Positions 1 to 64,000 of a DNA stretch of 64,000 bases are shown here, piece after piece. The stretch's first letter is position 1. Each line of letters opens with the position of its first letter. The translations under genes were made by a program, and so were the position numbers. The DNA comes from Bdellovibrio bacteriovorus (GTDB lineage: Bacteria > Bdellovibrionota > Bdellovibrionia > Bdellovibrionales > Bdellovibrionaceae). The notes under the pieces were generated by a model, which was not told where the DNA came from, ran no database searches, and was given only the letters and a program-made list of their open reading frames with translations. The stretch spans positions 1,426,001-1,490,000 of the forward strand of contig NZ_CP020946.1 in the NCBI RefSeq assembly GCF_002208115.1, read 5' to 3'.

Positions 1-1090
1 CCGCCACACCGGAAGTTCTGGCAGCATCCACAGCGGCCACACGGTCTTTCAGACTGACGCAAATATCATCGGTCAGTTGCGCCATGTCTTTCAATGGATC
101 GATGTGTGCTTCACCTTCAGTCAGGCTTAGGCGGATATAATCGTAATAAGTGACTTGCTGACCGCGGAACAGGAACTTGCCTTTGCTCCAGCCGGCACTG
201 TCTGGTTGAGTTCCATAGAACTGCTCCAGACTGTAGTCACGCAGTTGGTAGTTATTTGCCGCCACGATTTTGCCGCCAGCATAGGCGCCAGAGGAATCCT
301 GTTTTGCATCAACCAACGACAAAGGGCGGAATTTTTTAAAGCCCGCACCCTGATTCGGGTTTGATCGCACAAACTTCGGAGTGAACATACCCATCGTCAA
401 AGAATTGTCCGGGTGAGCATCGATATAGAACACACGGCCGTCATCAGTGACTTTATACACCACAGCCACGTGGCCGTTTGGATCATAGATCACGGTGCCC
501 GGACGGATGCCCTGACGGTCGATCTTCACCGGATAGAAATCAGTGTAAAGTTCCGCGTCTTCGCTGCCGGACATGCGCAAGGTGGCTGAATACGTCAGGC
601 CAGGAACCACGTCATTCAGGATTTCCAAAGCATTTGGATAGGTGTTTTTGAAGATCCCGTTTTTAGTCAGGACATCATAACGTTTGGTGACCATGTTACC
701 TTGGGAAGAATAACGAACGTCCTTTACCTTGTCGGTGTTCAGCGGACTGGGTTTGACTTCGGCAGTTACAGAGAACGGCAGACCGTTTTTCCAGGCGAAG
801 TAACCGCGCAGGTAATAAGGCAGATCCGCACAATCAGAATAGTATTTCAGGCCCGATGGATCGGTTCCATAATACATGTTGGCGGTGCTGAGCATACAAG
901 TGTTGACCTTGCCGCACTGACGTTTTTCAACGGCGTCACCAAGACGGGCTACGAATTGACCGAATTGTTCTTCGTGATATTCAGTCCACGCAGGCTGAGT
1001 AACGCGCCACTGGGTGGCGGCGTCCTTGCTTTGAGCCTGAGCGCTCAGGGACAACAGTAATATAGCGGAAACACGTACTGCTAATTTCAT
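1..1090 (-). CDS. Secreted papain-fold (NlpC/P60-like) cysteine hydrolase, 3' end outside window
   Basis: The gene is truncated by the window edge, so only the N-terminal 363 residues are visible. An ATG at the 1090 end opens a clear signal peptide ending near SLSAQAQ. The mature part has the layout of a papain-like/NlpC-P60 fold: Cys87 in SDCADLPYYLRG at the start of a helix, His207 in PNGHVAVVYKV, and a further acidic/His pair in YIDAHPD (224-227). It probably cleaves a peptide or amide bond in the periplasm or in prey, possibly in peptidoglycan; the substrate is not shown. Two extra cysteines (59, 65) could form a disulfide. A leader peptide and a conserved triad are seen; the enzymatic role is inferred. 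Confidence 0.7.
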   Translation of the reverse strand, partial: MKLAVRVSAILLLSLSAQAQSKDAATQWRVTQPAWTEYHEEQFGQFVARLGDAVEKRQCGKVNTCMLSTANMYYGTDPSGLKYYSDCADLPYYLRGYFAWKNGLPFSVTAEVKPSPLNTDKVKDVRYSSQGNMVTKRYDVLTKNGIFKNTYPNALEILNDVVPGLTYSATLRMSGSEDAELYTDFYPVKIDRQGIRPGTVIYDPNGHVAVVYKVTDDGRVFYIDAHPDNSLTMGMFTPKFVRSNPNQGAGFKKFRPLSLVDAKQDSSGAYAGGKIVAANNYQLRDYSLEQFYGTQPDSAGWSKGKFLFRGQQVTYYDYIRLSLTEGEAHIDPLKDMAQLTDDICVSLKDRVAAVDAARTSGVA

Positions 1091-1265
1091 AGTATTCTCC
1101 GAGCAGGGAGAATACTCGATGTCCGGGAAATCCGCCCCTGTCAGGATTTTGTACAGTAGAAACTTCCGGGTTGTCTAAAAGCTGCCGGCGAGGGGCGACG
1201 GATTTCGCGTGTTTTTCGCAGGCTTTTATGGGAAGGAATAGAAATCACCTTTAAGGAGTAGACCC

Positions 1266-2063
1266 ATGATCCGTGTCGCCGCCGCCCAGTATCTGTTGCA
1301 AAAGCATTCCAGCTTTGAGGGCTGGCAGCACTCGGTGGAATCCTGGGTGCGGGAAGCGGTTGAAAACAAAGCAACCCTGCTGGTGTTCCCTGAATATGGT
1401 TCTATGGAACTGGTGTCCTTGATGAAGGAAACGACTCAGCAGGACCCCAAGGCCCAGGTTCGTGAGCTGGACAAACTAAAAGACAAGTTCCTGGAGACCT
1501 ATCAGGAGCTGGCCAAGAAATACCAGTGCGCGATCGTGGCTCCTTCGATCCCGGTCAAAACCGAGCAGGACACCTTCGTCAATCGCAGTTATTTTGTCGG
1601 TCCCAGTGGTGGAGTCGGGGTGCAGGACAAAAAGAACGTCACCAAGCTAGAAGAAGAACTGTGGGGGATTGTCAGTGGCGGCAACGCTTTTAATGTATTC
1701 GAAACCCGCCTGGGTGACATGGCCGTTTGCATGAGCACCGATGTCGAATACCCGGGCCCGGCCGCATCAATGGCTGCTGAGGGCGCCAAAATTCTTCTGG
1801 CCCCCAGCCGCAGTGAAAACCAAATCGACTGCAACCGCGTGCACCTGGGCGCAAGAGCCCGCGCCATGGAAAACAACGCCTTCGTGGTCGTCAGCCAGCT
1901 TTTAGGGAAAGCCCCATGGACCGCCACCGTCACCGAAAACACCGGATATGCCGCCATCTACAGCCCCTTGGAAGAAGGCCACCCCGAAGACGGCATCCAA
2001 GCCAAAGGCACCTTGAACGAACCAGGCTGGCTCTATAGCGAATTAAACCATTCCCCATCCTAA
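1266..2063 (+). CDS. Carbon-nitrogen hydrolase (nitrilase superfamily)
   Basis: A 265-residue cytosolic amidase-type enzyme. The nitrilase triad is visible: Glu in FPEYGSMEL, Lys in the QDKKNVTKLEEE segment, and Cys in MAVCMSTDVEYP followed by the usual AAEGAKILLAPS stretch. The family hydrolyses small amides or nitriles through a Cys thiol-acyl intermediate. The length fits the single-domain Nit/omega-amidase branch. An AAGGAG Shine-Dalgarno lies 5-6 bases before the ATG. It stands alone, with a long hairpin repeat directly after its stop codon. The exact substrate cannot be told from sequence. Confidence 0.88.
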   Translation: MIRVAAAQYLLQKHSSFEGWQHSVESWVREAVENKATLLVFPEYGSMELVSLMKETTQQDPKAQVRELDKLKDKFLETYQELAKKYQCAIVAPSIPVKTEQDTFVNRSYFVGPSGGVGVQDKKNVTKLEEELWGIVSGGNAFNVFETRLGDMAVCMSTDVEYPGPAASMAAEGAKILLAPSRSENQIDCNRVHLGARARAMENNAFVVVSQLLGKAPWTATVTENTGYAAIYSPLEEGHPEDGIQAKGTLNEPGWLYSELNHSPS

Positions 2064-2072
2064 TCCCGACCG

Positions 2073-2152
2073 AAAAGGTGCCTGGTGACTTTTTACATCT
2101 ACACTGCGTCAATGACGCGTCGTAGGTGTAAAAAATCACCAGGCACCTTTTT
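2073..2152. repeat. 80-bp near-perfect hairpin repeat
   Basis: Two arms (2073-2109 and 2115-2152) fold into one long stem tipped by a GCGTC/GACGC mini-stem. The outer stem starts AAAAGGTGCCTGGTGA and ends with its complement plus a T6 tract, so it may also terminate the nitrilase transcript. The whole left arm recurs exactly at 32914-32950. Confidence 0.85.
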
Positions 2153-2161
2153 TGGGGTCGC

Positions 2162-2189
2162 TTGCTTTTTATTACCGATCTGGCATAGT
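2162..2189 (+). promoter_or_regulatory. Promoter for ald
   Basis: TTGCTT (2162-2167), a 16-base spacer and CATAGT (2184-2189) place transcription start near 2197, giving a short leader with an AGGAG ribosome site before the ald ATG. A sigma-70 type fit by eye only. Confidence 0.45.
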
Positions 2190-2225
2190 TGCGGAGTTTC
2201 AAAACCGGAATAACAGGAGTAAATC

Positions 2226-3332
2226 ATGATTATCGGTGTTCCTAAGGAGATTAAGATTTCTGAGAACCGCGTTGGTTTGACCGAAGCGGGCGTGCGTCAG
2301 TATGTGAGCGAAGGCCACACTGTGATCGTTGAGAAAGATGCGGGCGTTGGCTCTGGTATCTCTAACGAGCAGTACGAAAAAGCTGGTGCGAAAATCATCG
2401 ACACAAAAAAAGAAGTGTACGCAAAAGCGGACATGATCCAAAAAGTTAAAGAACCTCTTCCAGACGAATACGAACTGATGAGAGAAAATCAGATCCTTTA
2501 CACTTACCTTCACTTGGCTGCAGAAGCGAAGCTGACGAAAGTTCTTTGTGAACGTAAAGTGAAAGCGATCGCTTACGAAACTATCCAGTTGGACAACGGC
2601 TCTTTGCCATTGTTGACTCCAATGTCTGAGGTTGCCGGTCGTATGGCGACTCAGATCGGTGCTTTCTACCTGCAAAAAGACCACGGTGGAAAAGGCATCC
2701 TGATGGGTGGCGTAACGGGTGTTAAACCAGCTAAAGTCACCATCATCGGTGGTGGTGTTGTTGGTACCAACGCAGCGAAAATGGCTGTAGGTTTGGGCGC
2801 TTCCGTAACTATCCTTGATGTGAACACAGCACGTTTGGAATATCTTGATGATATCTTCCAGGGCCGTTGCATGACTTTGTTCTCCAACGCGAAAAACATC
2901 GAAGATTCCGTAAAAGAATCTGACCTGGTAGTTGGTGGCGTTCTGATCACTGGTCACAAAGCTCCGACTTTGGTGTCTAAAGAGATGGTTTCTTCCATGT
3001 CCAAAGGCTCTGTTGTTGTTGACGTTGCCGTTGACCAGGGTGGTTGTATCGAGACTTGCCGTCCTACTTCCCACACCAACCCAACTTACGAAGTTGACGG
3101 TGTGATCCACTATTGCGTTCCAAACATGCCAGGCGTTGTTCCTAGAACATCCACTTACGCATTGACGAACGTAACTCTGCGCTACGGTTCCATGATCGCG
3201 GCTATGGGTGTGGAAGATGCAGTTGCGAAATCTCCTGCATTGTTGAAAGGTCTGAACACTTACGGTGGCCACGTAGTTTACGAGCCAGTAGCAAAAGACC
3301 TACACATGGAATACAAACCTTACAAAATCTAA
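2226..3332 (+). CDS. ald: Alanine dehydrogenase
   Basis: NAD-dependent reversible deamination of L-alanine to pyruvate and ammonia in the cytoplasm, useful to a bacterium living on amino acids. The 368-residue length is typical. The N-terminus [19 protein letters not shown] is the family signature, the substrate-side YTYLHLAAE carries the conserved His, and the NAD-binding motif is [18 protein letters not shown] followed by an Asp at the end of beta-2. AGGAG sits before the ATG. Codon choice is strongly biased toward GTT, GCG and AAA, suggesting high expression. It has its own promoter and a strong terminator, so it appears monocistronic. Confidence 0.97.
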
Positions 3333-3358
3333 GGTTTAAAATTTCTGAAATTTTAAAA

Positions 3359-3388
3359 CCCGCATCTCGCAAGGATGCGGGTTTTTTT
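3359..3388. terminator. Bidirectional intrinsic terminator between ald and SCO gene
   Basis: Stem CCCGCATC/GATGCGGG with a 7-base loop and a T7 tract on the plus side. The complement also ends in TTTTAAAA, so it can serve the convergent SCO gene, whose stop codon lies inside the T tract. An A/T-only hairpin precedes it at about 3334-3358. Confidence 0.85.
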
Positions 3389-4382
3389 ATTCCCGGCGGG
3401 TTTTCATATAGAACAGAACGGCCGCTTTTTCCCCGGTCGGCTTCTGAAGCACCAGGCGCACCCGCCACCGCATTTCGCTGAGCTCACAGACCGGAAGCTC
3501 GTACGTGGCTTCATGACTTGCGCCGTCCTGGGAAGGGGACAGCAGAGGTCTGATAAATCCCATATCCTGTTCAACCCCTTCAAAATCCAGCAGCAGCGGC
3601 ACCCAAGAGGTGTTAAGTGTACGCACTTTGACGGAAGTTTCCTGTGCTTCCCGGACGGGGCGTGGGTTCATCTCAACTTGAAAATGACCCTGGGAAGTTG
3701 CAATTTCGCACGGGGCCTGAGTCGCCAGATCGCAGTCCGGGTTTTCGGCCAAAAGTGTGACGTCCTTCAGTGGGATCTGGCGCTCTGAAAAAGGTCTTTT
3801 GTCGTCGGCGGTTTCCAAGGCCTGGCGATATTCCGAAGGTGGAGACTTGTAATCCAGAGTTTCAACCCATTCCCCACGGCTGTTGATCACAAAAACATGG
3901 CTGGTGTGGTCCACAAAGAAAGAACTGCCGGTTTGAATGCGTGAATAGCGGGCGCCGAAAAGGGAGGTGATTTTCCTTAAGTTCTCGTGGGTGTCCGTGG
4001 CGGCCTTCATCGGGGCTTTGAACCTTTTCAGGTGTTCTGCCAAAGTGGTCAGGGAGTCCCGTTCCGGATCAATCGAGACAAACAGGACCTCCACTTTGTT
4101 TTGATGCTCGGGCGGCAGTGCCTGAATCATCTGGCTTAAGTTTGCCAGGGTCATGGGACAGATGTGCGGGCAGTGGGCAAAGCCGAAGAAAAGAAACAGA
4201 ACGCGGCCTCTTTTTTCGGAGGTCTTGTAAAGTCCCGCGGTGGAGGGGATTTCGAAGTCACCCCCAGCGGGAATTTTAAATTCCATAGGCGGTGATTTCA
4301 GCATATTGCCTGAAGGCCTTAAGAACAGGGCCAAAAGAGCGACCGGGATCAGGGCAACAGCAAACAAAAGTGCTTTTTTCAT
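3387..4382 (-). CDS. SCO1/SenC family protein with C-terminal extension
   Basis: A membrane-anchored or exported thioredoxin-fold protein. One hydrophobic N-terminal segment (about residues 3-22) is followed by the SCO domain with the copper motif CPHIC (a CxxxC) in FGFAHCPHICPMTLAN and the distal His in VDHTSHVFV. The family delivers copper to cytochrome c oxidase CuA or acts as a thiol reductase. The protein has 331 residues while ordinary SCO proteins have about 200. The extra 110-120 C-terminal residues contain cysteines (NPDCDLATQAPC, LPVCEL) and look like a beta-sandwich, perhaps a second metal-binding module. No oxidase genes are adjacent. Confidence 0.88.
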   Translation of the reverse strand: MKKALLFAVALIPVALLALFLRPSGNMLKSPPMEFKIPAGGDFEIPSTAGLYKTSEKRGRVLFLFFGFAHCPHICPMTLANLSQMIQALPPEHQNKVEVLFVSIDPERDSLTTLAEHLKRFKAPMKAATDTHENLRKITSLFGARYSRIQTGSSFFVDHTSHVFVINSRGEWVETLDYKSPPSEYRQALETADDKRPFSERQIPLKDVTLLAENPDCDLATQAPCEIATSQGHFQVEMNPRPVREAQETSVKVRTLNTSWVPLLLDFEGVEQDMGFIRPLLSPSQDGASHEATYELPVCELSEMRWRVRLVLQKPTGEKAAVLFYMKTRRE

Positions 4383-4407
4383 AAGTCTATTTCAATTCTT
4401 TGCCGGG

Positions 4408-7236
4408 TTATTGGCAAAGAATTTTTCCCATGCTTCCCTGGCCGATTTGGGCAACAGAAACTCCGGAAACATATGGGGCATTTCCGGTGGCTTTGTTCTT
4501 GATGTAAAGAATATTGCGGCTGCTGAAGTAAGCGCTGTCCTGGGCCTTGCGCAGTTCGGTCAAGGACGCAACGGCACGGCCTTGAGAGGTCTTGCAGTAA
4601 GTGCCCGGCAAATCATGGATGGCCACAACAGGACTGAGGGCGCCCTGATAAGCCGTCTTAAAGACCACCGTGATTTTTTCCAGATCCAGGTTTTCATTGT
4701 ACTGAATTTTGTATTCGTAGTTGCCACCATAGATCATGTTCATCTTGTTCATAAAGTTATTGGTGGTCAAAACCACTCCATCACTGCGACCGGCAGCAAA
4801 AGCTGTGGTGGCCTTGGTCGGATTAAACAGATAGACGCTGCCCACCTGATATTTGCAAAGCATCGCACGCACGCTTTGGTCCTTGGGAGCAGAACAGCCC
4901 GCTGTATTGTTGAAGTCATGGGTCGGAACCAGAATAGTTTGCGCTGTGCCCGTCAAGCTGCCGTCCAGGTCGCGAATGCTGGCGGACTCAGTCCCACCCA
5001 AAGATGTCGGGCCGCTGACCGCATCAAAAACAATTTTGCGTGCGGGTTCCGGGAAAAAGCGCAGTTTCTGAGACACATTGGCAAAGCGTTCGGAAGCACC
5101 CACTGAACGGAACGGGGACGGCTTGATCACTGTGCTTCCATAAGGCACGTCAGTGAAGTTGATAAAGTCAATGCCGCTCAGATCCATAGGCCCATCATAT
5201 ATTCGGGCGCCCGTGAACATCGAGTTGTCCTTGAATTCGTCCGGCTGGTGGTTGCCACTGATTGCGATTACGGCACTGTCGCGTACGACGATATTGTAGG
5301 CCGCCCAGATATTTGAACGGTTGTCGGCCAGAATGGCTCCTACGAAGTTCATCGTCTGGGCGCGGGTGTACATGGCCGCCTCGACGCTTTTAAAAGCTTT
5401 CAGATTGCGGATCGTCGGCGTTGTTTTTGGCGCATAGTGAACAGTCACAATCAGGCGGTCATGAGGATTGCGGGGGTTGTTGGCAATTTTTCCGTCAGCC
5501 ACGCCATCCCAGCTGAAGCCAACAGTGGTGGAGCGGGCGGTGTTGTTATCGAACTGGCGGGTGTTTTCCTGACGTGGGAACACGTTCGCTGGATTTTGGC
5601 TGTCCGGGAACACGCATCTGAAATTCACACAGGAAACACCACGGGCAAAGCTCATCCAATAGCCCGTGCCTTGAGAGCCTGCCGCCACGTTGTCTTTAAA
5701 GATGTTGTTCGGATTGGAAACCCAAAAGGTGGCCGGGCCCGGGAATCTGCCGGGGCTGCTGACGTCAATATCAGATTGCAGAATGTGTCTGTCGGTCAAT
5801 GGGCGACGGGAAAGGATGCCCAGGTTTTTGCTGAAGGTGTTACCTACTTCATTGCCATCTTCCAGGAAGAAGCCGTGGCCATAGTGATCATAGCAGACGT
5901 TGTTTTCAACCACAGTGTTGTTCGTGGCGTGAACCGTGATGCAACGCTGGAACGAATGGTGAATACTGGAATTTTTGATGTACTGACCGGAGGCATCACC
6001 CACGCGGTGCCAGTGAAACGGATATCTGGCCATTTCGCCCATGCGGCCCATGTATGAAAACTCCACACCGTCAATATAGCCAAAGGCTGACGGCATGATC
6101 ATCAGGTGAGCACCTTTGTAGTTCATGGCAGAGATATTGCCATCGGAAGTGATCTGAATATTGCGTGTCAGGTTGGCCACTTCTGCCCGTTCATCCACAG
6201 TCCAGGTGCGAGTGGGTGTTTTGTAGCTGTTATTTTGTCCGTTGTGGCGGAACTTAAGTGGTGCCGTCAATGTGATGCGGGTGCCTTGCACGGATTTGAT
6301 TACGACGTCCTCTGCCTCCAGATAGCGATAGGCAGTCGGAGCAACAGCCAGGCGATCCCCGGCCTTCCAGCCGACATTCTCACTGACATAGAGGTCAGAA
6401 GTTCCCGCAGCGGCGGTCTTTGCAAGTTTCAGCCACTTTGCATTGATGCGGTTGCCGACCAGGCGGATGGTTCCGCCATTCATGGCCATGATATTGCGGT
6501 CACTGCAAGGAACCAGAACGCCGTCGCAATTTTCTTTAAGAAAGGTACCGCCTTTGATGGCGATTTTAAGCTGTCCTTGGAATGGTGTCATGGCTGTCCC
6601 GCACTGAAGCAAAGCTTCTGATCCGTGCACATGCAGGGAAGAGGCTTTCAATGTGAAGGTTCCGTTTGCAGGGCAGAACAGTCGGCCTTGCACGGTCAGG
6701 TTGCGCACGTTGATGTCGCGATCAATTTGCACTCGATAGCCGGACGGGATTAGCAGGTCGCCGGTAACAGAGCTGCCATCAGCATTGAGCATGAGCTGTG
6801 AAAGTCTTTGATCGACCGGGAACGTCGGAATGGAAAATCGCCCAGAGTTGCCAATCGTGCTGTTACGTCCGCCGGAAACAGAGATCCCGTGAACGAAAAC
6901 GGGGCTGCCGGTATAGCGCAGGGCCAGGGCTTTGGGGATAACAGATTCAAAGCGATGGCCCGAATTTTTGGTGCCACAGATGGATTTCACTGCGGCTTCG
7001 GAAGATCTGCGGGCTGGGGAGGACTGAATGAAACGGGCGTTGGCGCTTCCTGCCGCAGCACCGGCGTAAAGATGCACGGAGATGGACTGATCTTGGGAAG
7101 TGTCGCAGGCCCAGCCCCGGACCACCACGGCTCCATCAGGTCGTTCTTTCACTGTATCAATATGACCTGTTACATCAGCCACCGCCGTTGAGACGGTCAT
7201 GGTTGCCACAGTCAGACCAAGTTGGAATGTTTTCAT
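4408..7236 (-). CDS. Secreted G8/CEMIP-like right-handed beta-helix protein
   Basis: About 942 residues. The start at 7236 is chosen because GGGGGATC lies 5-6 bases upstream and the product then begins with a signal peptide MKTFQLGLTVATMTVS. Residues of about 20-130 form a small beta-module (GHIDTVKERPDGAVVVRGWAC...) that I recognise as a recurrent add-on in secreted bacterial proteins. A G8-like region follows, then parallel beta-helix repeats with the diagnostic YPFHWHRVGD, NSSIHHSFQRCITVH and YDHYGHGFFLEDG segments shared with animal CEMIP/TMEM2. In animals these proteins cleave hyaluronan; the bacterial substrate is unknown, but a polysaccharide of prey or matrix is likely. Confidence 0.8.
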   Translation of the reverse strand: MKTFQLGLTVATMTVSTAVADVTGHIDTVKERPDGAVVVRGWACDTSQDQSISVHLYAGAAAGSANARFIQSSPARRSSEAAVKSICGTKNSGHRFESVIPKALALRYTGSPVFVHGISVSGGRNSTIGNSGRFSIPTFPVDQRLSQLMLNADGSSVTGDLLIPSGYRVQIDRDINVRNLTVQGRLFCPANGTFTLKASSLHVHGSEALLQCGTAMTPFQGQLKIAIKGGTFLKENCDGVLVPCSDRNIMAMNGGTIRLVGNRINAKWLKLAKTAAAGTSDLYVSENVGWKAGDRLAVAPTAYRYLEAEDVVIKSVQGTRITLTAPLKFRHNGQNNSYKTPTRTWTVDERAEVANLTRNIQITSDGNISAMNYKGAHLMIMPSAFGYIDGVEFSYMGRMGEMARYPFHWHRVGDASGQYIKNSSIHHSFQRCITVHATNNTVVENNVCYDHYGHGFFLEDGNEVGNTFSKNLGILSRRPLTDRHILQSDIDVSSPGRFPGPATFWVSNPNNIFKDNVAAGSQGTGYWMSFARGVSCVNFRCVFPDSQNPANVFPRQENTRQFDNNTARSTTVGFSWDGVADGKIANNPRNPHDRLIVTVHYAPKTTPTIRNLKAFKSVEAAMYTRAQTMNFVGAILADNRSNIWAAYNIVVRDSAVIAISGNHQPDEFKDNSMFTGARIYDGPMDLSGIDFINFTDVPYGSTVIKPSPFRSVGASERFANVSQKLRFFPEPARKIVFDAVSGPTSLGGTESASIRDLDGSLTGTAQTILVPTHDFNNTAGCSAPKDQSVRAMLCKYQVGSVYLFNPTKATTAFAAGRSDGVVLTTNNFMNKMNMIYGGNYEYKIQYNENLDLEKITVVFKTAYQGALSPVVAIHDLPGTYCKTSQGRAVASLTELRKAQDSAYFSSRNILYIKNKATGNAPYVSGVSVAQIGQGSMGKILCQ

Positions 7237-7373
7237 TTTGTTGATCCCCCAGAGATGGATTTCTGCAAGGGCTGTACTTGGTGTTATAAAAACCAAAAGG
7301 CATTGGACACGGATTGCTGTCGAAGTTGAAAACTTTGATCAAAAGTTTCACAAGGCATTCGAGGGAGTGCATG

Positions 7374-7422
7374 GAGTCTCAATCCTCAGTTTGCTGCCGG
7401 GGAACATTGAATTTTGAGACTC
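7374..7422. promoter_or_regulatory. 9-bp perfect inverted repeat in intergenic region
   Basis: GAGTCTCAA (7374-7382) pairs with TTGAGACTC (7414-7422) across a 31-base loop in the 282-base gap between two divergent genes. It could be an operator or an RNA hairpin. A TTTGATCAAA palindrome lies about 30 bases upstream. Confidence 0.4.
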
Positions 7423-7518
7423 TTTGCTTTCTTGCAGGTGTCTCAGTTTCCCGTGGTGATTCCGGTAAAAGCATTTCTAAGATTCTTCATTGGGTACAAA
7501 CCCCATGGAGGATGAACA

Positions 7519-7788
7519 ATGATCAAATGGATTCTTTTATTTACAGTGGCAATCAGTCTGTCTGCCTTTGCAGAGGAGCAAACTGATGATCAGGCCATGC
7601 ACGAGGTGCAACTGATTCAGGAACTTCAAGAGGACTTTGTGGTTGAACCTATTTCGGGCGGCAGTCGCATTTCATGCCCTCGCGGCACCCAGCTTATCAA
7701 CAAGTACTGCTGGGATCGCGCGAAGAATGTCTTCAATAAATGTGGAGTCATCTGTAAAAAGATCGGCGACGAACACTCCGGTCAGTAA
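7519..7788 (+). CDS. Small secreted cysteine-containing protein
   Basis: An 89-residue protein of unknown function. GGAGG lies 6-7 bases before the ATG. A signal peptide (MIKWILLFTVAISLSAFA) leaves a mature chain of about 70 residues with an acidic N-terminal half and four cysteines (SCPRGTQ, KYCWDR, KCGVICKK), which probably make two disulfides in the periplasm or outside the cell. It is convergent with the ComEC metallo-hydrolase gene, separated by 9 bases. No relative is recognised. Confidence 0.75.
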   Translation: MIKWILLFTVAISLSAFAEEQTDDQAMHEVQLIQELQEDFVVEPISGGSRISCPRGTQLINKYCWDRAKNVFNKCGVICKKIGDEHSGQ

Positions 7789-7797
7789 CAGACGGAA

Positions 7798-8526
7798 TCA
7801 TTTCGCCGTACGTTGTTCCAACCAAAGATTCCCCCAGTCTTCAGTTTTGAGCAGGGGGATCTTTTTCTGATGCAATCTTGCCACCACCGTTGGGTGAGGA
7901 TGGCGATAGCGGGGCCAGCGGGCCGAGGCGATGCTCAGACGTAACTTTGGCAGTGAATCCAAGAGCTCTTCGGATGTGCTTGTCTTGCTGCCGTGGTGGC
8001 CCAACAACAGCACTTCAGCAGAGCTGATCCATGTGCGTGTTCTCCATATCAGCTCTTGTGATCTTGGAGAATCTCCGGGCAGCAGCACGGGGCCCGAGCG
8101 CAGGATGTGGCTTTCAGCATTGCTGTCTTTATTAAGTGCCGGAGTCCACACCGGCAGATCCTTTTGCAAACAAAGCGGCAGAGCGCGTATCAGCTTTTCT
8201 TTATAGCGCGAAGACTTCCCCAGCGGCGGCAAAGCCAGGCATAGTCCCTGAAGCTGTTTCAGTTGAAATGTCTTGGACAAAGCCCCGATATGATCCCAGT
8301 CCCAGTGGGACAGGAACACCTGATTTTCTTTGTCGGCGCAGGCAAAGTGAATGCGCTTCCACGGAAAGAATTCTCCACCCATGTCAAAGTGGCGACAGCG
8401 TAAGGCCGTGACCTCGCTGACCCATTGTCCCTGACCGACATTCCACACGACATAATAGTGGCCGCTCAAAGCGTGTTTCACGGGCGAGGCGCTGAAAAGA
8501 ATCAACAGAAAGAAAAACAGACTCAT
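7798..8526 (-). CDS. ComEC-type metallo-beta-lactamase domain protein (separate gene)
   Basis: About 242 residues from the ATG at 8526, whose first bases overlap the TGA of the upstream ComEC membrane gene (ATGA junction). A hydrophobic N-terminal segment (MSLFFFLLILFSASP) probably anchors or exports it. The metal motif LSHWDWDHIGAL is the HxDxDH signature, and LLLGHHGSKTSTSEELL is the second ComEC-type metal motif. In fused ComEC proteins this domain is the likely nuclease that degrades one strand of incoming DNA. Here it is encoded apart from the channel but translationally coupled to it. Confidence 0.85.
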   Translation of the reverse strand: MSLFFFLLILFSASPVKHALSGHYYVVWNVGQGQWVSEVTALRCRHFDMGGEFFPWKRIHFACADKENQVFLSHWDWDHIGALSKTFQLKQLQGLCLALPPLGKSSRYKEKLIRALPLCLQKDLPVWTPALNKDSNAESHILRSGPVLLPGDSPRSQELIWRTRTWISSAEVLLLGHHGSKTSTSEELLDSLPKLRLSIASARWPRYRHPHPTVVARLHQKKIPLLKTEDWGNLWLEQRTAK

Positions 8527-9425
8527 CGTGAATCCCGGCCCTGCCATAAATGCAAACGCAAGAAATGCATGATCACCTGCCAAAACACGATCCACCACCA
8601 CAGTGCGGCCACAGATGGGGGGCGGGTTTTGTGCATCACGATGGGCTCCGATAAAAACGCCAAGGTCTGGCGGAAAAATTCCATCACTGCGTCAAATACG
8701 AAAACGCCGGACGGTAAAAGAGTCACGAAGAACGCGAGCGGCAGCAGCGCATAGCTGACAACCGGGGCCAGCAGCAGATTATAAATCAGACTCAAAGGAT
8801 GCAGACTGCCCAGTCCCCATAAAGGTGCGCTCATAAAGACAAAGATGCCGACTTGGGAAAGCAGCAGGCGGGGCAGGGGTGGCTTCACCCGCAGTAAACT
8901 TCCCCAGCACAGCGCCAAGGCGGCGCACCAGCTCATCAGCAGGGATAGGGAATCCCACCATGTCGGAAAAAGCGAGAGGGTGATTAGACCCGCTGCCAGC
9001 ACCCCCAGATCGGGCGGCAGGTGCAGGCGAAAATGCTTCAGACTGTGGCGGGTGATCAGAGCTAAAAGTGCCCGCACTGCGGGTGGTTGCCAGCCCACGA
9101 TCAGTGAATAAAAGCCCAGGAACAGGATTCTTACAAAGAGTGGAATTCGCAGAATGCTTAAGAGTTCATCAAGCAAAATCAGGTGAGATCCCGAAATAAC
9201 AAAGATGTGAATCAGTGATGTGCGCTGCAGATTTTTTTGCAATTCGGCGTCTGTGATTTTTTCACCACAAAGAAGTGATGCTAAGGACTGCTGTTCTAGT
9301 GAATTCTTTGGCAGAAAATGAACACACTTTTCCTGAAATTTCTGTGACAGATGTGTTGTGTTTGTCAGCAAAACATCGGGAGCGGCAATGCTTAAGCAAA
9401 GGGCAAGGCTTAGAAGAATGATCAT
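8523..9425 (-). CDS. comEC: ComEC/Rec2 DNA-uptake channel, membrane competence domain
   Basis: About 300 hydrophobic residues with eight or so membrane spans. The competence-domain signature is HIFVISGSHL (usual form HLLAISGLHV), followed by GWQPPAVRALLALI and other conserved helices. The usual N-terminal OB-like segment is reduced and the metallo-hydrolase domain is missing; the latter is the next gene downstream. An ATG at 9425 is preferred, with an in-frame GTG at 9437 as an alternative; neither has a convincing ribosome site. A 16-bp tandem duplication overlaps this start. It probably carries single-stranded DNA across the inner membrane, and dprA lies about 2.6 kb away. Confidence 0.85.
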   Translation of the reverse strand: MIILLSLALCLSIAAPDVLLTNTTHLSQKFQEKCVHFLPKNSLEQQSLASLLCGEKITDAELQKNLQRTSLIHIFVISGSHLILLDELLSILRIPLFVRILFLGFYSLIVGWQPPAVRALLALITRHSLKHFRLHLPPDLGVLAAGLITLSLFPTWWDSLSLLMSWCAALALCWGSLLRVKPPLPRLLLSQVGIFVFMSAPLWGLGSLHPLSLIYNLLLAPVVSYALLPLAFFVTLLPSGVFVFDAVMEFFRQTLAFLSEPIVMHKTRPPSVAALWWWIVFWQVIMHFLRLHLWQGRDSR

Positions 9426-9453
9426 GGTTCTAAGCACTCATGGTTCTAAGCAC
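9422..9453. repeat. 16-bp perfect tandem duplication at the comEC start
   Basis: TCATGGTTCTAAGCAC occurs twice head to tail (9422-9437, 9438-9453). It duplicates the start-codon region of comEC; the upstream copy of the ATG opens only a three-codon frame (Met-Ser-Ala-stop). Confidence 0.9.
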
Positions 9454-9756
9454 TTAGCAATTTTCATAACGCAGTGGATTTCTAAAATAGTCTGTTATTG
9501 GGTCCGCGCGTCTTCGGGGGACGGATTTTAAGATCTGAAATTCGAGAGCATAATTACAGGGCATTAATACTATTAAAGCTAACAATATTATATATTTAAC
9601 TGCTGCTTAAGATCCGTGCAAATCGCTGAAAGCCTTGAAAATAAATAGGTCTAAGGTCTAGCATTACAATAACTCAACATTTTATGTGGATAACTCCTGC
9701 TTGTTTGCACTTCTCAAGGCGTGTCATACTAGTAAAAGATCAAGAGGTGTCGATAG
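9454..9756. other. 303-base divergent intergenic region, no gene seen
   Basis: A/T-rich between about 9550 and 9700 with no credible open frame. It should hold the promoters of comEC (minus) and of the TPR gene (plus). A small GTCC...GGAC hairpin lies near 9500-9521. Nothing else is recognised. Confidence 0.6.
9705..9732 (+). promoter_or_regulatory. Promoter for the TPR-LysM gene pair
   Basis: TTGCAC (9705-9710), 16 bases, TACTAG (9727-9732); start expected near 9739. An AGAGGTG ribosome site follows before the ATG at 9757. Confidence 0.5.
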
Positions 9757-10284
9757 ATGAAGCAACTTAGACTATTAGCAGCAACGGTCCTTTTAAGCCT
9801 GCCTTTGGCCTCGTTCGCCAAACCAGCCACCAGCAATGCAAAGAGCTCTTCGCGCGACCTGAGCCAGGAAGCTTTGCTTGTCGAACTGACGGGGAAAGAC
9901 CTTTCGAAAGAAAGTGACATCGGTCTTTATGCTGAAATGGTAAGCGCCTATCAGAACAATGATGAAATCGCCTTTAAGAGCCGCCTGCAAAGCCTTCTGT
10001 CGCGCTATCCACAAAGCCCTTACGCCGACAATGCCTTGTTCGTAGCGGGTCGTATGGCCGTGGATAACGGTAATTACGCAGAAGCGATCAAGTACTTTGC
10101 GCAAATCGAAAAGCAATATCCGCGCAGCAACAAAGTCGCTGCAGCCAAATTTGCCAAAGCCATGACCTATAAAAAAATGAATCTGCCTGAGTTTTCTCGC
10201 AAAGCCCTGCTGGATGTCCGCTCCCGTTACCCGGGCAGCCCGGAATCTTTCCGTGCAGATGCTGAGTTGAAAATTCTGAAATAA
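9757..10284 (+). CDS. Periplasmic TPR protein (YbgF/CpoB-like)
   Basis: A 175-residue exported protein with a signal peptide ending at ASFA. The mature chain carries two to three tetratricopeptide units: RYPQSPYADNALFVAGRMA, NYAEAIKYFAQIEKQYPRS and FSRKALLDVRSRYPGSPES. The spacing and the LF-G-Y-A pattern resemble the C-terminal half of CpoB/YbgF or BamD, which bind Tol-Pal or outer-membrane assembly partners. It lies 27 bases upstream of a LysM protein and is probably cotranscribed with it, which suggests a joint role at the cell wall. The precise partner is unknown. Confidence 0.8.
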   Translation: MKQLRLLAATVLLSLPLASFAKPATSNAKSSSRDLSQEALLVELTGKDLSKESDIGLYAEMVSAYQNNDEIAFKSRLQSLLSRYPQSPYADNALFVAGRMAVDNGNYAEAIKYFAQIEKQYPRSNKVAAAKFAKAMTYKKMNLPEFSRKALLDVRSRYPGSPESFRADAELKILK

Positions 10285-10311
10285 AAAATCACGGCAAGGA
10301 TGCAAAGAGTG

Positions 10312-11949
10312 ATGAACAAGAAGTTCTCCGTAATGATGGCCCTGATCCTGACGGCAATGCTGGCACAGGCGCAAGACAACCCACCGGATGCGACCTGGGA
10401 GTCGGATCCACTTGACGTGCTGGAAAGCCAGCAGCAGGAAGTGGTTGAGCCGAGCGTGCCTGAGTTTAAGGAAATTGACGAGCCTGGTGCAGATGTCCCG
10501 GCACCTCCGGCTCCGGAGGTGGCAAGCCCTGAGCCAACAACAGAGGACGTCGCTCCATCCGCACCGGCCCCGGAAACCCAGACAATGGAAACCTTCAGTC
10601 CGGCACCGGGCACTGGCGCCGTGGGGTCTGAACCCGATTACGCGCGTGAGGCGGAATTCCATCGCATCTACAAAAACTACAATGAACAACCCACTTCCGT
10701 AGAGCTGTGGGAAAAAGCCGTCGGCAATCGCGAGGCGGAAATCTATCAGGTGCAGAAAGGCGACACGCTGTGGGGGATCTCCACAACGTTCTTCGGTGAT
10801 CCGAATTTCTGGCCGAAAATTTGGTCTTTGAACAACGGCGCGGTTTTGAATCCGCACGAAATTGATCCGAAGATGAATATTCAGTTCTTCCCTGGAACGG
10901 CGGATGAAGCGCCGACTCTGGATCTGGCGGCGGCTGATACTGCGGGCAAAGCGGATGGCACTGTGGTGACGGACGTGAAGCCGGAAGCGGGAGCCAAGGG
11001 TGATGCCGTGGTGTTGCCGCGTGGAAAAAAACGTGCTCCGCTGCTGAAGAATCTTCCCAATAGTCTGCCATCCTATCGCATGGGCGCGATGAATGACCCG
11101 AAGGTGGAACTTCAGATTGAGCTGCCGAAAAACCAGTTCCCTATTGCTCCTGAGTATCTGGAATACTATCTGGCGGACGCTCCGGTTCAGGGGGTTGGTC
11201 GTGTGACGGCTACTGAAATGGATATGAAGACGGCTGGTGAGTTCCAGTACATCTATGTGCGCTTGGACAGCAATGGCGGCAAAGACTTTGTGGCCCAGAA
11301 AAACCTGACTATGGTGAAAGACCCTTTGGTGAAAGACCGTCAGGGGCAAATGGTCGAGCTGCAGGGTGAAATCGAAGTTCTGGAAAAAGTGAACGACCAG
11401 CAGAATATCTACCGCGCGATTGTGAAAAAAGCCATTCAGCCGGTGGACGTGGGCGCGATCCTGACGCCAGGAAAACTGCCGATGATTGATCCAACGCCGT
11501 CGGGGCTGGTGTCCGGCGTGGGGGCAAAAATCATGGGCGGGCAGTTCGATAAAAAGCGCAACATCTTTGGTAACAGCACTCTGGTGTTCCTGGATGGTGG
11601 TTCTGCTTCGGGGCTGCAGGAAGGCCAGACGCTGTCGGTGTTTGCGGATGAGCGTGTACGCAACAAGAAAAACGAAGCGGTGATGAATGACCGCGTGGTG
11701 GGCTCGGTGAAGATCGTGCGTGTGTCGCCAAACTTTGCCACCGCATACGTGATCAAAGCTTCCGACAACATCCTGGTGGGCGACTATGTCGGCAAGCCGG
11801 TGGTTCAGGCCATGCGTGAAGCTCCGGTGGTTGAAGCTCCGGCCAAGGTGGATGAGGATTTTGAAAAGGAATTTGAAGATGCACCGAGCACTCCGGCAGA
11901 AGCTCCGTCGCCGGATGGCGGACTGGATGATTCCGATCTTGATTTTTAA
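10312..11949 (+). CDS. Exported LysM-domain protein
   Basis: About 545 residues. The ATG at 10312 is preferred over one at 10300 because AAGGA is better spaced and the signal peptide (MNKKFSVMMALILTAMLAQA) then starts cleanly. A long Pro/Ala/Glu-rich linker (about 25-105) precedes one LysM domain at about 144-193 (IYQVQKGDTLWGISTTFF, then NPHEIDPKMNIQF), which binds peptidoglycan glycan strands. The remaining 340 residues are a beta-rich region with no recognised fold, ending in an acidic tail. It probably tethers something to the wall. A strong terminator follows immediately. Confidence 0.85.
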   Translation: MNKKFSVMMALILTAMLAQAQDNPPDATWESDPLDVLESQQQEVVEPSVPEFKEIDEPGADVPAPPAPEVASPEPTTEDVAPSAPAPETQTMETFSPAPGTGAVGSEPDYAREAEFHRIYKNYNEQPTSVELWEKAVGNREAEIYQVQKGDTLWGISTTFFGDPNFWPKIWSLNNGAVLNPHEIDPKMNIQFFPGTADEAPTLDLAAADTAGKADGTVVTDVKPEAGAKGDAVVLPRGKKRAPLLKNLPNSLPSYRMGAMNDPKVELQIELPKNQFPIAPEYLEYYLADAPVQGVGRVTATEMDMKTAGEFQYIYVRLDSNGGKDFVAQKNLTMVKDPLVKDRQGQMVELQGEIEVLEKVNDQQNIYRAIVKKAIQPVDVGAILTPGKLPMIDPTPSGLVSGVGAKIMGGQFDKKRNIFGNSTLVFLDGGSASGLQEGQTLSVFADERVRNKKNEAVMNDRVVGSVKIVRVSPNFATAYVIKASDNILVGDYVGKPVVQAMREAPVVEAPAKVDEDFEKEFEDAPSTPAEAPSPDGGLDDSDLDF

Positions 11950-11959
11950 GACCCTTTCA

Positions 11960-11991
11960 AAAAGGCTCTGCAAATTGCAGGGCCTTTTTTC
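11960..11991 (+). terminator. Intrinsic terminator after LysM gene
   Basis: An 11-bp stem (AAGGCTCTGCA with one wobble), AAT loop and T6 tract. It ends three bases before the dprA start codon. Confidence 0.85.
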
Positions 11992-11993
11992 TT

Positions 11994-12941
11994 ATGAACG
12001 ATCTTTATTCCATTTCGCAAATTTTAAAAAGTCACCCGCTGTACGCCGTTGAGCGCGACGGGGTTCACGCCCTTTATCTTGAGCTGGCCCGTGCCGGAAG
12101 GCTTGCGGCCGATCAGGTGCTGGCCGAACTTCGCCCCCGGTTTCCGGATCTGGCCGACGCCCTGGTGAAAAACCATGAGCTGTTCAAAAAACACTGCGAG
12201 GAAAGTCTGCAACTGAAAATGCAGGGGGTGAACTTTGTCGTCTATGGCGAAGTGTTGTACCCGGAACTGTGCTATCAGATGGCGGATCCGCCGCTGACCC
12301 TGAGCTATCGTGGTTCGCCCGCGTGGTTGAATGCCAAAACCCTGTCGGTGGTGGGCAGTCGGGAGCCGGCGGCGGATTCCCTGTTGTGGATGGAAAAAGA
12401 GCTGGGAGCTTTTTGCGAGCAGGAAAGGCCTTGCATCATCAGCGGCGGTGCCCGCGGTGTCGATCAAAAGGCCCACAGTGTGGCTTTGCGCAAGTTCTGC
12501 CCGACGGTGGTGGTGCTGCCATCCGGTTTGGGTGAAGTTTATCCCGCCAACTTGAAAGAGTGGATGGGGCTTGTGATTGAGCAGGGTGGTTGTTTCTTAA
12601 GTGAATATGATCATCAGCAAAAAATGCACAAACATCTCTTCCATCATCGCAACCGCCTGATCGCCGCGTTGGGGCGGGCCAGTCTGCTGGTGGAAGCCCG
12701 TCGTCGCAGTGGAACGCTGATCACCGCCCATCAGGCCGCGCAGATCGGACGACCGGTTTGGGTGGTTCCAGGTCATCCTTTGGATCCGCATTTTCAAGGC
12801 GCTCTGGATTTGTTAATGGACGGTGCGCAGGCGGTTCGCGATGCCCAAGACTTGCTCATGTTTTTCCATTCGGAAAATGCTGGTGAACAAATATCACCAG
12901 CAGGGGTAGGTGAGACAGTTGAGTCGCAACACTACCTGTAG
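11994..12941 (+). CDS. dprA: DNA processing protein DprA/Smf
   Basis: A 315-residue protein that loads RecA onto incoming single-stranded DNA during transformation. The Rossmann-like DprA core is plain: VVGSREPAADS, ISGGARGVDQKAH, VVVLPSGLGEVYP, LFHHRNRLIAALG and SGTLITAHQAAQIGRP. The N-terminal 75 residues are a helical segment, in place of the SAM domain of longer family members. There is no ribosome site at the ATG, which directly follows a terminator, so its expression is puzzling. With comEC 2.6 kb upstream it suggests a functional or ancestral DNA-uptake pathway. Confidence 0.93.
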   Translation: MNDLYSISQILKSHPLYAVERDGVHALYLELARAGRLAADQVLAELRPRFPDLADALVKNHELFKKHCEESLQLKMQGVNFVVYGEVLYPELCYQMADPPLTLSYRGSPAWLNAKTLSVVGSREPAADSLLWMEKELGAFCEQERPCIISGGARGVDQKAHSVALRKFCPTVVVLPSGLGEVYPANLKEWMGLVIEQGGCFLSEYDHQQKMHKHLFHHRNRLIAALGRASLLVEARRRSGTLITAHQAAQIGRPVWVVPGHPLDPHFQGALDLLMDGAQAVRDAQDLLMFFHSENAGEQISPAGVGETVESQHYL

Positions 12942-13000
12942 TGGGGTTGCTAAGTGACCAAAATGCTTGGGAAAAAAATGAAATGATCTAAAAAAACCTT

Positions 13001-13029
13001 TTGCAAGCTCTTGGTATTGCCCCTACCAT
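13001..13029 (+). promoter_or_regulatory. Promoter of candidate small RNA
   Basis: TTGCAA (13001-13006), exactly 17 bases, TACCAT (13024-13029). Transcription would start near 13036, with no reading frame downstream. Confidence 0.6.
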
Positions 13030-13035
13030 TTGAAG

Positions 13036-13102
13036 TAAGGGAGGGGCGATGTGGTCAGGGACGACCGTGGTAGTAAGGATGCTACTGCATCGCTCTATTT
13101 TT
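13036..13102 (+). ncRNA. Candidate structured small RNA with GGA loops
   Basis: About 66 nt between two convergent genes. An outer stem GCGATG/CATCGC (13046-13051 with 13088-13093) encloses two hairpins: GGTC/GACC with loop AGGGAC (13053-13066), and GTAGTA/TGCTAC with loop AGGA (13070-13085, one wobble pair). The outer stem is followed by TCTATTTTT, so it doubles as a terminator. A purine run AAGGGAGGGG precedes it. Two GGA loops plus a 5' GGA tract resemble CsrA/RsmA-titrating RNAs (CsrB/RsmZ type), though this RNA is much shorter. It has its own promoter. No known riboswitch class is recognised. Confidence 0.55.
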
Positions 13103-13113
13103 CAAGCCCGATC

Positions 13114-14217
13114 TTAGTTCCAGTTTCTTCTTAAAGTTTCCACACCCAAAGCAGCAAAAAGAACGTTCGGTGTCCAGATCGCAAGCGCCGCTGGTAAAGC
13201 ACCACTGCGTGCCGCACCTTCTGCAGCCACGTACAAAATCCAATAGAAGATGATGATCCCAATACAAAGAATCATGCCTCCGGCTTTGGCGGCACGGCGG
13301 TTGGTGGTTGTTCCCAAGCCCACGCCGATCATCGCAAAGACGATACAAAGTACCGAGATGGCCCAGCGTTTGTGATACTCGCTTTGCAGAGTGCGACGGA
13401 CTTCTTTGTCTTTGATGTCCTCTTTCAGGCGGTTGCGGACTTCTTCCAAAGTCAAAGAGGGTGGTGACTTGGCTTTTTCCTCGATGTTCTGTGGTTCCGA
13501 GAAGCGCACATCATAGGTGTCAAAGCTGATTTTGGTATGGGTTTTGGCCTGACGGTGGATTTCACCCTGATTCAGTTGCAGCAAAATCTCATGTCCCGGA
13601 CGTGTGGGATCCGGAACAATTTCGCCGGCCTTGGCAATGATGGTCAAAGGCACGTCGCCGTTTTTCTCGTCATAGATAAAAACTTTTTTCAGCAGACCCT
13701 TGTCGGTGTTGACCTCGTTGGCGTAAATGACCATGTCAAAGAAGCCTTCGGCAAAGGTGCCTTCCTTGATGATGGCAGCGGCCTTGGTGTTGGCCAGACG
13801 GGAATAAAGAACCTCGAACTGACGATTGCCCCAGGGCGCGATGTTGAAGGACATCTGCGCGGAAATAACACCCACCAAAGTGGCCAGAACCAGGGCGGGC
13901 AGCAGCAAAGTGCCCATTGGCAGGCCCGAGGCTTTCATGGCCACGATCTCAGAATCCTGGCTGAGACGTCCATAGGTCAATAGAACCGAGAACAGCAAAG
14001 CCATCGGGAACAGAATCGGCAGCATGGAGATAATGACGTAACCAATGATTTCAGCGATGGTTTTCATGGCCACGCCATGGACCAGGGCAAATTCGGTCAA
14101 ACGCAGAACCTGGAACATCAAAATAATGGAGACGAACACCAGTAATCCCAAAATAAAACTCGGGAGCATCTCAAAGAAAATGTACTGCGCGGCTTTTTTT
14201 CCGTTAAAAATACTCAA
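13114..14217 (-). CDS. LptF/LptG family LPS export permease
   Basis: A 367-residue YjgP/YjgQ-family inner-membrane protein. Three N-terminal helices (about residues 15-110, with QDSEIVAMKASGLP, the family's coupling-helix signature), a periplasmic beta-jellyroll (about 130-265) and three C-terminal helices (about 280-360). LptF and LptG pair with LptB to pull lipopolysaccharide out of the inner membrane. Only one such gene is here; lptB and the partner permease lie elsewhere. The start appears to be TTG at 14217 with GGAG 8 bases upstream. It is convergent with dprA and divergent from the receiver-like gene. Confidence 0.9.
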   Translation of the reverse strand: MSIFNGKKAAQYIFFEMLPSFILGLLVFVSIILMFQVLRLTEFALVHGVAMKTIAEIIGYVIISMLPILFPMALLFSVLLTYGRLSQDSEIVAMKASGLPMGTLLLPALVLATLVGVISAQMSFNIAPWGNRQFEVLYSRLANTKAAAIIKEGTFAEGFFDMVIYANEVNTDKGLLKKVFIYDEKNGDVPLTIIAKAGEIVPDPTRPGHEILLQLNQGEIHRQAKTHTKISFDTYDVRFSEPQNIEEKAKSPPSLTLEEVRNRLKEDIKDKEVRRTLQSEYHKRWAISVLCIVFAMIGVGLGTTTNRRAAKAGGMILCIGIIIFYWILYVAAEGAARSGALPAALAIWTPNVLFAALGVETLRRNWN

Positions 14218-14341
14218 ATCTGGTCTCCGTTTTGGTCGCCCCTGGGTCTCAGTGTCAGTCGCCGGGGGCTCCGTGTGTTGAACCTATTCTAGAGCGCCTT
14301 GGGCCCAAGGTCATCGCGCCCATTGTCCAGAAGAAGCCTTA

Positions 14342-14370
14342 TTGACCCATGACTCTGCTTATCTGACAAT
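14342..14370 (+). promoter_or_regulatory. Promoter giving a probably leaderless mRNA
   Basis: TTGACC (14342-14347), 17 bases, GACAAT (14365-14370). The expected start point is at the ATG (14377), and no ribosome site precedes that ATG. Confidence 0.55.
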
Positions 14371-14376
14371 AGAACT

Positions 14377-15399
14377 ATGAACAAGATTCTTTTGGTTTAC
14401 GAGGATTATGCTGACTTGATGTCTGTTGAAGGCACTTTGAAAAAGGTGGGCTTTGATGTCATCGGTCTGTCCAGCGAATACGCTGTGGCTGAGCAAATGC
14501 TGGCATTCAATCCGGATCTTGTTGTCGGTGCGGGGAAGGGCGGTAAAGTCAGCTCGCTGGGCGTGGGGAAACGTCTGAAAGAAATGACCCGCTGGCAGGG
14601 AAAATCCGTGCTTATTTTCCCGGCAAACTTTAAGCCCAATCCTCAGGATCTGATTAAGATCCGCGTCGACATGGTGCTGGAGTCTCCGGTGGCGCCGGTG
14701 CGCCTGGTGCAAGTGATCGGTCGCATGCTCGGGCATGATGAGGCCGTGCTGCTGGAGCGCCTGAACAAAGCCATGCACGTGGAAAGCCCGCAAAAGTCCG
14801 GGACCACGGTGGCAGGGGGCGGAAAGTTTTCTCCGGAAGAAGAAGCGATCTTTATCAAGGGCTCCACGGAAGAAGTTGAAGCCAACAGCGATCCGTCTTT
14901 GCGCACGGAAAGAATTGATGAAAACTCTGAAGGCCAGCTTGTAACTGATGAAGAGCAAAGGGAAAAGCCAACCTTCCGCTTTGGTGATCGAATGGCGGCA
15001 GCAGATGCTGAGCGCGGTGCGGCAGCGGAGGCGGCATCGGATTTTCCGGATGTCGATCTGAAGGCATTTGAACGAGAGCTTTTGGGTGGCGGGGCACCAG
15101 AGGTTGAAAAAGTCGAAGTTCCACTGCCGGGGACAGGCCTGGGGAATGAAGAAGACGAGCAGGCCCAGTTGATTGCACGCGCTCAAGAGAACTTGAAAAA
15201 CGCTGATAAAGCACTTCAAGAAAAGATGGCTAAGTATGCGAAGCTTGTGGAAGATGTGAAGGTCTCTCCGAATAGCACCGTGACTCGGGTTGAGGCGCGT
15301 CGACGCCAAAAGGCCCTGGAAGCTGACTGGGATAGTCAAAACATCAACGAACTCGATAAGTTGCGCCAAGAGTTCACCAAAGCCCTCTTTAAAAAGTAA
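14377..15399 (+). CDS. Degenerate receiver-domain protein with coiled-coil tail
   Basis: 340 residues. The first 120 read as a CheY-like fold: MNKILLVYEDYADL for beta-1 with an acidic pair, then FNPDLVVGAGKGG where the phospho-acceptor Asp should end beta-3 but is Gly/Ala, and DMVLESPVAPVRLV where the conserved Lys is Ser. It is therefore probably a pseudo-receiver that binds partners without phosphorylation. Residues of about 145-260 are acidic and low in order; the last 85 are helical and charged, likely a coiled coil. It has its own promoter. The function is unknown, and a scaffold or output regulator is a guess. Confidence 0.65.
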   Translation: MNKILLVYEDYADLMSVEGTLKKVGFDVIGLSSEYAVAEQMLAFNPDLVVGAGKGGKVSSLGVGKRLKEMTRWQGKSVLIFPANFKPNPQDLIKIRVDMVLESPVAPVRLVQVIGRMLGHDEAVLLERLNKAMHVESPQKSGTTVAGGGKFSPEEEAIFIKGSTEEVEANSDPSLRTERIDENSEGQLVTDEEQREKPTFRFGDRMAAADAERGAAAEAASDFPDVDLKAFERELLGGGAPEVEKVEVPLPGTGLGNEEDEQAQLIARAQENLKNADKALQEKMAKYAKLVEDVKVSPNSTVTRVEARRRQKALEADWDSQNINELDKLRQEFTKALFKK

Positions 15400-15469
15400 T
15401 TGATCCTCACCGGGCTTGACGATAAGGTTTCCGTGATCACATTGAGTGTAGATATTACGGAGGCCATTC

Positions 15470-15796
15470 ATGGGCACATTTACTAAAGCAGTTACAGACA
15501 CGTCTTTCGATGCAGAAGTTCTAAACTCTTCGACTCCAGTACTGGTAGATTTCTGGGCCGAGTGGTGTGGACCTTGCCGTGCTTTGGCTCCTAAGCTTGA
15601 AGAAGTTGCACAGGAGTTGGGTGCGAAAGTGAAAATCGTAAAAGTGAACGTGGATGAGAATCCAAGCGTTCCTGGCAAATACGGCATCCGCGGTATCCCT
15701 GCGATGTTGTTGTTCAAAGGCGGCAGCGAAGTGGGCCAATTGGTTGGCAACCACCCGAAAGACGCTATTCTTGAATTCCTGAACAAAAACGTTTAA
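15470..15796 (+). CDS. trxA: Thioredoxin
   Basis: A 108-residue cytosolic thiol reductant. The active site is WCGPC with Cys33 and Cys36, preceded by VLVDFWAE and followed by the cis-Pro loop GIRGIPAMLLF and the C-terminal KGGSEVGQLVG. The length and all core residues are those of a classical thioredoxin. ACGGAGG lies 6-7 bases before the ATG. It is flanked by its own terminator, so it is probably monocistronic. Codon use is biased toward an expressed set. Confidence 0.97.
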   Translation: MGTFTKAVTDTSFDAEVLNSSTPVLVDFWAEWCGPCRALAPKLEEVAQELGAKVKIVKVNVDENPSVPGKYGIRGIPAMLLFKGGSEVGQLVGNHPKDAILEFLNKNV

Positions 15797-15830
15797 TCGC
15801 GTCCCTGTTTAGAATTATTAGAAGTAGGTA

Positions 15831-15859
15831 AAGAAGGCTCCCAATGGGGGCCTTTTTTT
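15831..15859 (+). terminator. Intrinsic terminator after trxA
   Basis: Stem AAGGCTCCC/GGGGGCCTT with an AAT loop and a T7 tract. Confidence 0.8.
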
Positions 15860-15943
15860 GTTTGAATTGGACAAGAGTCCGGCGTTTCACTATGATACTT
15901 CACAGAACCCCAAACAATGTTTGTTGGGCCGACCGAGGATATC

Positions 15944-16615
15944 ATGTACCCAGGAATTTACGTTAAAGACAGTGAACACGAAGTTCTGAACGAAGAGTTC
16001 AAGACGATCACCATGGATATTTCCCTGATGCTGAAAGCTGAAGGTAAAACCGTGCGCCCGTATGTTCCGGGTCTTCCGTATTTTTCCCGTTTGCCTCTGG
16101 ATAAGAAAAGAGACGCCGTTGAAAAAGTGCGCTTCTATCAGGAGCTGTGTCATTCCCAGTTGGCTGAAGGCTACAAAATCAACGACAGTCTTTCTTTCAC
16201 CTGGAAGGCATTCCGTCGTCTGGGGCTGGTGCCAAGTTCTGATCTGTTCAATCATATTCAGAACGAGGATATCATCGAGATCTATTCCAAAGAACACGTT
16301 CAGTTGTTCCGCAATTTCAATTTCTTTGACTGCTGCTCTTACACTCTTGAAGAACTGAACACCTATGAGTGGTGGTCTTTGTTTGAAAGAGAAGAAGCCG
16401 TCACCCAGAAAATCATCGATGCCTGCAATCTGGTGTTCAATGGTGAAGTGGATGGCACATTTGTTCCGGATGTTCCTGTTCATCAACTGCGCGAAGCCCG
16501 TTCGGCAGAGCGTTTGACGATGAACTGCGAAATTCGCAGAATGGCTCCGGTTTACCGCAACAAGCGCCCGGACTGTGTGATCGTTCTTGAGAAAGTTGAA
16601 ATGATCCGCAACTGA
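15944..16615 (+). CDS. PAS-like protein of a two-member local family (copy 1)
   Basis: About 223 residues. The ATG at 15944 is preferred because GAGG precedes it by 6 bases; an upstream ATG at 15917 has no site. The centre (about 105-160) reads EDIIEIYSKEHVQLFRN, FFDCCSYTLEELNTYE and WWSLFEREEAV. This resembles the core of a PAS domain (N-x-x-F...GY-x-x-EEL...W-x-x-LF) but is divergent. The paralogue at 55392-56021 matches this block closely. No enzyme or DNA-binding domain is seen. The next two genes, an acyltransferase-like and a diiron-oxygenase-like protein, follow on the same strand, so it may sense or control their product. The fold is inferred by eye. Confidence 0.6.
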   Translation: MYPGIYVKDSEHEVLNEEFKTITMDISLMLKAEGKTVRPYVPGLPYFSRLPLDKKRDAVEKVRFYQELCHSQLAEGYKINDSLSFTWKAFRRLGLVPSSDLFNHIQNEDIIEIYSKEHVQLFRNFNFFDCCSYTLEELNTYEWWSLFEREEAVTQKIIDACNLVFNGEVDGTFVPDVPVHQLREARSAERLTMNCEIRRMAPVYRNKRPDCVIVLEKVEMIRN

Positions 16616-16749
16616 TTTTTTTTGCAATGTGATTTTTTGAGAAACACAGCACACAAGTCACAGGTTCTCAGAATCAAACGTCTTAAATTAGTAAACACTA
16701 TCAAGTTCACAACTGGAACATCCGAAACACTCTGCCGGAAGGAGAGTGT

Positions 16750-17430
16750 ATGGGTAAGTTTCAGTATCACCTTTTCAATCCACGCGAGTTGAATCCCGAA
16801 ACAGTAAAATTAAGCAACGACGTCTACGAAGTATGGAGGCGGGTCTATTCAGAGGTGCTGGGTAAAGTCGGCGAACCTTTGAATCCGGATGATTTTCATC
16901 GCAATGACATTGTTGTCTGCCTGACCGACAACGGAAAAGTTTTCGGTTTCCATTTGTACAGCGCCTTTGATCTGCGCTCGGACGCCCTTCGTGACCACCA
17001 TTATATGAAAGCCTTTGATCAGGCGATTATCGACAAATTCAAAAGCCGTGGCATCAATACTTTGATGAGCATGGAGTACCTGACAGTGATTCCCGAATAC
17101 CGTTCGCGCAATGCCGAGGTGAACTGGGCCGAAATCATCATCGCGCTGGGAAGCAAGGTGATGGAAGCTTCGCCATGGGACTGCTGGGTGGGCACAGCCC
17201 GCAAGGATCTGCACGTCCGGCGCAAAGCGGAAAAAAGCGGAACCGCCTATTTTGGCAGTGTGATGAAGATGAACTATGAGTGTGAAATCCTGATGACGGC
17301 AAAAGGGGAGGTTGTGCCTCTTCCGGATCCGAAGTCCAATGACCTGGTGGAAAGCCTGTGGGCCGATAAAAGATCCCACGTGACCTGTCTGCGTGAAGTT
17401 CGCAGAAACAATCTTAAAATTGCAGCTTAA
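16750..17430 (+). CDS. GNAT-fold acyltransferase / N-acyl amino acid synthase-like protein
   Basis: 226 residues, AAGGAGAG 3-6 bases upstream of the ATG. The pattern fits a GNAT-like fold related to autoinducer and FeeM-type synthases: an N-terminal VYEVWRRVYSEVLG helix, a strand NDIVVCLTDNGKVFGFHLYS, then the acyl-carrier-binding type segment MEYLTVIPEYRSRNAEVNWA and a helix with IIIALGSKVMEASPWDCWVG. Such enzymes move an acyl group from CoA or ACP onto an amine. The gene is followed after 30 bases by a heme-oxygenase-like diiron protein, and the two are surely cotranscribed. The product would be a modified acyl-amide or similar small molecule; substrate and product are unknown. Confidence 0.6.
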   Translation: MGKFQYHLFNPRELNPETVKLSNDVYEVWRRVYSEVLGKVGEPLNPDDFHRNDIVVCLTDNGKVFGFHLYSAFDLRSDALRDHHYMKAFDQAIIDKFKSRGINTLMSMEYLTVIPEYRSRNAEVNWAEIIIALGSKVMEASPWDCWVGTARKDLHVRRKAEKSGTAYFGSVMKMNYECEILMTAKGEVVPLPDPKSNDLVESLWADKRSHVTCLREVRRNNLKIAA

Positions 17431-17460
17431 TGGTTTTATTAAACCTGAAAAGAGAGACAC

Positions 17461-18108
17461 ATGCCTAACAATAAGAACGTTAACGATGAACTGATGACCC
17501 TTCTGAGTTCCTCCAAAAAGCAGATCGAAGCTTTTCCGTGGGAGGACAAAAATGCCTATTCTGCCTGGGTGTCGCAGACATTCTATTTTGCCCGTCACAC
17601 CACGCGGCTGCTGGCGATGGCTGGTGCGCGCACACCATTTGGAGCGCCCGAGTTTCATAATCGCTTCCTGGCTCACTGTGCAGAGGAAAAAGGGCACGAC
17701 AAGCTGCTGGTGAATGATCTGAAAACTCTGGGAAGCAAAATGGAAGAGTGGCCGGAGATGCCAGGCACCTGCGCCCTTTATCAGACCCAGTACTATTATA
17801 TCGAACATCATTCGCCGATGGCTTTCTTTGGTTACATTCTGGGGCTGGAGGCGCTGGCGGCGCACTTTGGTGATTACATGAATAAACGCATTGAAAAGGC
17901 CTGGGGGCCGAAAGCCGCACATTTCATCCGCGTGCATGCTGAAGAGGACGTGGGACATACGGAAGAGGCTCTGAGCAAGATCGCCTCGTTGCCACCAGAT
18001 GATCAGGTGGTGGTGATGCAGAACCTGCGGCAGACCTTGAGCTATTATGAACAGATGCTGAACGAATGCCGCGAGATATCCCGGGCCCGGGGGCGCAACG
18101 CCGCTTAA
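17461..18108 (+). CDS. Heme-oxygenase-like diiron oxygenase/oxidase (TenA/HDO type)
   Basis: 215 residues, all helical. The metal ligands of the heme-oxygenase-like diiron (HDO) class can be picked out: FYFARHTTRLL in an early helix, HCAEEKGHDKLLVNDL in the next, and HAEEDVGHTEEALSKI in the last core helix, with Glu, His and Asp at the expected spacing. Members such as UndA, BesC, SznF and CADD oxidise fatty acids, amino acids or amides in small-molecule pathways. Pairing with the upstream GNAT-like gene suggests the two act on one metabolite. AAGAGAGAC precedes the ATG. The exact reaction cannot be predicted. Confidence 0.72.
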   Translation: MPNNKNVNDELMTLLSSSKKQIEAFPWEDKNAYSAWVSQTFYFARHTTRLLAMAGARTPFGAPEFHNRFLAHCAEEKGHDKLLVNDLKTLGSKMEEWPEMPGTCALYQTQYYYIEHHSPMAFFGYILGLEALAAHFGDYMNKRIEKAWGPKAAHFIRVHAEEDVGHTEEALSKIASLPPDDQVVVMQNLRQTLSYYEQMLNECREISRARGRNAA

Positions 18109-18122
18109 AGCGCGCAGAAAAC

Positions 18123-18156
18123 AAAAAAGCCGGAGGAACACTCCGGCTTTTTTTTA
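18123..18156. terminator. Bidirectional intrinsic terminator
   Basis: GCCGGAG/CTCCGGC stem with a 5-base loop, A6 before and T8 after. It serves the HDO gene on the plus strand and the convergent gene at 18179 on the minus strand. Confidence 0.88.
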
Positions 18157-18178
18157 TTAGAGAAGAGAGAAATCAGAA

Positions 18179-18739
18179 CTATTTGAAGCGAGCGGCAACC
18201 ACGTCACAGATATTACCCTGCATCAGGGAAGCGCCACGATAGATTGTCGCATCCAGAACTGTCGGGTCCTTCAGTGTCTGCTGACGAAGAGTTTCGCAGT
18301 CGGATTCGTAGTTTTTGCAGATGCCACCGCTGTTTTCGTTTTCACAAACCCAGTAAAGGCTCTTTACTTTTTCGCCCACGATTTTCACATCCGCGATTTC
18401 AGAGTGAAGCTCGATAGAGCATCTGATTTTGGCGTGACCATTCTGATCCAGATCGCCGGCAACCCAACTGAAGGTGAAGTTTTTGTATTTAAGGTCAATC
18501 GCGCGCTGGGAGCCGATCACACGCTGGCGCTGTTCCAGATTATCGAAGAACTTCTCACAACGGGAACCCAGCTCATCAACAGTGCCTTTGCGGGACCACT
18601 GCAAAACGCGTTTAGAGGGCTTTCCAGCGATGCAGGACGTGCCTTCCTCGTTACAGCCAATGCCAGTGTAATAAGGGGCTGCTTGGCCAATACTGCTTAA
18701 TAGGAACAGGGCCACCAGGGCCGTCAGACTCTTTTTCAT
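18179..18739 (-). CDS. Secreted cysteine-containing protein of unknown function
   Basis: 186 residues from the ATG at 18739, chosen because AGGAG lies about 8-10 bases upstream and a clean signal peptide (MKKSLTALVALFLLSSIGQA) follows. The mature chain has eight cysteines (for example YTGIGCNEEGTSC, KIRCSIEL, WVCENENSGGIC, ESDCETLR, GNICDV), suggesting a disulfide-rich periplasmic or extracellular protein. No enzyme motif is seen and no family is recognised. Confidence 0.75.
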   Translation of the reverse strand: MKKSLTALVALFLLSSIGQAAPYYTGIGCNEEGTSCIAGKPSKRVLQWSRKGTVDELGSRCEKFFDNLEQRQRVIGSQRAIDLKYKNFTFSWVAGDLDQNGHAKIRCSIELHSEIADVKIVGEKVKSLYWVCENENSGGICKNYESDCETLRQQTLKDPTVLDATIYRGASLMQGNICDVVAARFK

Positions 18740-18840
18740 ATGGTTTTCTCCTGATGGGAGGAAACCTTGCGATAACTGTTCCAATGCGAGAAACCATTAA
18801 ATAGTGGTAGAAGCCGGTGGGCTGTCAGAAACGCAAAAAA

Positions 18841-18931
18841 GGGGACAATCTTTGGCAACCTTAGCAGCCTATGGATTGAACCCCTGGTGAGGCGCTCGCT
18901 GTTCGAATTTGCGAGCGGGAACAGGATTGTC
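18841..18931. other. Structured 90-base intergenic segment
   Basis: GACAATC (18844-18850) pairs with GATTGTC (18925-18931) and encloses a strong CGCTCGC/GCGAGCG hairpin (about 18893-18917). On the minus strand this directly follows the transglycosylase stop codon and ends with CCCCTTTTTT, so it may be an elaborate terminator or a 3' UTR-derived RNA. Confidence 0.4.
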
Positions 18932-19651
18932 TTACAGAGCAGCCACGGTGTGTGGATTCTTGGAATTGATGTTGGAATAAAGAACGCTGTAGTTCTTCAT
19001 TACTCTTGAGTTGTACTCTGCCGGTTTCACGTTTTTAGCCAGCAGACGGCGCACATTTGTCGGACCCATGTTATAGGCACTGACATACTTCATCGCCTTC
19101 TTGTCGAACTTCGCACGCAGATAGTTCATGTAAGCCATGCCGATCTTGATGTTCGCAGACGGGCTTTGCAAAGTCTTTTTACCGTTGAAAGGCAGGTCAA
19201 ATTTTTTCGCGATCCATTCCGCCGTGTCGGGTTTGATTTGCATCAGACCAATTTCGCCGTGACGGCCGACAACCAGGGGATTGAATTTGGATTCCGTCTT
19301 GATCACCGCAAGAACAAACACCGGATCCATACCGTATTTGGCGCTTTCAGAAATCACCGTGCGGGCAATGGCGCGTGCCTGGCCTTTGAACTTTGCCGGC
19401 AGGTGAGTTTGCACTTTGGAAAGAATGGCTTCGTTCAAAGCCTTTTGGCCTTCGATTTTCTGGGCGTCACTGCCTTTATAGCCGCCACCCAGCAGTTCTT
19501 TCGCGTGAGAAACACGTGAAGCTTCGTTCACGCTTTCCATCGCTGGCACCTCAGGGCGCTGCCACTGGGTGAAAGAGAAGTTGTTAAATAGAACCGACGT
19601 GAGCGATGCGGTGACAAAGGCGATTCCGATTTTGAGATGTTTCGTTTTCAT
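18932..19651 (-). CDS. Lytic transglycosylase, SLT domain
   Basis: 239 residues with one N-terminal hydrophobic segment (about 8-25) that exports or anchors it. The C-terminal 140 residues are a Slt/MltC-type lysozyme fold: the catalytic Glu in VIKTESKFNPLVVG, then GEIGLMQIKPDTAEWI, and AYNMGPTNVRR. It cleaves the MurNAc-GlcNAc bond of peptidoglycan with formation of anhydro-MurNAc. In a predator this may serve growth, septation or prey-wall remodelling; the sequence does not decide. AGGAGG lies 7-8 bases before the ATG. It stands alone. Confidence 0.93.
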   Translation of the reverse strand: MKTKHLKIGIAFVTASLTSVLFNNFSFTQWQRPEVPAMESVNEASRVSHAKELLGGGYKGSDAQKIEGQKALNEAILSKVQTHLPAKFKGQARAIARTVISESAKYGMDPVFVLAVIKTESKFNPLVVGRHGEIGLMQIKPDTAEWIAKKFDLPFNGKKTLQSPSANIKIGMAYMNYLRAKFDKKAMKYVSAYNMGPTNVRRLLAKNVKPAEYNSRVMKNYSVLYSNINSKNPHTVAAL

Positions 19652-19741
19652 ATCCGCGTCCTCCTGTTACAGAGGTATAGTTCAAGGGCCATGCCGAGTG
19701 GCCAGGTGTGCGGAATCTTTCAGGTCTTGCTTTGAAGCACC

Positions 19742-19770
19742 TTTTAAACGGAATCAATTGAGTCTGGCAA
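19742..19770 (-). promoter_or_regulatory. Possible promoter of the lytic transglycosylase
   Basis: On the minus strand TTGCCA, 17 bases, TTAAAA. This would give a leader of about 85 bases. Confidence 0.4.
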
Positions 19771-19902
19771 AGGGGGGTGTCAATCAAAGTATGAACACTG
19801 TCTGATTAGTGGTTAGTCGATCTGGGATAAATTCTGAGAATGAGACAGTCACTGAGAGACAGGGCCGGGCTGTGCCCGGACTCAGGGGAATCATCAAAAT
19901 AA

Positions 19903-19937
19903 AAAAAGCTCTGAAGGGGTGCTTCAGAGCTTTTTTG
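19903..19937. terminator. Terminator of the mreC-rodA operon
   Basis: AGCTCTGAAG/CTTCAGAGCT stem, GGGT loop, A7 on one side and T6 on the other. It lies 21 bases past the rodA stop and can work in both directions. Confidence 0.88.
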
Positions 19938-19957
19938 TTTCTTTGATTTTGGAATTT

Positions 19958-21082
19958 CTAGAACAGATATCTGCGGTAGGCGACGCTGGAAACCAATCCC
20001 AAGCCTGCCATGGTGGTCAGCATGCTGGAACCACCGTAAGACAGCAGTGGTAAAGGAACCCCTACGATCGGCAGCAGTCCAATCACCATTCCGATGTTCA
20101 CAAACATGTGCCAGAAGATGTAACAAAGGACTCCCACGGTTAACAACGCTCCGAATTTGTCGCGGGCGTTCGAAGCGATACGGATTCCGGTGATGAACAG
20201 GAAGCAGAACAAACCCACCACGGCGATGGAGCCCACGAACCCGTGTTCTTCGCTAAGAACAGAATAAATAAAGTCCGTGTGACGTTCCGGCAGGAACTCC
20301 AGTTGGGACTGGGTGCCCTTCATAAAGCCTTTTCCGAAGAAGCGGCCGGAACCCACGGCGATTTTTGACTGGATGCTGTTGTAACCGGTGCCGCGTGGGT
20401 CACTGGTCGGGGACAGGAACGTCAAAACGCGGTTTTTCTGATAATCATGCAAAACGAATTTCCAGGCGATCGGAATCGCGATGATTCCCAGGGCGATGAT
20501 CGTTGCCAGAATGGTTTTGCGGATTTTTGCAAAGATCAGCATGGATCCGCCGATCGCGGCCAGCATCATCGCGGTTCCCAAGTCCGGCTGCTCAACAACC
20601 AGACCAAACGGAATCAGAAGGGCTGTCAAAGGCAGCGCCAGTTCCTTCAGGCCCATGCCTGAGCCGTGGGTGCTGCGAGTGGCAAGGATCTTGGCCATCA
20701 GCATGATTAACGCCAGTTTCATGGTTTCAGAAGGCTGATAACGGAAGAAACCCAAATCAATCCAGCGCTGCGCCCCCAAGGCGACCTTACCGAAGAAGGT
20801 CACATACAAAATCGCGCCCAGATTCAGGACATAGGCAATCAGGGCAATTCTGGTGACGATGGAATAATCAACAATGGTCACAACCAAAAAAACCGTCCAG
20901 CCCACGATCAACCACATGATCTGGGAAATGAACAGGGATGCCACGTCCTGAGTGGTCGGGCCGTGGGTCGCACTCCAAAGATTGATCAGGCCGATCACAT
21001 TCAGGGCCAGGATCACGATGATCAGATTGATGTCTAATTTTTTGAAGAGGGTTCTTTCTTCAACATGCAAAGAGGTAAACAC
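19958..21082 (-). CDS. rodA: RodA, SEDS peptidoglycan glycosyltransferase
   Basis: 374 residues, about ten membrane helices. SEDS polymerase that makes glycan strands with PBP2 in the elongasome. Hallmarks: NLWSATHGP after helix 1, RWIDLGFFRYQPSETMKLA (the W-x-x-LG...QPSE motif), the LVVEQPDLGTAMM segment with the functional Asp, and the C-terminal LPLLSYGGSSMLTTM. It starts 2 bases after the mrdA stop, so the two are translationally linked, as is usual for this pair. Confidence 0.96.
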   Translation of the reverse strand: MFTSLHVEERTLFKKLDINLIIVILALNVIGLINLWSATHGPTTQDVASLFISQIMWLIVGWTVFLVVTIVDYSIVTRIALIAYVLNLGAILYVTFFGKVALGAQRWIDLGFFRYQPSETMKLALIMLMAKILATRSTHGSGMGLKELALPLTALLIPFGLVVEQPDLGTAMMLAAIGGSMLIFAKIRKTILATIIALGIIAIPIAWKFVLHDYQKNRVLTFLSPTSDPRGTGYNSIQSKIAVGSGRFFGKGFMKGTQSQLEFLPERHTDFIYSVLSEEHGFVGSIAVVGLFCFLFITGIRIASNARDKFGALLTVGVLCYIFWHMFVNIGMVIGLLPIVGVPLPLLSYGGSSMLTTMAGLGLVSSVAYRRYLF

Positions 21083-21084
21083 TC

Positions 21085-23070
21085 TTATTCTCCTTCAACT
21101 TCCGGTCCGGCGGCCGGTGCTTGCGCACGTTTTCCACCGGTGGCTTTCAACGCCGCTTCGATCACTTCAGGGTGATATTTCATGAAATAAGCTTCAACAA
21201 TGTCGCGAACAATCGGGGCCGCACCGGAGCTTCCGTGGCACGAGTGTTCTGCCAAAGCGGCGATGGTGATTTCCGGATTGTCTGCCGGAGCAAACGCAAT
21301 GAACCAACCATGGTGACGCATGTGAATCGGACGGCTTTCGCACTTCGCATAGATCTGATCCGCCGAGAAGCCCATAACCTGTGCTGTCCCGGTTTTACCG
21401 GCCATTTGCACGCCCGGAACCTTGTAGCGCTTCGCAGTTCCGCGCTCGCCATTGGCCACACGGCGCATGCCCTCTTTGACGGTTTTAAACGTTTCTGCAG
21501 AGATCTTCACACCATTAGGCTGAGTCTGTTGCAGATCACGAACCACCTGAGGGAAGTTTTCGCGCAGGACTTTTCCGTCCTGGTCGATGATCTTGCGAAG
21601 CAGGAACGGTTTTACAACTTTACCCTCGGTGCCGATCGCATTGTAGGCAATCGCCATGGAAAGCGGAGTCACGTTCACGAAACCCTGACCGATCGCTGTG
21701 GAAAGGTTTTCCCCCGGCTGCCACTCTTCGCCGACAGTGGATTTTTTCCAAGCCGAGTTTGGCATGGTTCCGGAAACCTCACGCGCCAGCTCGATACCGG
21801 TTTTCTGACCGATGCCCAGCAGACTGATATAGTCGAACATTTTATCAACGCCCAACGCGATACCCATCTTATAGAAGAACACGTTGGAGGATCGTTCCAA
21901 AGCTTCAAACACCGTGATGTTACCGTGACCGCCTTTTAAGTGGTCATGATAAGGACGACGGCCGAAGTAGAACACACCCGGAGCCGACACAATCGTCGTC
22001 GGAGTGATCACTTTTTCCTGCAAAGCGGGAACTGCCACCAAAGGTTTGAAAGTCGAACCCGGGGCATTGTGATCCTGGATAACTTTGTTACGCAGAGGTT
22101 TGAACGGATCGTTGATCAGTTTGGACCAAGTCTGCGCGGAAATACCGGTGGAAAACTCATTCGGATCAAAGGACGGGGTGCTGACCCAGGCCAGGATTTC
22201 ACCGTTGGTTCGCATCGCCACAACCGCACCGATGCGGTTTAAGCTCATGAAGGACTTAAAGGCGGCTTCCTGGATATCACGGTCAATCGTCAGAATCGCG
22301 TTGTTCCCGTGGACCGGGATCATGTCCTTGATCTGCTCACCGTAAATGTTTGGTGTCTGAGTTACCGTTTCACGCCCGTGGGCGTCGACCTGGATGAAGC
22401 TGACGCCGTCAGAACCACGGATGTCTCTTTCCAGGGTTTCTTCCAGACCTGATTTACCGATGATGTCACCCTGGTCAAACTTCAGTGCGCCTTTGTACAG
22501 GTCATTCAGTACCGGCAACTGACGCTTGGAAATCTCTCCGACGTAACCAAACAGTTGTGCGCCGTTGTCACGCAATGGATAGAAGCGCACGATGGATTCG
22601 CGGATCTCAAGGCCCGGAGTGTCCAGACGCATGCGTTTCAGACGGAAGACTTCTTCGCGGCTCAGGTTTTCTTTCAGACGGATCTGTGCAAACGGACCGT
22701 TTTGGCGGCGGCTTTTCTGAACCTTCAGAACCACTTTTTCCGGTTCCATGCCCAGAACCGGGCCGACAGTTTTCGCCAGCTCATCAAGGCTTTCGATGTA
22801 CTGCGGGGACAGGATGGCCTCAAAGCCCGGCAGATTTTCCACCAGCACTTTGCCATCACGATCCAGCATCAGACCGCGCGGAGCGGTGATTTTGTTTTGT
22901 TTGATACGGTTTTTTTCCGAGAACTCGCGCAGCTCATTACCAGAAATGATCTGCAGATACCACAGACGCATCGTGAAGATGGTCAGGGCAAAGCCGATGG
23001 CGATATAAAAGATCTTGTACCGGCCCAGGTACTCTTTTGCCTCGTCCGGATTACTGACGTATGTACTCAT
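21085..23070 (-). CDS. mrdA: Penicillin-binding protein 2 (elongation transpeptidase)
   Basis: 661 residues. One N-terminal membrane anchor (about 18-40), a pedestal domain starting with APRGLMLDRDGKVLVENLP, and a class B transpeptidase domain with Ser339 in PGSTFKP (SxxK), the SSN motif near residue 396 and KTGTAQ near 566. It cross-links new peptidoglycan in the side wall together with RodA. Its start overlaps the mreD stop by four bases. The C-terminal tail is Ala/Pro rich. Length and domain order are ordinary for PBP2. Confidence 0.96.
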   Translation of the reverse strand: MSTYVSNPDEAKEYLGRYKIFYIAIGFALTIFTMRLWYLQIISGNELREFSEKNRIKQNKITAPRGLMLDRDGKVLVENLPGFEAILSPQYIESLDELAKTVGPVLGMEPEKVVLKVQKSRRQNGPFAQIRLKENLSREEVFRLKRMRLDTPGLEIRESIVRFYPLRDNGAQLFGYVGEISKRQLPVLNDLYKGALKFDQGDIIGKSGLEETLERDIRGSDGVSFIQVDAHGRETVTQTPNIYGEQIKDMIPVHGNNAILTIDRDIQEAAFKSFMSLNRIGAVVAMRTNGEILAWVSTPSFDPNEFSTGISAQTWSKLINDPFKPLRNKVIQDHNAPGSTFKPLVAVPALQEKVITPTTIVSAPGVFYFGRRPYHDHLKGGHGNITVFEALERSSNVFFYKMGIALGVDKMFDYISLLGIGQKTGIELAREVSGTMPNSAWKKSTVGEEWQPGENLSTAIGQGFVNVTPLSMAIAYNAIGTEGKVVKPFLLRKIIDQDGKVLRENFPQVVRDLQQTQPNGVKISAETFKTVKEGMRRVANGERGTAKRYKVPGVQMAGKTGTAQVMGFSADQIYAKCESRPIHMRHHGWFIAFAPADNPEITIAALAEHSCHGSSGAAPIVRDIVEAYFMKYHPEVIEAALKATGGKRAQAPAAGPEVEGE

Positions 23071-23603
23071 AGCTCCAATCCTCCGGGCTCATGAACCAGC
23101 TCGTCCTGAGTGACCTTGTCGATCTTGGCCAGCAGCCAGTACATCGGGAATGCAAAGGAGGGAGTCAGGATGATTTGTACAAGGCGATCGACAATCTCAA
23201 AGCTCGCAGGGTTTTTCTCCAGCACCATGGATCCAAAGAAATAGATCAGGTGATAGGCCACGGCAGAGAATGCACACATAATCGTATAATATCCTGAGCC
23301 GGACCAAAAGACGCGACTCTTGATAGTATAGACCAAGGTAAAGAGAATAATGAGGCTGATCCACATCATCTTCAGCGGCATCGCGGTGAATGTGAGCAAA
23401 ATGAAGCCCATGGCGTAAATCGTGAAGATGGCCGGGAACGGTTTACGATAAAGGATCATATATACAACCAGATTCAGCCACAGCAGCGGGGAAGGAACAT
23501 TCCCGAAAAGCTGGAACCAGAAGGTTGTCTGGAATCCCGCCAGCAGCATCAGCACTGCCAGGAAAACCAGGAAATTCAAAAGGGCATTCCAGCGGATTTT
23601 CAC
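23067..23603 (-). CDS. mreD: Rod shape-determining protein MreD
   Basis: 178 residues with five or so membrane helices and little else, in the correct position between mreC and mrdA. MreD is an inner-membrane elongasome component that works with MreC to activate PBP2-RodA. Sequence conservation in this family is low, so the call rests on hydropathy, size and synteny. Both ends overlap the neighbours by four bases (ATGA junctions). Confidence 0.88.
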   Translation of the reverse strand: MKIRWNALLNFLVFLAVLMLLAGFQTTFWFQLFGNVPSPLLWLNLVVYMILYRKPFPAIFTIYAMGFILLTFTAMPLKMMWISLIILFTLVYTIKSRVFWSGSGYYTIMCAFSAVAYHLIYFFGSMVLEKNPASFEIVDRLVQIILTPSFAFPMYWLLAKIDKVTQDELVHEPGGLEL

Positions 23604-24547
23604 TGTCTGTTCTCCTGAGGTTTAGGAGTCGCCGCCGGCTTGGCTGCCGGAGTCGCCGCCGGCTTCACAGCCGGAGTCGCGGCGGGCGCAGCGCCTTCCG
23701 CCGTGGTTTCGGTTGTCGCAGTTGCAGATGCAGGCGCGAACTTGTCGCCGAAATCCTCATTGTTACCCTGAAGCACGACAAAGACCTCTTCCACTTTGTA
23801 AGGGTCCACCACCGGGCGCAGGTCGACTTTCAAGGATACGCTGAAAGTTTTCTTTTCCACGGAATCGACCACGGCCACCGGGAACCCTTTAGGGAAGATG
23901 TTGTCAAGGCCGCCGGTCACAACCAGGTCGCCTTCCTGAACGTCTTCGGTTCTTTCCACGTATTTCAGTTGCAGAGTGCTGCTGTACTGGGATTTACCCT
24001 CGACAATCCCGTGGGCACGGGTTCTTTGCACGATACCATCCACCACCGCATAGCGGTCGGTGATCAGCATCACATGCGAAGTGAAGGTGTCCGGTTTAAA
24101 GATGTAACCCAGAACCCCGCCCGTGGTGATCACGGCCTGGCCGGCTTTCAGGCCGTCTTGAGTTCCCTTGTTGATCGTGATGGTGTTGTGATCAATCACC
24201 AGGTCGCGGCCGATGACTTGCGCTGCCATCAGGGACATTTTGGTTTGTTCTTTGAACGTCAAAAGACCGCGCAGGCGGTCGTTTTCAATCAGCAACTCGT
24301 TCATTTTTTCCAGGCGCGCCTGAAGTTCATTGTTGGTGCTGGCCAGTTGTTCGCTGTGCTTCTTGATGTTGATAAGATCAAGATACATGGCGGTGGTGCC
24401 TTTGACGCCGGAGCTGAAGCCATAGAAGGATTCAGAAACCGCGCTGCCCAGAAGGCTGAAGGGTTTTGCCAGCCAGTTGGACTCTTGCGGGCGCTGCTGC
24501 ATGTTGATGGAAATCAGTGGCAGAGCCAGGACAATCCCGATCATCAC
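23600..24547 (-). CDS. mreC: Rod shape-determining protein MreC
   Basis: 315 residues. A short N-terminal membrane segment (MMIGIVLALPLISI), a helical coiled-coil stretch (about 58-90), and the MreC beta-barrel core with VIGRDLVIDHNTITINKG, VITTGGVLGYI and LVVTGGLDNIFPKGFPV. MreC scaffolds PBP2 on the periplasmic side. The last 45 residues are Ala/Pro/Lys repeats. The start is GTG 24547 or ATG 24544; an in-frame stop just upstream rules out a longer form. No mreB adjoins it: the gene upstream is on the other strand. Confidence 0.93.
   Translation of the reverse strand: MMIGIVLALPLISINMQQRPQESNWLAKPFSLLGSAVSESFYGFSSGVKGTTAMYLDLINIKKHSEQLASTNNELQARLEKMNELLIENDRLRGLLTFKEQTKMSLMAAQVIGRDLVIDHNTITINKGTQDGLKAGQAVITTGGVLGYIFKPDTFTSHVMLITDRYAVVDGIVQRTRAHGIVEGKSQYSSTLQLKYVERTEDVQEGDLVVTGGLDNIFPKGFPVAVVDSVEKKTFSVSLKVDLRPVVDPYKVEEVFVVLQGNNEDFGDKFAPASATATTETTAEGAAPAATPAVKPAATPAAKPAATPKPQENRQ
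23628..23692. repeat. 24-bp tandem repeat in the mreC tail
   Basis: Two and a half copies of a 24-bp unit starting GTCGCCGCCGGCTT (23628-23651, 23652-23675, partial after), encoding a Pro-Ala-Ala-Thr-Pro-Ala-x-Lys repeat. Copy number may vary between strains. Confidence 0.75.
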
Positions 24548-24611
24548 AAGTTTGCTGTATTAATATTTCTCAACGCTAGTAAAAACCGCTAAGGAATACA
24601 ACAATTTCCCC

Positions 24612-24640
24612 TTGAATATTTATAAAATTCGTAAGGTAAT
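24612..24640 (+). promoter_or_regulatory. Promoter for the SurA/PpiD-like gene pair
   Basis: TTGAAT (24612-24617), 17 bases, GGTAAT (24635-24640). Start is expected about 35 bases before the ATG at 24682. Confidence 0.5.
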
Positions 24641-24681
24641 GAAGCGGTTTGTTTGATAGCTTGATTAAGGAAGGAAAAGTT

Positions 24682-25722
24682 ATGAGCGATAATATGGCAG
24701 AAAAGATGAAGCGAGGAATCAACGCGAAGAGCGTGACGGCGATGGTTATTTTCGGTGCCATCATTATGGTTTTCGTCTTCTTCGGGATGCCCGAAAGAAT
24801 GGGTGCGGGCGTTGGCTCCGTGGCTCGCGTGAACAACACTCTGATTTCTCTGGCGGACTTCCAAAATGAAGAAAACCGCATCCAGCAGTACTACCAAAAC
24901 CTGTTCGGAACCCAGATGGACTTTAGCTCTCAGCGTCAACTTCTGCGCCAGCAAGCGCTGGAGAATCTGGTGCGCATGGAACTTGTGTCCCAGGCTGCTC
25001 AAAAGAACGGCATTTTGGCGACAGACGCGGAAGTTCGCGACTATATCGTGAAAGACATCCCGTTCCTTCAGCAAAACGGCATGTTCCAGAAAGAATACTA
25101 CATGCGTTTTATCGAGCAAACGCGCACCACTCCGGCTAACTTTGAAGATAGAATCCGTAAAGACATCTCTAACGTTCGCACTCGTGCTTTGTTCGAACTG
25201 GCGACTCAACCAACAGCGGTGGAACTGAAAAAGATTCAGGATCTGCGCGCGGCAAAGATCAATGTTCTTTTCGTGAAAATCGACTCTGAAGCTGCGACCA
25301 AGGCTATGACCAAGGAAAAAGCCGACGCAGCTATCAAAGCTTTGGATGAGGCTTTGGTAAAAGGCGACGAAGCCGCAGTTAACGCACAACTGAAAGAGCT
25401 GAAAGCGACCTGGGAAGAAACCGGTTTGGTTGAACTGGGTTCTGAGACTTTCCCGAAAATCACCAGCTCGGTGGCTACGGAAGCGGTCTTTGAGCTGAGC
25501 AAAACAGAGCCTTTGCTGAAGCGCCTGGTTCGTGACGGCAACAGCAAATACGTTTTGAAACTGAAAGAAAGCAAAATTGAAGAAGTCAAAACCGCTCTGG
25601 AGCCAATGTCTGCAGAGATGATGCAAAAACGCCGTGGCGACGGTATGTTTGAGGCGTGGATCAATATGTTCCGTTCCAAGTCCCACGTGACTATGAACAC
25701 TCAAGTTCTGCAGTTGAACTAA
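24682..25722 (+). CDS. Membrane-anchored SurA N-domain/PpiD-like periplasmic chaperone
   Basis: About 346 residues; the ATG at 24682 has AAGGAAGGAAAAG upstream. One membrane anchor (about 18-38), then ARVNNTLISLADFQNEENRIQQ, the start of a SurA/PpiD-type chaperone domain, running into QALENLVRMELVSQAAQKNG, which is a family signature. The parvulin isomerase domain found in PpiD and SurA is not recognisable; the middle is a Lys/Ala-rich helical region and the end a short conserved helix. It probably helps fold exported proteins without isomerase activity. The next gene overlaps its stop. Confidence 0.75.
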   Translation: MSDNMAEKMKRGINAKSVTAMVIFGAIIMVFVFFGMPERMGAGVGSVARVNNTLISLADFQNEENRIQQYYQNLFGTQMDFSSQRQLLRQQALENLVRMELVSQAAQKNGILATDAEVRDYIVKDIPFLQQNGMFQKEYYMRFIEQTRTTPANFEDRIRKDISNVRTRALFELATQPTAVELKKIQDLRAAKINVLFVKIDSEAATKAMTKEKADAAIKALDEALVKGDEAAVNAQLKELKATWEETGLVELGSETFPKITSSVATEAVFELSKTEPLLKRLVRDGNSKYVLKLKESKIEEVKTALEPMSAEMMQKRRGDGMFEAWINMFRSKSHVTMNTQVLQLN

Positions 25723-26366
25723 TGCTTCAATTTGTCAGAGAGATTCCCATTCGAATCACGTTAAAAGGAGCCCTGTCATCACGACGGGGTTTTCTTTTTC
25801 ATCTGGCTGCCGGGTTTTCCCCGAAGAGCGGACGCATTGATCCCTTGTCCGGGATGACTGTGAACCTGATGGACGTGGATCAGTGGCTGGGGGCTTTGAA
25901 GGCCGAGCTGGAGCGGGATTTGTTCGTTTCCAAAAGCGCCAGCTTGAATCACGCTTTGGCGGAAGTGATGGCGGTGGCCCGCCTGAAGCTTGCGGAAAAT
26001 GCCGAGCCGGCAGACGCAGTGCTAACCAGCCTGACATTCCGTGAAGAGCGAGGATGGAGTTTCCAGTGGAACTCGCAGCAATCCCCGGAACAGCAGCGTT
26101 TCGTTTATTCCCATTTCCTGGAACTGGTGCCTCAAGGGCAGGGCAGTCAGCTTCTGCGCCTTGATTTTGTCTGGTGCCGGTTCTTTGACTGCGAAGCAGA
26201 CTATCAGCACGAAGGCTTCCGTCTGTTGAAGGGCCTGTCGTTGTCGGGGCTGGAGGATGTTCTGGCTCAGGCAGCGTCCCTGAAAGGCCATAAACTTTCC
26301 TCCGGCAGCAGTCTTGAATCCATCCGTGTCAATGTGTTGGCGGAAGGCGTTTGTCTGAGCGTTTAA
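25722..26366 (+). CDS. Divergent 6-pyruvoyl-tetrahydropterin-synthase-like (T-fold) protein
   Basis: About 214 residues, starting in the TAATG junction with the preceding gene. Parts read like the PTPS/QueD T-fold: FLFHLAAGFSPKSGRIDPL followed by SGMTVNLMDVDQWL (usual form: DPxTGMVxDFxxL), then SKSASLNHALAEV and a strand LTSLTFREERGWSFQW. The second half appears to repeat the fold (YSHFLELVPQGQGSQLLRL). The zinc-binding His set of true PTPS enzymes is not obvious, so activity is doubtful. The relation is a by-eye inference; otherwise the protein is unknown. Coupling to the chaperone gene is unexplained. Confidence 0.5.
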   Translation: MLQFVREIPIRITLKGALSSRRGFLFHLAAGFSPKSGRIDPLSGMTVNLMDVDQWLGALKAELERDLFVSKSASLNHALAEVMAVARLKLAENAEPADAVLTSLTFREERGWSFQWNSQQSPEQQRFVYSHFLELVPQGQGSQLLRLDFVWCRFFDCEADYQHEGFRLLKGLSLSGLEDVLAQAASLKGHKLSSGSSLESIRVNVLAEGVCLSV

Positions 26367-26367
26367 G

Positions 26368-27129
26368 TTAATCAGTTAAGTGAGTTTTAAAATAGAGTTC
26401 CACCAGACGGTGGAACTCTTCTTTTTGAATAAGTCGGTTGAAAGTCTCAAGGTGTTCTTTGCCCTTGCCGCTGTTTTTGAAGGCGACGCCGTATTCGTCC
26501 ATGCGAATGATTTTGCCATTCATCTGAAGTTCATTCTGATAGGGGCGAAGGTTGGGGCTGCTTTTCATTAGATATTCAAACATGGTGGCGTCGATAAACG
26601 CCAGGTCCACACGTTTCTTGGCAAGTTTCAGCAAATTCTGCTCATCGCTGGAAACATTTTCGATATGGAACTTTTTCTTTTTCTGGGCTGGCACCAGGAC
26701 TCGGGACAATTCATAACCCATCACATTGCCGATCTTATAGGGCAAAAGATCCTCGGGCTGATTCCAGATGATGGGCTTGTCTTTGCGTTCAGCAAAGCCC
26801 CAGGGGGTGACGTACATGATTTTGGAAAGCACATAGCCGGAAGCGATGTTTTCCTGGGCGGCGGGAAAAAATCCGGACACGTCGTCTTTCTGCAGAGCCT
26901 GAATTTTAGCCCGCAGGTAAGGGGTGAAAGTGACCTTTAGGTCATAGCCGTTCTTTTTATAGATCTGGCGAAGGGCATAGACCGCCGCACCTTGTTCCGG
27001 CAGCGAGTTGCTCATAAAGGGCGGCGCTTCCATGGTGAGCAGATGAATGACTGTGCTGGCTTTGGCAGCAAGACTTTGCTGTGACCATGCACAGGCAGTT
27101 AAAAGTAAAAACAGAAGCTTGTGAACCAA
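26368..27129 (-). CDS. Family 3 extracellular solute-binding protein (stand-alone)
   Basis: About 253 residues from a TTG at 27129, chosen because GAGG lies 6 bases upstream and the signal peptide (LVHKLLFLLLTACAWSQQSLA) begins there; an ATG at 27186 is possible but has no ribosome site. The mature part follows the SBP_bac_3 pattern: MEAPPFMSNSLPEQGAAVYA, then YLRAKIQALQKDDVSGFFPA, ending in a helix before ELYFKTHL. Family members bind amino acids or similar ligands in the periplasm. No ABC permease or sensor kinase adjoins it, so its partner is unknown. Confidence 0.82.
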   Translation of the reverse strand: MVHKLLFLLLTACAWSQQSLAAKASTVIHLLTMEAPPFMSNSLPEQGAAVYALRQIYKKNGYDLKVTFTPYLRAKIQALQKDDVSGFFPAAQENIASGYVLSKIMYVTPWGFAERKDKPIIWNQPEDLLPYKIGNVMGYELSRVLVPAQKKKKFHIENVSSDEQNLLKLAKKRVDLAFIDATMFEYLMKSSPNLRPYQNELQMNGKIIRMDEYGVAFKNSGKGKEHLETFNRLIQKEEFHRLVELYFKTHLTD

Positions 27130-27300
27130 TGCGACCTCAGTAAGCTCCTGTTGTAAGAGATGCGGGCTCAGAAGACCAATTACCAAAACGCAATAGGAAC
27201 AATCCTCATAGTTAATGATTTATTTTCCGGTGTTGGGGTTTTAGCGCATCATTGCTTTGCCTTAATGAAAATCAGTGGGAAAGAAACCGATAATAAAGGC

Positions 27301-28107
27301 ATGAGATGGATCGTTCTGGCAGCTCTTTTGATGACCCCTCCAGCCTGGTCTAAAACTGTGAAGCTGAGCACAGATGACGGCTATGCACCCTATACCGGAC
27401 AGAAGCTGTCACGGGGTGGTATGGTGACAGAGATTGTGCAGGAAGTGGTTTCCGGCATGGGGCATTCGATGGATCTTACCTGGTTGCCGTGGCGGCGCGG
27501 TTTTGAAAAGGCCCGACAGGCGCAGTTCGATGGCCTGTTTCCCTATTTGAAAACGAACGATCGTGAAAAAGAATTCCTTTTTTCTGAACCTCTTTATGAG
27601 GTCCGCAATACGGTGTTTGCCGCAAAAGGGGAAAGCGGTTTCTATTCCAGTCTGGAAAGTCTGCACGGAAAAACCTACTGCCTGCCCTTGGGATGGGTTC
27701 CGGCGACTCCTGAACTGGCGGAGATGGTTCAGAAAAAACACGTGAAAGTGTTTGAAGTCTTAAACACTGCGACCTGTGCAAAGATGGTCAACAGTGGGCG
27801 GGCAGATTTCTTTGTCACCGATGATGCTCAAGGTGAAGCGGCTTTGCGGGAAACCGGGCTTGTTGAAAAAGTCAGCTTGATTCCGCATCTGCTGCCGAAA
27901 ACGCAGTTGTATTTTATTGTCAGTCGCAGTCATCCAAACGGCGTGGAGCTGGTGAAGAAGTTCAACCAGTCCTTAAGCGATCTGAAAAAGTCCGGAACCT
28001 ATGAGAAGATTGTTCTGCGCCATCTTCGCAGCGAAGGGGCTGCCACCGGAGAGTTCCCCCGCAACAGTAAAAAAAATCCTGTGAAAAAGTCCTATTCCGC
28101 GCTTTAA
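27301..28107 (+). CDS. Family 3 extracellular solute-binding protein (stand-alone)
   Basis: About 268 residues. The ATG at 27301 opens a signal peptide (MRWIVLAALLMTPPAWS) and has AAAGG close upstream. The fold pattern is VKLSTDDGYAPYTGQKLSRG, then LTWLPWRRGFEKARQAQFDG and LFPYLKTNDREKEFLFSEPL, the typical amino-acid-type ligand-binding architecture. The C-terminus has an extra basic tail of about 25 residues. It is divergent from the previous homologue with no transporter nearby. The ligand is not known. Confidence 0.82.
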   Translation: MRWIVLAALLMTPPAWSKTVKLSTDDGYAPYTGQKLSRGGMVTEIVQEVVSGMGHSMDLTWLPWRRGFEKARQAQFDGLFPYLKTNDREKEFLFSEPLYEVRNTVFAAKGESGFYSSLESLHGKTYCLPLGWVPATPELAEMVQKKHVKVFEVLNTATCAKMVNSGRADFFVTDDAQGEAALRETGLVEKVSLIPHLLPKTQLYFIVSRSHPNGVELVKKFNQSLSDLKKSGTYEKIVLRHLRSEGAATGEFPRNSKKNPVKKSYSAL

Positions 28108-28246
28108 TGCCGCGCTCGGGTTCAGTGTCGATATCTTTGACAGTCCGGGGGCTGCGGCCTTCAATATAAAGCTTCCTCGGCTTTGCACGACTCTTGAAAT
28201 ATCAGTTCCCGGATGCCCTGAATTTTTAGGCGGCGAGGACTTCTTT

Positions 28247-29326
28247 ATGAAACTTAAAGCATGGCTATTGGGTGGTGCTCTTCTGATGTCGGCTCAGGCC
28301 TTTGCTGAGCAGTATTGGGTTCCTGACAATCGACCGCCAAGATTCTGCCTGCAGAATTTCAATGCATATGGTCCGGTGTACGCCAAGGGCATCGAAGAGC
28401 GCACGGGGCGCATGACGGCTCTTTTACAGGGCATTCCCAAGTGTGACGTGGTCCACTTGCAGGAAGTCTGGAATGATTCGCAAATCAATCAAATCGAAAA
28501 TGACCTGAAAAGACAATACAGCATCAGTGCACCCAATAAAACCGAACGTATCGGGGTGATGTCTTTGTTTATGGGTGATGTGAAGGGCACGGAAACCCAC
28601 TCTTTTGCCGTGAACAATGAAGGCGGTGTGCTGGATACGGTCCGTGAGGCCTTGAATGTGAAAAAAGCCTTCCACGTTGTTAAATCCGGATTCTTCGGTA
28701 TCGACGAGGACTTTTATTTTATCAACACCCATTTGCACCCGACATCCGAAGCCGTGCGCCTGACCCAGGTTCTGGATCTGTTGCGCTGGCGCATGGAACA
28801 TCAGGATCTGAAGATGCTTTTGTCTGGTGATTTTAACGCCAATGTCGACAGTGTTGAGCGCGGTTTTGTGATGGCGACTCTGGCCACGCGTGATGCGATG
28901 GAAGACGCCATGGGTGGATACCCTAAAAAAGGCTATTGCACTTACTGTGCAAGAAACCCGCTGGGCTGGCTGTTCAGTGATCAGGTTTTTGACTACATCT
29001 TCTATTCTAATGTTGGCGCTTCAGGCACGACCCTTCAGGTTGTGGACGGGCAGGTGAATATGCAGGGGACACCACGTCGTCCTTTGTCGGATCACTATGG
29101 TGTGCGGGTGCAGTTCTCGGTGGATCCGAAAACCTCTGAAACCAATGCGCTGGGGCTGGAGCTTCGCCGTTCCTATGCTTTGGATAACTTTGCCAAGGCT
29201 GAAAAAATCCTGGCGGCGGCCAAAGAGCCCGAGTTCAAGCCTTATCTTCAGGCTTTGCGCAAAATGACAGAACAACTGCAGGCCAAGTCGGGCGCGTTCT
29301 GGAATTACTTCTCAAGTTTCCGTTAA
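28247..29326 (+). CDS. Secreted endonuclease/exonuclease/phosphatase (EEP) family enzyme
   Basis: 359 residues with a signal peptide ending at AQAFA. The EEP (DNase I-like) active site is complete: FCLQNFNAYG, VVHLQEVWND (metal Glu), FINTHLHPTSE (His), LLSGDFNANVDS (Asp/Asn), VFDYIFYSN and SDHYGVRVQF (catalytic His). Such enzymes cut DNA, or hydrolyse phospholipids (sphingomyelinase-like) or phosphoinositides. The secreted location suggests attack on prey nucleic acid or lipid. The last 80 residues are a helical tail. It converges with and overlaps the next gene by four bases. Confidence 0.9.
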   Translation: MKLKAWLLGGALLMSAQAFAEQYWVPDNRPPRFCLQNFNAYGPVYAKGIEERTGRMTALLQGIPKCDVVHLQEVWNDSQINQIENDLKRQYSISAPNKTERIGVMSLFMGDVKGTETHSFAVNNEGGVLDTVREALNVKKAFHVVKSGFFGIDEDFYFINTHLHPTSEAVRLTQVLDLLRWRMEHQDLKMLLSGDFNANVDSVERGFVMATLATRDAMEDAMGGYPKKGYCTYCARNPLGWLFSDQVFDYIFYSNVGASGTTLQVVDGQVNMQGTPRRPLSDHYGVRVQFSVDPKTSETNALGLELRRSYALDNFAKAEKILAAAKEPEFKPYLQALRKMTEQLQAKSGAFWNYFSSFR

Positions 29327-30039
29327 TTCAAGGCGGACTTTGCCGGTGGCAGTTTCGAAATGCGCGCATTGATCTTGTCCAGATCGCGCGCCAGCTTGGA
29401 TTTGTGTGAAATTCCAAAAACTCCGAATTCTTCAACAATAGGCGGACCAATGCGTTTGAAGGTCTTCAGCGGAATGCCTTCGCTTTTGGCGTAAAATTCC
29501 AGAACTTGAGTGTTGCAGATAAACAGGCTGATATCGCCGGACAAAAGCTTGCGCATGCCCTGAATCACGTCCTGCACTTCGACTTTTTTCGCCAGAGGGG
29601 ATTTCAAGTAACTTCCGAAGGGCTCGGCGTATTCATAACCCAGAACATACCCCAGATTGTGATTGCGCAGTTCTTCTGTGGTCTTCCAGTTCAGTTGACT
29701 CAGGTACTGGCTGGAGGCCAGGGTCCATACGGCCTCTTCGGACGGAAAGACCTTCTTGGTGAACAGCAGATAGTCCTTTTTGGGATCGATTTGCATCGGA
29801 CCGATGATGTCAACGCTGCCTTGTTCGGCGGCTTTCAGCGCGCGCTTCCAGGGAATAATGCGGATATCGAGGTCTTTGCGGGGAATGTCCAGAATTTTTT
29901 CCAGGGCATCCACAGCCGTGCCCTTGGCTTCGCCATTTTGTTCATAGATGAACGGCGGATAGGGATCTGAGGCAAAGATGATTTTCTTAGCCTCAGCCCA
30001 GGGGGAAAAAAGAAATAAAACCAGCAGTAAAAACGGCAT
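29323..30039 (-). CDS. Family 3 extracellular solute-binding protein (stand-alone)
   Basis: 238 residues with a short signal peptide (MPFLLLVLFLFSPWAEA); AGGGAAA precedes the ATG. Family pattern: IIFASDPYPPFIYEQNGEAKG, then IIPWKRALKAAEQGSVDIIG and YLLFTKKVFPSEEAVW. It is the third such protein within 4 kb and again lacks a permease. It starts 24 bases after cdd and may be the last gene of a maf-cdd transcript. Confidence 0.82.
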   Translation of the reverse strand: MPFLLLVLFLFSPWAEAKKIIFASDPYPPFIYEQNGEAKGTAVDALEKILDIPRKDLDIRIIPWKRALKAAEQGSVDIIGPMQIDPKKDYLLFTKKVFPSEEAVWTLASSQYLSQLNWKTTEELRNHNLGYVLGYEYAEPFGSYLKSPLAKKVEVQDVIQGMRKLLSGDISLFICNTQVLEFYAKSEGIPLKTFKRIGPPIVEEFGVFGISHKSKLARDLDKINARISKLPPAKSALN

Positions 30040-30063
30040 TGGATTTCCCTTTTCCCTGATTGT

Positions 30064-30468
30064 CTAATCCAAATGCTTTGGAGTAAAGGCTTCGGGGAAG
30101 ATTTCCGGGAACTGGAAGGTCTTGATTTTACCCTGCAGGTTCGCGGTGTGAATCACGGTGTGTTCGTTGGCAAACTCTGCAATCACCTGACGGCAGAATC
30201 CGCACGGTGGCCATGGTTTTTCAGCATCGCTGACAACCAGCACTTCCTTGATCAGTTTTTGTGCGCCTTCGCTGACCGCTTTAAAGATCGCCACGCGTTC
30301 CGCACACACGGTGCCGCCGTAAGAGGCATTTTCAACATTACAGCCATTGAAAATCTGTCCGTCGCTCATCAGCACCGCCGCCCCAATCAGGGCGTCGGAA
30401 TAAGGGGCGTGGGCTTTTTTCTGGGCCTTGCAGGCGGCTTCAAATAGTTTTTTCTGTGTATCGTTCAT
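30064..30468 (-). CDS. cdd: Cytidine deaminase
   Basis: 134 residues, the short tetrameric type. It converts cytidine and deoxycytidine to uridine and deoxyuridine for pyrimidine salvage, which suits a predator feeding on prey nucleic acids. The zinc site is Cys55 and catalytic Glu57 in GTVCAERVA, with Cys89 and Cys92 in PPCGFCRQVIAEF; NVENASYGG binds the ribose. The start overlaps the maf stop by four bases. Confidence 0.96.
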   Translation of the reverse strand: MNDTQKKLFEAACKAQKKAHAPYSDALIGAAVLMSDGQIFNGCNVENASYGGTVCAERVAIFKAVSEGAQKLIKEVLVVSDAEKPWPPCGFCRQVIAEFANEHTVIHTANLQGKIKTFQFPEIFPEAFTPKHLD

Positions 30469-31034
30469 AGGTTTGCATTCTCTAATATTTTGCCAAGCTC
30501 GATCAAGGGCAATCCTTGAATCGCGGTGAAATCCTGGCTTTCAATTTTATCAAACAGCATGATGCCGTGTTTTTCAATTTTGTAGCTGCCAGCGCAATCA
30601 ATCGGATTGTCCAGTTGCACATAACGTTCGATCTGGGCGCGGGTCATTTTCTTCATGTGCATGCGGGTGATATCGGTATAGGCGATTTTCTTGTCGCCGT
30701 CATAAACGCAGATCGCGGTGATCAGATCATGAGTTTTTCCCTGCATGGACATCAGTTGCTCGACAGCGCGCTCGGCCGTGTGGGCCTTACCGATAATGCG
30801 GCCTTCGAAGGACACTAGTTGGTCGCCACCGATGACGACTTTGCCGGCGGCTTTCAGGCTGGCCGCTTTGAGGTCCGCCAGTTTTTCCGCCAGAGCCTGC
30901 GGCGCCAGGGCCGGGTCTTTCTCTTTTTCTTCGTCAATCAAAGGCGCTTGGGCCGAATAGCTGTAAGCCAATCGAGAAAGAAGCTCTTGGCGGTACTTCG
31001 AGGTGCTTGCGAGGATCAGTTGCTTTTGTGACAT
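30465..31034 (-). CDS. maf: Maf-family nucleoside triphosphate pyrophosphatase
   Basis: 189 residues. House-cleaning enzyme that hydrolyses non-canonical or pyrimidine NTPs to NMPs. Signature N-terminus LILASTSKYRQELLSRLAYS, then VVIGGDQLVSFEGRIIGK, the KTHDLITAICVY strand and the C-terminal CAGSYKIEKHGIMLFDKIES with QDFTAIQGLPL. It forms an operon with cdd, so both act on nucleotides. Length is ordinary. Confidence 0.93.
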   Translation of the reverse strand: MSQKQLILASTSKYRQELLSRLAYSYSAQAPLIDEEKEKDPALAPQALAEKLADLKAASLKAAGKVVIGGDQLVSFEGRIIGKAHTAERAVEQLMSMQGKTHDLITAICVYDGDKKIAYTDITRMHMKKMTRAQIERYVQLDNPIDCAGSYKIEKHGIMLFDKIESQDFTAIQGLPLIELGKILENANL

Positions 31035-31208
31035 AGGGGCCCAATATATCGCTTCTTATCGAGGGCGCCACCCATATTAAAGCTCTGTCTTGCGGTGCTT
31101 CAAAGCCTTCGGGGCAGTACCTGTCTGAAAAAGCTTCGCTGGGTGGGAAAAGTGAGAGCCATTTACAGGAAATTGCGATAAGACCAGCGGTGAATTGGAT
31201 ATAAATTT

Positions 31209-32123
31209 ATGACGAAACAATCTCTTCCTGACGTAGCCAAAGAAACCCACTCTGAACGTTTTGCCCCGATCGACTGGGTCGGTATGGGCTCTATCGAACT
31301 GCCGGTGATGTTGAAGCAGGCTGATGGGGTTTATCGCATTCCCGCACGCGTGGATGCGAAAGTCAGTCTTGATAAAAAACCGTCCCGTGGCATCCACATG
31401 TCGCGCCTGTATCTTTTGTCTCAGGAGCTTCTGACCAAGTCGGAACTGTCCCTGGGGCTGTTGGGCAATGTGACCACAGAATTCCTGCGCACTCACGAAG
31501 ACCTTTCCACCAAAGCTCTGGTGCAGGTGCAGTTTGAAGCTCCTCTGGTGCGCAAGGCTTTGAAAAGCAACAACCAGGCTTGGCGCTCTTATCCGGTGAT
31601 CACTTCGGCCTTCAATGAAGAAGGGCAGATCAGCTACTTCGTTGAGGTTGTGGTGACTTACTCCAGCACCTGCCCGGCGTCGGCGGCGTTGTCCCGTCAG
31701 TTGATTCAGGATGGCTTTAAACAGAATTTCTCCTCTGACAAACCGCTGGATTTCGATGTGGTTCATTCCTGGCTGGGAACTCCGCAGGGGATCGTGGCGA
31801 CTCCGCACGCCCAGCGCAGTTTTGCCCGTGTAAAAGCGGAAGTGGGGGCGAACTACAACTATGGCGATTTGATCGACATTGTTGAAGAAGCTTTGCAGAC
31901 CGCGGTTCAAGGGGCTGTGAAGCGCGAGGACGAGCAGGAGTTCGCTCTGCGCAACGGCCAGAACCTGATGTTCTGTGAAGACGCTGCCCGCCGTGTGAAG
32001 GAAGCTTTGGACGCCAAGGTGGATATTTTGGACTACGTGGCTGAATTCAGCCATGTCGAGAGTCTGCACCCTCACAATGCCGTTTCTCATATTTCTAAAG
32101 GCTTGAAACTACGCAGTTTTTAG
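31209..32123 (+). CDS. folE2: GTP cyclohydrolase FolE2 (type IB)
   Basis: 304 residues. It converts GTP to dihydroneopterin triphosphate, the first step of folate (and queuosine-type) synthesis, using a metal other than obligatory zinc. Family signs: SIELPVMLKQADGVYRIPAR, SLDKKPSRGIHMSRLYLL, the YSSTCPASAALSRQL motif holding the active-site Cys, and the His-rich TPHAQRSFARVK. No clear ribosome site is visible before the ATG. The next gene is a Fur-family regulator. FolE2 often replaces zinc FolE when zinc is low, so the context may be meaningful. Confidence 0.94.
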   Translation: MTKQSLPDVAKETHSERFAPIDWVGMGSIELPVMLKQADGVYRIPARVDAKVSLDKKPSRGIHMSRLYLLSQELLTKSELSLGLLGNVTTEFLRTHEDLSTKALVQVQFEAPLVRKALKSNNQAWRSYPVITSAFNEEGQISYFVEVVVTYSSTCPASAALSRQLIQDGFKQNFSSDKPLDFDVVHSWLGTPQGIVATPHAQRSFARVKAEVGANYNYGDLIDIVEEALQTAVQGAVKREDEQEFALRNGQNLMFCEDAARRVKEALDAKVDILDYVAEFSHVESLHPHNAVSHISKGLKLRSF

Positions 32124-32153
32124 CCGTCCAGTGTCAGCTTACTGGAAACCAAA

Positions 32154-32168
32154 TGAAAATGATTCTTA
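32154..32168. promoter_or_regulatory. Fur-box-like inverted repeat
   Basis: TGAAAAT-G-ATTCTTA matches the 7-1-7 Fur consensus (TGATAAT-n-ATTATCA) at 11 of 14 arm positions. It lies 5 bases upstream of the -35 element of the Fur-family gene and suggests autoregulation. Confidence 0.55.
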
Positions 32169-32173
32169 ATAAA

Positions 32174-32203
32174 TTGGACATCTTCGGGGCCTTCACCTAT
32201 AAC
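32174..32203 (+). promoter_or_regulatory. Promoter of the Fur-family gene
   Basis: TTGGAC (32174-32179), 18 bases, TATAAC (32198-32203); start expected near 32210, ten bases before the ATG. Confidence 0.55.
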
Positions 32204-32220
32204 GAAGCCCTGAGGTGACC

Positions 32221-32718
32221 ATGGGTAAAGACACAGTTCCATTTCTTCCAAGACAGCATGATGACGACATCGTCGTTCACGCCGATCAGTTCGACGAAGC
32301 TGAATTGAAGCGCATCATCCGTGCCTTGAACCTGAAAGTCACCAGTCAGCGTATGGCGATCTTAAAGGCCCTGCATGAAGGCCGCCGTCACGTCACCGCT
32401 CAAGAGCTTTACGAAAAACTGAATAAAGAACATCCGGACATTGGCTTTGCCACGGTTTACCGTTTCCTAAGAACCCTGACCGAAGGCACTTTCGTGACGG
32501 AAGTCCGCATGGGCGGCCTGCCAGCTCGTTACGAGTTGACCCCGAAAGGTCACCACGATCACTTGACGTGTGTGAAGTGCGGTAAGATCTGTGAGTTCGA
32601 GAATAAGGCCATCGAAGGACTGCAAGAGAAGGTGGCGAATCAGTTTGGATTTAAGCTGACCCATCATATCCTGGAGTTGTACGGGATCTGCCCCTCCTGC
32701 CAAGCTAAGAATCTTTAA
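32221..32718 (+). CDS. Fur-family metal-responsive repressor
   Basis: About 165 residues from the ATG at 32221 (GAGG five bases upstream; an in-frame GTG at 32215 lies in the ribosome site). The winged-helix part has LNLKVTSQRMAILKAL and HPDIGFATVYRFLRTLTE; the dimer/metal part has HHDHLTCVKCGKICEFEN and the second Cys pair CPSC near the end, the structural zinc site. KLTHHILELYGIC resembles Fur rather than PerR or Zur, but metal specificity cannot be fixed from sequence. The site at 32154-32168 suggests it controls its own gene and perhaps others. Confidence 0.9.
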   Translation: MGKDTVPFLPRQHDDDIVVHADQFDEAELKRIIRALNLKVTSQRMAILKALHEGRRHVTAQELYEKLNKEHPDIGFATVYRFLRTLTEGTFVTEVRMGGLPARYELTPKGHHDHLTCVKCGKICEFENKAIEGLQEKVANQFGFKLTHHILELYGICPSCQAKNL

Positions 32719-32726
32719 GAAACGGC

Positions 32727-32843
32727 CGTTGAAAAAGGCCCATCTTCTTCGTTGGAGATCGGCCTTCTCGCTCCGACGTGCTCGGAGCACGCCTGCGCTG
32801 CGAGGGCCGACCTCCGCCTCGAATCTGGACCTTTTTGAACGAC
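32727..32843 (+). repeat. ~117-bp imperfect palindromic repeat, copy A
   Basis: The ends GTTGAAAAAGGCCCA and its near complement at 32825-32840 pair; further in, GGAGATCGGCCTTCTCGC pairs with GCGAGGGCCGACCTCC. The whole could fold into one long hairpin. Copy B, inverted, lies 163 bases away. Confidence 0.8.
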
Positions 32844-32913
32844 CTCTATAGTTGGGGACTGGCTGCGCTTCGCGGTCCGCCCGGACGGGGCTCGGCTTCG
32901 CCATCGCGTTTTT

Positions 32914-32950
32914 AAAAGGTGCCTGGTGACTTTTTACATCTACACTGCGT
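32914..32950 (+). repeat. 37-bp exact half copy of the hairpin repeat at 2073
   Basis: Identical over 37 bases to the left arm 2073-2109, starting AAAAGGTGCCTGG and ending CTACACTGCGT. The right arm is absent here. Confidence 0.92.
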
Positions 32951-33006
32951 TATTGGGTGGGGGGGCTCAGCTTCGCCTGTCGTTGTGGCTTTTGGTCGGG
33001 GTTGGG

Positions 33007-33124
33007 ACGTTCAAAAAGGTTCAGCGGCGAGGCGGAGGGTCTCCGCTGTAGCGGAAGCGTACTTAATGTGCGCTGGAGTGGAAGATGAGGCTCGACAACG
33101 AAGACGATGGGCCTTTTTCAACGT
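33007..33124 (-). repeat. ~117-bp imperfect palindromic repeat, copy B (inverted)
   Basis: Both ends match copy A in opposite orientation: CGTTCAAAAAGGTTCAG on the left, and AACGAAGACGATGGGCC then TTTTTCAACG on the right. The centre has diverged. Confidence 0.75.
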
Positions 33125-33163
33125 CCTGTTAAGTCTTGTTTTGGAACGGCCGATAACTTCTTT

Positions 33164-34441
33164 ATGAAGTTGGCTATGAAACGGTGGGGAGTGTTCCTGC
33201 TGATTCCTCTTATTTTGGGTGTGAGCAGTGGCGGGGTTGTTGAGCTCGAGGGCTACTTTAATGCTCGTTATTCGGCTAACTTTTTGAAATCCACTCGTAA
33301 CGTCAAATTTGTCATGCGTCCGGGGACTCGGGGGAAAATTGAAGAAACCAAACAGTTTGCTTCGGGTAACTACGGTCTGAAAGTCGAAGTTCTTTCCGGG
33401 AAGCATAAGGGCGAGAAGGTTTGGGTTTATTATAAGCCTTCGGATCCGGGGATGAAACTTTTTGAAAATACCGAGGCGGCCGGCGAGGCTTTGGCTTCGG
33501 CGGATGTTGAAAAGGCCAAGTCGGCTGAGACGACTCGCAAGACTGAGGCTTTACGGGTTCCTGCGGCGGCGGAAAAAGCCGAAGAAAAGCAGGTTGTTCA
33601 AGAACTGAACCAGCAGATTCGTGATGCCAATAAAAAAGTTCAAGAGACCAAGCCTTGTGATGGCTGTGAAGTGGCCAAGGAACAAGCTCGCGATACGGTG
33701 CCGAATGGCTCTGCGAAGGTTGTAAGCACTTTTGCACCGCGGTCTTCTTCCGATGCGCCGGTGTTGCGTTCTCCGACTCGGACGGTGAATCCATTTGGGA
33801 TTCGTCCAACGCGCTGTCGAACTCTTGGGACCTATGACAGTTGTATTTTTGAAGGGGACAGCTCCGAGGGGAAATTCAAACTTAGAAACATGGGCCCTAA
33901 TAAAATTGTTTCCAAGGGAGAGTACCGCATTCGTGAATGGTCTTTCGAATACGAAGCCGGAGCCCGTCAGGATATTGGAATCAGCATCAGTGATTCTCCC
34001 AATGCAACAGTCAGCCATACACAGGAAAGTTACATCATGCTGTTCCCGCGTAAAACTCTGCCGCACATCCGCGTGGAAGGGAACCGTCAGATCGTGACCC
34101 TGCCAACCGGGGAAACCGTGACTTATAATGCCCAAACCCGTGAAGTCATCGGTGGCGCCTTTTCTGAAGACGGGCCTATGACGGGCGGAGGTAAAATTCT
34201 GGCACCGGCCAAGGTTTCTTACCGCGGTAACGGCGTCATGGTCCGGGTCGATCGTCGGGGCGAAGAGCCTCGTCTGCTGGCAAACGGCACGGCGACGGTG
34301 ACCAAACAAGGCAAATCCTGCAAAGTCCCTGTGCGTGACCTGTGGCCGAATCAGGCTCAGAACTCTCCTGTGCACTTCAAATATTTCTCGGACTCCGACT
34401 TTGATTCTTATTTAAAACGAAAATGCGGCTTCGGCCTTTAA
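33164..34441 (+). CDS. Exported protein with SH3-like N-terminal domain, function unknown
   Basis: About 425 residues. The ATG at 33164 (or 33176) starts a signal peptide (MKRWGVFLLIPLILGVSSGG). The next 70 residues look like a bacterial SH3/KOW-like barrel (GTRGKIEETKQFASGNYGLK, then GKHKGEKVWVYYKPSD). A charged coiled-coil linker (about 105-185, with CDGC) follows, then a beta-rich C-terminal domain of about 210 residues with no recognised family. The ribosome site is weak. The reading frame extends upstream into repeat copy B, but that part is unlikely to be translated. Confidence 0.65.
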   Translation: MKLAMKRWGVFLLIPLILGVSSGGVVELEGYFNARYSANFLKSTRNVKFVMRPGTRGKIEETKQFASGNYGLKVEVLSGKHKGEKVWVYYKPSDPGMKLFENTEAAGEALASADVEKAKSAETTRKTEALRVPAAAEKAEEKQVVQELNQQIRDANKKVQETKPCDGCEVAKEQARDTVPNGSAKVVSTFAPRSSSDAPVLRSPTRTVNPFGIRPTRCRTLGTYDSCIFEGDSSEGKFKLRNMGPNKIVSKGEYRIREWSFEYEAGARQDIGISISDSPNATVSHTQESYIMLFPRKTLPHIRVEGNRQIVTLPTGETVTYNAQTREVIGGAFSEDGPMTGGGKILAPAKVSYRGNGVMVRVDRRGEEPRLLANGTATVTKQGKSCKVPVRDLWPNQAQNSPVHFKYFSDSDFDSYLKRKCGFGL

Positions 34442-34442
34442 T

Positions 34443-34541
34443 CGGCTGCTGAAAAGGGCCCTTCTGACTGCGTTGTCAGGCCTTTCGCTTCACTGCGACG
34501 TGCTCCGTCTTGCCTATGGACCCTTATGACCAGCCTTGGCT
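34443..34541 (+). repeat. Related palindromic repeat, copy C (diverged)
   Basis: A third, diverged element just after the stop codon at 34441. Ends GGCTG/CAGCC pair, TGAAAAGGGCCCTT leads in, and the core TGCGACGTGCTCCG resembles that of copy A. It may act as the transcript end for the upstream gene. Confidence 0.55.
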
Positions 34542-34592
34542 TGTTCTTTTTCGGCTTTCTTTCTGCGAGGCTCGGGCTTAGACTTTGGAGTT

Positions 34593-37193
34593 ATGTCGCA
34601 TGCTGAAGATGGAATCGTAGTTAAGGGTGCAAAAGAGCATAATCTGAAGAATGTCAGTGTGACTATTCCGCGCAATAAGATCACCGTGTTTACGGGGTTG
34701 AGTGGCAGCGGGAAGTCGTCGTTGGCGTTTGATACGGTCTATGCCGAGGGTCAGCGTCGTTATGTGGAAAGTCTTTCTGCTTACGCGCGCAACTTCCTTG
34801 AACAGCTTAAAAAACCGGAAGTGGATTCCATCACCGGGCTTTCTCCAGCCATTGCGATTGACCAGAAATCGGTCAGCACCAATCCGCGTTCGACCGTGGG
34901 GACGGTGACAGAAATTTACGACTATCTTCGTCTTCTTTTTGCCAAACTGGGAATTCCGGAATGTCCGACTCACCACATCCCGGTGAGCAGTCAAACCCCG
35001 CAACAGATCATTGAAGAGGTCTTTAAAAAAGGTGTCGGCACCAAGTTCTATGTGCTGGCACCGATGGCCTCCGGCAAAAAGGGTGAGTTCCTGGCCGAGT
35101 TCCAGCGCTGGGCCAAAAAAGGATTCGTGAAAGCCAAAGTCGACGGCAAGATGATTGAACTCGACAAGGCCACGAAACTTGCCAAAACCAAAACGCACGA
35201 TATTGATCTGGTGGTGGATCAGTTGATCCTGAAAGACACGCTGAAATTGCGCCTTTCAGAAAGTATCAACACCGCTCTGAGCATGGCCAATGGCCGCGTG
35301 ATCATCGAAACCCTGGACGGGGAGCGCACCAGTTATTCTTTGCACTCGGCATGTCCTGAGTGCGGTTACAGCTTCCCCGAAATTGAACCTCGCCTGTTCA
35401 GCTTCAACAACCCGCGCGGGGCCTGCCCGACATGCAATGGGCTGGGAACAATTGATCTGGAAGAAGAAGAGCAGTTCTCTGACGGCGAAGTGGGCGGCAA
35501 GAAGCTGGACAAAGTCGTCTATAAATACAAAGGCAAAAAAACTTCGGACGAGGATGACGAAGAGGGCGAGGAAATGGTTCTGAACGACTGCCCGGACTGT
35601 CACGGGGCTCGTTTGAAAAATGAAGCCCTGAATATCCGTCTGGGTGGAAAAACCATCGCCGAGCTGTCGGATCTGGGGGCGCATGAATTGCGCGACTGGG
35701 TGGCCAAGCTTCAGTGGAAGTCCAAAGATCAGTTGATTGCTGAAAAAATCGTTAAGCAAATTCTGGCCCGTCTGGATTACCTGATCCGCGTGGGCACGGG
35801 ATATCTTTCCCTGAGCCGTCCTTCACGCACGCTGTCCGGCGGGGAAGCCCAGCGTATTCGTCTGGCAACCCAAGTGGGATCCTCTTTGATCGGCTGTCTG
35901 TATGTGATGGATGAACCAAGTATCGGCCTGCATCCGCGCGATCACCACCGGCTGCTCGATATTATCGGCGAGCTGAAAGAGCGTGGAAACACCATCTTGC
36001 TGGTTGAGCACGACGAAGACACCATCCGCTACGCTGACTTTGTTGTCGATCTGGGACCTCGTGCCGGGGTTCTGGGCGGAGAAATGATGGCGCAAGGCAC
36101 GCCGGATGAACTGGCCGCCAATCCGAATTCTTTGACCGGAAAATATCTGAACGGTGAAATGCGCATTCCGATTCCGAAAGAGCGCCGCAAAGGCAACGGG
36201 CAGTTTGTGCGTTTGACCGGGGCGACGGGAAACAATCTGCAGAATGTGGATCTGGAAATCCCACTGGGGACTTTCACGACGGTGACCGGGGTTTCGGGTT
36301 CCGGAAAAAGTACGCTCATCATCGACACACTTTACAAGATTCTGGCGCAGCATTTTTATAAGGCTTTGGCGCAGCCGTCGCCTTATAAGAAAATCGAAGG
36401 CCTGGATAAGATCGACAAAGTCATCGACATCAACCAAAGACCGATCGGACGCACACCGCGTTCGACCCCGGCGACTTATGTGGGATTGTTCCCGATGATT
36501 CGTGATCTGTTTGCGAACCTGCCGGATTCCAAACTGCGCGGTTATGAACCGGGTCGTTTCAGCTTCAACGTCAAAGGCGGGCGCTGTGAAACCTGTATGG
36601 GACATGGGCAGATCCGTATGGAGATGCACTTCCTCAGTGACGTCTTTGTGACCTGCGACACTTGTCAGGGCCGCCGTTACAACCGCGAGACTTTGAATAT
36701 TAAATATAAATCCAAATCCATCGCCGACGTTCTGGAAATGAGCGTGGGGGAAGCTTTGGAGTTCTTCCGCAACCACACCCAGATCTATCGCAAGCTTGAA
36801 ACTTTGCATCGTGTGGGTCTTGATTACATGACCCTGGGGCAGAGCTCGACAACGTTGTCGGGGGGTGAAGCCCAGCGTGTGAAGCTTTCCAAAGAGCTTT
36901 CCCGCCGAGGCACCGGCAAGACGCTGTACATTTTGGATGAGCCGACCACGGGATTGCACTTCGATGACGTCCGCAAGTTGGTGGAGCTGATTCAGGAGCT
37001 CGCCGATCAAGGGAACACCGTGCTGGTCATTGAGCACAACATGGAAGTCGTCAAATCCTCGGATCACGTTATTGATCTGGGGCCGGATGGCGGCAAGGGC
37101 GGAGGTCAGATCGTGGCCGCCGGAACACCTGAAAAGGTCGCCAAGGTCACTGCCAGCGAAACAGGCAAATTCCTGAAGCCACTGTTAAAATAG
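34593..37193 (+). CDS. uvrA: UvrABC excinuclease subunit A
   Basis: About 866 residues; GGAG precedes the ATG at 34593. Damage-recognition ATPase of nucleotide excision repair. Two ABC modules: Walker A GLSGSGKSSLAFDT and GVSGSGKSTLIIDT, two signatures TLSGGEAQRIRLA and TLSGGEAQRVKLS, and Walker B LYVMDEPSIGLHPRD and LYILDEPTTGLHFDD. Zinc modules: CPECGYSFPEIEPRLFSF with CPTCNGLG, and CETCMGHGQIRMEMHFLSD with CDTCQGRRYNRETL. It is some 70 residues shorter than E. coli UvrA, mainly between the first zinc finger and first signature, where an acidic stretch (SDEDDEEGEE) occurs. Monocistronic with a good terminator. Confidence 0.96.
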   Translation: MSHAEDGIVVKGAKEHNLKNVSVTIPRNKITVFTGLSGSGKSSLAFDTVYAEGQRRYVESLSAYARNFLEQLKKPEVDSITGLSPAIAIDQKSVSTNPRSTVGTVTEIYDYLRLLFAKLGIPECPTHHIPVSSQTPQQIIEEVFKKGVGTKFYVLAPMASGKKGEFLAEFQRWAKKGFVKAKVDGKMIELDKATKLAKTKTHDIDLVVDQLILKDTLKLRLSESINTALSMANGRVIIETLDGERTSYSLHSACPECGYSFPEIEPRLFSFNNPRGACPTCNGLGTIDLEEEEQFSDGEVGGKKLDKVVYKYKGKKTSDEDDEEGEEMVLNDCPDCHGARLKNEALNIRLGGKTIAELSDLGAHELRDWVAKLQWKSKDQLIAEKIVKQILARLDYLIRVGTGYLSLSRPSRTLSGGEAQRIRLATQVGSSLIGCLYVMDEPSIGLHPRDHHRLLDIIGELKERGNTILLVEHDEDTIRYADFVVDLGPRAGVLGGEMMAQGTPDELAANPNSLTGKYLNGEMRIPIPKERRKGNGQFVRLTGATGNNLQNVDLEIPLGTFTTVTGVSGSGKSTLIIDTLYKILAQHFYKALAQPSPYKKIEGLDKIDKVIDINQRPIGRTPRSTPATYVGLFPMIRDLFANLPDSKLRGYEPGRFSFNVKGGRCETCMGHGQIRMEMHFLSDVFVTCDTCQGRRYNRETLNIKYKSKSIADVLEMSVGEALEFFRNHTQIYRKLETLHRVGLDYMTLGQSSTTLSGGEAQRVKLSKELSRRGTGKTLYILDEPTTGLHFDDVRKLVELIQELADQGNTVLVIEHNMEVVKSSDHVIDLGPDGGKGGGQIVAAGTPEKVAKVTASETGKFLKPLLK

Positions 37194-37198
37194 TCCTT

Positions 37199-37229
37199 TA
37201 AAAAGCCCGGCTCGCCGCCGGGCTTTTTG
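37199..37229 (+). terminator. Intrinsic terminator after uvrA
   Basis: Stem AAAGCCCGGC/GCCGGGCTTT with a TCGCC-type loop and T5. Confidence 0.85.
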
Positions 37230-37291
37230 ACATCCCGTGTCCCCCGAGGCGGTCCTTGATTCTTGCTGGGGAATCAGTCAAATCTGTGGAA

Positions 37292-38323
37292 ATGAAATAC
37301 TTTACTGGTTCCTTTGTTTTTACTTTCTTCGGATTGGTAGCGTCCTACTTTGTGGGGCACTACTACGGCGGCACCGTGGCGGCGGGCTTTCAGGCTCTGT
37401 TTATTGCCACGATTCTGGCCATTCTTGAAATCTCTTTGTCTTTCGATAATGCGATCGTGAATGCGGTTGTTCTGAAAGAAATGACTCCGGTCTGGCGCCA
37501 TCGCTTCCTGACCTGGGGTATGATCATCGCCGTCTTTGGTATGCGTTTGATCTTCCCGTTATTGATTGTGACCTTCATGGCAGACGTCAATCCTTGGGAA
37601 GCCCTGGTGATCGCGGCGACGAAGCCGGATGATTACGCCAAGATGATGCTGGATGCGCACTTGCAGGTGGCCGCCTTCGGCGGAAGCTTCCTGTTGATGG
37701 TGGCGTTGAAGTACTTCTATGACGGCAGCAAGGATCTGCACTGGATCCCGTTCATCGAAAAGCCAACCCGTTATATCGGCAGCAAAGTTGAAGCCATCGA
37801 AGTGTGCTTGACCTTGATTATTTTGATTCTGATCACCCACTTCCTGAAAAGCCAGGAGCAATTGCCGTTCCTGATGGCCGGTATGGCGGGCTTGATCACT
37901 TATGTGATCGTGGATGGTATCGGTTCCTGGTTGGAAGCGTCTGATGATCAAATGCACGACGTGCACAAAGCCAGCGCCGGTATGTTCCTGTACCTGGAAG
38001 TTCTGGATGCGTCCTTCAGCTTTGACGGTGTGGTCGGGGCGTTTGCAATCACGCACAACCTGTTCATTATCATGATCGGTCTGAGCATCGGTGCATTCTT
38101 CGTACGTAGCTTGACGATTATGTTCGTGGAAAAAGAGGCGCTGACGAAGTTTGCGTTCCTCGAGCACGGGGCTTTCTATGCCATCGGTCTTTTGGCGATG
38201 ATCATGCTTGCAGATCCGTTCCTGCACATCCCTGAGTGGTTCACCGGATTGAGCGGGGGGATCATCATCCTGACCTCTTTCATCTGGTCTTTGAAAAAGG
38301 GCGATATACAAGCTTCTCACTAA
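37292..38323 (+). CDS. TerC/DUF475-family integral membrane protein
   Basis: About 343 residues with nine or so membrane helices; start at 37292 with TGGAA upstream. The charged membrane motif ISLSFDNAIVNAVVLKEM and the later ASFSFDGVVGAFAITHN are the paired signature of the DUF475/TerC (YkoY-like) family. Relatives are linked to tellurite resistance and to manganese or calcium export that metallates secreted proteins. No tellurite genes adjoin it. It sits alone between two terminators. Confidence 0.88.
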   Translation: MKYFTGSFVFTFFGLVASYFVGHYYGGTVAAGFQALFIATILAILEISLSFDNAIVNAVVLKEMTPVWRHRFLTWGMIIAVFGMRLIFPLLIVTFMADVNPWEALVIAATKPDDYAKMMLDAHLQVAAFGGSFLLMVALKYFYDGSKDLHWIPFIEKPTRYIGSKVEAIEVCLTLIILILITHFLKSQEQLPFLMAGMAGLITYVIVDGIGSWLEASDDQMHDVHKASAGMFLYLEVLDASFSFDGVVGAFAITHNLFIIMIGLSIGAFFVRSLTIMFVEKEALTKFAFLEHGAFYAIGLLAMIMLADPFLHIPEWFTGLSGGIIILTSFIWSLKKGDIQASH

Positions 38324-38326
38324 AAA

Positions 38327-38361
38327 CAAAAAAGCCTGCTTCAAATAGGCAGGCTTTTTTT
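38327..38361. terminator. Bidirectional intrinsic terminator
   Basis: AAGCCTGC/GCAGGCTT stem, A6 before and T7 after; serves the DUF475 gene and the convergent EamA pseudogene, whose stop codon lies in it. Confidence 0.85.
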
Positions 38362-39257
38362 ATGTCTTGATGTTTTCAGTTTTGCTCGCGGTATCAGTCA
38401 GAATCTGCAGCACCGAGGCAACCATGATTATCACGGCCCCGGAAATCTGGAACCAGCTCAGCCGTTCACTGAGAATCAGGAATCCAAACAGCGCGGCGAA
38501 CGGGGACTCGAGCAAAAACAGCATGCTGGCCGTGGAATCCGAAAGCACCTTTTGAGTGCGGATTTGCAGATAAAACGCAATGATGCTGGAACCCAGTCCC
38601 AGGCATAGGATTCCCAGAATCGGTTTATAGTCCGTCACATTCCAGGCGGTGCGTTCCTGAGTCAGCAACAGAGGCGTCAGCGCCAGCAGGCACCAGGCGG
38701 ATTGGAAATTGTTAAAGCGAAACGCATTGCCCACTTTGTTTGAAATCTTTCCGATATAAATAATATATGCTCAGGAAGGCTGCAAACACCGAACAGCCCA
38801 GGGTCCACAGATCACCCGAGTTGATGCCGGATAGATTGGCGTCGACCAGAATGAAAGTTCCCAGCAGCGCCAACGCGGTCAGGGCATAGTTTTTCCAGTT
38901 ACCGGCAGATTTAAAGAACCACGCATTGAACAGCGGCACTAAAATCACATAAAGACTGGTCAGAAATCCGCTCTTGGTGGCGGTGGTGTATTTCAAACCG
39001 ATGGTTTGCAAAAGCAGCATGCCGCCCAGAAGAAGCCCGGCGGGCAGGGCGCGGAAAATTTCTTCGCGCAGACTGGTGAAATTGGGTCCTTTGATGATCA
39101 GGTACAAAATCTCGCCCATGACAGAGGCGATGACAAAGCGGAAGAACAGGGTCTCTACCGGAGTGAAGGCCTCCAGAGCCCAGACAGTGGCCACAAAGCC
39201 GAAGCCCCAGAGGACTCCGGCGAAGATCAGCTCCAGGGCCGCGCGATTCTTAGTCAA
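38360..39257 (-). pseudogene. EamA/DMT-family transporter disrupted by a +1 frameshift
   Basis: The N-terminal part (from a TTG at 39257 with GAGG upstream) encodes the first EamA repeat: AALELIFAGVLWGFGFVAT through GTFILVDANLSGINSGDLW. The C-terminal part, in another frame, encodes the second repeat: IGKISNKVGNAFRFNNFQ through LFGFLILSERLSWFQISG. Joining them needs removal of one T in the run near 38755-38757 (...TATTATTTATAT...). An intact protein would be about 298 residues with ten helices and export a small metabolite. It is either a true pseudogene, a recent inactivation, or a sequencing error in this base. It overlaps the stop of the upstream reductase gene. Confidence 0.8.
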
Positions 39258-39972
39258 ACGCCTCGGCCCAGATTTTTGTTTTATCAAAGCCGTCAACTTC
39301 CAGAAGCTGGTGTTTTACGTCTTTGATCATGCCGCCGTTACCGCAAAGGTAGAACGTCGTCGGGATGTTTTTGTAATCAAATTCAGAGATGAAGTTTTGT
39401 ACGTAGCCTTTTTTGCCCTTCCAGTCGTCTTGAGGGCGGCTTAGAACAAATTCAAACTTGAAGTCTGGCAGGGCTTTTTGCAGCTCTTCGATTTCTTTTT
39501 GATAGTACATGTCCTTTTCGGTGCGCACGCCGAACAACATGCGATAACGAAGATTTGGATACTGCTCTTTTTTGGAAAGCAGATAGCACAAGTGTTGGGA
39601 CAGACCTGTTCCCGTATTCAGGAACACGATTTGCTCTGTTGGAGGCTCTTGGAAGAAGACTTTTCCGAACGGGCCGGTGAAGTTCAGAAGTTCGCCGCCC
39701 TTAAGTTGCCACACGAAGGTCGAGGCTAAGCCATTTTCCACGAACTTGAAAAGCAGTCGGAATCCATTTTTGGTGCGGTCATCAGAGGCGATAGAGTAAG
39801 CACGCAATGCGGGTTTTGCCTCGCCCTGAGGCACGTGAAGCATGACGAATTGGCCTGCTTTGAAGCTGAATTCATTCGGAGTTTCCGTCTTCAGGACCAA
39901 TTCACGCACCGTTGGGGTGTGGTCGATGATTTCTTCAACTCTCATGTGATAGATAGTACGAGCGGCAGACAT
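39250..39972 (-). CDS. FAD-dependent ferredoxin/flavodoxin-NADP reductase-like oxidoreductase
   Basis: 240 residues, soluble. FAD-binding barrel with LRAYSIASDD (the RxYS motif), and an NAD(P)-binding domain with VFLNTGTGLSQHLCYL, FGVRTEKDMYY and YLCGNGGMIKDV, the FNR order and size. It moves electrons between NAD(P)H and a small carrier protein. AAGGAG precedes the ATG by 5-6 bases. The exact partner is unknown. Confidence 0.88.
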   Translation of the reverse strand: MSAARTIYHMRVEEIIDHTPTVRELVLKTETPNEFSFKAGQFVMLHVPQGEAKPALRAYSIASDDRTKNGFRLLFKFVENGLASTFVWQLKGGELLNFTGPFGKVFFQEPPTEQIVFLNTGTGLSQHLCYLLSKKEQYPNLRYRMLFGVRTEKDMYYQKEIEELQKALPDFKFEFVLSRPQDDWKGKKGYVQNFISEFDYKNIPTTFYLCGNGGMIKDVKHQLLEVDGFDKTKIWAEAFD

Positions 39973-40092
39973 AAGGCTCCTTCATAATCGGTCCCGTCTT
40001 CATAAACCGAAAAACCCAGACAGTCCAATATTTTAGCTTGTTACAAAACCTCGCATTCAATAAAATTGAAGCACAGCAGTGAGGTATATATC

Positions 40093-42165
40093 GTGAATAG
40101 TGCGCAGCATCTTGTATTGTCCGTATTATTGTCTTTTGCGTCCTTTGCACACGCTCAAACACCAGAGGGAACACCCGCAGCGGCGCCAACTTCGGCTCCA
40201 GCGGAAGCCGCTGAGTCCACGGAAGAGATTCCGGCGCCTCAACGCTCCTTGCTAAAAACCGCGGCGACTCGTGATTTCAATAAGCCCCTCTATTTTGACC
40301 AGTTGGATAACGGTGTGATCCTGCCTCCGTTGGAGATGGAATACGACCTGAGCGCGGCTGGTGGCAAAAACCTGAAAATCGGGAACGTGCAACTGAACGA
40401 AAAGAATTTCTTCTTCGCACTTTTGCCTCTGGGTAAAACTCACTCGCAAATCAATCAGATCCTGGGAAGCGGCGAGGCTGGCAAAGTGGCGTTGGTGATG
40501 GCGTGGCCGGAAAAGCTGATGAGTCACGGAACGATCGAAATGATCTCTCGCACAGGAACAGTTCTTTGGAGCTATTCTTTCACGGAAGCCGATCGCACCA
40601 AATGGCAAAAACAACTGGATACGTGGAGAAAAGAACTTGTTGCTAAAGGCGTTCCGTCAAAAGATGTGGTTCGCGCCGGTATCTTCGGCTCCCAGTTTGC
40701 GATTCAGGACGTTGAGTCCGCGAAAGCTCCATTCTGGGGTCAGAAAGAATCCTTCCGTTTCTGTGTGACTCAGACTGACGGCCGCAATTCCACGAAAATG
40801 TGTTCTCAGCGTTATGGTTCCAAATCCAGCGGCAAAACTGTTGTGATGGGTAAGGTGCGCGCAGATGCGGTGACTCCGCGAGTGCTGGTGAATAACGAAG
40901 AAGCGCCATTGAAAAATTCCGTACCCGTGGCAGCGGACATGCCAAGTTCTTTCTTTGCTGAATTGGGAACCGGGGAGTCTTATGAATTTGTGACTTTACC
41001 CAACAAACTGGAGCTGATGGATATCGCCGACACCAAAAAACCGGGTGTTTTGAGAATCGTCGGTTATGACACGCGCCCGGTGGGCCGCTCTGTGATTTTG
41101 AATCCGGATCAGTACAGTTCTTTGACCAAGATGCTGGGTTTTGAATCCACCATCGGCGACCCGCGCAAGTTCTGGGCAGCGGCGATCAAGAAAGACGATC
41201 CAAAAATTTACCTTCCGGGGCAGGGCGGGGGGATCTTCAAACAGAAATTTGAACTGTCTGAAATTCCGCGCACTCAGTCCCGAGTTTATTTGAGCAAAAG
41301 AACTCCAACGGGAACATACATTGACGGCATCAAGCTGGAAGGCCGCAAACAGCCGGTGGCTCAGGTGTCTTCCGAGCAGAATTCCGTGAAGGAAAATCCG
41401 CAGGATCCGGCTTCTTTCGTGTGGGAATTCAAAGCCACCGAACGTGGTCAGATCAATCGCTCGTACTTGAATGTCGACATCGACGGCAAGACTTACAAAT
41501 CTTACTATGAAATCTATAAAGGTTATCCGCGCGAGCTTTCCGGTCGTTTCACGGCGGTGCAGGCTTCCGGCGAATTCATCTTTATGGGTGAAGTGGCTTA
41601 CAATCAGTGGTTCGAGGATCTGTTTGGTTGGACCAACTATTGGTTGTCCCGTCAGCGCTGGGGCTTCAGTGCAAAGTACTTCCAGTCCTTCAATCAGTTG
41701 AAAGTCGATGCTGCCGGCAACACGGCTCCGCTGAGTGTGATGACTGTGGATTTGAAATACCGTGCAACACCCGGCCTGTGGGGTCGCGATGAATCTGTTG
41801 GTGCGATGGTGTCCTATCAGAATGTGACCTTCGATCAATTGAAGGCGCCGATGCTGGGGGTAGGGGCCTTCTGGGCGCGCTCCATGCCGAAGGTGTTTGA
41901 TGACTTCTTCAACCTTCTTCCGTTCATGCGTTATCCAAAATGGGTGGACATGGAATTTATCTACTACGCAAGCTCCATGGACTCGAATGTGAAACTGAAT
42001 GCGCCGATGTCTCTGAATTTCCACGGTAAAGTTTTGTGGTCCGAGAGATACTTCGGGGAGGCAGGTTTCGGTATGAAACGATATGGATTCACTGATGAGT
42101 CTGTAAACCAGAAAGCCGAGCTGAACACGTTCTATGGAACCGTAGGTCTCGGAATCAACTTCTAA
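40093..42165 (+). CDS. Large outer-membrane/secreted protein, function unknown
   Basis: About 690 residues from a GTG at 40093, chosen for GTGAGG 8 bases upstream and a clean signal peptide (VNSAQHLVLSVLLSFASFAHAQ). An Ala/Pro/Glu linker follows, then several beta-sandwich-like regions. The last 190 residues, from SGRFTAVQASGEFIFMGEV, alternate in the way of outer-membrane beta-strands and end in a C-terminal Phe (YGTVGLGINF), typical of a barrel inserted by BamA. No named family is recognised. It ends with a strong terminator. Confidence 0.75.
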   Translation: MNSAQHLVLSVLLSFASFAHAQTPEGTPAAAPTSAPAEAAESTEEIPAPQRSLLKTAATRDFNKPLYFDQLDNGVILPPLEMEYDLSAAGGKNLKIGNVQLNEKNFFFALLPLGKTHSQINQILGSGEAGKVALVMAWPEKLMSHGTIEMISRTGTVLWSYSFTEADRTKWQKQLDTWRKELVAKGVPSKDVVRAGIFGSQFAIQDVESAKAPFWGQKESFRFCVTQTDGRNSTKMCSQRYGSKSSGKTVVMGKVRADAVTPRVLVNNEEAPLKNSVPVAADMPSSFFAELGTGESYEFVTLPNKLELMDIADTKKPGVLRIVGYDTRPVGRSVILNPDQYSSLTKMLGFESTIGDPRKFWAAAIKKDDPKIYLPGQGGGIFKQKFELSEIPRTQSRVYLSKRTPTGTYIDGIKLEGRKQPVAQVSSEQNSVKENPQDPASFVWEFKATERGQINRSYLNVDIDGKTYKSYYEIYKGYPRELSGRFTAVQASGEFIFMGEVAYNQWFEDLFGWTNYWLSRQRWGFSAKYFQSFNQLKVDAAGNTAPLSVMTVDLKYRATPGLWGRDESVGAMVSYQNVTFDQLKAPMLGVGAFWARSMPKVFDDFFNLLPFMRYPKWVDMEFIYYASSMDSNVKLNAPMSLNFHGKVLWSERYFGEAGFGMKRYGFTDESVNQKAELNTFYGTVGLGINF

Positions 42166-42188
42166 GCTGTTGAATTGTAAAATCAAAA

Positions 42189-42223
42189 CAAAAAAGGAAG
42201 GCCCCCAAAGCCTTCCTTTTTTT
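42189..42223 (+). terminator. Intrinsic terminator
   Basis: GGAAGGC/GCCTTCC stem with a short loop, A-run before and T7 after. Confidence 0.85.
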
Positions 42224-42264
42224 ATTCTGCCCAGGCGAAGCTTCGTCCCCCAATACTCATTTTT

Positions 42265-42286
42265 TAAGTAATTGCTTGATTACTTA
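42265..42286. promoter_or_regulatory. Perfect inverted repeat, likely operator
   Basis: TAAGTAAT-6 bases-ATTACTTA, a perfect 8-bp repeat about 150 bases before the DUF3943 operon. AAGTAAGTAAT recurs at about 42315-42325, so a protein may bind several half sites. Confidence 0.5.
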
Positions 42287-42349
42287 CGCGCATTCCGTTA
42301 ATTTGTTTTTCATATAAGTAAGTAATCGCGTACATACATAAGTGAGCTT

Positions 42350-42370
42350 TTGTTGATATTTAATCAACAA
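42350..42370. promoter_or_regulatory. Perfect inverted repeat over the likely -35 of the DUF3943 operon
   Basis: TTGTTGAT-5 bases-ATCAACAA. Its left arm contains TTGTTG (42350-42355), which with TACAGA (42372-42377, spacer 16) could be the promoter, so a bound protein would block RNA polymerase. Confidence 0.5.
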
Positions 42371-42431
42371 TTACAGATAGATACTTCGGAGTCCGAACTC
42401 ACAGGGTGTTTCGCGATATGCGGAGTTTCCC

Positions 42432-43040
42432 ATGAAAGCCCTCGTCACTGTTCTTTTAACCCTTCTGATTGCCGCGCAAGGATTCACGGCAGAAACAACA
42501 TCAACACCTCCACGCACGGCCGGTGATTATGCGCTGAACTTTGGTGCCGTGTATGTGGCGCAGTGGAGCGTGTATCTGGTCACGCAGGAAAAAACCATCG
42601 CGGACCATGGCTCTTGGGACAACTTCACCAGCTATCCGTTCAAACCTGAATTTGATAAAGACAGCTTTGACTACAACATCTTCAAACATGCCCTGGCCGG
42701 GCAGTACTACTATCTTTTCTATCGCTATCGCGGCTACACCGAAACCGAAGCCTTCGCCTGGACATTCCTGTCGTCACTGGCTTTTGAATTTGCGGTTGAG
42801 ACCTACACCGAACCTCCGAGCTTTCAGGATATTTATCAGACTCCGGTCTTTGGAACTTTGGTGGGGATGGGCTTTGAACGCGTAAGTCATCATCTGCGTG
42901 GGCAGGACTCCGCGTGGATGCGGGCTTTGGGTTATGCTCTGAATCCTTTCGCTTTGTTGTCGAACTATCCACAGGAACTGGCAGCGATGCCCAATGTGGG
43001 CACGGACTCTTTGGGACTGAATCTGTCCTGGAGGTATTGA
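42432..43040 (+). CDS. DUF3943-like exported membrane protein
   Basis: 202 residues with a signal peptide ending at QGFTAE; CGGAG lies before the ATG. The body is aromatic and matches the DUF3943 pattern as I know it: DNFTSYPFKPEFDKDSFDYN, a YYYLFYRYRGYTETEAFAW helix, then FEFAVETYTEPPSFQDIYQT. The function of this family is not known; members occur beside outer-membrane proteins and PAP2 phosphatases, as here. First gene of a four-gene operon (gap of one base to the next). Confidence 0.68.
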   Translation: MKALVTVLLTLLIAAQGFTAETTSTPPRTAGDYALNFGAVYVAQWSVYLVTQEKTIADHGSWDNFTSYPFKPEFDKDSFDYNIFKHALAGQYYYLFYRYRGYTETEAFAWTFLSSLAFEFAVETYTEPPSFQDIYQTPVFGTLVGMGFERVSHHLRGQDSAWMRALGYALNPFALLSNYPQELAAMPNVGTDSLGLNLSWRY

Positions 43041-43041
43041 T

Positions 43042-43701
43042 ATGAAAAAATCCGTGTCTGTATTTCTGCTCACGATGCTGCTTTCTGTTTCGGCTTTGGC
43101 AACTGATTTTGAAACGGACCGCTGGAGCGATGGCCTTCATCTGCTGGCCGGAGGAGGTTTCAACTCGTCCTTGTACACATCCGATGATGATCATTCGGAC
43201 GGGGGCATTGGCGTCAATCTGAAGACGGACCTGCTTTATGTCTTTCATCCCGAGTGGGCGGTCGAGTGGAGCGCCAGTGTGAAGTTCAACCGCATGGAGG
43301 ACAGCTTCCTTTTATGGGACACATTGCTGACCATGGGAATTCGCACTCAGTTGCCAAAGCTTTATCCCGAAATGGAAGGGACACCTTACGCCAGGCTCTT
43401 TGTGGGGCGTGCGCCGACGGTTTTATTTCTGAATGGTGAAACTCCAAAAGGGGTTTCAGATCCCAGCACCAGTCGCATTCATTTTGGCGGCCCGGTAGTG
43501 GGTTTGGGCTGGGGCATTCTGAAAAAGAATTCCAAAGGACAAGTGTGGTTCACCGAAATCGCGGCCACCGCCCAGACACTGGAAAGTGAAGAGGACGTGA
43601 TGATGGATGGTGAAGTGCCCTTGGTGCTTTCCCGCAATCAGGTCACGAATAATGCGCGCATTTACAGTATCGCCGTCACCTTCGGCATCCTGGCCTTTTA
43701 A
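43042..43701 (+). CDS. Outer-membrane beta-barrel protein
   Basis: 219 residues, signal peptide MKKSVSVFLLTMLLSVSALA, then alternating hydrophobic/polar strands (GLHLLAGGGFNSSLY, GIGVNLKTDLLYVF, WAVEWSASVKF, ARIYSIAVTFGILAF) ending in Phe. This fits an 8-10-strand barrel. No specific family is recognised. Second gene of the operon; 11 bases to the first PAP2 gene. Confidence 0.75.
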   Translation: MKKSVSVFLLTMLLSVSALATDFETDRWSDGLHLLAGGGFNSSLYTSDDDHSDGGIGVNLKTDLLYVFHPEWAVEWSASVKFNRMEDSFLLWDTLLTMGIRTQLPKLYPEMEGTPYARLFVGRAPTVLFLNGETPKGVSDPSTSRIHFGGPVVGLGWGILKKNSKGQVWFTEIAATAQTLESEEDVMMDGEVPLVLSRNQVTNNARIYSIAVTFGILAF

Positions 43702-43712
43702 GGAGTTCTGCG

Positions 43713-44279
43713 ATGTGGGAACAACTTGATCAGCAGATTTTCTTATTCATCAACAGCACCGCCGCCAACCCGCTGTTTGATGCCTTCTTTCCGTGGTGGA
43801 CGGACTTTCAAAAGTCCCCATGGTTTTTGTTCATGGTGCTGCCAACGATTTTGCTGTGGTTGTTTATCAAGACCCGAATGAAGGGTGTGCTTGTTCTGGT
43901 GTCCGCCGTGGGGGTCGCAAGTTTTGCTGACTTCCTGTCAGGGGATCTGATCAAACCCGTGATTGAACGAGCCCGGCCGTTTCGTTCGGATCTTGCCGAT
44001 CTGGTGATCTTGCGCGGGCCGGAGCAGGGCGGATTTTCATTCCCTTCCAGTCATGCCGTGGACGCCTTTGCGTTGGCTGCTTTTATTGGTGTGTTTTATC
44101 CAAAGGCGCGAATCCCACTGTTGGTGCTGGCATTTCTAACCGCCTATTCCCGTGTCTATTGCGGAGTGCACTTTCCGGCAGATGTGGCGGCCGGGGCGCT
44201 TCTGGGCGGCCTTCTGGGGGCTGTCATCGCGCTGATAGCACAGCAGATCACGATGAAATGGCAAAGAGGTTGGTCATGA
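43713..44279 (+). CDS. PAP2-family membrane phosphatase
   Basis: 188 residues, six membrane helices. The three phosphatase motifs are intact: KPVIERARPFR (KX6RP), FPSSHAVDAFAL (PSxH) and SRVYCGVHFPADVAAG (SRX5HX3D). Such enzymes remove phosphate from lipids on the periplasmic side: undecaprenyl pyrophosphate, phosphatidate or lipid A. AAGGAG lies 13 bases before the ATG. The next gene is a second PAP2 protein overlapping by four bases. Confidence 0.9.
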   Translation: MWEQLDQQIFLFINSTAANPLFDAFFPWWTDFQKSPWFLFMVLPTILLWLFIKTRMKGVLVLVSAVGVASFADFLSGDLIKPVIERARPFRSDLADLVILRGPEQGGFSFPSSHAVDAFALAAFIGVFYPKARIPLLVLAFLTAYSRVYCGVHFPADVAAGALLGGLLGAVIALIAQQITMKWQRGWS

Positions 44280-44977
44280 AAAACCTCGTTGTCGCGTTTC
44301 TGTTGTTCTTTACTGCGGCGGCTCAGGCGGAAGAAAAAGCTTTTTCCTGGCTGTGGCATCAGGAATTAAAACCCACTATCACCAATTCCTTCGACAGCGG
44401 GGGGCAGTTGATTCTGTTGGTGGGCGCTGGCGCCACAGTGACGGCACGGCAGTACGATCAGACCGTTTATAAAAACAATCTTAGTCCCGACAAGCTGATC
44501 ATGGATAAAGACACCGCCGATATCGGCGCTTATCTGGGCAGTGGAGGGCCGGGGATAGCCATCGCGCTGACACAGCTGTGGCTGGATCCACAAAACGGCC
44601 TGGCTCACAGCAAGGCCTTGGCTCTCACCGCCGCCAGCCATATCACCATGGCCTCTCTTATAGGCCGTGAACGCCCCAGCGGACGGGACTATCTGTCTTT
44701 CCCCTCGGGGCACGCCTCCTCGTCCTATGCCACGGCAACCTCACTGGCATACGCCTACGGCTACAAGGTCGGCATTCCGGCCTTTGCCCTGGCAACTTTC
44801 GTGGCGGCCTCCAGAGTCAGTGAAAACATCCATTGGACAAGTGATGTGGTGGCCGGCGCCGCCCTGGGCATTTACTGGGGCCGCGCCAGCGCCCTGAACA
44901 CCGGAAAAAGCGACTATAATATAGTTCCGCTCGTCGGGGCTGGGTTCACAGGCCTCAGCTTCCACCGCGAATTCTAA
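44276..44977 (+). CDS. Exported PAP2-family phosphatase
   Basis: About 233 residues starting in an ATGA overlap. Unlike its neighbour it begins with a signal peptide (MKNLVVAFLLFFTAAAQA). Motifs: GRERPSGRDYLSFPSGHASS (a short RP plus PSGH) and SRVSENIHWTSDVVAGAALG. The first Lys/Arg motif is compressed, but the His and Asp of motifs 2 and 3 are present. It ends in RASALNTG...FTGLSFHREF, resembling phosphatases paired with outer-membrane proteins. It probably trims lipid or LPS phosphates on the outer side. Confidence 0.85.
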   Translation: MKNLVVAFLLFFTAAAQAEEKAFSWLWHQELKPTITNSFDSGGQLILLVGAGATVTARQYDQTVYKNNLSPDKLIMDKDTADIGAYLGSGGPGIAIALTQLWLDPQNGLAHSKALALTAASHITMASLIGRERPSGRDYLSFPSGHASSSYATATSLAYAYGYKVGIPAFALATFVAASRVSENIHWTSDVVAGAALGIYWGRASALNTGKSDYNIVPLVGAGFTGLSFHREF

Positions 44978-45028
44978 TTCCCTGAATCCAGTGTCCAATT
45001 CTCCAATCTCTAACTACCATTTTGGTCA

Positions 45029-45057
45029 CCTGTTCAGGTCTTTGACAGCTGAACAGG
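45029..45057. promoter_or_regulatory. 9-bp perfect inverted repeat upstream of the papain-like gene
   Basis: CCTGTTCAG-11 bases-CTGAACAGG, about 70 bases before the start at 45128. No T tract follows, so an operator is more likely than a terminator. It differs from the TTACN3GTAA motif reported for Bdellovibrio LexA. Confidence 0.5.
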
Positions 45058-45127
45058 GTTTAAACACGGAACCACTATGGATTGTGAATTGCTTTAGCAT
45101 TCGACGTTGAAAATGAAAGGACGTTGT

Positions 45128-46177
45128 ATGTTGAAGCTATTAAAGACCGCTGTGCTCTTTTTATGTGCCTTTGCCACGGCCATGGCCGCGACGGCAGACC
45201 GCGCATATGCCTGGGGCAAAAAACGAAGTACTTCCGCCTCTGAGTTTATCTCCAACAAAAGAGTCACGGATTCTTTGGTGCAGGATCTGACCTGCAACAA
45301 GCTCAGTATCGAAGGCATTTACTATCGTATCAAAGCCGATGCCTTTCATGAATCCCGCAATATGCCCATCACCAACTGGCCCTTCCGCAGTGGTGTGGCG
45401 ACGATCGCCGGCTGCTGGGCTCTTAGCAGCACTCAGCGCATGATCTCTTACATGGCCCGTTACAATGAACCGACCAGTATGCGCATGGATCAAATTTCCC
45501 CAGGGCTTTTGAATCAGATCCGGGGCGGAACCCTCGAGATGGTCAGCGAGAATCACAATAATGACAATCGTGGCTTCGATAACAACAAACGCCTGATCAC
45601 ACGACCCCTGAAAGCCAACAGTGTCTTCCCGGTGCCGTCCAACTCTTTGGGCGAGGACAAGTGGCATACCAACAGTCTTTGGATGCGTTTGCTTGAAGGC
45701 CATATTGAAAATGTTGATGGTCGCAACATTCACAGGCACTTCCGTGCAGAGATTGAAGAAAACCAGGCCCGTCATTTCTTCCGTGCCGCGAACATTGGTA
45801 TGGGAGCAGGGTCCGGCGATCGCAGCGCTAAAAAGAATCAGGAAACTGTGGCGACCATGCGCCGTAATGCTGACACCAAGCGCCTGACTCTGGTGAATCT
45901 GCGTGCCGGCAGGACGGCTCAGCACATCGTGATGGTGAAGTCTTACAAGGTCACTAACGACATCATTACTTTCACTGTTTACGACTCTAATCAGCCTTCG
46001 AAGGACCAGTTGCTTTATTACTCTGTGAAAAACAGCGCCTTCTATGCTCCAGACATCGTCAGTCGCTTCGTGCTTGAAAACACCAGCCGCTCGTTGGGCG
46101 TGTATGTTGTGGACGAAGATGAGCGTGAAATGCTTGAAGACGCAATGATGGCGCACTATCGCATCAAGTGCCGATAA
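45128..46177 (+). CDS. Secreted papain-fold cysteine peptidase-like protein
   Basis: About 349 residues. ATG at 45128 with AAAGGA 6-7 bases upstream; an ATG at 45107 lacks a site. A signal peptide (MLKLLKTAVLFLCAFATAMA) precedes a catalytic-looking set: Cys96 in VATIAGCWALSSTQRMI at a helix start, His266 in GRTAQHIVMVKSY and Asp286 in FTVYDSNQPS, the C-H-D order and spacing of papain-like folds. The substrate is unknown. It is the second such exported enzyme in the window (the other is at 1-1090). Confidence 0.7.
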   Translation: MLKLLKTAVLFLCAFATAMAATADRAYAWGKKRSTSASEFISNKRVTDSLVQDLTCNKLSIEGIYYRIKADAFHESRNMPITNWPFRSGVATIAGCWALSSTQRMISYMARYNEPTSMRMDQISPGLLNQIRGGTLEMVSENHNNDNRGFDNNKRLITRPLKANSVFPVPSNSLGEDKWHTNSLWMRLLEGHIENVDGRNIHRHFRAEIEENQARHFFRAANIGMGAGSGDRSAKKNQETVATMRRNADTKRLTLVNLRAGRTAQHIVMVKSYKVTNDIITFTVYDSNQPSKDQLLYYSVKNSAFYAPDIVSRFVLENTSRSLGVYVVDEDEREMLEDAMMAHYRIKCR

Positions 46178-46207
46178 CTTGAGCAGAGCTTGTAAAAGCT
46201 ACAGATG

Positions 46208-46236
46208 ACCGCCGTGCAAGGCGGTTATTTCGTTTC
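46208..46236 (+). terminator. Probable terminator after the papain-like gene
   Basis: ACCGCC/GGCGGT perfect stem with loop GTGCAA, followed by TATTTCGTTTC; a weak U tract. Confidence 0.5.
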
Positions 46237-46284
46237 TAAAGCAGTTAAACGGGAACTTATTTCTAAATGACTGACAATTTGTGG

Positions 46285-46311
46285 CCCGTTCCTTGCTGTT
46301 CCGGGAACGGG
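46285..46311 (+). promoter_or_regulatory. Strong hairpin in the leader of the giant-protein operon
   Basis: CCCGTTCC-11 bases-GGAACGGG, about 55 bases before the ATG at 46367. It may stabilise or attenuate the leader RNA. No T tract. Confidence 0.4.
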
Positions 46312-46366
46312 GTCCGTGTAAGGCCCTTTTGACACCACTTTGTGACCCTTTTGATAAGGATACGCT

Positions 46367-49300
46367 ATGTCTCTCAGAATAGTTATAGTCTGCGCCCTGT
46401 GTTTGATGGCGCTCTCCATCGCAAGTGCCGAGAGTGTTTCCCTGCCATTGAACTCTGTAAAAAAGCCGGCGATGGATCTGGTCAACAGTTCCGGAACGGC
46501 TTTGGATGTCGGTCAGGCCGCAGCCCTTGCCAATCAGGGGACGGATCTCAGCCTTTTAAATCCGCTTGAAAACAAGATGTGGCAAAACCGTGTCTATCCG
46601 GGTGTGGAAGACATTCCGGGCAGCTACCCGGTGGCTCAGAACGGCGTGCAGTTCCTGTCTGAAGAAGCCGCGTTGCCTTTCACATACATGTCCCGCGTGC
46701 AGTCGCTGGAAAATCCAAATCTGTTCTATCGTTTAAGCTTGTCCCGTTTGACTCATACAACATTGATGCGTGCAGCACTGCTAAGAAAACTGGGCTACTA
46801 TGTTCCGTCGCCAAAGTACTACCGCAACCTGCGTGTGTTCTTTAAGACCGAAGCTGAAAAAGAGTCCTTCCTGAAAAACGCCCAGGAGTCCATGATTTCA
46901 GACTTTGAAAGCCGTGGCTGGGTCACGGAAGACAACAAACAAAATCACTCCGTGGTTTTCTCGGATGCGGTTCTGGAACCAGCTGTGGCTGAATACTTCG
47001 ACATCCAGTGGGGTTACGCTCCAGATCCAAACAATCCAAATCAGCTGCCAGCCGTGCAGCGCTACTCCCGTTACAGAGCATACCGCGCTCTGATCCTGCC
47101 ATTTGCTTTGGTTGACCTGCCAGAGTCCGTGAACAGATTCAGCGCCAAGTTCGGTGCGGTTCTTTCCGGTCACGTGGTGATCAATCATCCGTCCGCGGAA
47201 TCCTTCTCGGCGGCAAGCTTTGAGGACGTGCGCTGGCTGGTTCGCCGTATGGCGGAACTTCGTTACAGCGACTTCGTGGAAATCGTGCGTGCCGGTGCTT
47301 ATCCTCAGGAACTTGAAGACCTGATCCTGGCAAAACTTCTGCACCGTGCCCACAATGCGCTGGAGCTTTTCAATGTGAAGAACTCTTCCGCATTGCCATT
47401 ACCGGACCTGAACATCACCTCACGTTCCGGCCTGGTGAAAGACGGCAAGGTCACTCAGGAATTCGTTCCGGGCTATCCGCAGCGTTTTGCCCACGGGGAC
47501 CGTCAGTCTCCGTTCCAGGACGGGGACCTTGAACGTTACATGGGTATCCGTGCCAAATCCGCTGTGATTGGCACAGTGATGAATCATATCAATGAAAAGC
47601 TGGATCTGCTTTCCACCTCAGACCTGTTCCAAAACCGTCGTGATGAAATCACTCAGCGTGTTCTGGAACACATCCGTGAGCGTCCGTACGAACCACTTTA
47701 CCAGAAAGTGGAAGCGTGGGGCGGTCCGGTGGGTGGCTTCAATCTGGGAGCCACTCGTCACGTGACGACGGGTACTTACTTCGGCAGTTCCGCACCAATT
47801 CAATTGGTGGATAACGTGTCAGTGGCGGGTCGTCTGGGTTATTTCATGACTCTGGACGGGGTTCCTAAGATCACGCCAATGGCGGGTGCCAACATCATGG
47901 TTATGCGTGATTATACTCACGTACGCCCTTTGAACTCCATCCAGGAAGGCACGAAAGTGTCCTGGAAAGATCTGCTGGTTCCACGTTTCATGAGCAAGCT
48001 TTCGGCCGTGCTGGATGAAAAAGACCCGATCAAATCCCAGGAGGAAGGCAAGCCAGCCCGTCAACCGCTGGATGCGTTCCTAAGCGAGCTGCGTGAAGGT
48101 GAAGTTTTCACCGTGACTGATTCCATCGCATTGTCGGCATACGCTCAAGCTTCGTCGTCTTTGGATGTTTTGATGGGTATTTCTCCATTGAATTTCCTGA
48201 ACACGGTGGCTGTGGGTGTTGATGCCAACCGCGCGATCTTAAGACAAACCAGCTTCATGCGCACCAAAGAGGGTGTCCAGGTTTACGTTCGTTCCCAGAA
48301 CAGCAAAGCCATGGGCATGACCCTGGATATCAATTACTTCATCAACGTGATGCGTGTTCGCGCCAACACCACGTGGGCGGAACTGAGCACGGATGCCTTC
48401 GTGATTGATTACAATCCTGAATACGCGGAATACATTGATTCTGAAAACCAGGAAGCGAAGTTCGTGAAGGACTTCATCAAAACCCGCAATGACCTGAAAC
48501 CGGCATTGCGCGCGTTGTTTAAGAGCAACGACCCGGAATTGTTGTACGCAAACTTCAATCATCGCAAGTTTGAGATCGACCACAATCTGAAAACCCGCGA
48601 GATCCGTAACAAGTTCTTCGCAATGCGTGTGAACTCTTTCAACGAAGATCACACTTTGAAAATCCGTTACCCGCGCAGTGCGGAAGCTCCGGATCTGGAT
48701 CCTAAAGACGAAGAAGTGACGCTGTTCTCTAACAAGCGCGGCGAACTGATCGGTCGTGATTTGCTGGGCTTTGCCTTTGACTGGGTTGAAGGTCTGATGA
48801 ATAAGTGGTGGCCTAAAGGCCGCGTGGATCTGGCTCGTTCTGATGATCCAAATCCGGCCAACACTCCGTACGGTAAAGCGTACTGGAGAACTGTGACCAC
48901 CGAAGCGGATCTGACCACTAATGCGAAACAGTATCCATCCGTGGGTGTTGTTCAGCGCGTGTGGGGTGGCTGGCACTTAAACCGCAAAAAATTCCTGAAA
49001 TTGATCGACGAGGTTCAGGGCGAGTTGAAAAACTCTCCGGTGGGATCTTACCGCCTGATTGAAAAAGAAGCGTTCTCGAATGTGACTGCGGTGGATTTCT
49101 ATCGTATCACGGCGAACCTTTCCATCCTGCCGGGTGGTTTGGACAAGGTCAAAGATCTGATCCTGCAGCCGGATCAGGACGGGAAGTCTGTTCCTAAAGC
49201 CAAGTTCATTGGTCGTCTGTTCCAGAAACTGAGCGAGAAAATGGGTCGCAAAGCCCGTCCTCACGATCAGGAGATGTTCAACGATATGGTGACTGTACTG

Positions 49301-49768
49301 GGTAACGGGGACTTCAAACGCGGTAAGTCCGAATTCATCACTGCATGTCAGGAAGAGCAGGATGCCCATAAAAAAGAAAAAACGATGAACTATCAGGGTT
49401 CTTGGGTCAACGGAACTTACTTTGATTGTATGTTGCCGTGGATGGAAAGACTGTTGAAGCTTTCTGCCAGCTACCCGAAAGACAAAAAATCCCAGACGCA
49501 GTGGATGACAAATGTCCTTTACACTCTGGAAGAGGCGATTCCATTGCCTCAGCTTTTGAAGTTCCTGGGTAAGGACAACTATATCTACTTCGTGCGTATC
49601 AACGGATTCCGTGCCGGTGATGAGGACGGGGATATTGAATACTTCTCCAATACTTTGGGTGATCCGAAGCAGAACATCGAATACGCCAACGGTCTGATTC
49701 AGATGTTTGCGACGAAAACCCGTATTTCTCCAATCGAACTGGATAAATCCCTGGGGAGCTTCCGATGA
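46367..49768 (+). CDS. Giant secreted protein of unknown function
   Basis: 1133 residues, signal peptide MSLRIVIVCALCLMALSIASA; AAGGA before the ATG. No recognised domain. Visible traits: an N-terminal region ending in a Tyr/Arg-rich helix set (YRLSLSRLTHTTLMRAALLR), a middle beta-rich segment from GGPVGGFNLGATRHVTTGTYF, and a helical C-terminal third that includes an EF-hand-like acidic stretch (FRAGDEDGDIEYFSN). Few cysteines. Its last four bases overlap the start of a subtilisin-like protease gene, so both are made together; it could be a substrate, inhibitor, or scaffold of the protease. Codon use is biased as in expressed genes. Confidence 0.7.
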   Translation: MSLRIVIVCALCLMALSIASAESVSLPLNSVKKPAMDLVNSSGTALDVGQAAALANQGTDLSLLNPLENKMWQNRVYPGVEDIPGSYPVAQNGVQFLSEEAALPFTYMSRVQSLENPNLFYRLSLSRLTHTTLMRAALLRKLGYYVPSPKYYRNLRVFFKTEAEKESFLKNAQESMISDFESRGWVTEDNKQNHSVVFSDAVLEPAVAEYFDIQWGYAPDPNNPNQLPAVQRYSRYRAYRALILPFALVDLPESVNRFSAKFGAVLSGHVVINHPSAESFSAASFEDVRWLVRRMAELRYSDFVEIVRAGAYPQELEDLILAKLLHRAHNALELFNVKNSSALPLPDLNITSRSGLVKDGKVTQEFVPGYPQRFAHGDRQSPFQDGDLERYMGIRAKSAVIGTVMNHINEKLDLLSTSDLFQNRRDEITQRVLEHIRERPYEPLYQKVEAWGGPVGGFNLGATRHVTTGTYFGSSAPIQLVDNVSVAGRLGYFMTLDGVPKITPMAGANIMVMRDYTHVRPLNSIQEGTKVSWKDLLVPRFMSKLSAVLDEKDPIKSQEEGKPARQPLDAFLSELREGEVFTVTDSIALSAYAQASSSLDVLMGISPLNFLNTVAVGVDANRAILRQTSFMRTKEGVQVYVRSQNSKAMGMTLDINYFINVMRVRANTTWAELSTDAFVIDYNPEYAEYIDSENQEAKFVKDFIKTRNDLKPALRALFKSNDPELLYANFNHRKFEIDHNLKTREIRNKFFAMRVNSFNEDHTLKIRYPRSAEAPDLDPKDEEVTLFSNKRGELIGRDLLGFAFDWVEGLMNKWWPKGRVDLARSDDPNPANTPYGKAYWRTVTTEADLTTNAKQYPSVGVVQRVWGGWHLNRKKFLKLIDEVQGELKNSPVGSYRLIEKEAFSNVTAVDFYRITANLSILPGGLDKVKDLILQPDQDGKSVPKAKFIGRLFQKLSEKMGRKARPHDQEMFNDMVTVLGNGDFKRGKSEFITACQEEQDAHKKEKTMNYQGSWVNGTYFDCMLPWMERLLKLSASYPKDKKSQTQWMTNVLYTLEEAIPLPQLLKFLGKDNYIYFVRINGFRAGDEDGDIEYFSNTLGDPKQNIEYANGLIQMFATKTRISPIELDKSLGSFR

Positions 49769-52700
49769 GATCCTTGATTCTTTCCGTTATCTCAATGAGC
49801 TTCCTGGCAAGTCACGCTGTGGCCGCTGATCCTTTTGCTGACAAACAATGGGGTCTGAACAACCAGGGCGTGCCGCAAATGATCGACTTGGATCCTTTGC
49901 ACACCTATAAAATTCCTGCTCGTGCGCAGGAAGACGTGCGTTTGCCTTCTCCGGTAAAAGCCAAAAATAAAATCATCGTGGCGGTCCTGGATACCGGTAT
50001 CGCCAAAAATCACCCGGATCTGAAGGGTGTGATCCGTCGCAATGAATCTGAGTGCCGGGCTTTGGTGAAGTTTGAAGCCTGTGTGGCTGACAGTGACCGC
50101 AAGACCTGTGAAAAGAAATGGATGGATTTGAACAATCCGGAAGTGGATCAGGATAAAAACGGATATCCACTGGATTGTCAGGGCTGGAGCTTGCTGGGGG
50201 GCGTGAATGCCGCCGGCATCATGGGCCGTCCGGACTTTGGCGATGACCAGGGTCACGGAACTCACGTCGCCGGTATTATCGCGGCGGAAGTCGACAACAA
50301 TATCGGTGTGCGTGGACTCAGTGAAAACGTTGAGATCCTGCCGGTGCAGGTGATCGGTGTTCAGCCTTCTGAGCCGATGAAACCTTTGTCTATTTATGAT
50401 TCCCCACAAGAAACAGGCCGTGAAAGCGTCACCCGCAGTCTGGGGGACATGGTGGGTCGTGGTGTGATCTATGCGATGCGCTCGGGCGCCAAAGTGATCA
50501 ACTTCTCTATGGGGTGGCCTCAGGCGAAAGATTCTGATTTCATGCGCAAAGTGATTGCTGAAGCTCAGGCCCGCGGTGTGATCATCGTGGCTGCTGCCGG
50601 CAATGACTCGACTCGTGCGCTTCTTCGTCCGTGCGCTTATCCGAATGTGATTTGCGTGGGAGCGGCCGGTCCGGATGGCGCGTTCTCGCATTTCTCTAAC
50701 TTTGGCAGCGGTGTGGATATCGTGGCTCCGGGTGTGAACATCTTGAGCACTTATCCTGAAAGCAAACGTCCAGTGCGTTTCCGTTCAACTTTGGGTTATG
50801 AATTCCTTTCTGGAACGTCGCAAGCGTCGCCCTATGTGGCGGCGGCTGTGGCCGAGCTGATGGCTCGTGGTGTTCCGGCGGATGAAATTTACGCAAGACT
50901 TGTACTGGGTGCCCGCCCTTTGAAATCAAATCTGTCTTTGGTTTCCGGCGGCTCTCATGAACAAGGACAAGTCCTGAGCCCGGAAAGGGAAATTTACAAA
51001 AAATATTCTGTGGCCGGTAACATGGACGTTGAACAGTCCCTGAAAGTTTCCGTGCAGCCTTTGATCGTTCCTGCGGATAAAGAAAAAGTCGAAATCAACT
51101 GGGACCGCAAAAGCAAGGACTTGAGTTTTGAGATTTCTTTTGTGAACAAGTGGCAGGCCGTTGATATCGGCAAGGTGAAAATGAACGCCCAGTTCATCAA
51201 GCCTCATGCGGATGCTGTACGCCCGTGGATCACCGCGATCAAAGAAGCGGCTCCATACCCAGGCGTGTGGCAGCAGAATGAAGTGCGCAAATACGTGGTG
51301 ATGATGAGCCTGGTGGATTCCCAGGATCCTTCCCAGTCCCGCATCCCAAGTGAGCTGGATCTGACGGTGGATGTGCGCGTTGGTGATGCCGAAGCCCGCC
51401 GCTATGTCTTTGAAAGTGAAGTCGTGGTCAGTGTGACGCCGGAAATGGCATCCAGTGATGTAAAGACATTTAATATCACGGGCATGCCAAGAGCCCGCGT
51501 GTCCTTCCTGCCTCTGGATGAAAATCTGGACAACCACCCTGAACAGCGTGATTACCTGGCTCTGAGCCAGCAAAACAACACCTGGCAGTTGTGGCTGGTG
51601 GCTGATAACGGCAACGGCGCTTATACGGCCGTGGGTGGCACAAAAATCCGCCCTGAAGGTGAAGCCGACAATCTGCGTGAACAGGTGCTGACTCGTCTGG
51701 ATCTGAACGGTGACGGTCAGAGCGAATACGTGATGGGCATTCTGGAAGACAAATCCGAACTGGATGAGCCTGAAGCGTCGCCAATGACGTTCTATATCTT
51801 TGATAAGGCCATGAAGCTTCTGGAGACCTTCAAGTATTCCGCCGAAGTGGCTCCGGCCCCTTACCAGATGTACTGGCAAAAAATCGGTGGCACCAAACGC
51901 CCGGCGTGGGTGGGTGGTGGTAAAGATCCATCCAAAAAACGTGGTTTGAAAGAGCGCTGGGAAAATCCGGACAACTATGAAAAGCCGCAGACCCGTTTCT
52001 ATTTCCTGAACGAAAAAAATGAATTGAAAGCCCTGGAAGAACATCAGGGTTACAAGATCATCGACGTGATCGAACCGCGCCGGGAACAGATGGTGGCGGG
52101 GCGTGTGCCGGTTTTGCTGGCAAAAAACCAGGGAACCGAAGCCAAGCCAAGTTATCTATATAATTTCGCCATCGCCGAGGTGGTGGAAGGCCGTATTGAA
52201 AACTTCATGGAGCTGGATCTGTTTGCCCATCAGACCACTTACCGCAACATCCTCGACACCCGTGTCGACAAGGTTCATGCCCTGGATTACGGCAAGGATG
52301 AATTTGCGGGCAGCTTCTGGTTCGGTGAAGGTTTGAACCGTCAGCAGCGTTTGTCGGTCTTTGATAACAAGAACTGGGAGCTGTTAGACCAGCAGCTGGG
52401 GGCGGAGCGGTCCCAATTTGACTCCGCTTTGTGGGTGCGCGCCGTGTTTGCGGGGCTGCAGCGTAAGGGAGCCTTTGTCCTGACGAACTCCGAAATTCAG
52501 TATCACGACCTTGTGACGTCCCGTGTAGTAAGCAAAAGTTTCGAGCGTTACACGTTCTTCCCGGACATGTTGATGACGAATTTGTACTTCCCGCTGACTT
52601 TAAAGGATGCGCGCGACGCATCAACGAAGATTCCAGCGCTATTTACCACGGAAAGTTCGGAACTCAGCCGTGGTGTCAAAATGTTGGTACCGGTTTTTGC

Positions 52701-52866
52701 AAGGGATGGATCTGCGATCGAACTGGTGTCACCAGCGCGCTTGAGATTCAAGTCTTCGACAGGCTGTCGTCCCATGGATACACCGGTCTTTGACGGAGTT
52801 AAAGGAGCCCACTCGTTCGATTACTACTGCGGCGATAAATTGCTGAGAGTTAATTTAACTTACTAA
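49765..52866 (+). CDS. Subtilisin-like (S8) serine protease with large C-terminal region
   Basis: 1033 residues, signal peptide ending at SHAVAA. The S8 domain (about 25-400) begins with KQWGLNNQGVPQMIDLD and has Asp76 in VAVLDTGIAKNHPDL, His164 in GHGTHVAGIIA, the oxyanion Asn280 in AAAGNDSTR and Ser352 in SGTSQASPYVAAA. There is an unusual Cys-rich insertion between Asp and His (about 97-139, four cysteines). The following 600 residues hold beta-sandwiches and a calcium-loop-like LDLNGDGQSEYVMGI stretch of FG-GAP type. It is secreted and probably acts on prey or on the cell surface. Translationally coupled to the giant protein upstream. Confidence 0.92.
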   Translation: MRSLILSVISMSFLASHAVAADPFADKQWGLNNQGVPQMIDLDPLHTYKIPARAQEDVRLPSPVKAKNKIIVAVLDTGIAKNHPDLKGVIRRNESECRALVKFEACVADSDRKTCEKKWMDLNNPEVDQDKNGYPLDCQGWSLLGGVNAAGIMGRPDFGDDQGHGTHVAGIIAAEVDNNIGVRGLSENVEILPVQVIGVQPSEPMKPLSIYDSPQETGRESVTRSLGDMVGRGVIYAMRSGAKVINFSMGWPQAKDSDFMRKVIAEAQARGVIIVAAAGNDSTRALLRPCAYPNVICVGAAGPDGAFSHFSNFGSGVDIVAPGVNILSTYPESKRPVRFRSTLGYEFLSGTSQASPYVAAAVAELMARGVPADEIYARLVLGARPLKSNLSLVSGGSHEQGQVLSPEREIYKKYSVAGNMDVEQSLKVSVQPLIVPADKEKVEINWDRKSKDLSFEISFVNKWQAVDIGKVKMNAQFIKPHADAVRPWITAIKEAAPYPGVWQQNEVRKYVVMMSLVDSQDPSQSRIPSELDLTVDVRVGDAEARRYVFESEVVVSVTPEMASSDVKTFNITGMPRARVSFLPLDENLDNHPEQRDYLALSQQNNTWQLWLVADNGNGAYTAVGGTKIRPEGEADNLREQVLTRLDLNGDGQSEYVMGILEDKSELDEPEASPMTFYIFDKAMKLLETFKYSAEVAPAPYQMYWQKIGGTKRPAWVGGGKDPSKKRGLKERWENPDNYEKPQTRFYFLNEKNELKALEEHQGYKIIDVIEPRREQMVAGRVPVLLAKNQGTEAKPSYLYNFAIAEVVEGRIENFMELDLFAHQTTYRNILDTRVDKVHALDYGKDEFAGSFWFGEGLNRQQRLSVFDNKNWELLDQQLGAERSQFDSALWVRAVFAGLQRKGAFVLTNSEIQYHDLVTSRVVSKSFERYTFFPDMLMTNLYFPLTLKDARDASTKIPALFTTESSELSRGVKMLVPVFARDGSAIELVSPARLRFKSSTGCRPMDTPVFDGVKGAHSFDYYCGDKLLRVNLTY

Positions 52867-52883
52867 ACAAAAACGAATATAAG
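52855..52883 (+). promoter_or_regulatory. Promoter of the poly-glycine lipoprotein gene
   Basis: TTAACT (52855-52860), 17 bases, TATAAG (52878-52883); start near 52890, with AAGGGGG before the ATG. The -35 overlaps the end of the protease gene. Confidence 0.6.
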
Positions 52884-52920
52884 AGTTCGATTTTTAACAA
52901 ACCTATAAGGGGGAACCATC

Positions 52921-53826
52921 ATGAAAAATGTTTTGCGCGTAGTTCTTGCGTCTGTAGTTGCGACGAGCTTTGCTGCCTGCGGCGGCGGAGGCGGTGGTGG
53001 CGGCGGCGGCTCTGCACCAGTTATCTACTACCCATACGAAACAGTCTACGGTGACGTGTGCCAAACTCAGGAAGCTTCTCCAGGCTGTACTTTCCTGAAA
53101 TCCACTGGCGAGCGTATCAAAGTAACAGACGATCCTGATTACAACAGAGGCGGCTACGGTTCTGACGACCTTTGGTATGTTAAATTCGATTCTTCCGGTA
53201 AAGCGGCAGTTTACAACGATCTGGGCGTGTTCCAGTACTATGCTAACGTAAGCGAATTTGCTGGTTACGTTGGTGGCACTACGATCGGTGTGGGTACAAC
53301 TGGTTTCTACTGGGAAGATATCACCAACGGTACTTACTGGTTGGGTAAAAACGGCGTTCTTTACAATGCGAACTCCGGTGAATCCAACTACGGTCAAGCT
53401 ATCAATGACAAGACTTCTTCTTCTGCTTCAGACACAAACTTTGCTGCTTTGAACTCTGACGCAAATAAAGAGCTTGTTAAAATGGCTTCTGATCGTCTGA
53501 TGAAAGAATACGGCTTCAAACAAGACAAAGCGGTTGCGGTTGCTTCTGCGTTGAATTCTTGGGCAGTTGCTGCTGCTGAACGCGGTACTACTTCTGAAAA
53601 AGACATGGACAAGACTTTCAAAGCTGTCTTCGGTGTTCAGTTCTCTGACGCTTTGGCTGCTGCTAAAGATCTTTCCTTCGGTGATAAATCCGGCATGCAA
53701 GACCTGACTAACAGATCTGCTGCGGCGTTGGGTTTGAAACCTCACCAGGCTCAGAAGTTCATGAAGGGCATGTACAAAAAAGCTCTTGCTAACTGGGGCT
53801 ACGACGAATCCAGCTTCAACTGGTAA
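52921..53826 (+). CDS. Lipoprotein with a poly-glycine tether
   Basis: 301 residues. Lipobox SFAAC with Cys20 as lipidation site, followed at once by ten glycines and a Ser. Gly at +2 argues for transfer to the outer membrane. The mature N-terminal half is aromatic and beta-rich (DDLWYVKFDSSGKAAVYNDL, WEDITNGTYWLGKNGVLYN); the C-terminal half is helical and Ala/Lys rich (KAVAVASALNSWAVAAAERG). Strong promoter, strong ribosome site and GTT/GCT/AAA-rich codons suggest an abundant protein. No family is recognised. It could be a surface structural protein. Confidence 0.8.
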   Translation: MKNVLRVVLASVVATSFAACGGGGGGGGGGSAPVIYYPYETVYGDVCQTQEASPGCTFLKSTGERIKVTDDPDYNRGGYGSDDLWYVKFDSSGKAAVYNDLGVFQYYANVSEFAGYVGGTTIGVGTTGFYWEDITNGTYWLGKNGVLYNANSGESNYGQAINDKTSSSASDTNFAALNSDANKELVKMASDRLMKEYGFKQDKAVAVASALNSWAVAAAERGTTSEKDMDKTFKAVFGVQFSDALAAAKDLSFGDKSGMQDLTNRSAAALGLKPHQAQKFMKGMYKKALANWGYDESSFNW

Positions 53827-54617
53827 TTGTCTTCTAAACTTAAATGTTGTTGTAAAAGAAGAGGCTCCCAAAAGGAGCCTCTTTCTTTTTTTTTTTTTTG
53901 AATCTCGGGGGGGACATTCCTTGGTTCTTTCAGGTTGTCTTCGGAGGGGGAGTCCTCAACAACCTGCTCAATAATAAGAGCCTTCAGGAAAGCCTTCCGG
54001 TTAACAAAATAATAAACAGCCCCGCTGGCCAGTCCCAGCAGAAATCCGTACCAATGGGCCAGATAACTGATCGAAGGGTCAAAGGCGGAGGCCGGGAAGA
54101 ACACTCCCAGCGCCACGCCGAAAGCGCGCAGCATGCGCTGGGTTTTGGTGCGCTGCTGATCCAAAAGCAGATACAGAATCAACCACGCAGCCCCCATCCA
54201 GTAAACCACACCGCTGATTCCGACCAGTTTCACGGCCGGGTCATAGCTTAAAAGTGTCAGATAATTGGTTAGGCCCCCGACCAGCAACGCGGCCACCGGG
54301 AAAAACCACAGACTGAAATAGCCGCTTAAGAAATAGCCCAGAACAAAGATGCCCAAAGAATTCGAGGCCAGATGTCCCAGGTCTGCGTGGGCAAACAGGG
54401 CCGTCCACAGGCGCCAATATTCGTGATTTTTAAAGACGGCCTCGCCCGAGGCCGGTAAAAGGGCCCCAATGCCACCCCAGTTGCGCCAATAGACGACGGA
54501 CATGGCAATCAGGGCGAACACGCTCCAAGCGGCTATAAGGCTTGCACGGAAGTGAGGACGGCGGCTGAGCCACGTTCGGCGAACGACCAAAAAACTATGG
54601 GGGGAAGGGGACTCCAT
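53799..54617 (-). CDS. Rhomboid-family intramembrane serine protease
   Basis: 272 residues, six or seven membrane helices. Rhomboid signs: FAHADLGHLASNSLG in helix 2 region (HxxxN type), the nucleophile Ser135 in LVGISGVVYWMG (GxSG) and the base His188 in YLAHWYGFLLG. It cleaves other membrane proteins within the bilayer; the partner is unknown. The natural C-terminus may be near residue 237: beyond it the frame runs through a Lys-coding A14 tract and the convergent terminator and overlaps the lipoprotein gene by 28 bases, giving a 35-residue tail that looks accidental. Confidence 0.87.
   Translation of the reverse strand: MESPSPHSFLVVRRTWLSRRPHFRASLIAAWSVFALIAMSVVYWRNWGGIGALLPASGEAVFKNHEYWRLWTALFAHADLGHLASNSLGIFVLGYFLSGYFSLWFFPVAALLVGGLTNYLTLLSYDPAVKLVGISGVVYWMGAAWLILYLLLDQQRTKTQRMLRAFGVALGVFFPASAFDPSISYLAHWYGFLLGLASGAVYYFVNRKAFLKALIIEQVVEDSPSEDNLKEPRNVPPEIQKKKKERGSFWEPLLLQQHLSLEDNYQLKLDSS
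53855..53899. terminator. Terminator with T14 tract, inside the rhomboid reading frame
   Basis: AGAGGCTCC/GGAGCCTCT stem, loop CAAAA, then TTTC and T14 (53886-53899). It ends the lipoprotein transcript, yet on the minus strand it is translated as part of the rhomboid C-terminus. Confidence 0.85.
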
Positions 54618-54671
54618 CTGAACCTCCGAAGTTCAAAGGTGGGTCGGGAACCAGGGAAGTCAAGGCGGGTC

Positions 54672-54704
54672 AAAAAAGAAGGGGTCCCTTGTTAAGGACC
54701 CCTC
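54672..54704 (-). terminator. Intrinsic terminator of the gene at 54731
   Basis: On the minus strand AGGGGTCC/GGACCCCT with an 8-base loop, then TTCTTTTTT. Confidence 0.8.
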
Positions 54705-54730
54705 TGATTATCACAATTTAAAATCGCCTT

Positions 54731-55126
54731 TTAGTGGCCGCGGGAAACGTAGACTCTTTGAATCAGCATTTTTTCAGGAACATCATTGATGTCGGCAAAT
54801 GTTTCGTACGCGATCACCGTTTCACCCACACTGACACCGTCGATCTGGTGTTGAATGTCCAGATGGCATTCATAGATGCCATCGCGGCTGATAAAGACGC
54901 AGTCGTTCTTGATGACGGCGCCACCTTTGCCCGCAGAAATCAGAGCGCGGGAAAGAATCCCCGACAAGGTTTCACTGTCACGCACATCACCTTCAAGTTT
55001 GATGGAACCTGCGCTGCTGATAAGCACTTCCAGTGCCTTGTTGTTGGCCTCCGACGACGAAATCCCTTTGGCGAAAGCGGGCAGGGTGATCAGCATGGAC
55101 AAAGACAGCATCATCAGTTTTTTCAT
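54731..55126 (-). CDS. Small exported protein, function unknown
   Basis: About 131 residues from the ATG at 55126 (AGGAGC upstream). Signal peptide MKKLMMLSLSMLITLPAFA, then a compact alpha/beta chain with two cysteines (NDCVFISRDGIYECHLDI) likely to pair. No motif or family is recognised. It has its own terminator and no operon partner. Confidence 0.72.
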   Translation of the reverse strand: MKKLMMLSLSMLITLPAFAKGISSSEANNKALEVLISSAGSIKLEGDVRDSETLSGILSRALISAGKGGAVIKNDCVFISRDGIYECHLDIQHQIDGVSVGETVIAYETFADINDVPEKMLIQRVYVSRGH

Positions 55127-55391
55127 TTTGCGTGCTCCTGGCTTAATTCCGCTTTGTTGAACCGCGGATTGGTTTCGATTTCCAGTTAAAAATTGGCAAA
55201 GGTTCGCCACCAAGAGCCAGCAATTCAGATGCCTGCCTTAATGAGACTGTGTTGCTTTTTAAGTTCAATGGATTGTCCATGCAGACATTTTTTGTCAGCG
55301 ATAACCCGTTCGGGTGAACCCTCTGGGGGCTCCCGGTTGTATTCTGATGGTGAAACAACCACTATCCTGTCTTTACGTTGTTAGAGGATTT

Positions 55392-56021
55392 ATGGGCTTC
55401 GCGGATTTTAAAGTGCTTTGTGAAAAGTTAAGCCAGGTGTTGAGTCACGAAGGTGTCAGCATCCCCCCTTACCGTGACAGCTCCCTGCAGTTCTTCAATT
55501 CCCTGGCGCCAAGTCAGCAAGAGCGCGCCTATAAGACCCTGCGGGACTACGTTGATATCTGTGAAAGCGCCATGACTGAACACACCTCGCTCAGGGACTC
55601 GGAGCGTTTTTGTCGCCGCGCCCTGGAGCGCTGGGGGCTTTCGGTCGCCTCGGACTTTTTCCTGACAGTGAAACCTGAGGATTGTGTTGAGATTTACACC
55701 GATGAGGGGTTTCAGATCTTTCGCAATCTGCGCTTTTTTGAACTCAGCAGCTATTCTGTGGAAGAGCTTTATTCCGTTGAGTGGTGGAAGCTCTTTGGTC
55801 GAGACCCTCAGGTGACGGAAAAGCTATTTTCAATGTGCCTGCAGACACTGCAGGGGCGCATTCCCGGCACTTTGAATTTTGATATTGCCGAGCATGAAGT
55901 GCGGGAAAACAACTCTGCTGAAAAACGCCGGTTTTTGATATACCCGAAAGTGGGTTCGGCGTTGCACCGTGAAGGCAAGATCCTGGGCTTTTTGGTCGCC
56001 CAGGGTGTGCGCAAGATTTGA
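55392..56021 (+). CDS. PAS-like protein of a two-member local family (copy 2)
   Basis: About 209 residues; AGAGGA precedes the ATG at 55392. The block EDCVEIYTDEGFQIFRN, RFFELSSYSVEELYSVE, WWKLFGRDPQVTEKLFSMCL matches the protein at 15944 almost residue for residue in pattern (EIYxxExxQxFRNxxFF, SYxxEEL, EWWxLFxRxxxVTxK). The N-terminal half is helical and more divergent. The layout resembles a divergent PAS fold without an attached effector. Unlike copy 1 it has no biosynthetic neighbours: a barrel gene converges on it with no gap between the two stops. Function unknown. Confidence 0.62.
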   Translation: MGFADFKVLCEKLSQVLSHEGVSIPPYRDSSLQFFNSLAPSQQERAYKTLRDYVDICESAMTEHTSLRDSERFCRRALERWGLSVASDFFLTVKPEDCVEIYTDEGFQIFRNLRFFELSSYSVEELYSVEWWKLFGRDPQVTEKLFSMCLQTLQGRIPGTLNFDIAEHEVRENNSAEKRRFLIYPKVGSALHREGKILGFLVAQGVRKI

Positions 56022-56684
56022 TTAGAAATAACCCATCAGACCGGCTTGCATGGCAATGCCGGACACCACGTTGTCAGAGGCAACCCCGCCGGATTGTTTT
56101 TGATAGACGTATCCACCATCAAGACGGAAACCGACGTTGCTGCCTGTGGGGAACCACTTCACGAACGGGCCCACGAAGAATTCCATGATGTCACGTTTGG
56201 AGCCGGCACCGTTATCCAGTTGGCCGATATCAAACAGACCGCCCAAGCCATAGATGAAGATCTCGCCCGGAGTGTTAGCGATCATGTTGTAATCCGCCCA
56301 GCCGCCGAATTTGAAAAGGGTGCTGGTCAGGCTTCCGGTGGCGTCTGCAGCATAAGATGCCAAAGGACCGAACTCGTAGCTTGCGTAGTTCCAGCCAAAA
56401 CGGCCCGAGATCGCAATATCTGTTTCGTTCTCTGCGCCTGCGGCATCAGACTTTGTGTTGGTCAGGTCGAAAGAAACGGCAATCAGGTAGCGGCGCATGG
56501 ACTGGCTCATAGTGGTATCGCCGAATTCGTCCGGTGCCAGTTCATAGACTTGTCCAGGGGCCAGGCTGCCGCCGGAGAAGTCAATAATGGCCTGGCTGCC
56601 TTTGACTTTGCGGACCTTGATTTTTTGAGCAAAGGCGGAGCTTGAGAAAGCCAGCAACAGGATCAAAAGAAAGCACTTTTTCAT
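56022..56684 (-). CDS. Outer-membrane beta-barrel-like protein
   Basis: 220 residues with signal peptide MKKCFLLILLLAFSSSAFA. After a short KIKVRKVKGSQAIIDFSGG segment (resembling a small beta-module), alternating strands follow (YLIAVSFDLTNTK, IAISGRFGWNYASYEFGP, TLFKFGGWADYNMIA, IFIYGLGGLFDIGQ, VGFRLDGGYVYQKQ), ending in Phe, the usual barrel terminus. Probably an 8-strand barrel. No specific family or function is recognised. It stands alone. Confidence 0.75.
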   Translation of the reverse strand: MKKCFLLILLLAFSSSAFAQKIKVRKVKGSQAIIDFSGGSLAPGQVYELAPDEFGDTTMSQSMRRYLIAVSFDLTNTKSDAAGAENETDIAISGRFGWNYASYEFGPLASYAADATGSLTSTLFKFGGWADYNMIANTPGEIFIYGLGGLFDIGQLDNGAGSKRDIMEFFVGPFVKWFPTGSNVGFRLDGGYVYQKQSGGVASDNVVSGIAMQAGLMGYF

Positions 56685-56855
56685 AACACCTCTTCAAGTC
56701 ATACAAGATGGATATCAAGACCAAAGTCTTCCAACCGCGGGCAGAGCTGTCAACGAGAAGTTGTCTCAAGATGAGACGTAAAACTTTCTCGAGTTTAAGT
56801 AAATGGCGCGTTTAGCCGAACAAAAGATGGTAAACAGGGGAACAAAGGGAGTGCC

Positions 56856-57503
56856 ATGTCTTCTTCCTGGGGAAACATTCCAACTTGGGCTTACGATGCC
56901 GCCCAGGCGCTGATGCAGTCATTGAAGGTCGTGGACCCTTTGACGTATGCCCATTGCTGCCGTGTCGGGGAGATGTCCCGCAAGCTTGCGCGCGATGCCG
57001 GTCTGAATGAGTATCAGCAGAAGCTGGCTGAATTTGCCGGCTTATTCCATGATATTGGGAAAATTGGTGTGCCTCAAGAGATCATCGCCAAGCCGGGCAA
57101 ACTGACCGATCAGGAATATGAACTGATGAAGTGTCATCCGGTGCTGAGTGAAGAGATCATAAAACCGTTGGCAACCCATGACTTCTTTGCCGAAATTCTG
57201 CCGGGCATTCGCGGGCATCACGAACGCGTGGATGGGCGTGGTTATCCGGACAAAAAGAACGGCGACGAGATTCCCTTGATCGCGCGTATTATTCTGGTGG
57301 TTGACACCTGTGATGCCATGTCCGAAACCCGCGCTTACCGCAAGGGCCTGCCGATGGAAGTGGTGTACGAAGAACTGAAGCGCTGTTCGGGCACGCAGTT
57401 CGATCCGCAATTGGTGCAGATCTTCCTGAAGGCGCACGAGCACTGGAAGGACCAGAAGCAGGATCAGGACACACTGAACTATCTGATCAAAAAAATCGCA
57501 TAA
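56856..57503 (+). CDS. HD-GYP domain protein, probable cyclic-di-GMP phosphodiesterase
   Basis: 215 residues, a bare HD-GYP domain with no sensor part. His33 in YAHCCRVGEM, the HD pair His65-Asp66 in GLFHDIGKIGVP, IKPLATHDFF, then GHHERVDGRGYP with the intact GYP and the conserved DTCDAMSETRAYRKGLP. All metal ligands appear present, so it should hydrolyse c-di-GMP, a signal that steers the predatory versus free-living choice in Bdellovibrio. The ribosome site is AAAGGGAG. It ends in a bidirectional terminator and is monocistronic. Confidence 0.92.
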   Translation: MSSSWGNIPTWAYDAAQALMQSLKVVDPLTYAHCCRVGEMSRKLARDAGLNEYQQKLAEFAGLFHDIGKIGVPQEIIAKPGKLTDQEYELMKCHPVLSEEIIKPLATHDFFAEILPGIRGHHERVDGRGYPDKKNGDEIPLIARIILVVDTCDAMSETRAYRKGLPMEVVYEELKRCSGTQFDPQLVQIFLKAHEHWKDQKQDQDTLNYLIKKIA

Positions 57504-57532
57504 AAAAAAGGGCCAGTTACCTGGCCCTTTTT
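57502..57532. terminator. Bidirectional intrinsic terminator
   Basis: GGGCCAG/CTGGCCC stem, TTAC loop, A8 before and T5 after; shared by the HD-GYP gene and the convergent dioxygenase gene. Confidence 0.87.
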
Positions 57533-57540
57533 CATTTGAA

Positions 57541-58344
57541 CTATTTCTGTTTGTTCGTGCTTTCAAAGATCTTGTCGGCGGATTTTGCGACAAAGCCCTG
57601 ATACAGTTGGCCGTTATCCAGCGCATAGCGTTTGGCGAACTCATAGTAGCAGCCTGGAATGTTGTGGGTGCTGCCGTCGTCGAATTTCACCGGGATTTCA
57701 GAAGCCATCGTGGAGCTTTGCTCCAGATAGTCCGCCTTGGTCCCTTTGATTTCGCCGCCGGATTTGTTCAGTGTATAGCCTTTTTCCTGAACGAATTTGT
57801 TCAAAGTCGGCAGATCGTTGAACTTGTTCAGTTTGTTCACATTCACGGTGAAGTGGTTCGGACGGAAGCCATAAGCCGCCACCCAGGAAGCGTATTCGGA
57901 TTCTTCCGCCAGTTTTGCGTAAGTTTCCCAGTTTACTTTCCAAGGGCGTCCCGCCATAGCGAAGGTTTCGCTTTCAATCACAGAATCCGGAACCTGCGCC
58001 ACCAGTTGGTTGACGGTTTCGCGAATGAACGGGGAGACCTTTTCAAGCTCCAGTTCGCTGATGAAGATTTTTGGATTGTCCATGTTCGGGTGTTCGTAGT
58101 GTTTGGCGTATAGCTTTTTTTCCACGAACGTGTATTCGCCTTTTTCAACGTAACCCAGTTTTTTGAAGTGTTTGGCCAGGGATTCGATCCCCAGGCGCGG
58201 GTGGTTGAAGGTGCGAAGAGCGATATGGTCATTCAGCACCGTTTCACCTTCGGCGGTGAAAATGTCATAAATGCGTTTAGCTGCAGGATTCAGTTGGCAG
58301 TAATCCACCCACATCTTTTGCAACAGAGTGTCCAGATTCATCAT
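57541..58344 (-). CDS. DUF1338 family: 2-oxoadipate dioxygenase/decarboxylase-like (HglS-related)
   Basis: 267 residues. Iron(II) site as in HglS/YdcJ: His40 in LNDHIALRTFN, His164 in RPNHFTVNVNKLN and Glu235 in GCYYEFAKRY. HglS converts 2-oxoadipate to 2-hydroxyglutarate in lysine breakdown. This is the short form of the family, which has been assigned less firmly than the long form, so the substrate is open. It would suit a predator degrading prey amino acids. Monocistronic. Confidence 0.82.
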   Translation of the reverse strand: MMNLDTLLQKMWVDYCQLNPAAKRIYDIFTAEGETVLNDHIALRTFNHPRLGIESLAKHFKKLGYVEKGEYTFVEKKLYAKHYEHPNMDNPKIFISELELEKVSPFIRETVNQLVAQVPDSVIESETFAMAGRPWKVNWETYAKLAEESEYASWVAAYGFRPNHFTVNVNKLNKFNDLPTLNKFVQEKGYTLNKSGGEIKGTKADYLEQSSTMASEIPVKFDDGSTHNIPGCYYEFAKRYALDNGQLYQGFVAKSADKIFESTNKQK

Positions 58345-58482
58345 GGCGATCTCCTAAGTATTAATTCAGCACTGACGAGACTACCCCTCTTGTCAGAGTG
58401 GTGCAATCCTTTAATGGCCGCGAGCGTTAAGCGTTGGACACGGTGGAATTATCGCGAACAATAGGGGGCTCTGGGGAAAGAA

Positions 58483-59499
58483 ATGACAACATTGCCTGAG
58501 ATCCAGCAAATCGAGAAAAAGATCGCGCAACTGGGCTCCACCGCCCGGGCGGAGATTTTGACCCATAGTCAATCTGAAGACCTGCGCTTTCCAATTTACA
58601 AAGTCTCTTTCGGCAGTCAGGACCCTCAGGCCCCGGTGCTGGGTTTTGTGGGTGGGGTGCACGGACTTGAACGCATCGGTGCGCAGGTTTGTGTGGCCTT
58701 GATGAGTTCATTGGCTGAGTTGTCCCAGTGGGATGAAAGCATTCAGCAGACTCTTGAAAAAGTCCGCATCTTTTTCATCCCGACCGTGAATCCGGTTGGT
58801 ATTTACCGCAAGACCCGCTGCAATCCTCAAGGTGTCGATTTGATGAGAAATGCCCCCATCGATGCTGACAATCCACAGTTTTTACTGGGTGGTCACCGCT
58901 ATAGCAAAAAACTGCCATGGTATCGCGGGGAAGAGGGCGCCCCCATGCAACTGGAAGCCCAGGCGTTGGTGGACAGTGTGCAGAAGGAAATTTCACAAAG
59001 TAAACTTGCCATGACTCTGGATCTGCATTCGGGGTTTGGTCTGCAGGATCGTCTGTGGTTCCCGTATGCCAAGACCGTGAAGCCGTATCCGGAACTGCAT
59101 CTGTGCTACGCGCTGAAAGACCTTCTGGATCGCACGTATCCGCATCACTTTTATCGCTTTGAGCCGCAGGCTCAGAATTACACCACGCACGGGGATCTGT
59201 GGGATTATCTGTATGACAATCACCGCGCCCGTTCAGGCAGCGGCATCTATGTACCGCTGTGTCTGGAGATGGGGTCGTGGTTGTGGGTGAAGAAAAACCC
59301 GTGGCAGATTTTCAGCGCGGAAGGTCCGTTCAATCCGCTGAAAGGCCATCGTCATAAACGCACTCTGCGCCGTCATAACACGCTGATGGAATTTTTAATC
59401 CGGGCGGTGAATTCACCGCAGGCTTGGATCACGCAGAATCAGGAACAGGTCCGGCAGCTTGACACCCGGGCCAGGGAGCTTTGGTATGGCAACATCTAG
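58483..59499 (+). CDS. M14-family zinc carboxypeptidase
   Basis: 338 residues without an evident signal peptide. Zinc ligands His60 and Glu63 in GGVHGLERIG and His182 in LDLHSGFG; substrate-binding NPVGIYRKTRCNPQGVDLMRN; catalytic Glu262 in CLEMGSW. This is the M14 arrangement of peptidases such as MpaA, which cut peptidoglycan peptides, and of succinylglutamate desuccinylase relatives. The cytosolic location argues for peptide recycling. Its 3' end overlaps the next gene by 14 bases, so the pair is cotranslated. Confidence 0.87.
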   Translation: MTTLPEIQQIEKKIAQLGSTARAEILTHSQSEDLRFPIYKVSFGSQDPQAPVLGFVGGVHGLERIGAQVCVALMSSLAELSQWDESIQQTLEKVRIFFIPTVNPVGIYRKTRCNPQGVDLMRNAPIDADNPQFLLGGHRYSKKLPWYRGEEGAPMQLEAQALVDSVQKEISQSKLAMTLDLHSGFGLQDRLWFPYAKTVKPYPELHLCYALKDLLDRTYPHHFYRFEPQAQNYTTHGDLWDYLYDNHRARSGSGIYVPLCLEMGSWLWVKKNPWQIFSAEGPFNPLKGHRHKRTLRRHNTLMEFLIRAVNSPQAWITQNQEQVRQLDTRARELWYGNI

Positions 59500-60226
59500 A
59501 AACTGGTTATTGCTGCGCGGACTGGCGCGCGGGGTGGGGCACTGGGGCTCGTTCGCGGAAAAAATTCAGCAGCATTTTCCGAATGATAAATTTGAATTTT
59601 TGGATTTACCGGGGAACGGATCCCGTCATCAGGACACCAGTCCGGTGAAGATTTCTGAGTATGTGAAAGATCTGCGGGCGCGCTGCTCGTACGTGCAAAA
59701 AGGTGAACCGTTTCAGGTGCTGTCGGTTTCTTTGGGCGCGATGATCACCGTGGAATGGATGAAGGAATATCCTCATGAAATCCGCAAAGCCACTTTGGTG
59801 TGCACAAGCTCTGGCGGTTTTTCTCCGTTCTATCGTCGTTTTATTGCCGGGAACATTCCCAAAGGTCTGAAACTGATTGGCCGGGAAAAGGATGAAGCCG
59901 TCTGGGAAAAAACCATTCTGGGCATGATCACCAACAGCCACGAACGTCGCGAAGAGGAAATGGGCGCAATGATGGCTTATACCAGACAGTATCCCATGAA
60001 CCCGCTGAACGTGATTCGTCAGATGTACGCGGCCTCTCGCTATCGCTTTCCGGATTCTGCACCCGGTGATATTCGCCTGTTGGGAAGTCACGGGGATCGT
60101 CTGGTTTCACCAACCTGCACTTTGAAGATTGCCGAAAAGTGGGGAGTCCGCGCTGAAATGCACCCTTGGGCGGGGCATGATGTGCCGATTGACGACCCGC
60201 AATGGCTGCTGGAGCACTTGCTCTAA
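59486..60226 (+). CDS. Alpha/beta hydrolase
   Basis: About 246 residues from the ATG at 59486, with GGAG 7 bases upstream inside the M14 gene. Alpha/beta-hydrolase layout: LLLRGLARGVGHWGSF (oxyanion loop), LDLPGNGSRH, nucleophile Ser in VLSVSLGAMITVEWM, acid Asp in GSHGDRLVSPTCT and base His in HPWAGHDVPIDDP. The class includes esterases, lipases and amidases. Coupling to the carboxypeptidase suggests a shared substrate pathway, but none is proven. Confidence 0.87.
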   Translation: MATSRNWLLLRGLARGVGHWGSFAEKIQQHFPNDKFEFLDLPGNGSRHQDTSPVKISEYVKDLRARCSYVQKGEPFQVLSVSLGAMITVEWMKEYPHEIRKATLVCTSSGGFSPFYRRFIAGNIPKGLKLIGREKDEAVWEKTILGMITNSHERREEEMGAMMAYTRQYPMNPLNVIRQMYAASRYRFPDSAPGDIRLLGSHGDRLVSPTCTLKIAEKWGVRAEMHPWAGHDVPIDDPQWLLEHLL

Positions 60227-60252
60227 AAAGCCTGTTTTTACACAGGTTTTCA
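60225..60252 (+). terminator. Possible terminator after the alpha/beta hydrolase gene
   Basis: CCTGT/ACAGG stem in an A-rich and T-rich context ending GGTTTTC; weak. Confidence 0.45.
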
Positions 60253-60394
60253 AAGGAAGTTTTTTCAAACAGAGCGAGGTTTTTTTACCATCATCTCTCA
60301 TATAATCGAACTGGAGCCCCTCAACGCGTGGCTCCGTTGACTCCGAAAGCCTTTTCTTATTCTCTATCCCCTAGACTTTTATCCAGAGGCGGAT

Positions 60395-61831
60395 GTGAGT
60401 AGTAGGACCTATTTGGCCGCGATGCTTTTGAGCGTTGTGGTGGTTTCAAAGTCCAAGGCACAATCAACGAGCTTGAAGATTCCTCAAGCCGAAGGGGTGA
60501 GCTCTATCCAACAGCCTCAGGTCTCGTCCAAACCGGCAACGGTGTATGGGCAGATCAGGATGGAGGGGATGCAGTATCTGACCCCGATTCCTGAATCTCC
60601 GAATTTAACTTACAGCCAGCTTCTTTCCGCTCGTCTTTCCGGTCTTAAAGAAACTTCCTGGATCGACTTTGCCGCCGACGTCTCCGGCGGAACCTTCTTC
60701 ACCCGTGGACAATCTCACTTCGTTGTTTCTGAGGCCTATGTGGCTTCCAAGAAAGCGCCTTTCCGTGCATTTGCCGGTCGCAAAAAGCATGACTGGAGTG
60801 AGATGGACCGCCGCTGGCAACTGGGTCTGTGGCAACCGAAGTTTGCCATCGACACCCTTCGCCCCGAGGAACAGGGTCTGACGGGTCTGTTCCTGGATTA
60901 TAACACCAACGGTTGGCAGATCGTGGGCTTTGCCTCACCTTTGTTCATTCCAAGCATGGGCCCCGATATTCGTGAAGAGGGTGGCGGCCTGGTTTCTGAC
61001 AGCCGCTGGTATCGTGCCCCTTCGCGCGACTATGACTTCAATAACAACATCAACACCATTCAGTATCAACTCGACATCCCGGATGCTGCCAAGCTGACGG
61101 CCAATGGTGGTGCCGCGATGATGGGGCGCCTGGGCAGCAAAGAGCGTGGCCCGTGGGTGGTGGTCAGCGGTGGTTACCTGCCGGTGAATGAACTGATTCT
61201 GAAGCGCAAAAACTTCAAAGACGTTTCTGAAGAAAAAGTCGACGTGACGGTGTCTCCGGATGTCACTCATCACATCATCAAATCCATCGACCTGGGTTAC
61301 ACCCATGGCCGTATGAAGGCTTCTGTTTCTTATCTTGAGGACGATCCTATTGAAAAACGTCCGGATGATCCGGAATGGTCCATTCAAAAGCTGGAGCCTA
61401 TCCGTGCGTACTCGGCGGCGTTTGATTTCTCTTTGGCGGACTTCCTGGCAAAAACTCTGGCGATCCAGGTGGAATATCTGAAAGTTGAAGGCGGCGGTAT
61501 CACGGACATTCAGTCCAATGGTCAGCCGGATGACTTCACGATGTTTGACGACCGTTTGAAATTCACGAACGCCCTTTCTTTCCGCGTTGAAGGGCAGCTT
61601 GCCAGCTTCTTCAATCGTCCGTTTGTGACCCGTTTTAAGTATTTGTATGATTATGATCAAAGAGGCTCGTTGCTCAACACCGAGTTCCTCTATTACCCAA
61701 GTCAAAAGTGGGCCGTGGTCGTCGGAGGAGACGTATTGGGCGTGCAGGATGAAAAGCACGATCCATCCGGATTCCTCAATCAATATCGCGCGAACGACCG
61801 TTTCTACGGGGGCATGACTTATGTTTTCTAA
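60395..61831 (+). CDS. Outer-membrane beta-barrel protein
   Basis: 478 residues from a GTG (an ATG lies at 60422), signal peptide MSSRTYLAAMLLSVVVVSKSKAQ. Long series of amphipathic strands (ARLSGLKETSWIDFAADVSG, SIDLGYTHGRMKASVSYLED, TLAIQVEYLKVEGGG, FLYYPSQKWAVVVGGDVLG) ending in YGGMTYVF with C-terminal Phe. It fits a 16-18-strand barrel, possibly a porin-like channel. The ribosome site is GAGGCGGAT. It overlaps the following lipoprotein gene by 11 bases, so both are probably parts of one envelope complex. Confidence 0.78.
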   Translation: MSSRTYLAAMLLSVVVVSKSKAQSTSLKIPQAEGVSSIQQPQVSSKPATVYGQIRMEGMQYLTPIPESPNLTYSQLLSARLSGLKETSWIDFAADVSGGTFFTRGQSHFVVSEAYVASKKAPFRAFAGRKKHDWSEMDRRWQLGLWQPKFAIDTLRPEEQGLTGLFLDYNTNGWQIVGFASPLFIPSMGPDIREEGGGLVSDSRWYRAPSRDYDFNNNINTIQYQLDIPDAAKLTANGGAAMMGRLGSKERGPWVVVSGGYLPVNELILKRKNFKDVSEEKVDVTVSPDVTHHIIKSIDLGYTHGRMKASVSYLEDDPIEKRPDDPEWSIQKLEPIRAYSAAFDFSLADFLAKTLAIQVEYLKVEGGGITDIQSNGQPDDFTMFDDRLKFTNALSFRVEGQLASFFNRPFVTRFKYLYDYDQRGSLLNTEFLYYPSQKWAVVVGGDVLGVQDEKHDPSGFLNQYRANDRFYGGMTYVF

Positions 61832-64000
61832 ATGTTTGAAGGCCGTTCTGGCATTGTGTTTGGTTGCGGGACTGGCGTCCTGTGACTCGAAGGTGGGCGA
61901 AGAGCCACCTCCTCCAGAGTCTCAGGAATTTGGCGGCACTCAGTGTTTGACAGAGGCTAAGCCTGTGGCCAAAGCCTTCGTTGTGGGCGATGCCCAAAAA
62001 GAGGAACTGGAAGCGGCGTGGGACTGTATTGGCAGTGCTGTTGAGAAATTCAAACGTTACGTGCGTGGCAACACTGCAGATCGTTACACCGCTCAGGAAT
62101 TGGCAACGTTCCTTGAAAAGAACTTCCTGGATCCCAAAGACAACGTCGTTATTTCCCAGCAGCTTCAGACCGAGTTCATGAAGCTGAAACAGGTCTTCGT
62201 CGGCGGCAGCCGCGAGTACCTGACCCGCAGTGAGCTTGATAAAACCATCGCTTTGGTTAAAAGTCTGCGTACGATCACGGTGAATCTGAATCCGTACATG
62301 AAAGTGATCTCTCTGAACTGGGAGGTTTCTGAAAGTCCGAACATGCAAAGTGACGTCCGTCACTTCGAAGAAGCCAATAAAGAACTGCAAAACGCCGCGC
62401 GTATGCTGGCGTCATTGATCGAGCAAAATGCGCAAGGTTACAACCTGTCTGACTTTGTTGTCCTGATGCGCGAGATGGGTCAGTTCTTCGGCGAAAAATG
62501 GGAGTTCCCGTCTGTGATTCAGACCTACATGCCGGTCATCAAAAAAGTGAAAAAGGCCCTGGCGGGTGGGGATGAAAACTCCATCACTCCGAACGAGTGG
62601 CGCCGTTTCACTTTGTTGGGGGCGCGAGGCTATGTGCAGTTCCTGCGCTATCACTATTTCATCAAGTCTGTTCCTGAAACCGGCACGGGTTATCGTCTGG
62701 GCTATCTGGCCCGCACGGTGGAAGACGTTTTGTCCGTGTTCCAGGATCTGGTGGCGGAAAAGCCCGAGGGCGTGGTTTCCCGTGACGAGGTCTTTGACCT
62801 GCTAAAAACCCTGGAAATCGTCTGGCCGGAATTCAAAGTGTCTTCAGGCTTGGTGTTTGAGGGGATGAAGGTTAAGCAACTGTTCTTTGGCGGCAGTGTT
62901 GATTCCCTGACAACCACAGACTTTGAAACGGCACGACTGAAAGTCAGCCGTATCAAAACTTTGATTGAACGTTTCATGCCTTTTTATTCCATTTACGGTC
63001 GTGAATGGGATCCGGACATGTATGATGCTGATGAGGCGCAAAAGCTCTTCATGGAATCCCAGTTTGTTCTGGAAGCCACAGTGCGCGAAGCCGGTGTGCT
63101 GTTTGAAGGTTCCTACGACCTGAATGATCTGAACAATATCGTGCGTGAAATCGAGATCCTGTATCCTCCGAAAGAGGGCCGTGGTCTGGCAGATCAGGTG
63201 AAAAGCTATCTGCCGCTGGTGATCGATGCGAAGAACATGGTTCTGGGCGGCAATGATTCATCTTTACGCAAATCCAACTGGAGTGTGTTGCTGGGCTTTG
63301 CGGCCCGCGCGTATTCAGACTTCCTTTACTATCAGTACTTCCTGATGGGCGAATCCCTGCAGCAGCCGATGAATCTGAGTTATTTCTCGGTGTTCGGCAA
63401 TCAGACTCTGAACATCCTGCGTGATCTGCTGCTGGTGAAAAAAGAGAATCAGTTCACTCGTGTTGAATTGAATAAGATTGTGAAACACCTGATTCGTTTG
63501 GAGCTGGTTCCGGGTGCGATCAATGAACAGTCCGCTGATAAGCTGCTTAGCGTGGTTCTGAATAATATGCTGGTGGCACCGGAAGCTCGTCTGTCCGGTC
63601 ACAAGCCCGATGCCCTGACTTTGACCTCGGTTGAAGTGGGTCGTCAGGAAATGCAAATCTGGATCGATACCGAGTTGATGTTTGCCCAGATGGCCGAAGG
63701 CTGGAAACCGGAAGAAGGTTTAACGGCTAAGGATCTGCTGGCGGTGTTGAAGAAAACTGAAAAGAACCTGGACGCTCACGCCTTGCCATTGCAGGCGGCG
63801 CTGACGGAATTGATTTTGTCAGTGGAAAGCCCGGTTCCAATGACCACGGACTATCGTGGTTTTGTGATCATCTCGAACAAGTTTGAACAGCTTTATACGT
63901 TCAAGAGCTTGCGTGACCTGAACCGCAATCGTGCAGTGGCGCGTTTGCTGATTCGTTCCTTTGCCAATGATTTGAACCGTATCAACACGTTCCAGGGTGC
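61821..64000 (+). CDS. Large lipoprotein with internal ~113-residue repeats, 3' end outside window
   Basis: The first 726 residues are visible with no stop. Lipobox VAGLASC gives a lipidated Cys21 with Asp at +2, then a Pro-rich stretch. The chain contains at least four related units at about 121-150, 243-280, 349-386 and 469-508, each with a [KR]..[LFV]..GG...[LI]T-type loop followed by a helix: KQVFVGGSREYLTRSEL, KALAGGDENSITPNEW, KQLFFGGSVDSLTTTDF, KNMVLGGNDSSLRKSNW. Two units continue into very similar helices (GARGYVQFLRYHYF and AARAYSDFLYYQYF). The loops resemble degenerate EF-hands. Function unknown; likely works with the overlapping barrel gene. Confidence 0.75.
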   Translation, partial: MFSKCLKAVLALCLVAGLASCDSKVGEEPPPPESQEFGGTQCLTEAKPVAKAFVVGDAQKEELEAAWDCIGSAVEKFKRYVRGNTADRYTAQELATFLEKNFLDPKDNVVISQQLQTEFMKLKQVFVGGSREYLTRSELDKTIALVKSLRTITVNLNPYMKVISLNWEVSESPNMQSDVRHFEEANKELQNAARMLASLIEQNAQGYNLSDFVVLMREMGQFFGEKWEFPSVIQTYMPVIKKVKKALAGGDENSITPNEWRRFTLLGARGYVQFLRYHYFIKSVPETGTGYRLGYLARTVEDVLSVFQDLVAEKPEGVVSRDEVFDLLKTLEIVWPEFKVSSGLVFEGMKVKQLFFGGSVDSLTTTDFETARLKVSRIKTLIERFMPFYSIYGREWDPDMYDADEAQKLFMESQFVLEATVREAGVLFEGSYDLNDLNNIVREIEILYPPKEGRGLADQVKSYLPLVIDAKNMVLGGNDSSLRKSNWSVLLGFAARAYSDFLYYQYFLMGESLQQPMNLSYFSVFGNQTLNILRDLLLVKKENQFTRVELNKIVKHLIRLELVPGAINEQSADKLLSVVLNNMLVAPEARLSGHKPDALTLTSVEVGRQEMQIWIDTELMFAQMAEGWKPEEGLTAKDLLAVLKKTEKNLDAHALPLQAALTELILSVESPVPMTTDYRGFVIISNKFEQLYTFKSLRDLNRNRAVARLLIRSFANDLNRINTFQG

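Follow-up and report, generated by a model that had tools for sequence, protein, structure and literature searches.

The DNA between dprA and an lptF-type gene of Bdellovibrio bacteriovorus carries promoter-like boxes followed by about 66 nt ending in a T-run, which raises the question of whether a separate RNA is encoded there and which partner it may serve. The locus was analyzed within a window of 64,000 nt (contig NZ_CP020946.1, positions 1,426,001 to 1,490,000). In a preliminary description, made from sequence alone, a very short CsrA-sponge-like or other regulatory RNA was proposed. Conservation shows the locus to be an RNA gene standing on its own, with a predicted promoter and terminator, whereas its transcription is inferred. 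The RNA is likely (probability about 0.74) a minimal CsrA-titrating RNA of Bdellovibrionales that binds one dimer per molecule; CsrA binding, titration and targets are also inferred.

Anatomy of the locus

The A-tract stretch upstream of the promoter (Table 1) is conserved throughout the genus, and A-richness persists in the other genera of the family. In most relatives, -35-like (TTGC/TTTGA) and -10-like (TANCAT/TACACT) boxes are found in the same place and accompany the RNA even where the flanking genes differ. As regards independent transcription, promoter-like and terminator elements are conserved and no reading frame is; the transcript itself is predicted from sequence.

Table 1. Features of the RNA locus in window coordinates.
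Feature	Position	Strand	Basis or remark
A-tract-rich upstream stretch, UP-element-like	12972..13000	+	role inferred
Promoter TTGCAA-17-TACCAT	13001..13029	+	sequence; similar boxes in most relatives
TTGCAA box	13001..13006	+	
TACCAT box, after a 17 nt spacer	13024..13029	+	
RNA gene, predicted transcript of ~66 nt	13036..13102	+	covariance models R1/R2
5' single-stranded AAGGGA; AGGGAG may be a third, weaker CsrA site	13037..13042	+	
P1 5' strand GGGGCGAUG, outer stem	13043..13051	+	
P2 hairpin GGUC-AGGGAC-GACC, CsrA-type hexaloop ANGGAY	13053..13066	+	compensated pair changes
Loop 1, hexaloop AGGGAC	13057..13062	+	
P3 hairpin, hexaloop AAGGAU, stem with U-G closing pair	13068..13087	+	loop A.GGA. 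retained, stem replaced across families
Loop 2, hexaloop AAGGAU	13075..13080	+	
P1 3' strand and U-run; intrinsic terminator whose stem is completed by the RNA 5' end	13088..13102	+	
P1 3' strand CAUCGCUCU	13088..13096	+	
U-run TTTTT	13098..13102	+	

The RNA is predicted to fold as a closed three-way junction ending in the U-run, with an MFE of -25.5 kcal/mol (z from -3.3 to -3.9; 0 to 1 of 200 shuffles equally stable). The MFE fold closes one extra pair in P3 and leaves the loop AGGA; loop 2 is best read as the U-G-closed hexaloop AAGGAU, since this form is conserved in relatives. In the 5' single-stranded segment, GGGA is retained in f1, the window's own family, and in f6; UGGAG is found in most f10 members, and the site is lost in f4.

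Among the anatomical claims of the preliminary description, the promoter TTGCAA-17-TACCAT, the length of about 66 nt and the loop AGGGAC (as a hexaloop on GGUC/GACC) held, as did, as a predicted structure, the three-way junction whose outer stem doubles as the terminator. The placement between dprA and an lptF-type gene held in f1. The outer stem of 6 bp failed on length, since P1 comprises 8–9 bp including G-U pairs. Two claims held in part: the loop AGGA is the MFE form, the hexaloop being preferred, and the stated absence of a frame must be qualified, as a frame from ATG 13049 exists but is not conserved.

In f1, dprA (+) and the lptF-type gene (-) flank the RNA at every locus whose flanks are intact; the few f1 departures, L040 and L100 among them, have a downstream gene that is broken or unassigned. 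Members of f4, f6 and f10 have other neighbors, with the downstream gene on either strand. Because the neighbors change outside f1, the RNA reads as trans-acting. A trans-acting RNA gene rather than a cis element is thus the natural reading, inferred from the changing neighbors, the accompanying promoter-like boxes and the lack of a conserved frame.

Distribution and covariation in Bdellovibrionales

According to blastn, the locus is present in 23/23 other sampled genomes of the genus and 13/13 of the family; outside the genus, mainly the 66-nt part remains (77–96% identity), together with A-rich upstream DNA. Two covariance models were built, R1 from 26 sequences of f1 only (alignment A1) and R2 from 36 order-wide sequences (alignment A3). 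The window's own genome contains a single copy (E 2.8e-22), and no second copy was found in it. R1 reached four families of Bdellovibrionales, with single full-length copies. Of 144 genomes in the class, 102 gave an R2 match, and in 96 the E-value was 6.2e-11 or lower; the R2 match table assigns these strong matches to f1 (62/66), f6 (5/5), f10 (5/13) and f4 (24/47). R2 was built partly from sequences that it later found, so that their E-values arise by construction. Because of this partial circularity, the f1-only model R1 provides the independent evidence for f4, f6 and f10, with E from 1e-10 to 1e-3.

In the rest of the phylum, the covariance search detected only weak matches and nothing equally strong. 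When named genomes were scanned with the f4-type pattern, the matching records belonged to Bdellovibrionales, Bdellovibrionaceae or Pseudobdellovibrionaceae, except for about 8 unrelated ones that apparently arose by chance. P1-type RNAs lacking GGA loops were sought by pattern in 141 genomes, and all matches appeared to be due to chance. No Rfam family matched the window or 13 relatives at the gathering threshold, which the CsrA-binding families CsrB, CsrC, RsmX, RsmY, RsmZ and TwoAYGGAY also did not reach; a permissive Rfam search returned only spurious matches with E>1.

The alignments also support the predicted stems. In f1, 98.1% of cells are paired, and four pairs show double changes vs. 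0.6 in shuffles. Compensated changes in P2 replace G-C by C-G in L036 and by A-U in L125; in P3, A-U is replaced by U-A in L034 and by C-G in L038. Order-wide, double changes affect 64 cells (27.8 in shuffles), and a covariation score of 0.293 compares with 0.173 (0/500). Counting the pairs that have any double change gives 10 vs. 9.1 in shuffles, which is not significant alone. P2 is weakly paired in f4, and P1 is nearly invariant and therefore yields no covariation evidence. The preliminary description would have been refuted by homologous loci in which the stems are not preserved; this check was run and passed, the stems being preserved and covarying.

A separate observation concerns the weak phylum match in genome G208, from another lineage. 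At L174 1507-1610, this genome contains an intergenic array of three GGA hairpins with the loops AGGAAT, ATGGAT and AAGGAT, the last on a 10-bp stem; the start of the array resembles the window RNA (AAGGGAGGGGC). The array could be a larger RNA of the CsrB/RsmZ kind, or else a leader of the following gene to which CsrA binds. In G171, a relative of G208, the reverse complement of L176 at ~1485-1529 carries three intergenic GGA hairpins (AAGGAT, ATGGAT, AGGAT) followed by a T-run, and may represent a CsrA-binding RNA. These multi-GGA arrays are not clearly homologous to the window RNA.

GGA loops, CsrA and FliW

Within the inner region, conservation is highest in the GGA loops. Order-wide, the P3 loop reads A (29/33), N, G (33/36), G (33/36), A (33/36), N in the 36 sequences; both N positions are near-random, and the stem bases differ between families. 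P2 in f1 and f10 reads C-ANGGAN-G. A high-affinity CsrA/RsmE ligand is an ANGGAN hexaloop placed directly on a stem (PMC4005645), in which the presence of the N matters and not its identity (Duss 2014, for ANGGAX). The conserved A, GG and A with a free N thus fit this ligand. Both GGAs are present in 50 of the 56 members examined, which meets the criterion of multiple GGAs in hairpin loops; the exceptions include four of the five f10 members, which have no P3 GGA, and two f4 members without one of the two GGAs. Throughout the 64 kb, both strands considered, 11 ANGGAN hexaloop hairpins were found, and only these two lie within 40 nt of each other; none of 20,000 dinucleotide shuffles gave two such hairpins. 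The two GGAs are 15–21 nt apart, mostly 18. Since a CsrA dimer bridges sites 10–63 nt apart, with a quoted optimum of >18 nt (PMC7652899), one dimer could bridge both sites.

CsrA was found in 60/60 and FliW in 59/60 of the relatives checked. In the window's genome, csrA lies between flgK-flgL and fliW. Its CsrA (75 aa) retains L4, R44 and N55 and possesses the C-terminal extension used by FliW; residue numbers were read off the sequence, and residue roles were taken from PMC11934962 and PMC7652899. Solved CsrA/RsmE chains match it, among them RsmE entries with bound RNA (2jpp series; E 2.7e-15). A host CsrA with an intact RNA-binding face is thus available, as judged by its presence in all relatives checked and by L4 and R44 in the window's own protein. 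Co-occurrence with CsrA is not discriminating, because CsrA is universal here and is also found in genomes without a detectable RNA copy.

Two further observations were made in the window's genome. The flagellar operon flgK-flgL-csrA-fliW is located at L129 2939-6518 and encodes a FliW-type CsrA (C-terminal extension, N55). Near the SD, the flagellin leaders carry ANGGAN motifs; one of them combines a motif on a 4-bp stem with a copy that overlaps the SD. In the leader at L145 (flagellin, G000 C1:3383900-3384310), ACGGAG lies in a short hairpin ~35 nt upstream of the start codon and a second ACGGAG lies over the SD, 21 nt from the first, resembling the arrangement of the CsrA-bound hag leader in Bacillus. 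Such motifs may mark CsrA targets but are not diagnostic, since ANGGAN motifs are expected at SDs.

The CsrA-sponge interpretation of the preliminary description therefore gains support from the conserved ANGGAN loops, the covarying stems and a CsrA in all relatives checked; that the RNA is expressed, binds CsrA and titrates it is inferred. In the proposed mechanism, RNA polymerase would start near 13036; the two ends of the RNA would then pair into the terminator stem P1, which also closes the three-way junction. The junction would present two hairpins, each ANGGAN hexaloop filling one RNA-binding face of a CsrA dimer, and at the 18 nt spacing one dimer could bridge both. An abundant RNA would then titrate CsrA away from mRNA leaders, and FliW would act alongside, using the C-terminal extension of this CsrA to inhibit it. 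The analysis shows the gene and how it is conserved, a structure backed by covariation, the signature of the loops and their spacing, and that CsrA and FliW are encoded. CsrA binding is a strong inference from this anatomy and is likely, without binding data. The step from binding to titration is weaker, since CsrA can also assist sRNA-mRNA pairing, and high abundance would be needed, as the RNA has only two strong sites. The locus is absent from the attack-phase sRNA table of B. bacteriovorus HD100 (PMC3627812; G006 being taken as HD100), which covers attack-phase-induced RNAs only; growth-phase RNAs could not be defined there.

The outer stem was observed to be invariant over the order (13043-13051 and 13088-13092), the inner stems being freely replaced. 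GGGCG and UG of its 5' strand are present in 36/36 order-wide sequences and the A in 35, and CAUCG of the 3' strand is invariant. A second, sequence-specific role of P1 is possible, because neither a terminator stem nor CsrA needs an invariant P1 sequence.

Alternative readings and significance

The RNA could be a CsrA-dependent base-pairing sRNA, with CsrA binding the loops as a chaperone or delivery protein and the invariant G-rich 5' part or the P1 strands pairing with mRNA targets. In favor of this, GGGCGAUG/CAUCG is invariant over the order beyond the needs of a terminator stem, and in Bacillus subtilis CsrA is known to promote the pairing of sRNA with mRNA (cited in PMC7652899). However, the invariant bases sit within the most stable helix rather than in a single strand, and no conserved unpaired seed exists elsewhere in the RNA, which makes this explanation unlikely. 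Recognition of the ANGGAN loops by another protein or by a metabolite is less probable still. In its favor, the P1 invariance lacks an explanation, and three-way junctions are common in ligand-binding RNAs; but there is no consistent downstream gene, no Rfam match and no conserved junction core, and no partner other than CsrA is known to us that fits the free drift of exactly the N positions.

The convergent flanking genes in f1 and the terminal U-run could suggest a mere terminator between dprA and lptF. This reading was rejected and can be practically ruled out, as the neighborhood changes outside f1: f4, f6 and f10 keep the RNA amid other genes, whichever way these point, and its loops and promoter-like boxes are kept with it. 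The same degree of doubt applies to a leader peptide or small ORF from ATG 13049. An SD-like GGAGGGG lies just upstream of this open frame, but only 2–3 nt from the ATG; moreover, in some relatives the inner length is not divisible by 3, and alignment columns that vary occur at every codon position. The coding reading was rejected, as the frame is not conserved. Loops acting as SD mimics are improbable, since they almost never read GGAG and retain the A that stands two bases ahead of GGA.

The preferred reading, a CsrA-titrating RNA, places the RNA beside several known systems. RsmX/RsmY/RsmZ and CsrB/CsrC, the CsrA-sequestering sRNAs of Gammaproteobacteria, are likewise stand-alone, with several ANGGAN-type GGA hairpin loops; titration of CsrA is predicted for the RNA described here. 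Unlike those sRNAs, it has 66 nt, two strong sites (one dimer) and a three-way junction closed by the terminator stem; it has no sequence or Rfam similarity to them and is found together with FliW. Dependence on GacA/UvrY was not shown; the BarA-UvrY/GacS-GacA system is described in the literature as characteristic of Gammaproteobacteria. The TwoAYGGAY motif (Weinberg 2010, PMC2864571), compared via Rfam only, also has two hairpins with a GGA hexaloop but differs in taxa, in the lack of an Rfam match, in the ANGGAN loops with free N and in the shared invariant outer stem. The flaA/hag leaders of FliW systems (Campylobacter, Bacillus) share the CsrA-FliW genome context and GGA sites, theirs binding CsrA; they are mRNA leaders, whereas the RNA is non-coding with its own promoter and terminator. 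The APsRNAs and merRNA of B. bacteriovorus HD100 (PMC3627812) are small RNAs of the same predator, but none of the eight coordinates given there corresponds to this locus, and merRNA is a c-di-GMP riboswitch RNA.

CsrA-binding decoy RNAs are thus a known kind, and the family, architecture and lineage are new to Rfam 15 and the literature searched. FliW and sRNA antagonism of CsrA have been called mutually exclusive (PMC7366521), BarA-UvrY and FliW were anticorrelated in a survey (-0.97; PMC4682653), and according to a 2020 review the joint action of FliW and sRNAs on CsrA in any species is still to be determined (PMC7652899). The coexistence of FliW with a putative decoy RNA is the point that would surprise a specialist. 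A bolder reading, for which the arguments are evenly balanced, is that FliW and a one-dimer decoy RNA both antagonize one CsrA, with P1 having a second sequence-specific function. If the decoy reading is true, 66 nt would be unusually small for a CsrA decoy, and Bdellovibrionales would be the first lineage with both types of CsrA antagonist. Since the locus is present in culturable Bdellovibrio, the question of coexistence is directly testable. The RNA is a candidate post-transcriptional regulator for a predator whose switch between attack and growth is poorly understood, and under the bolder reading it may link CsrA to this switch.
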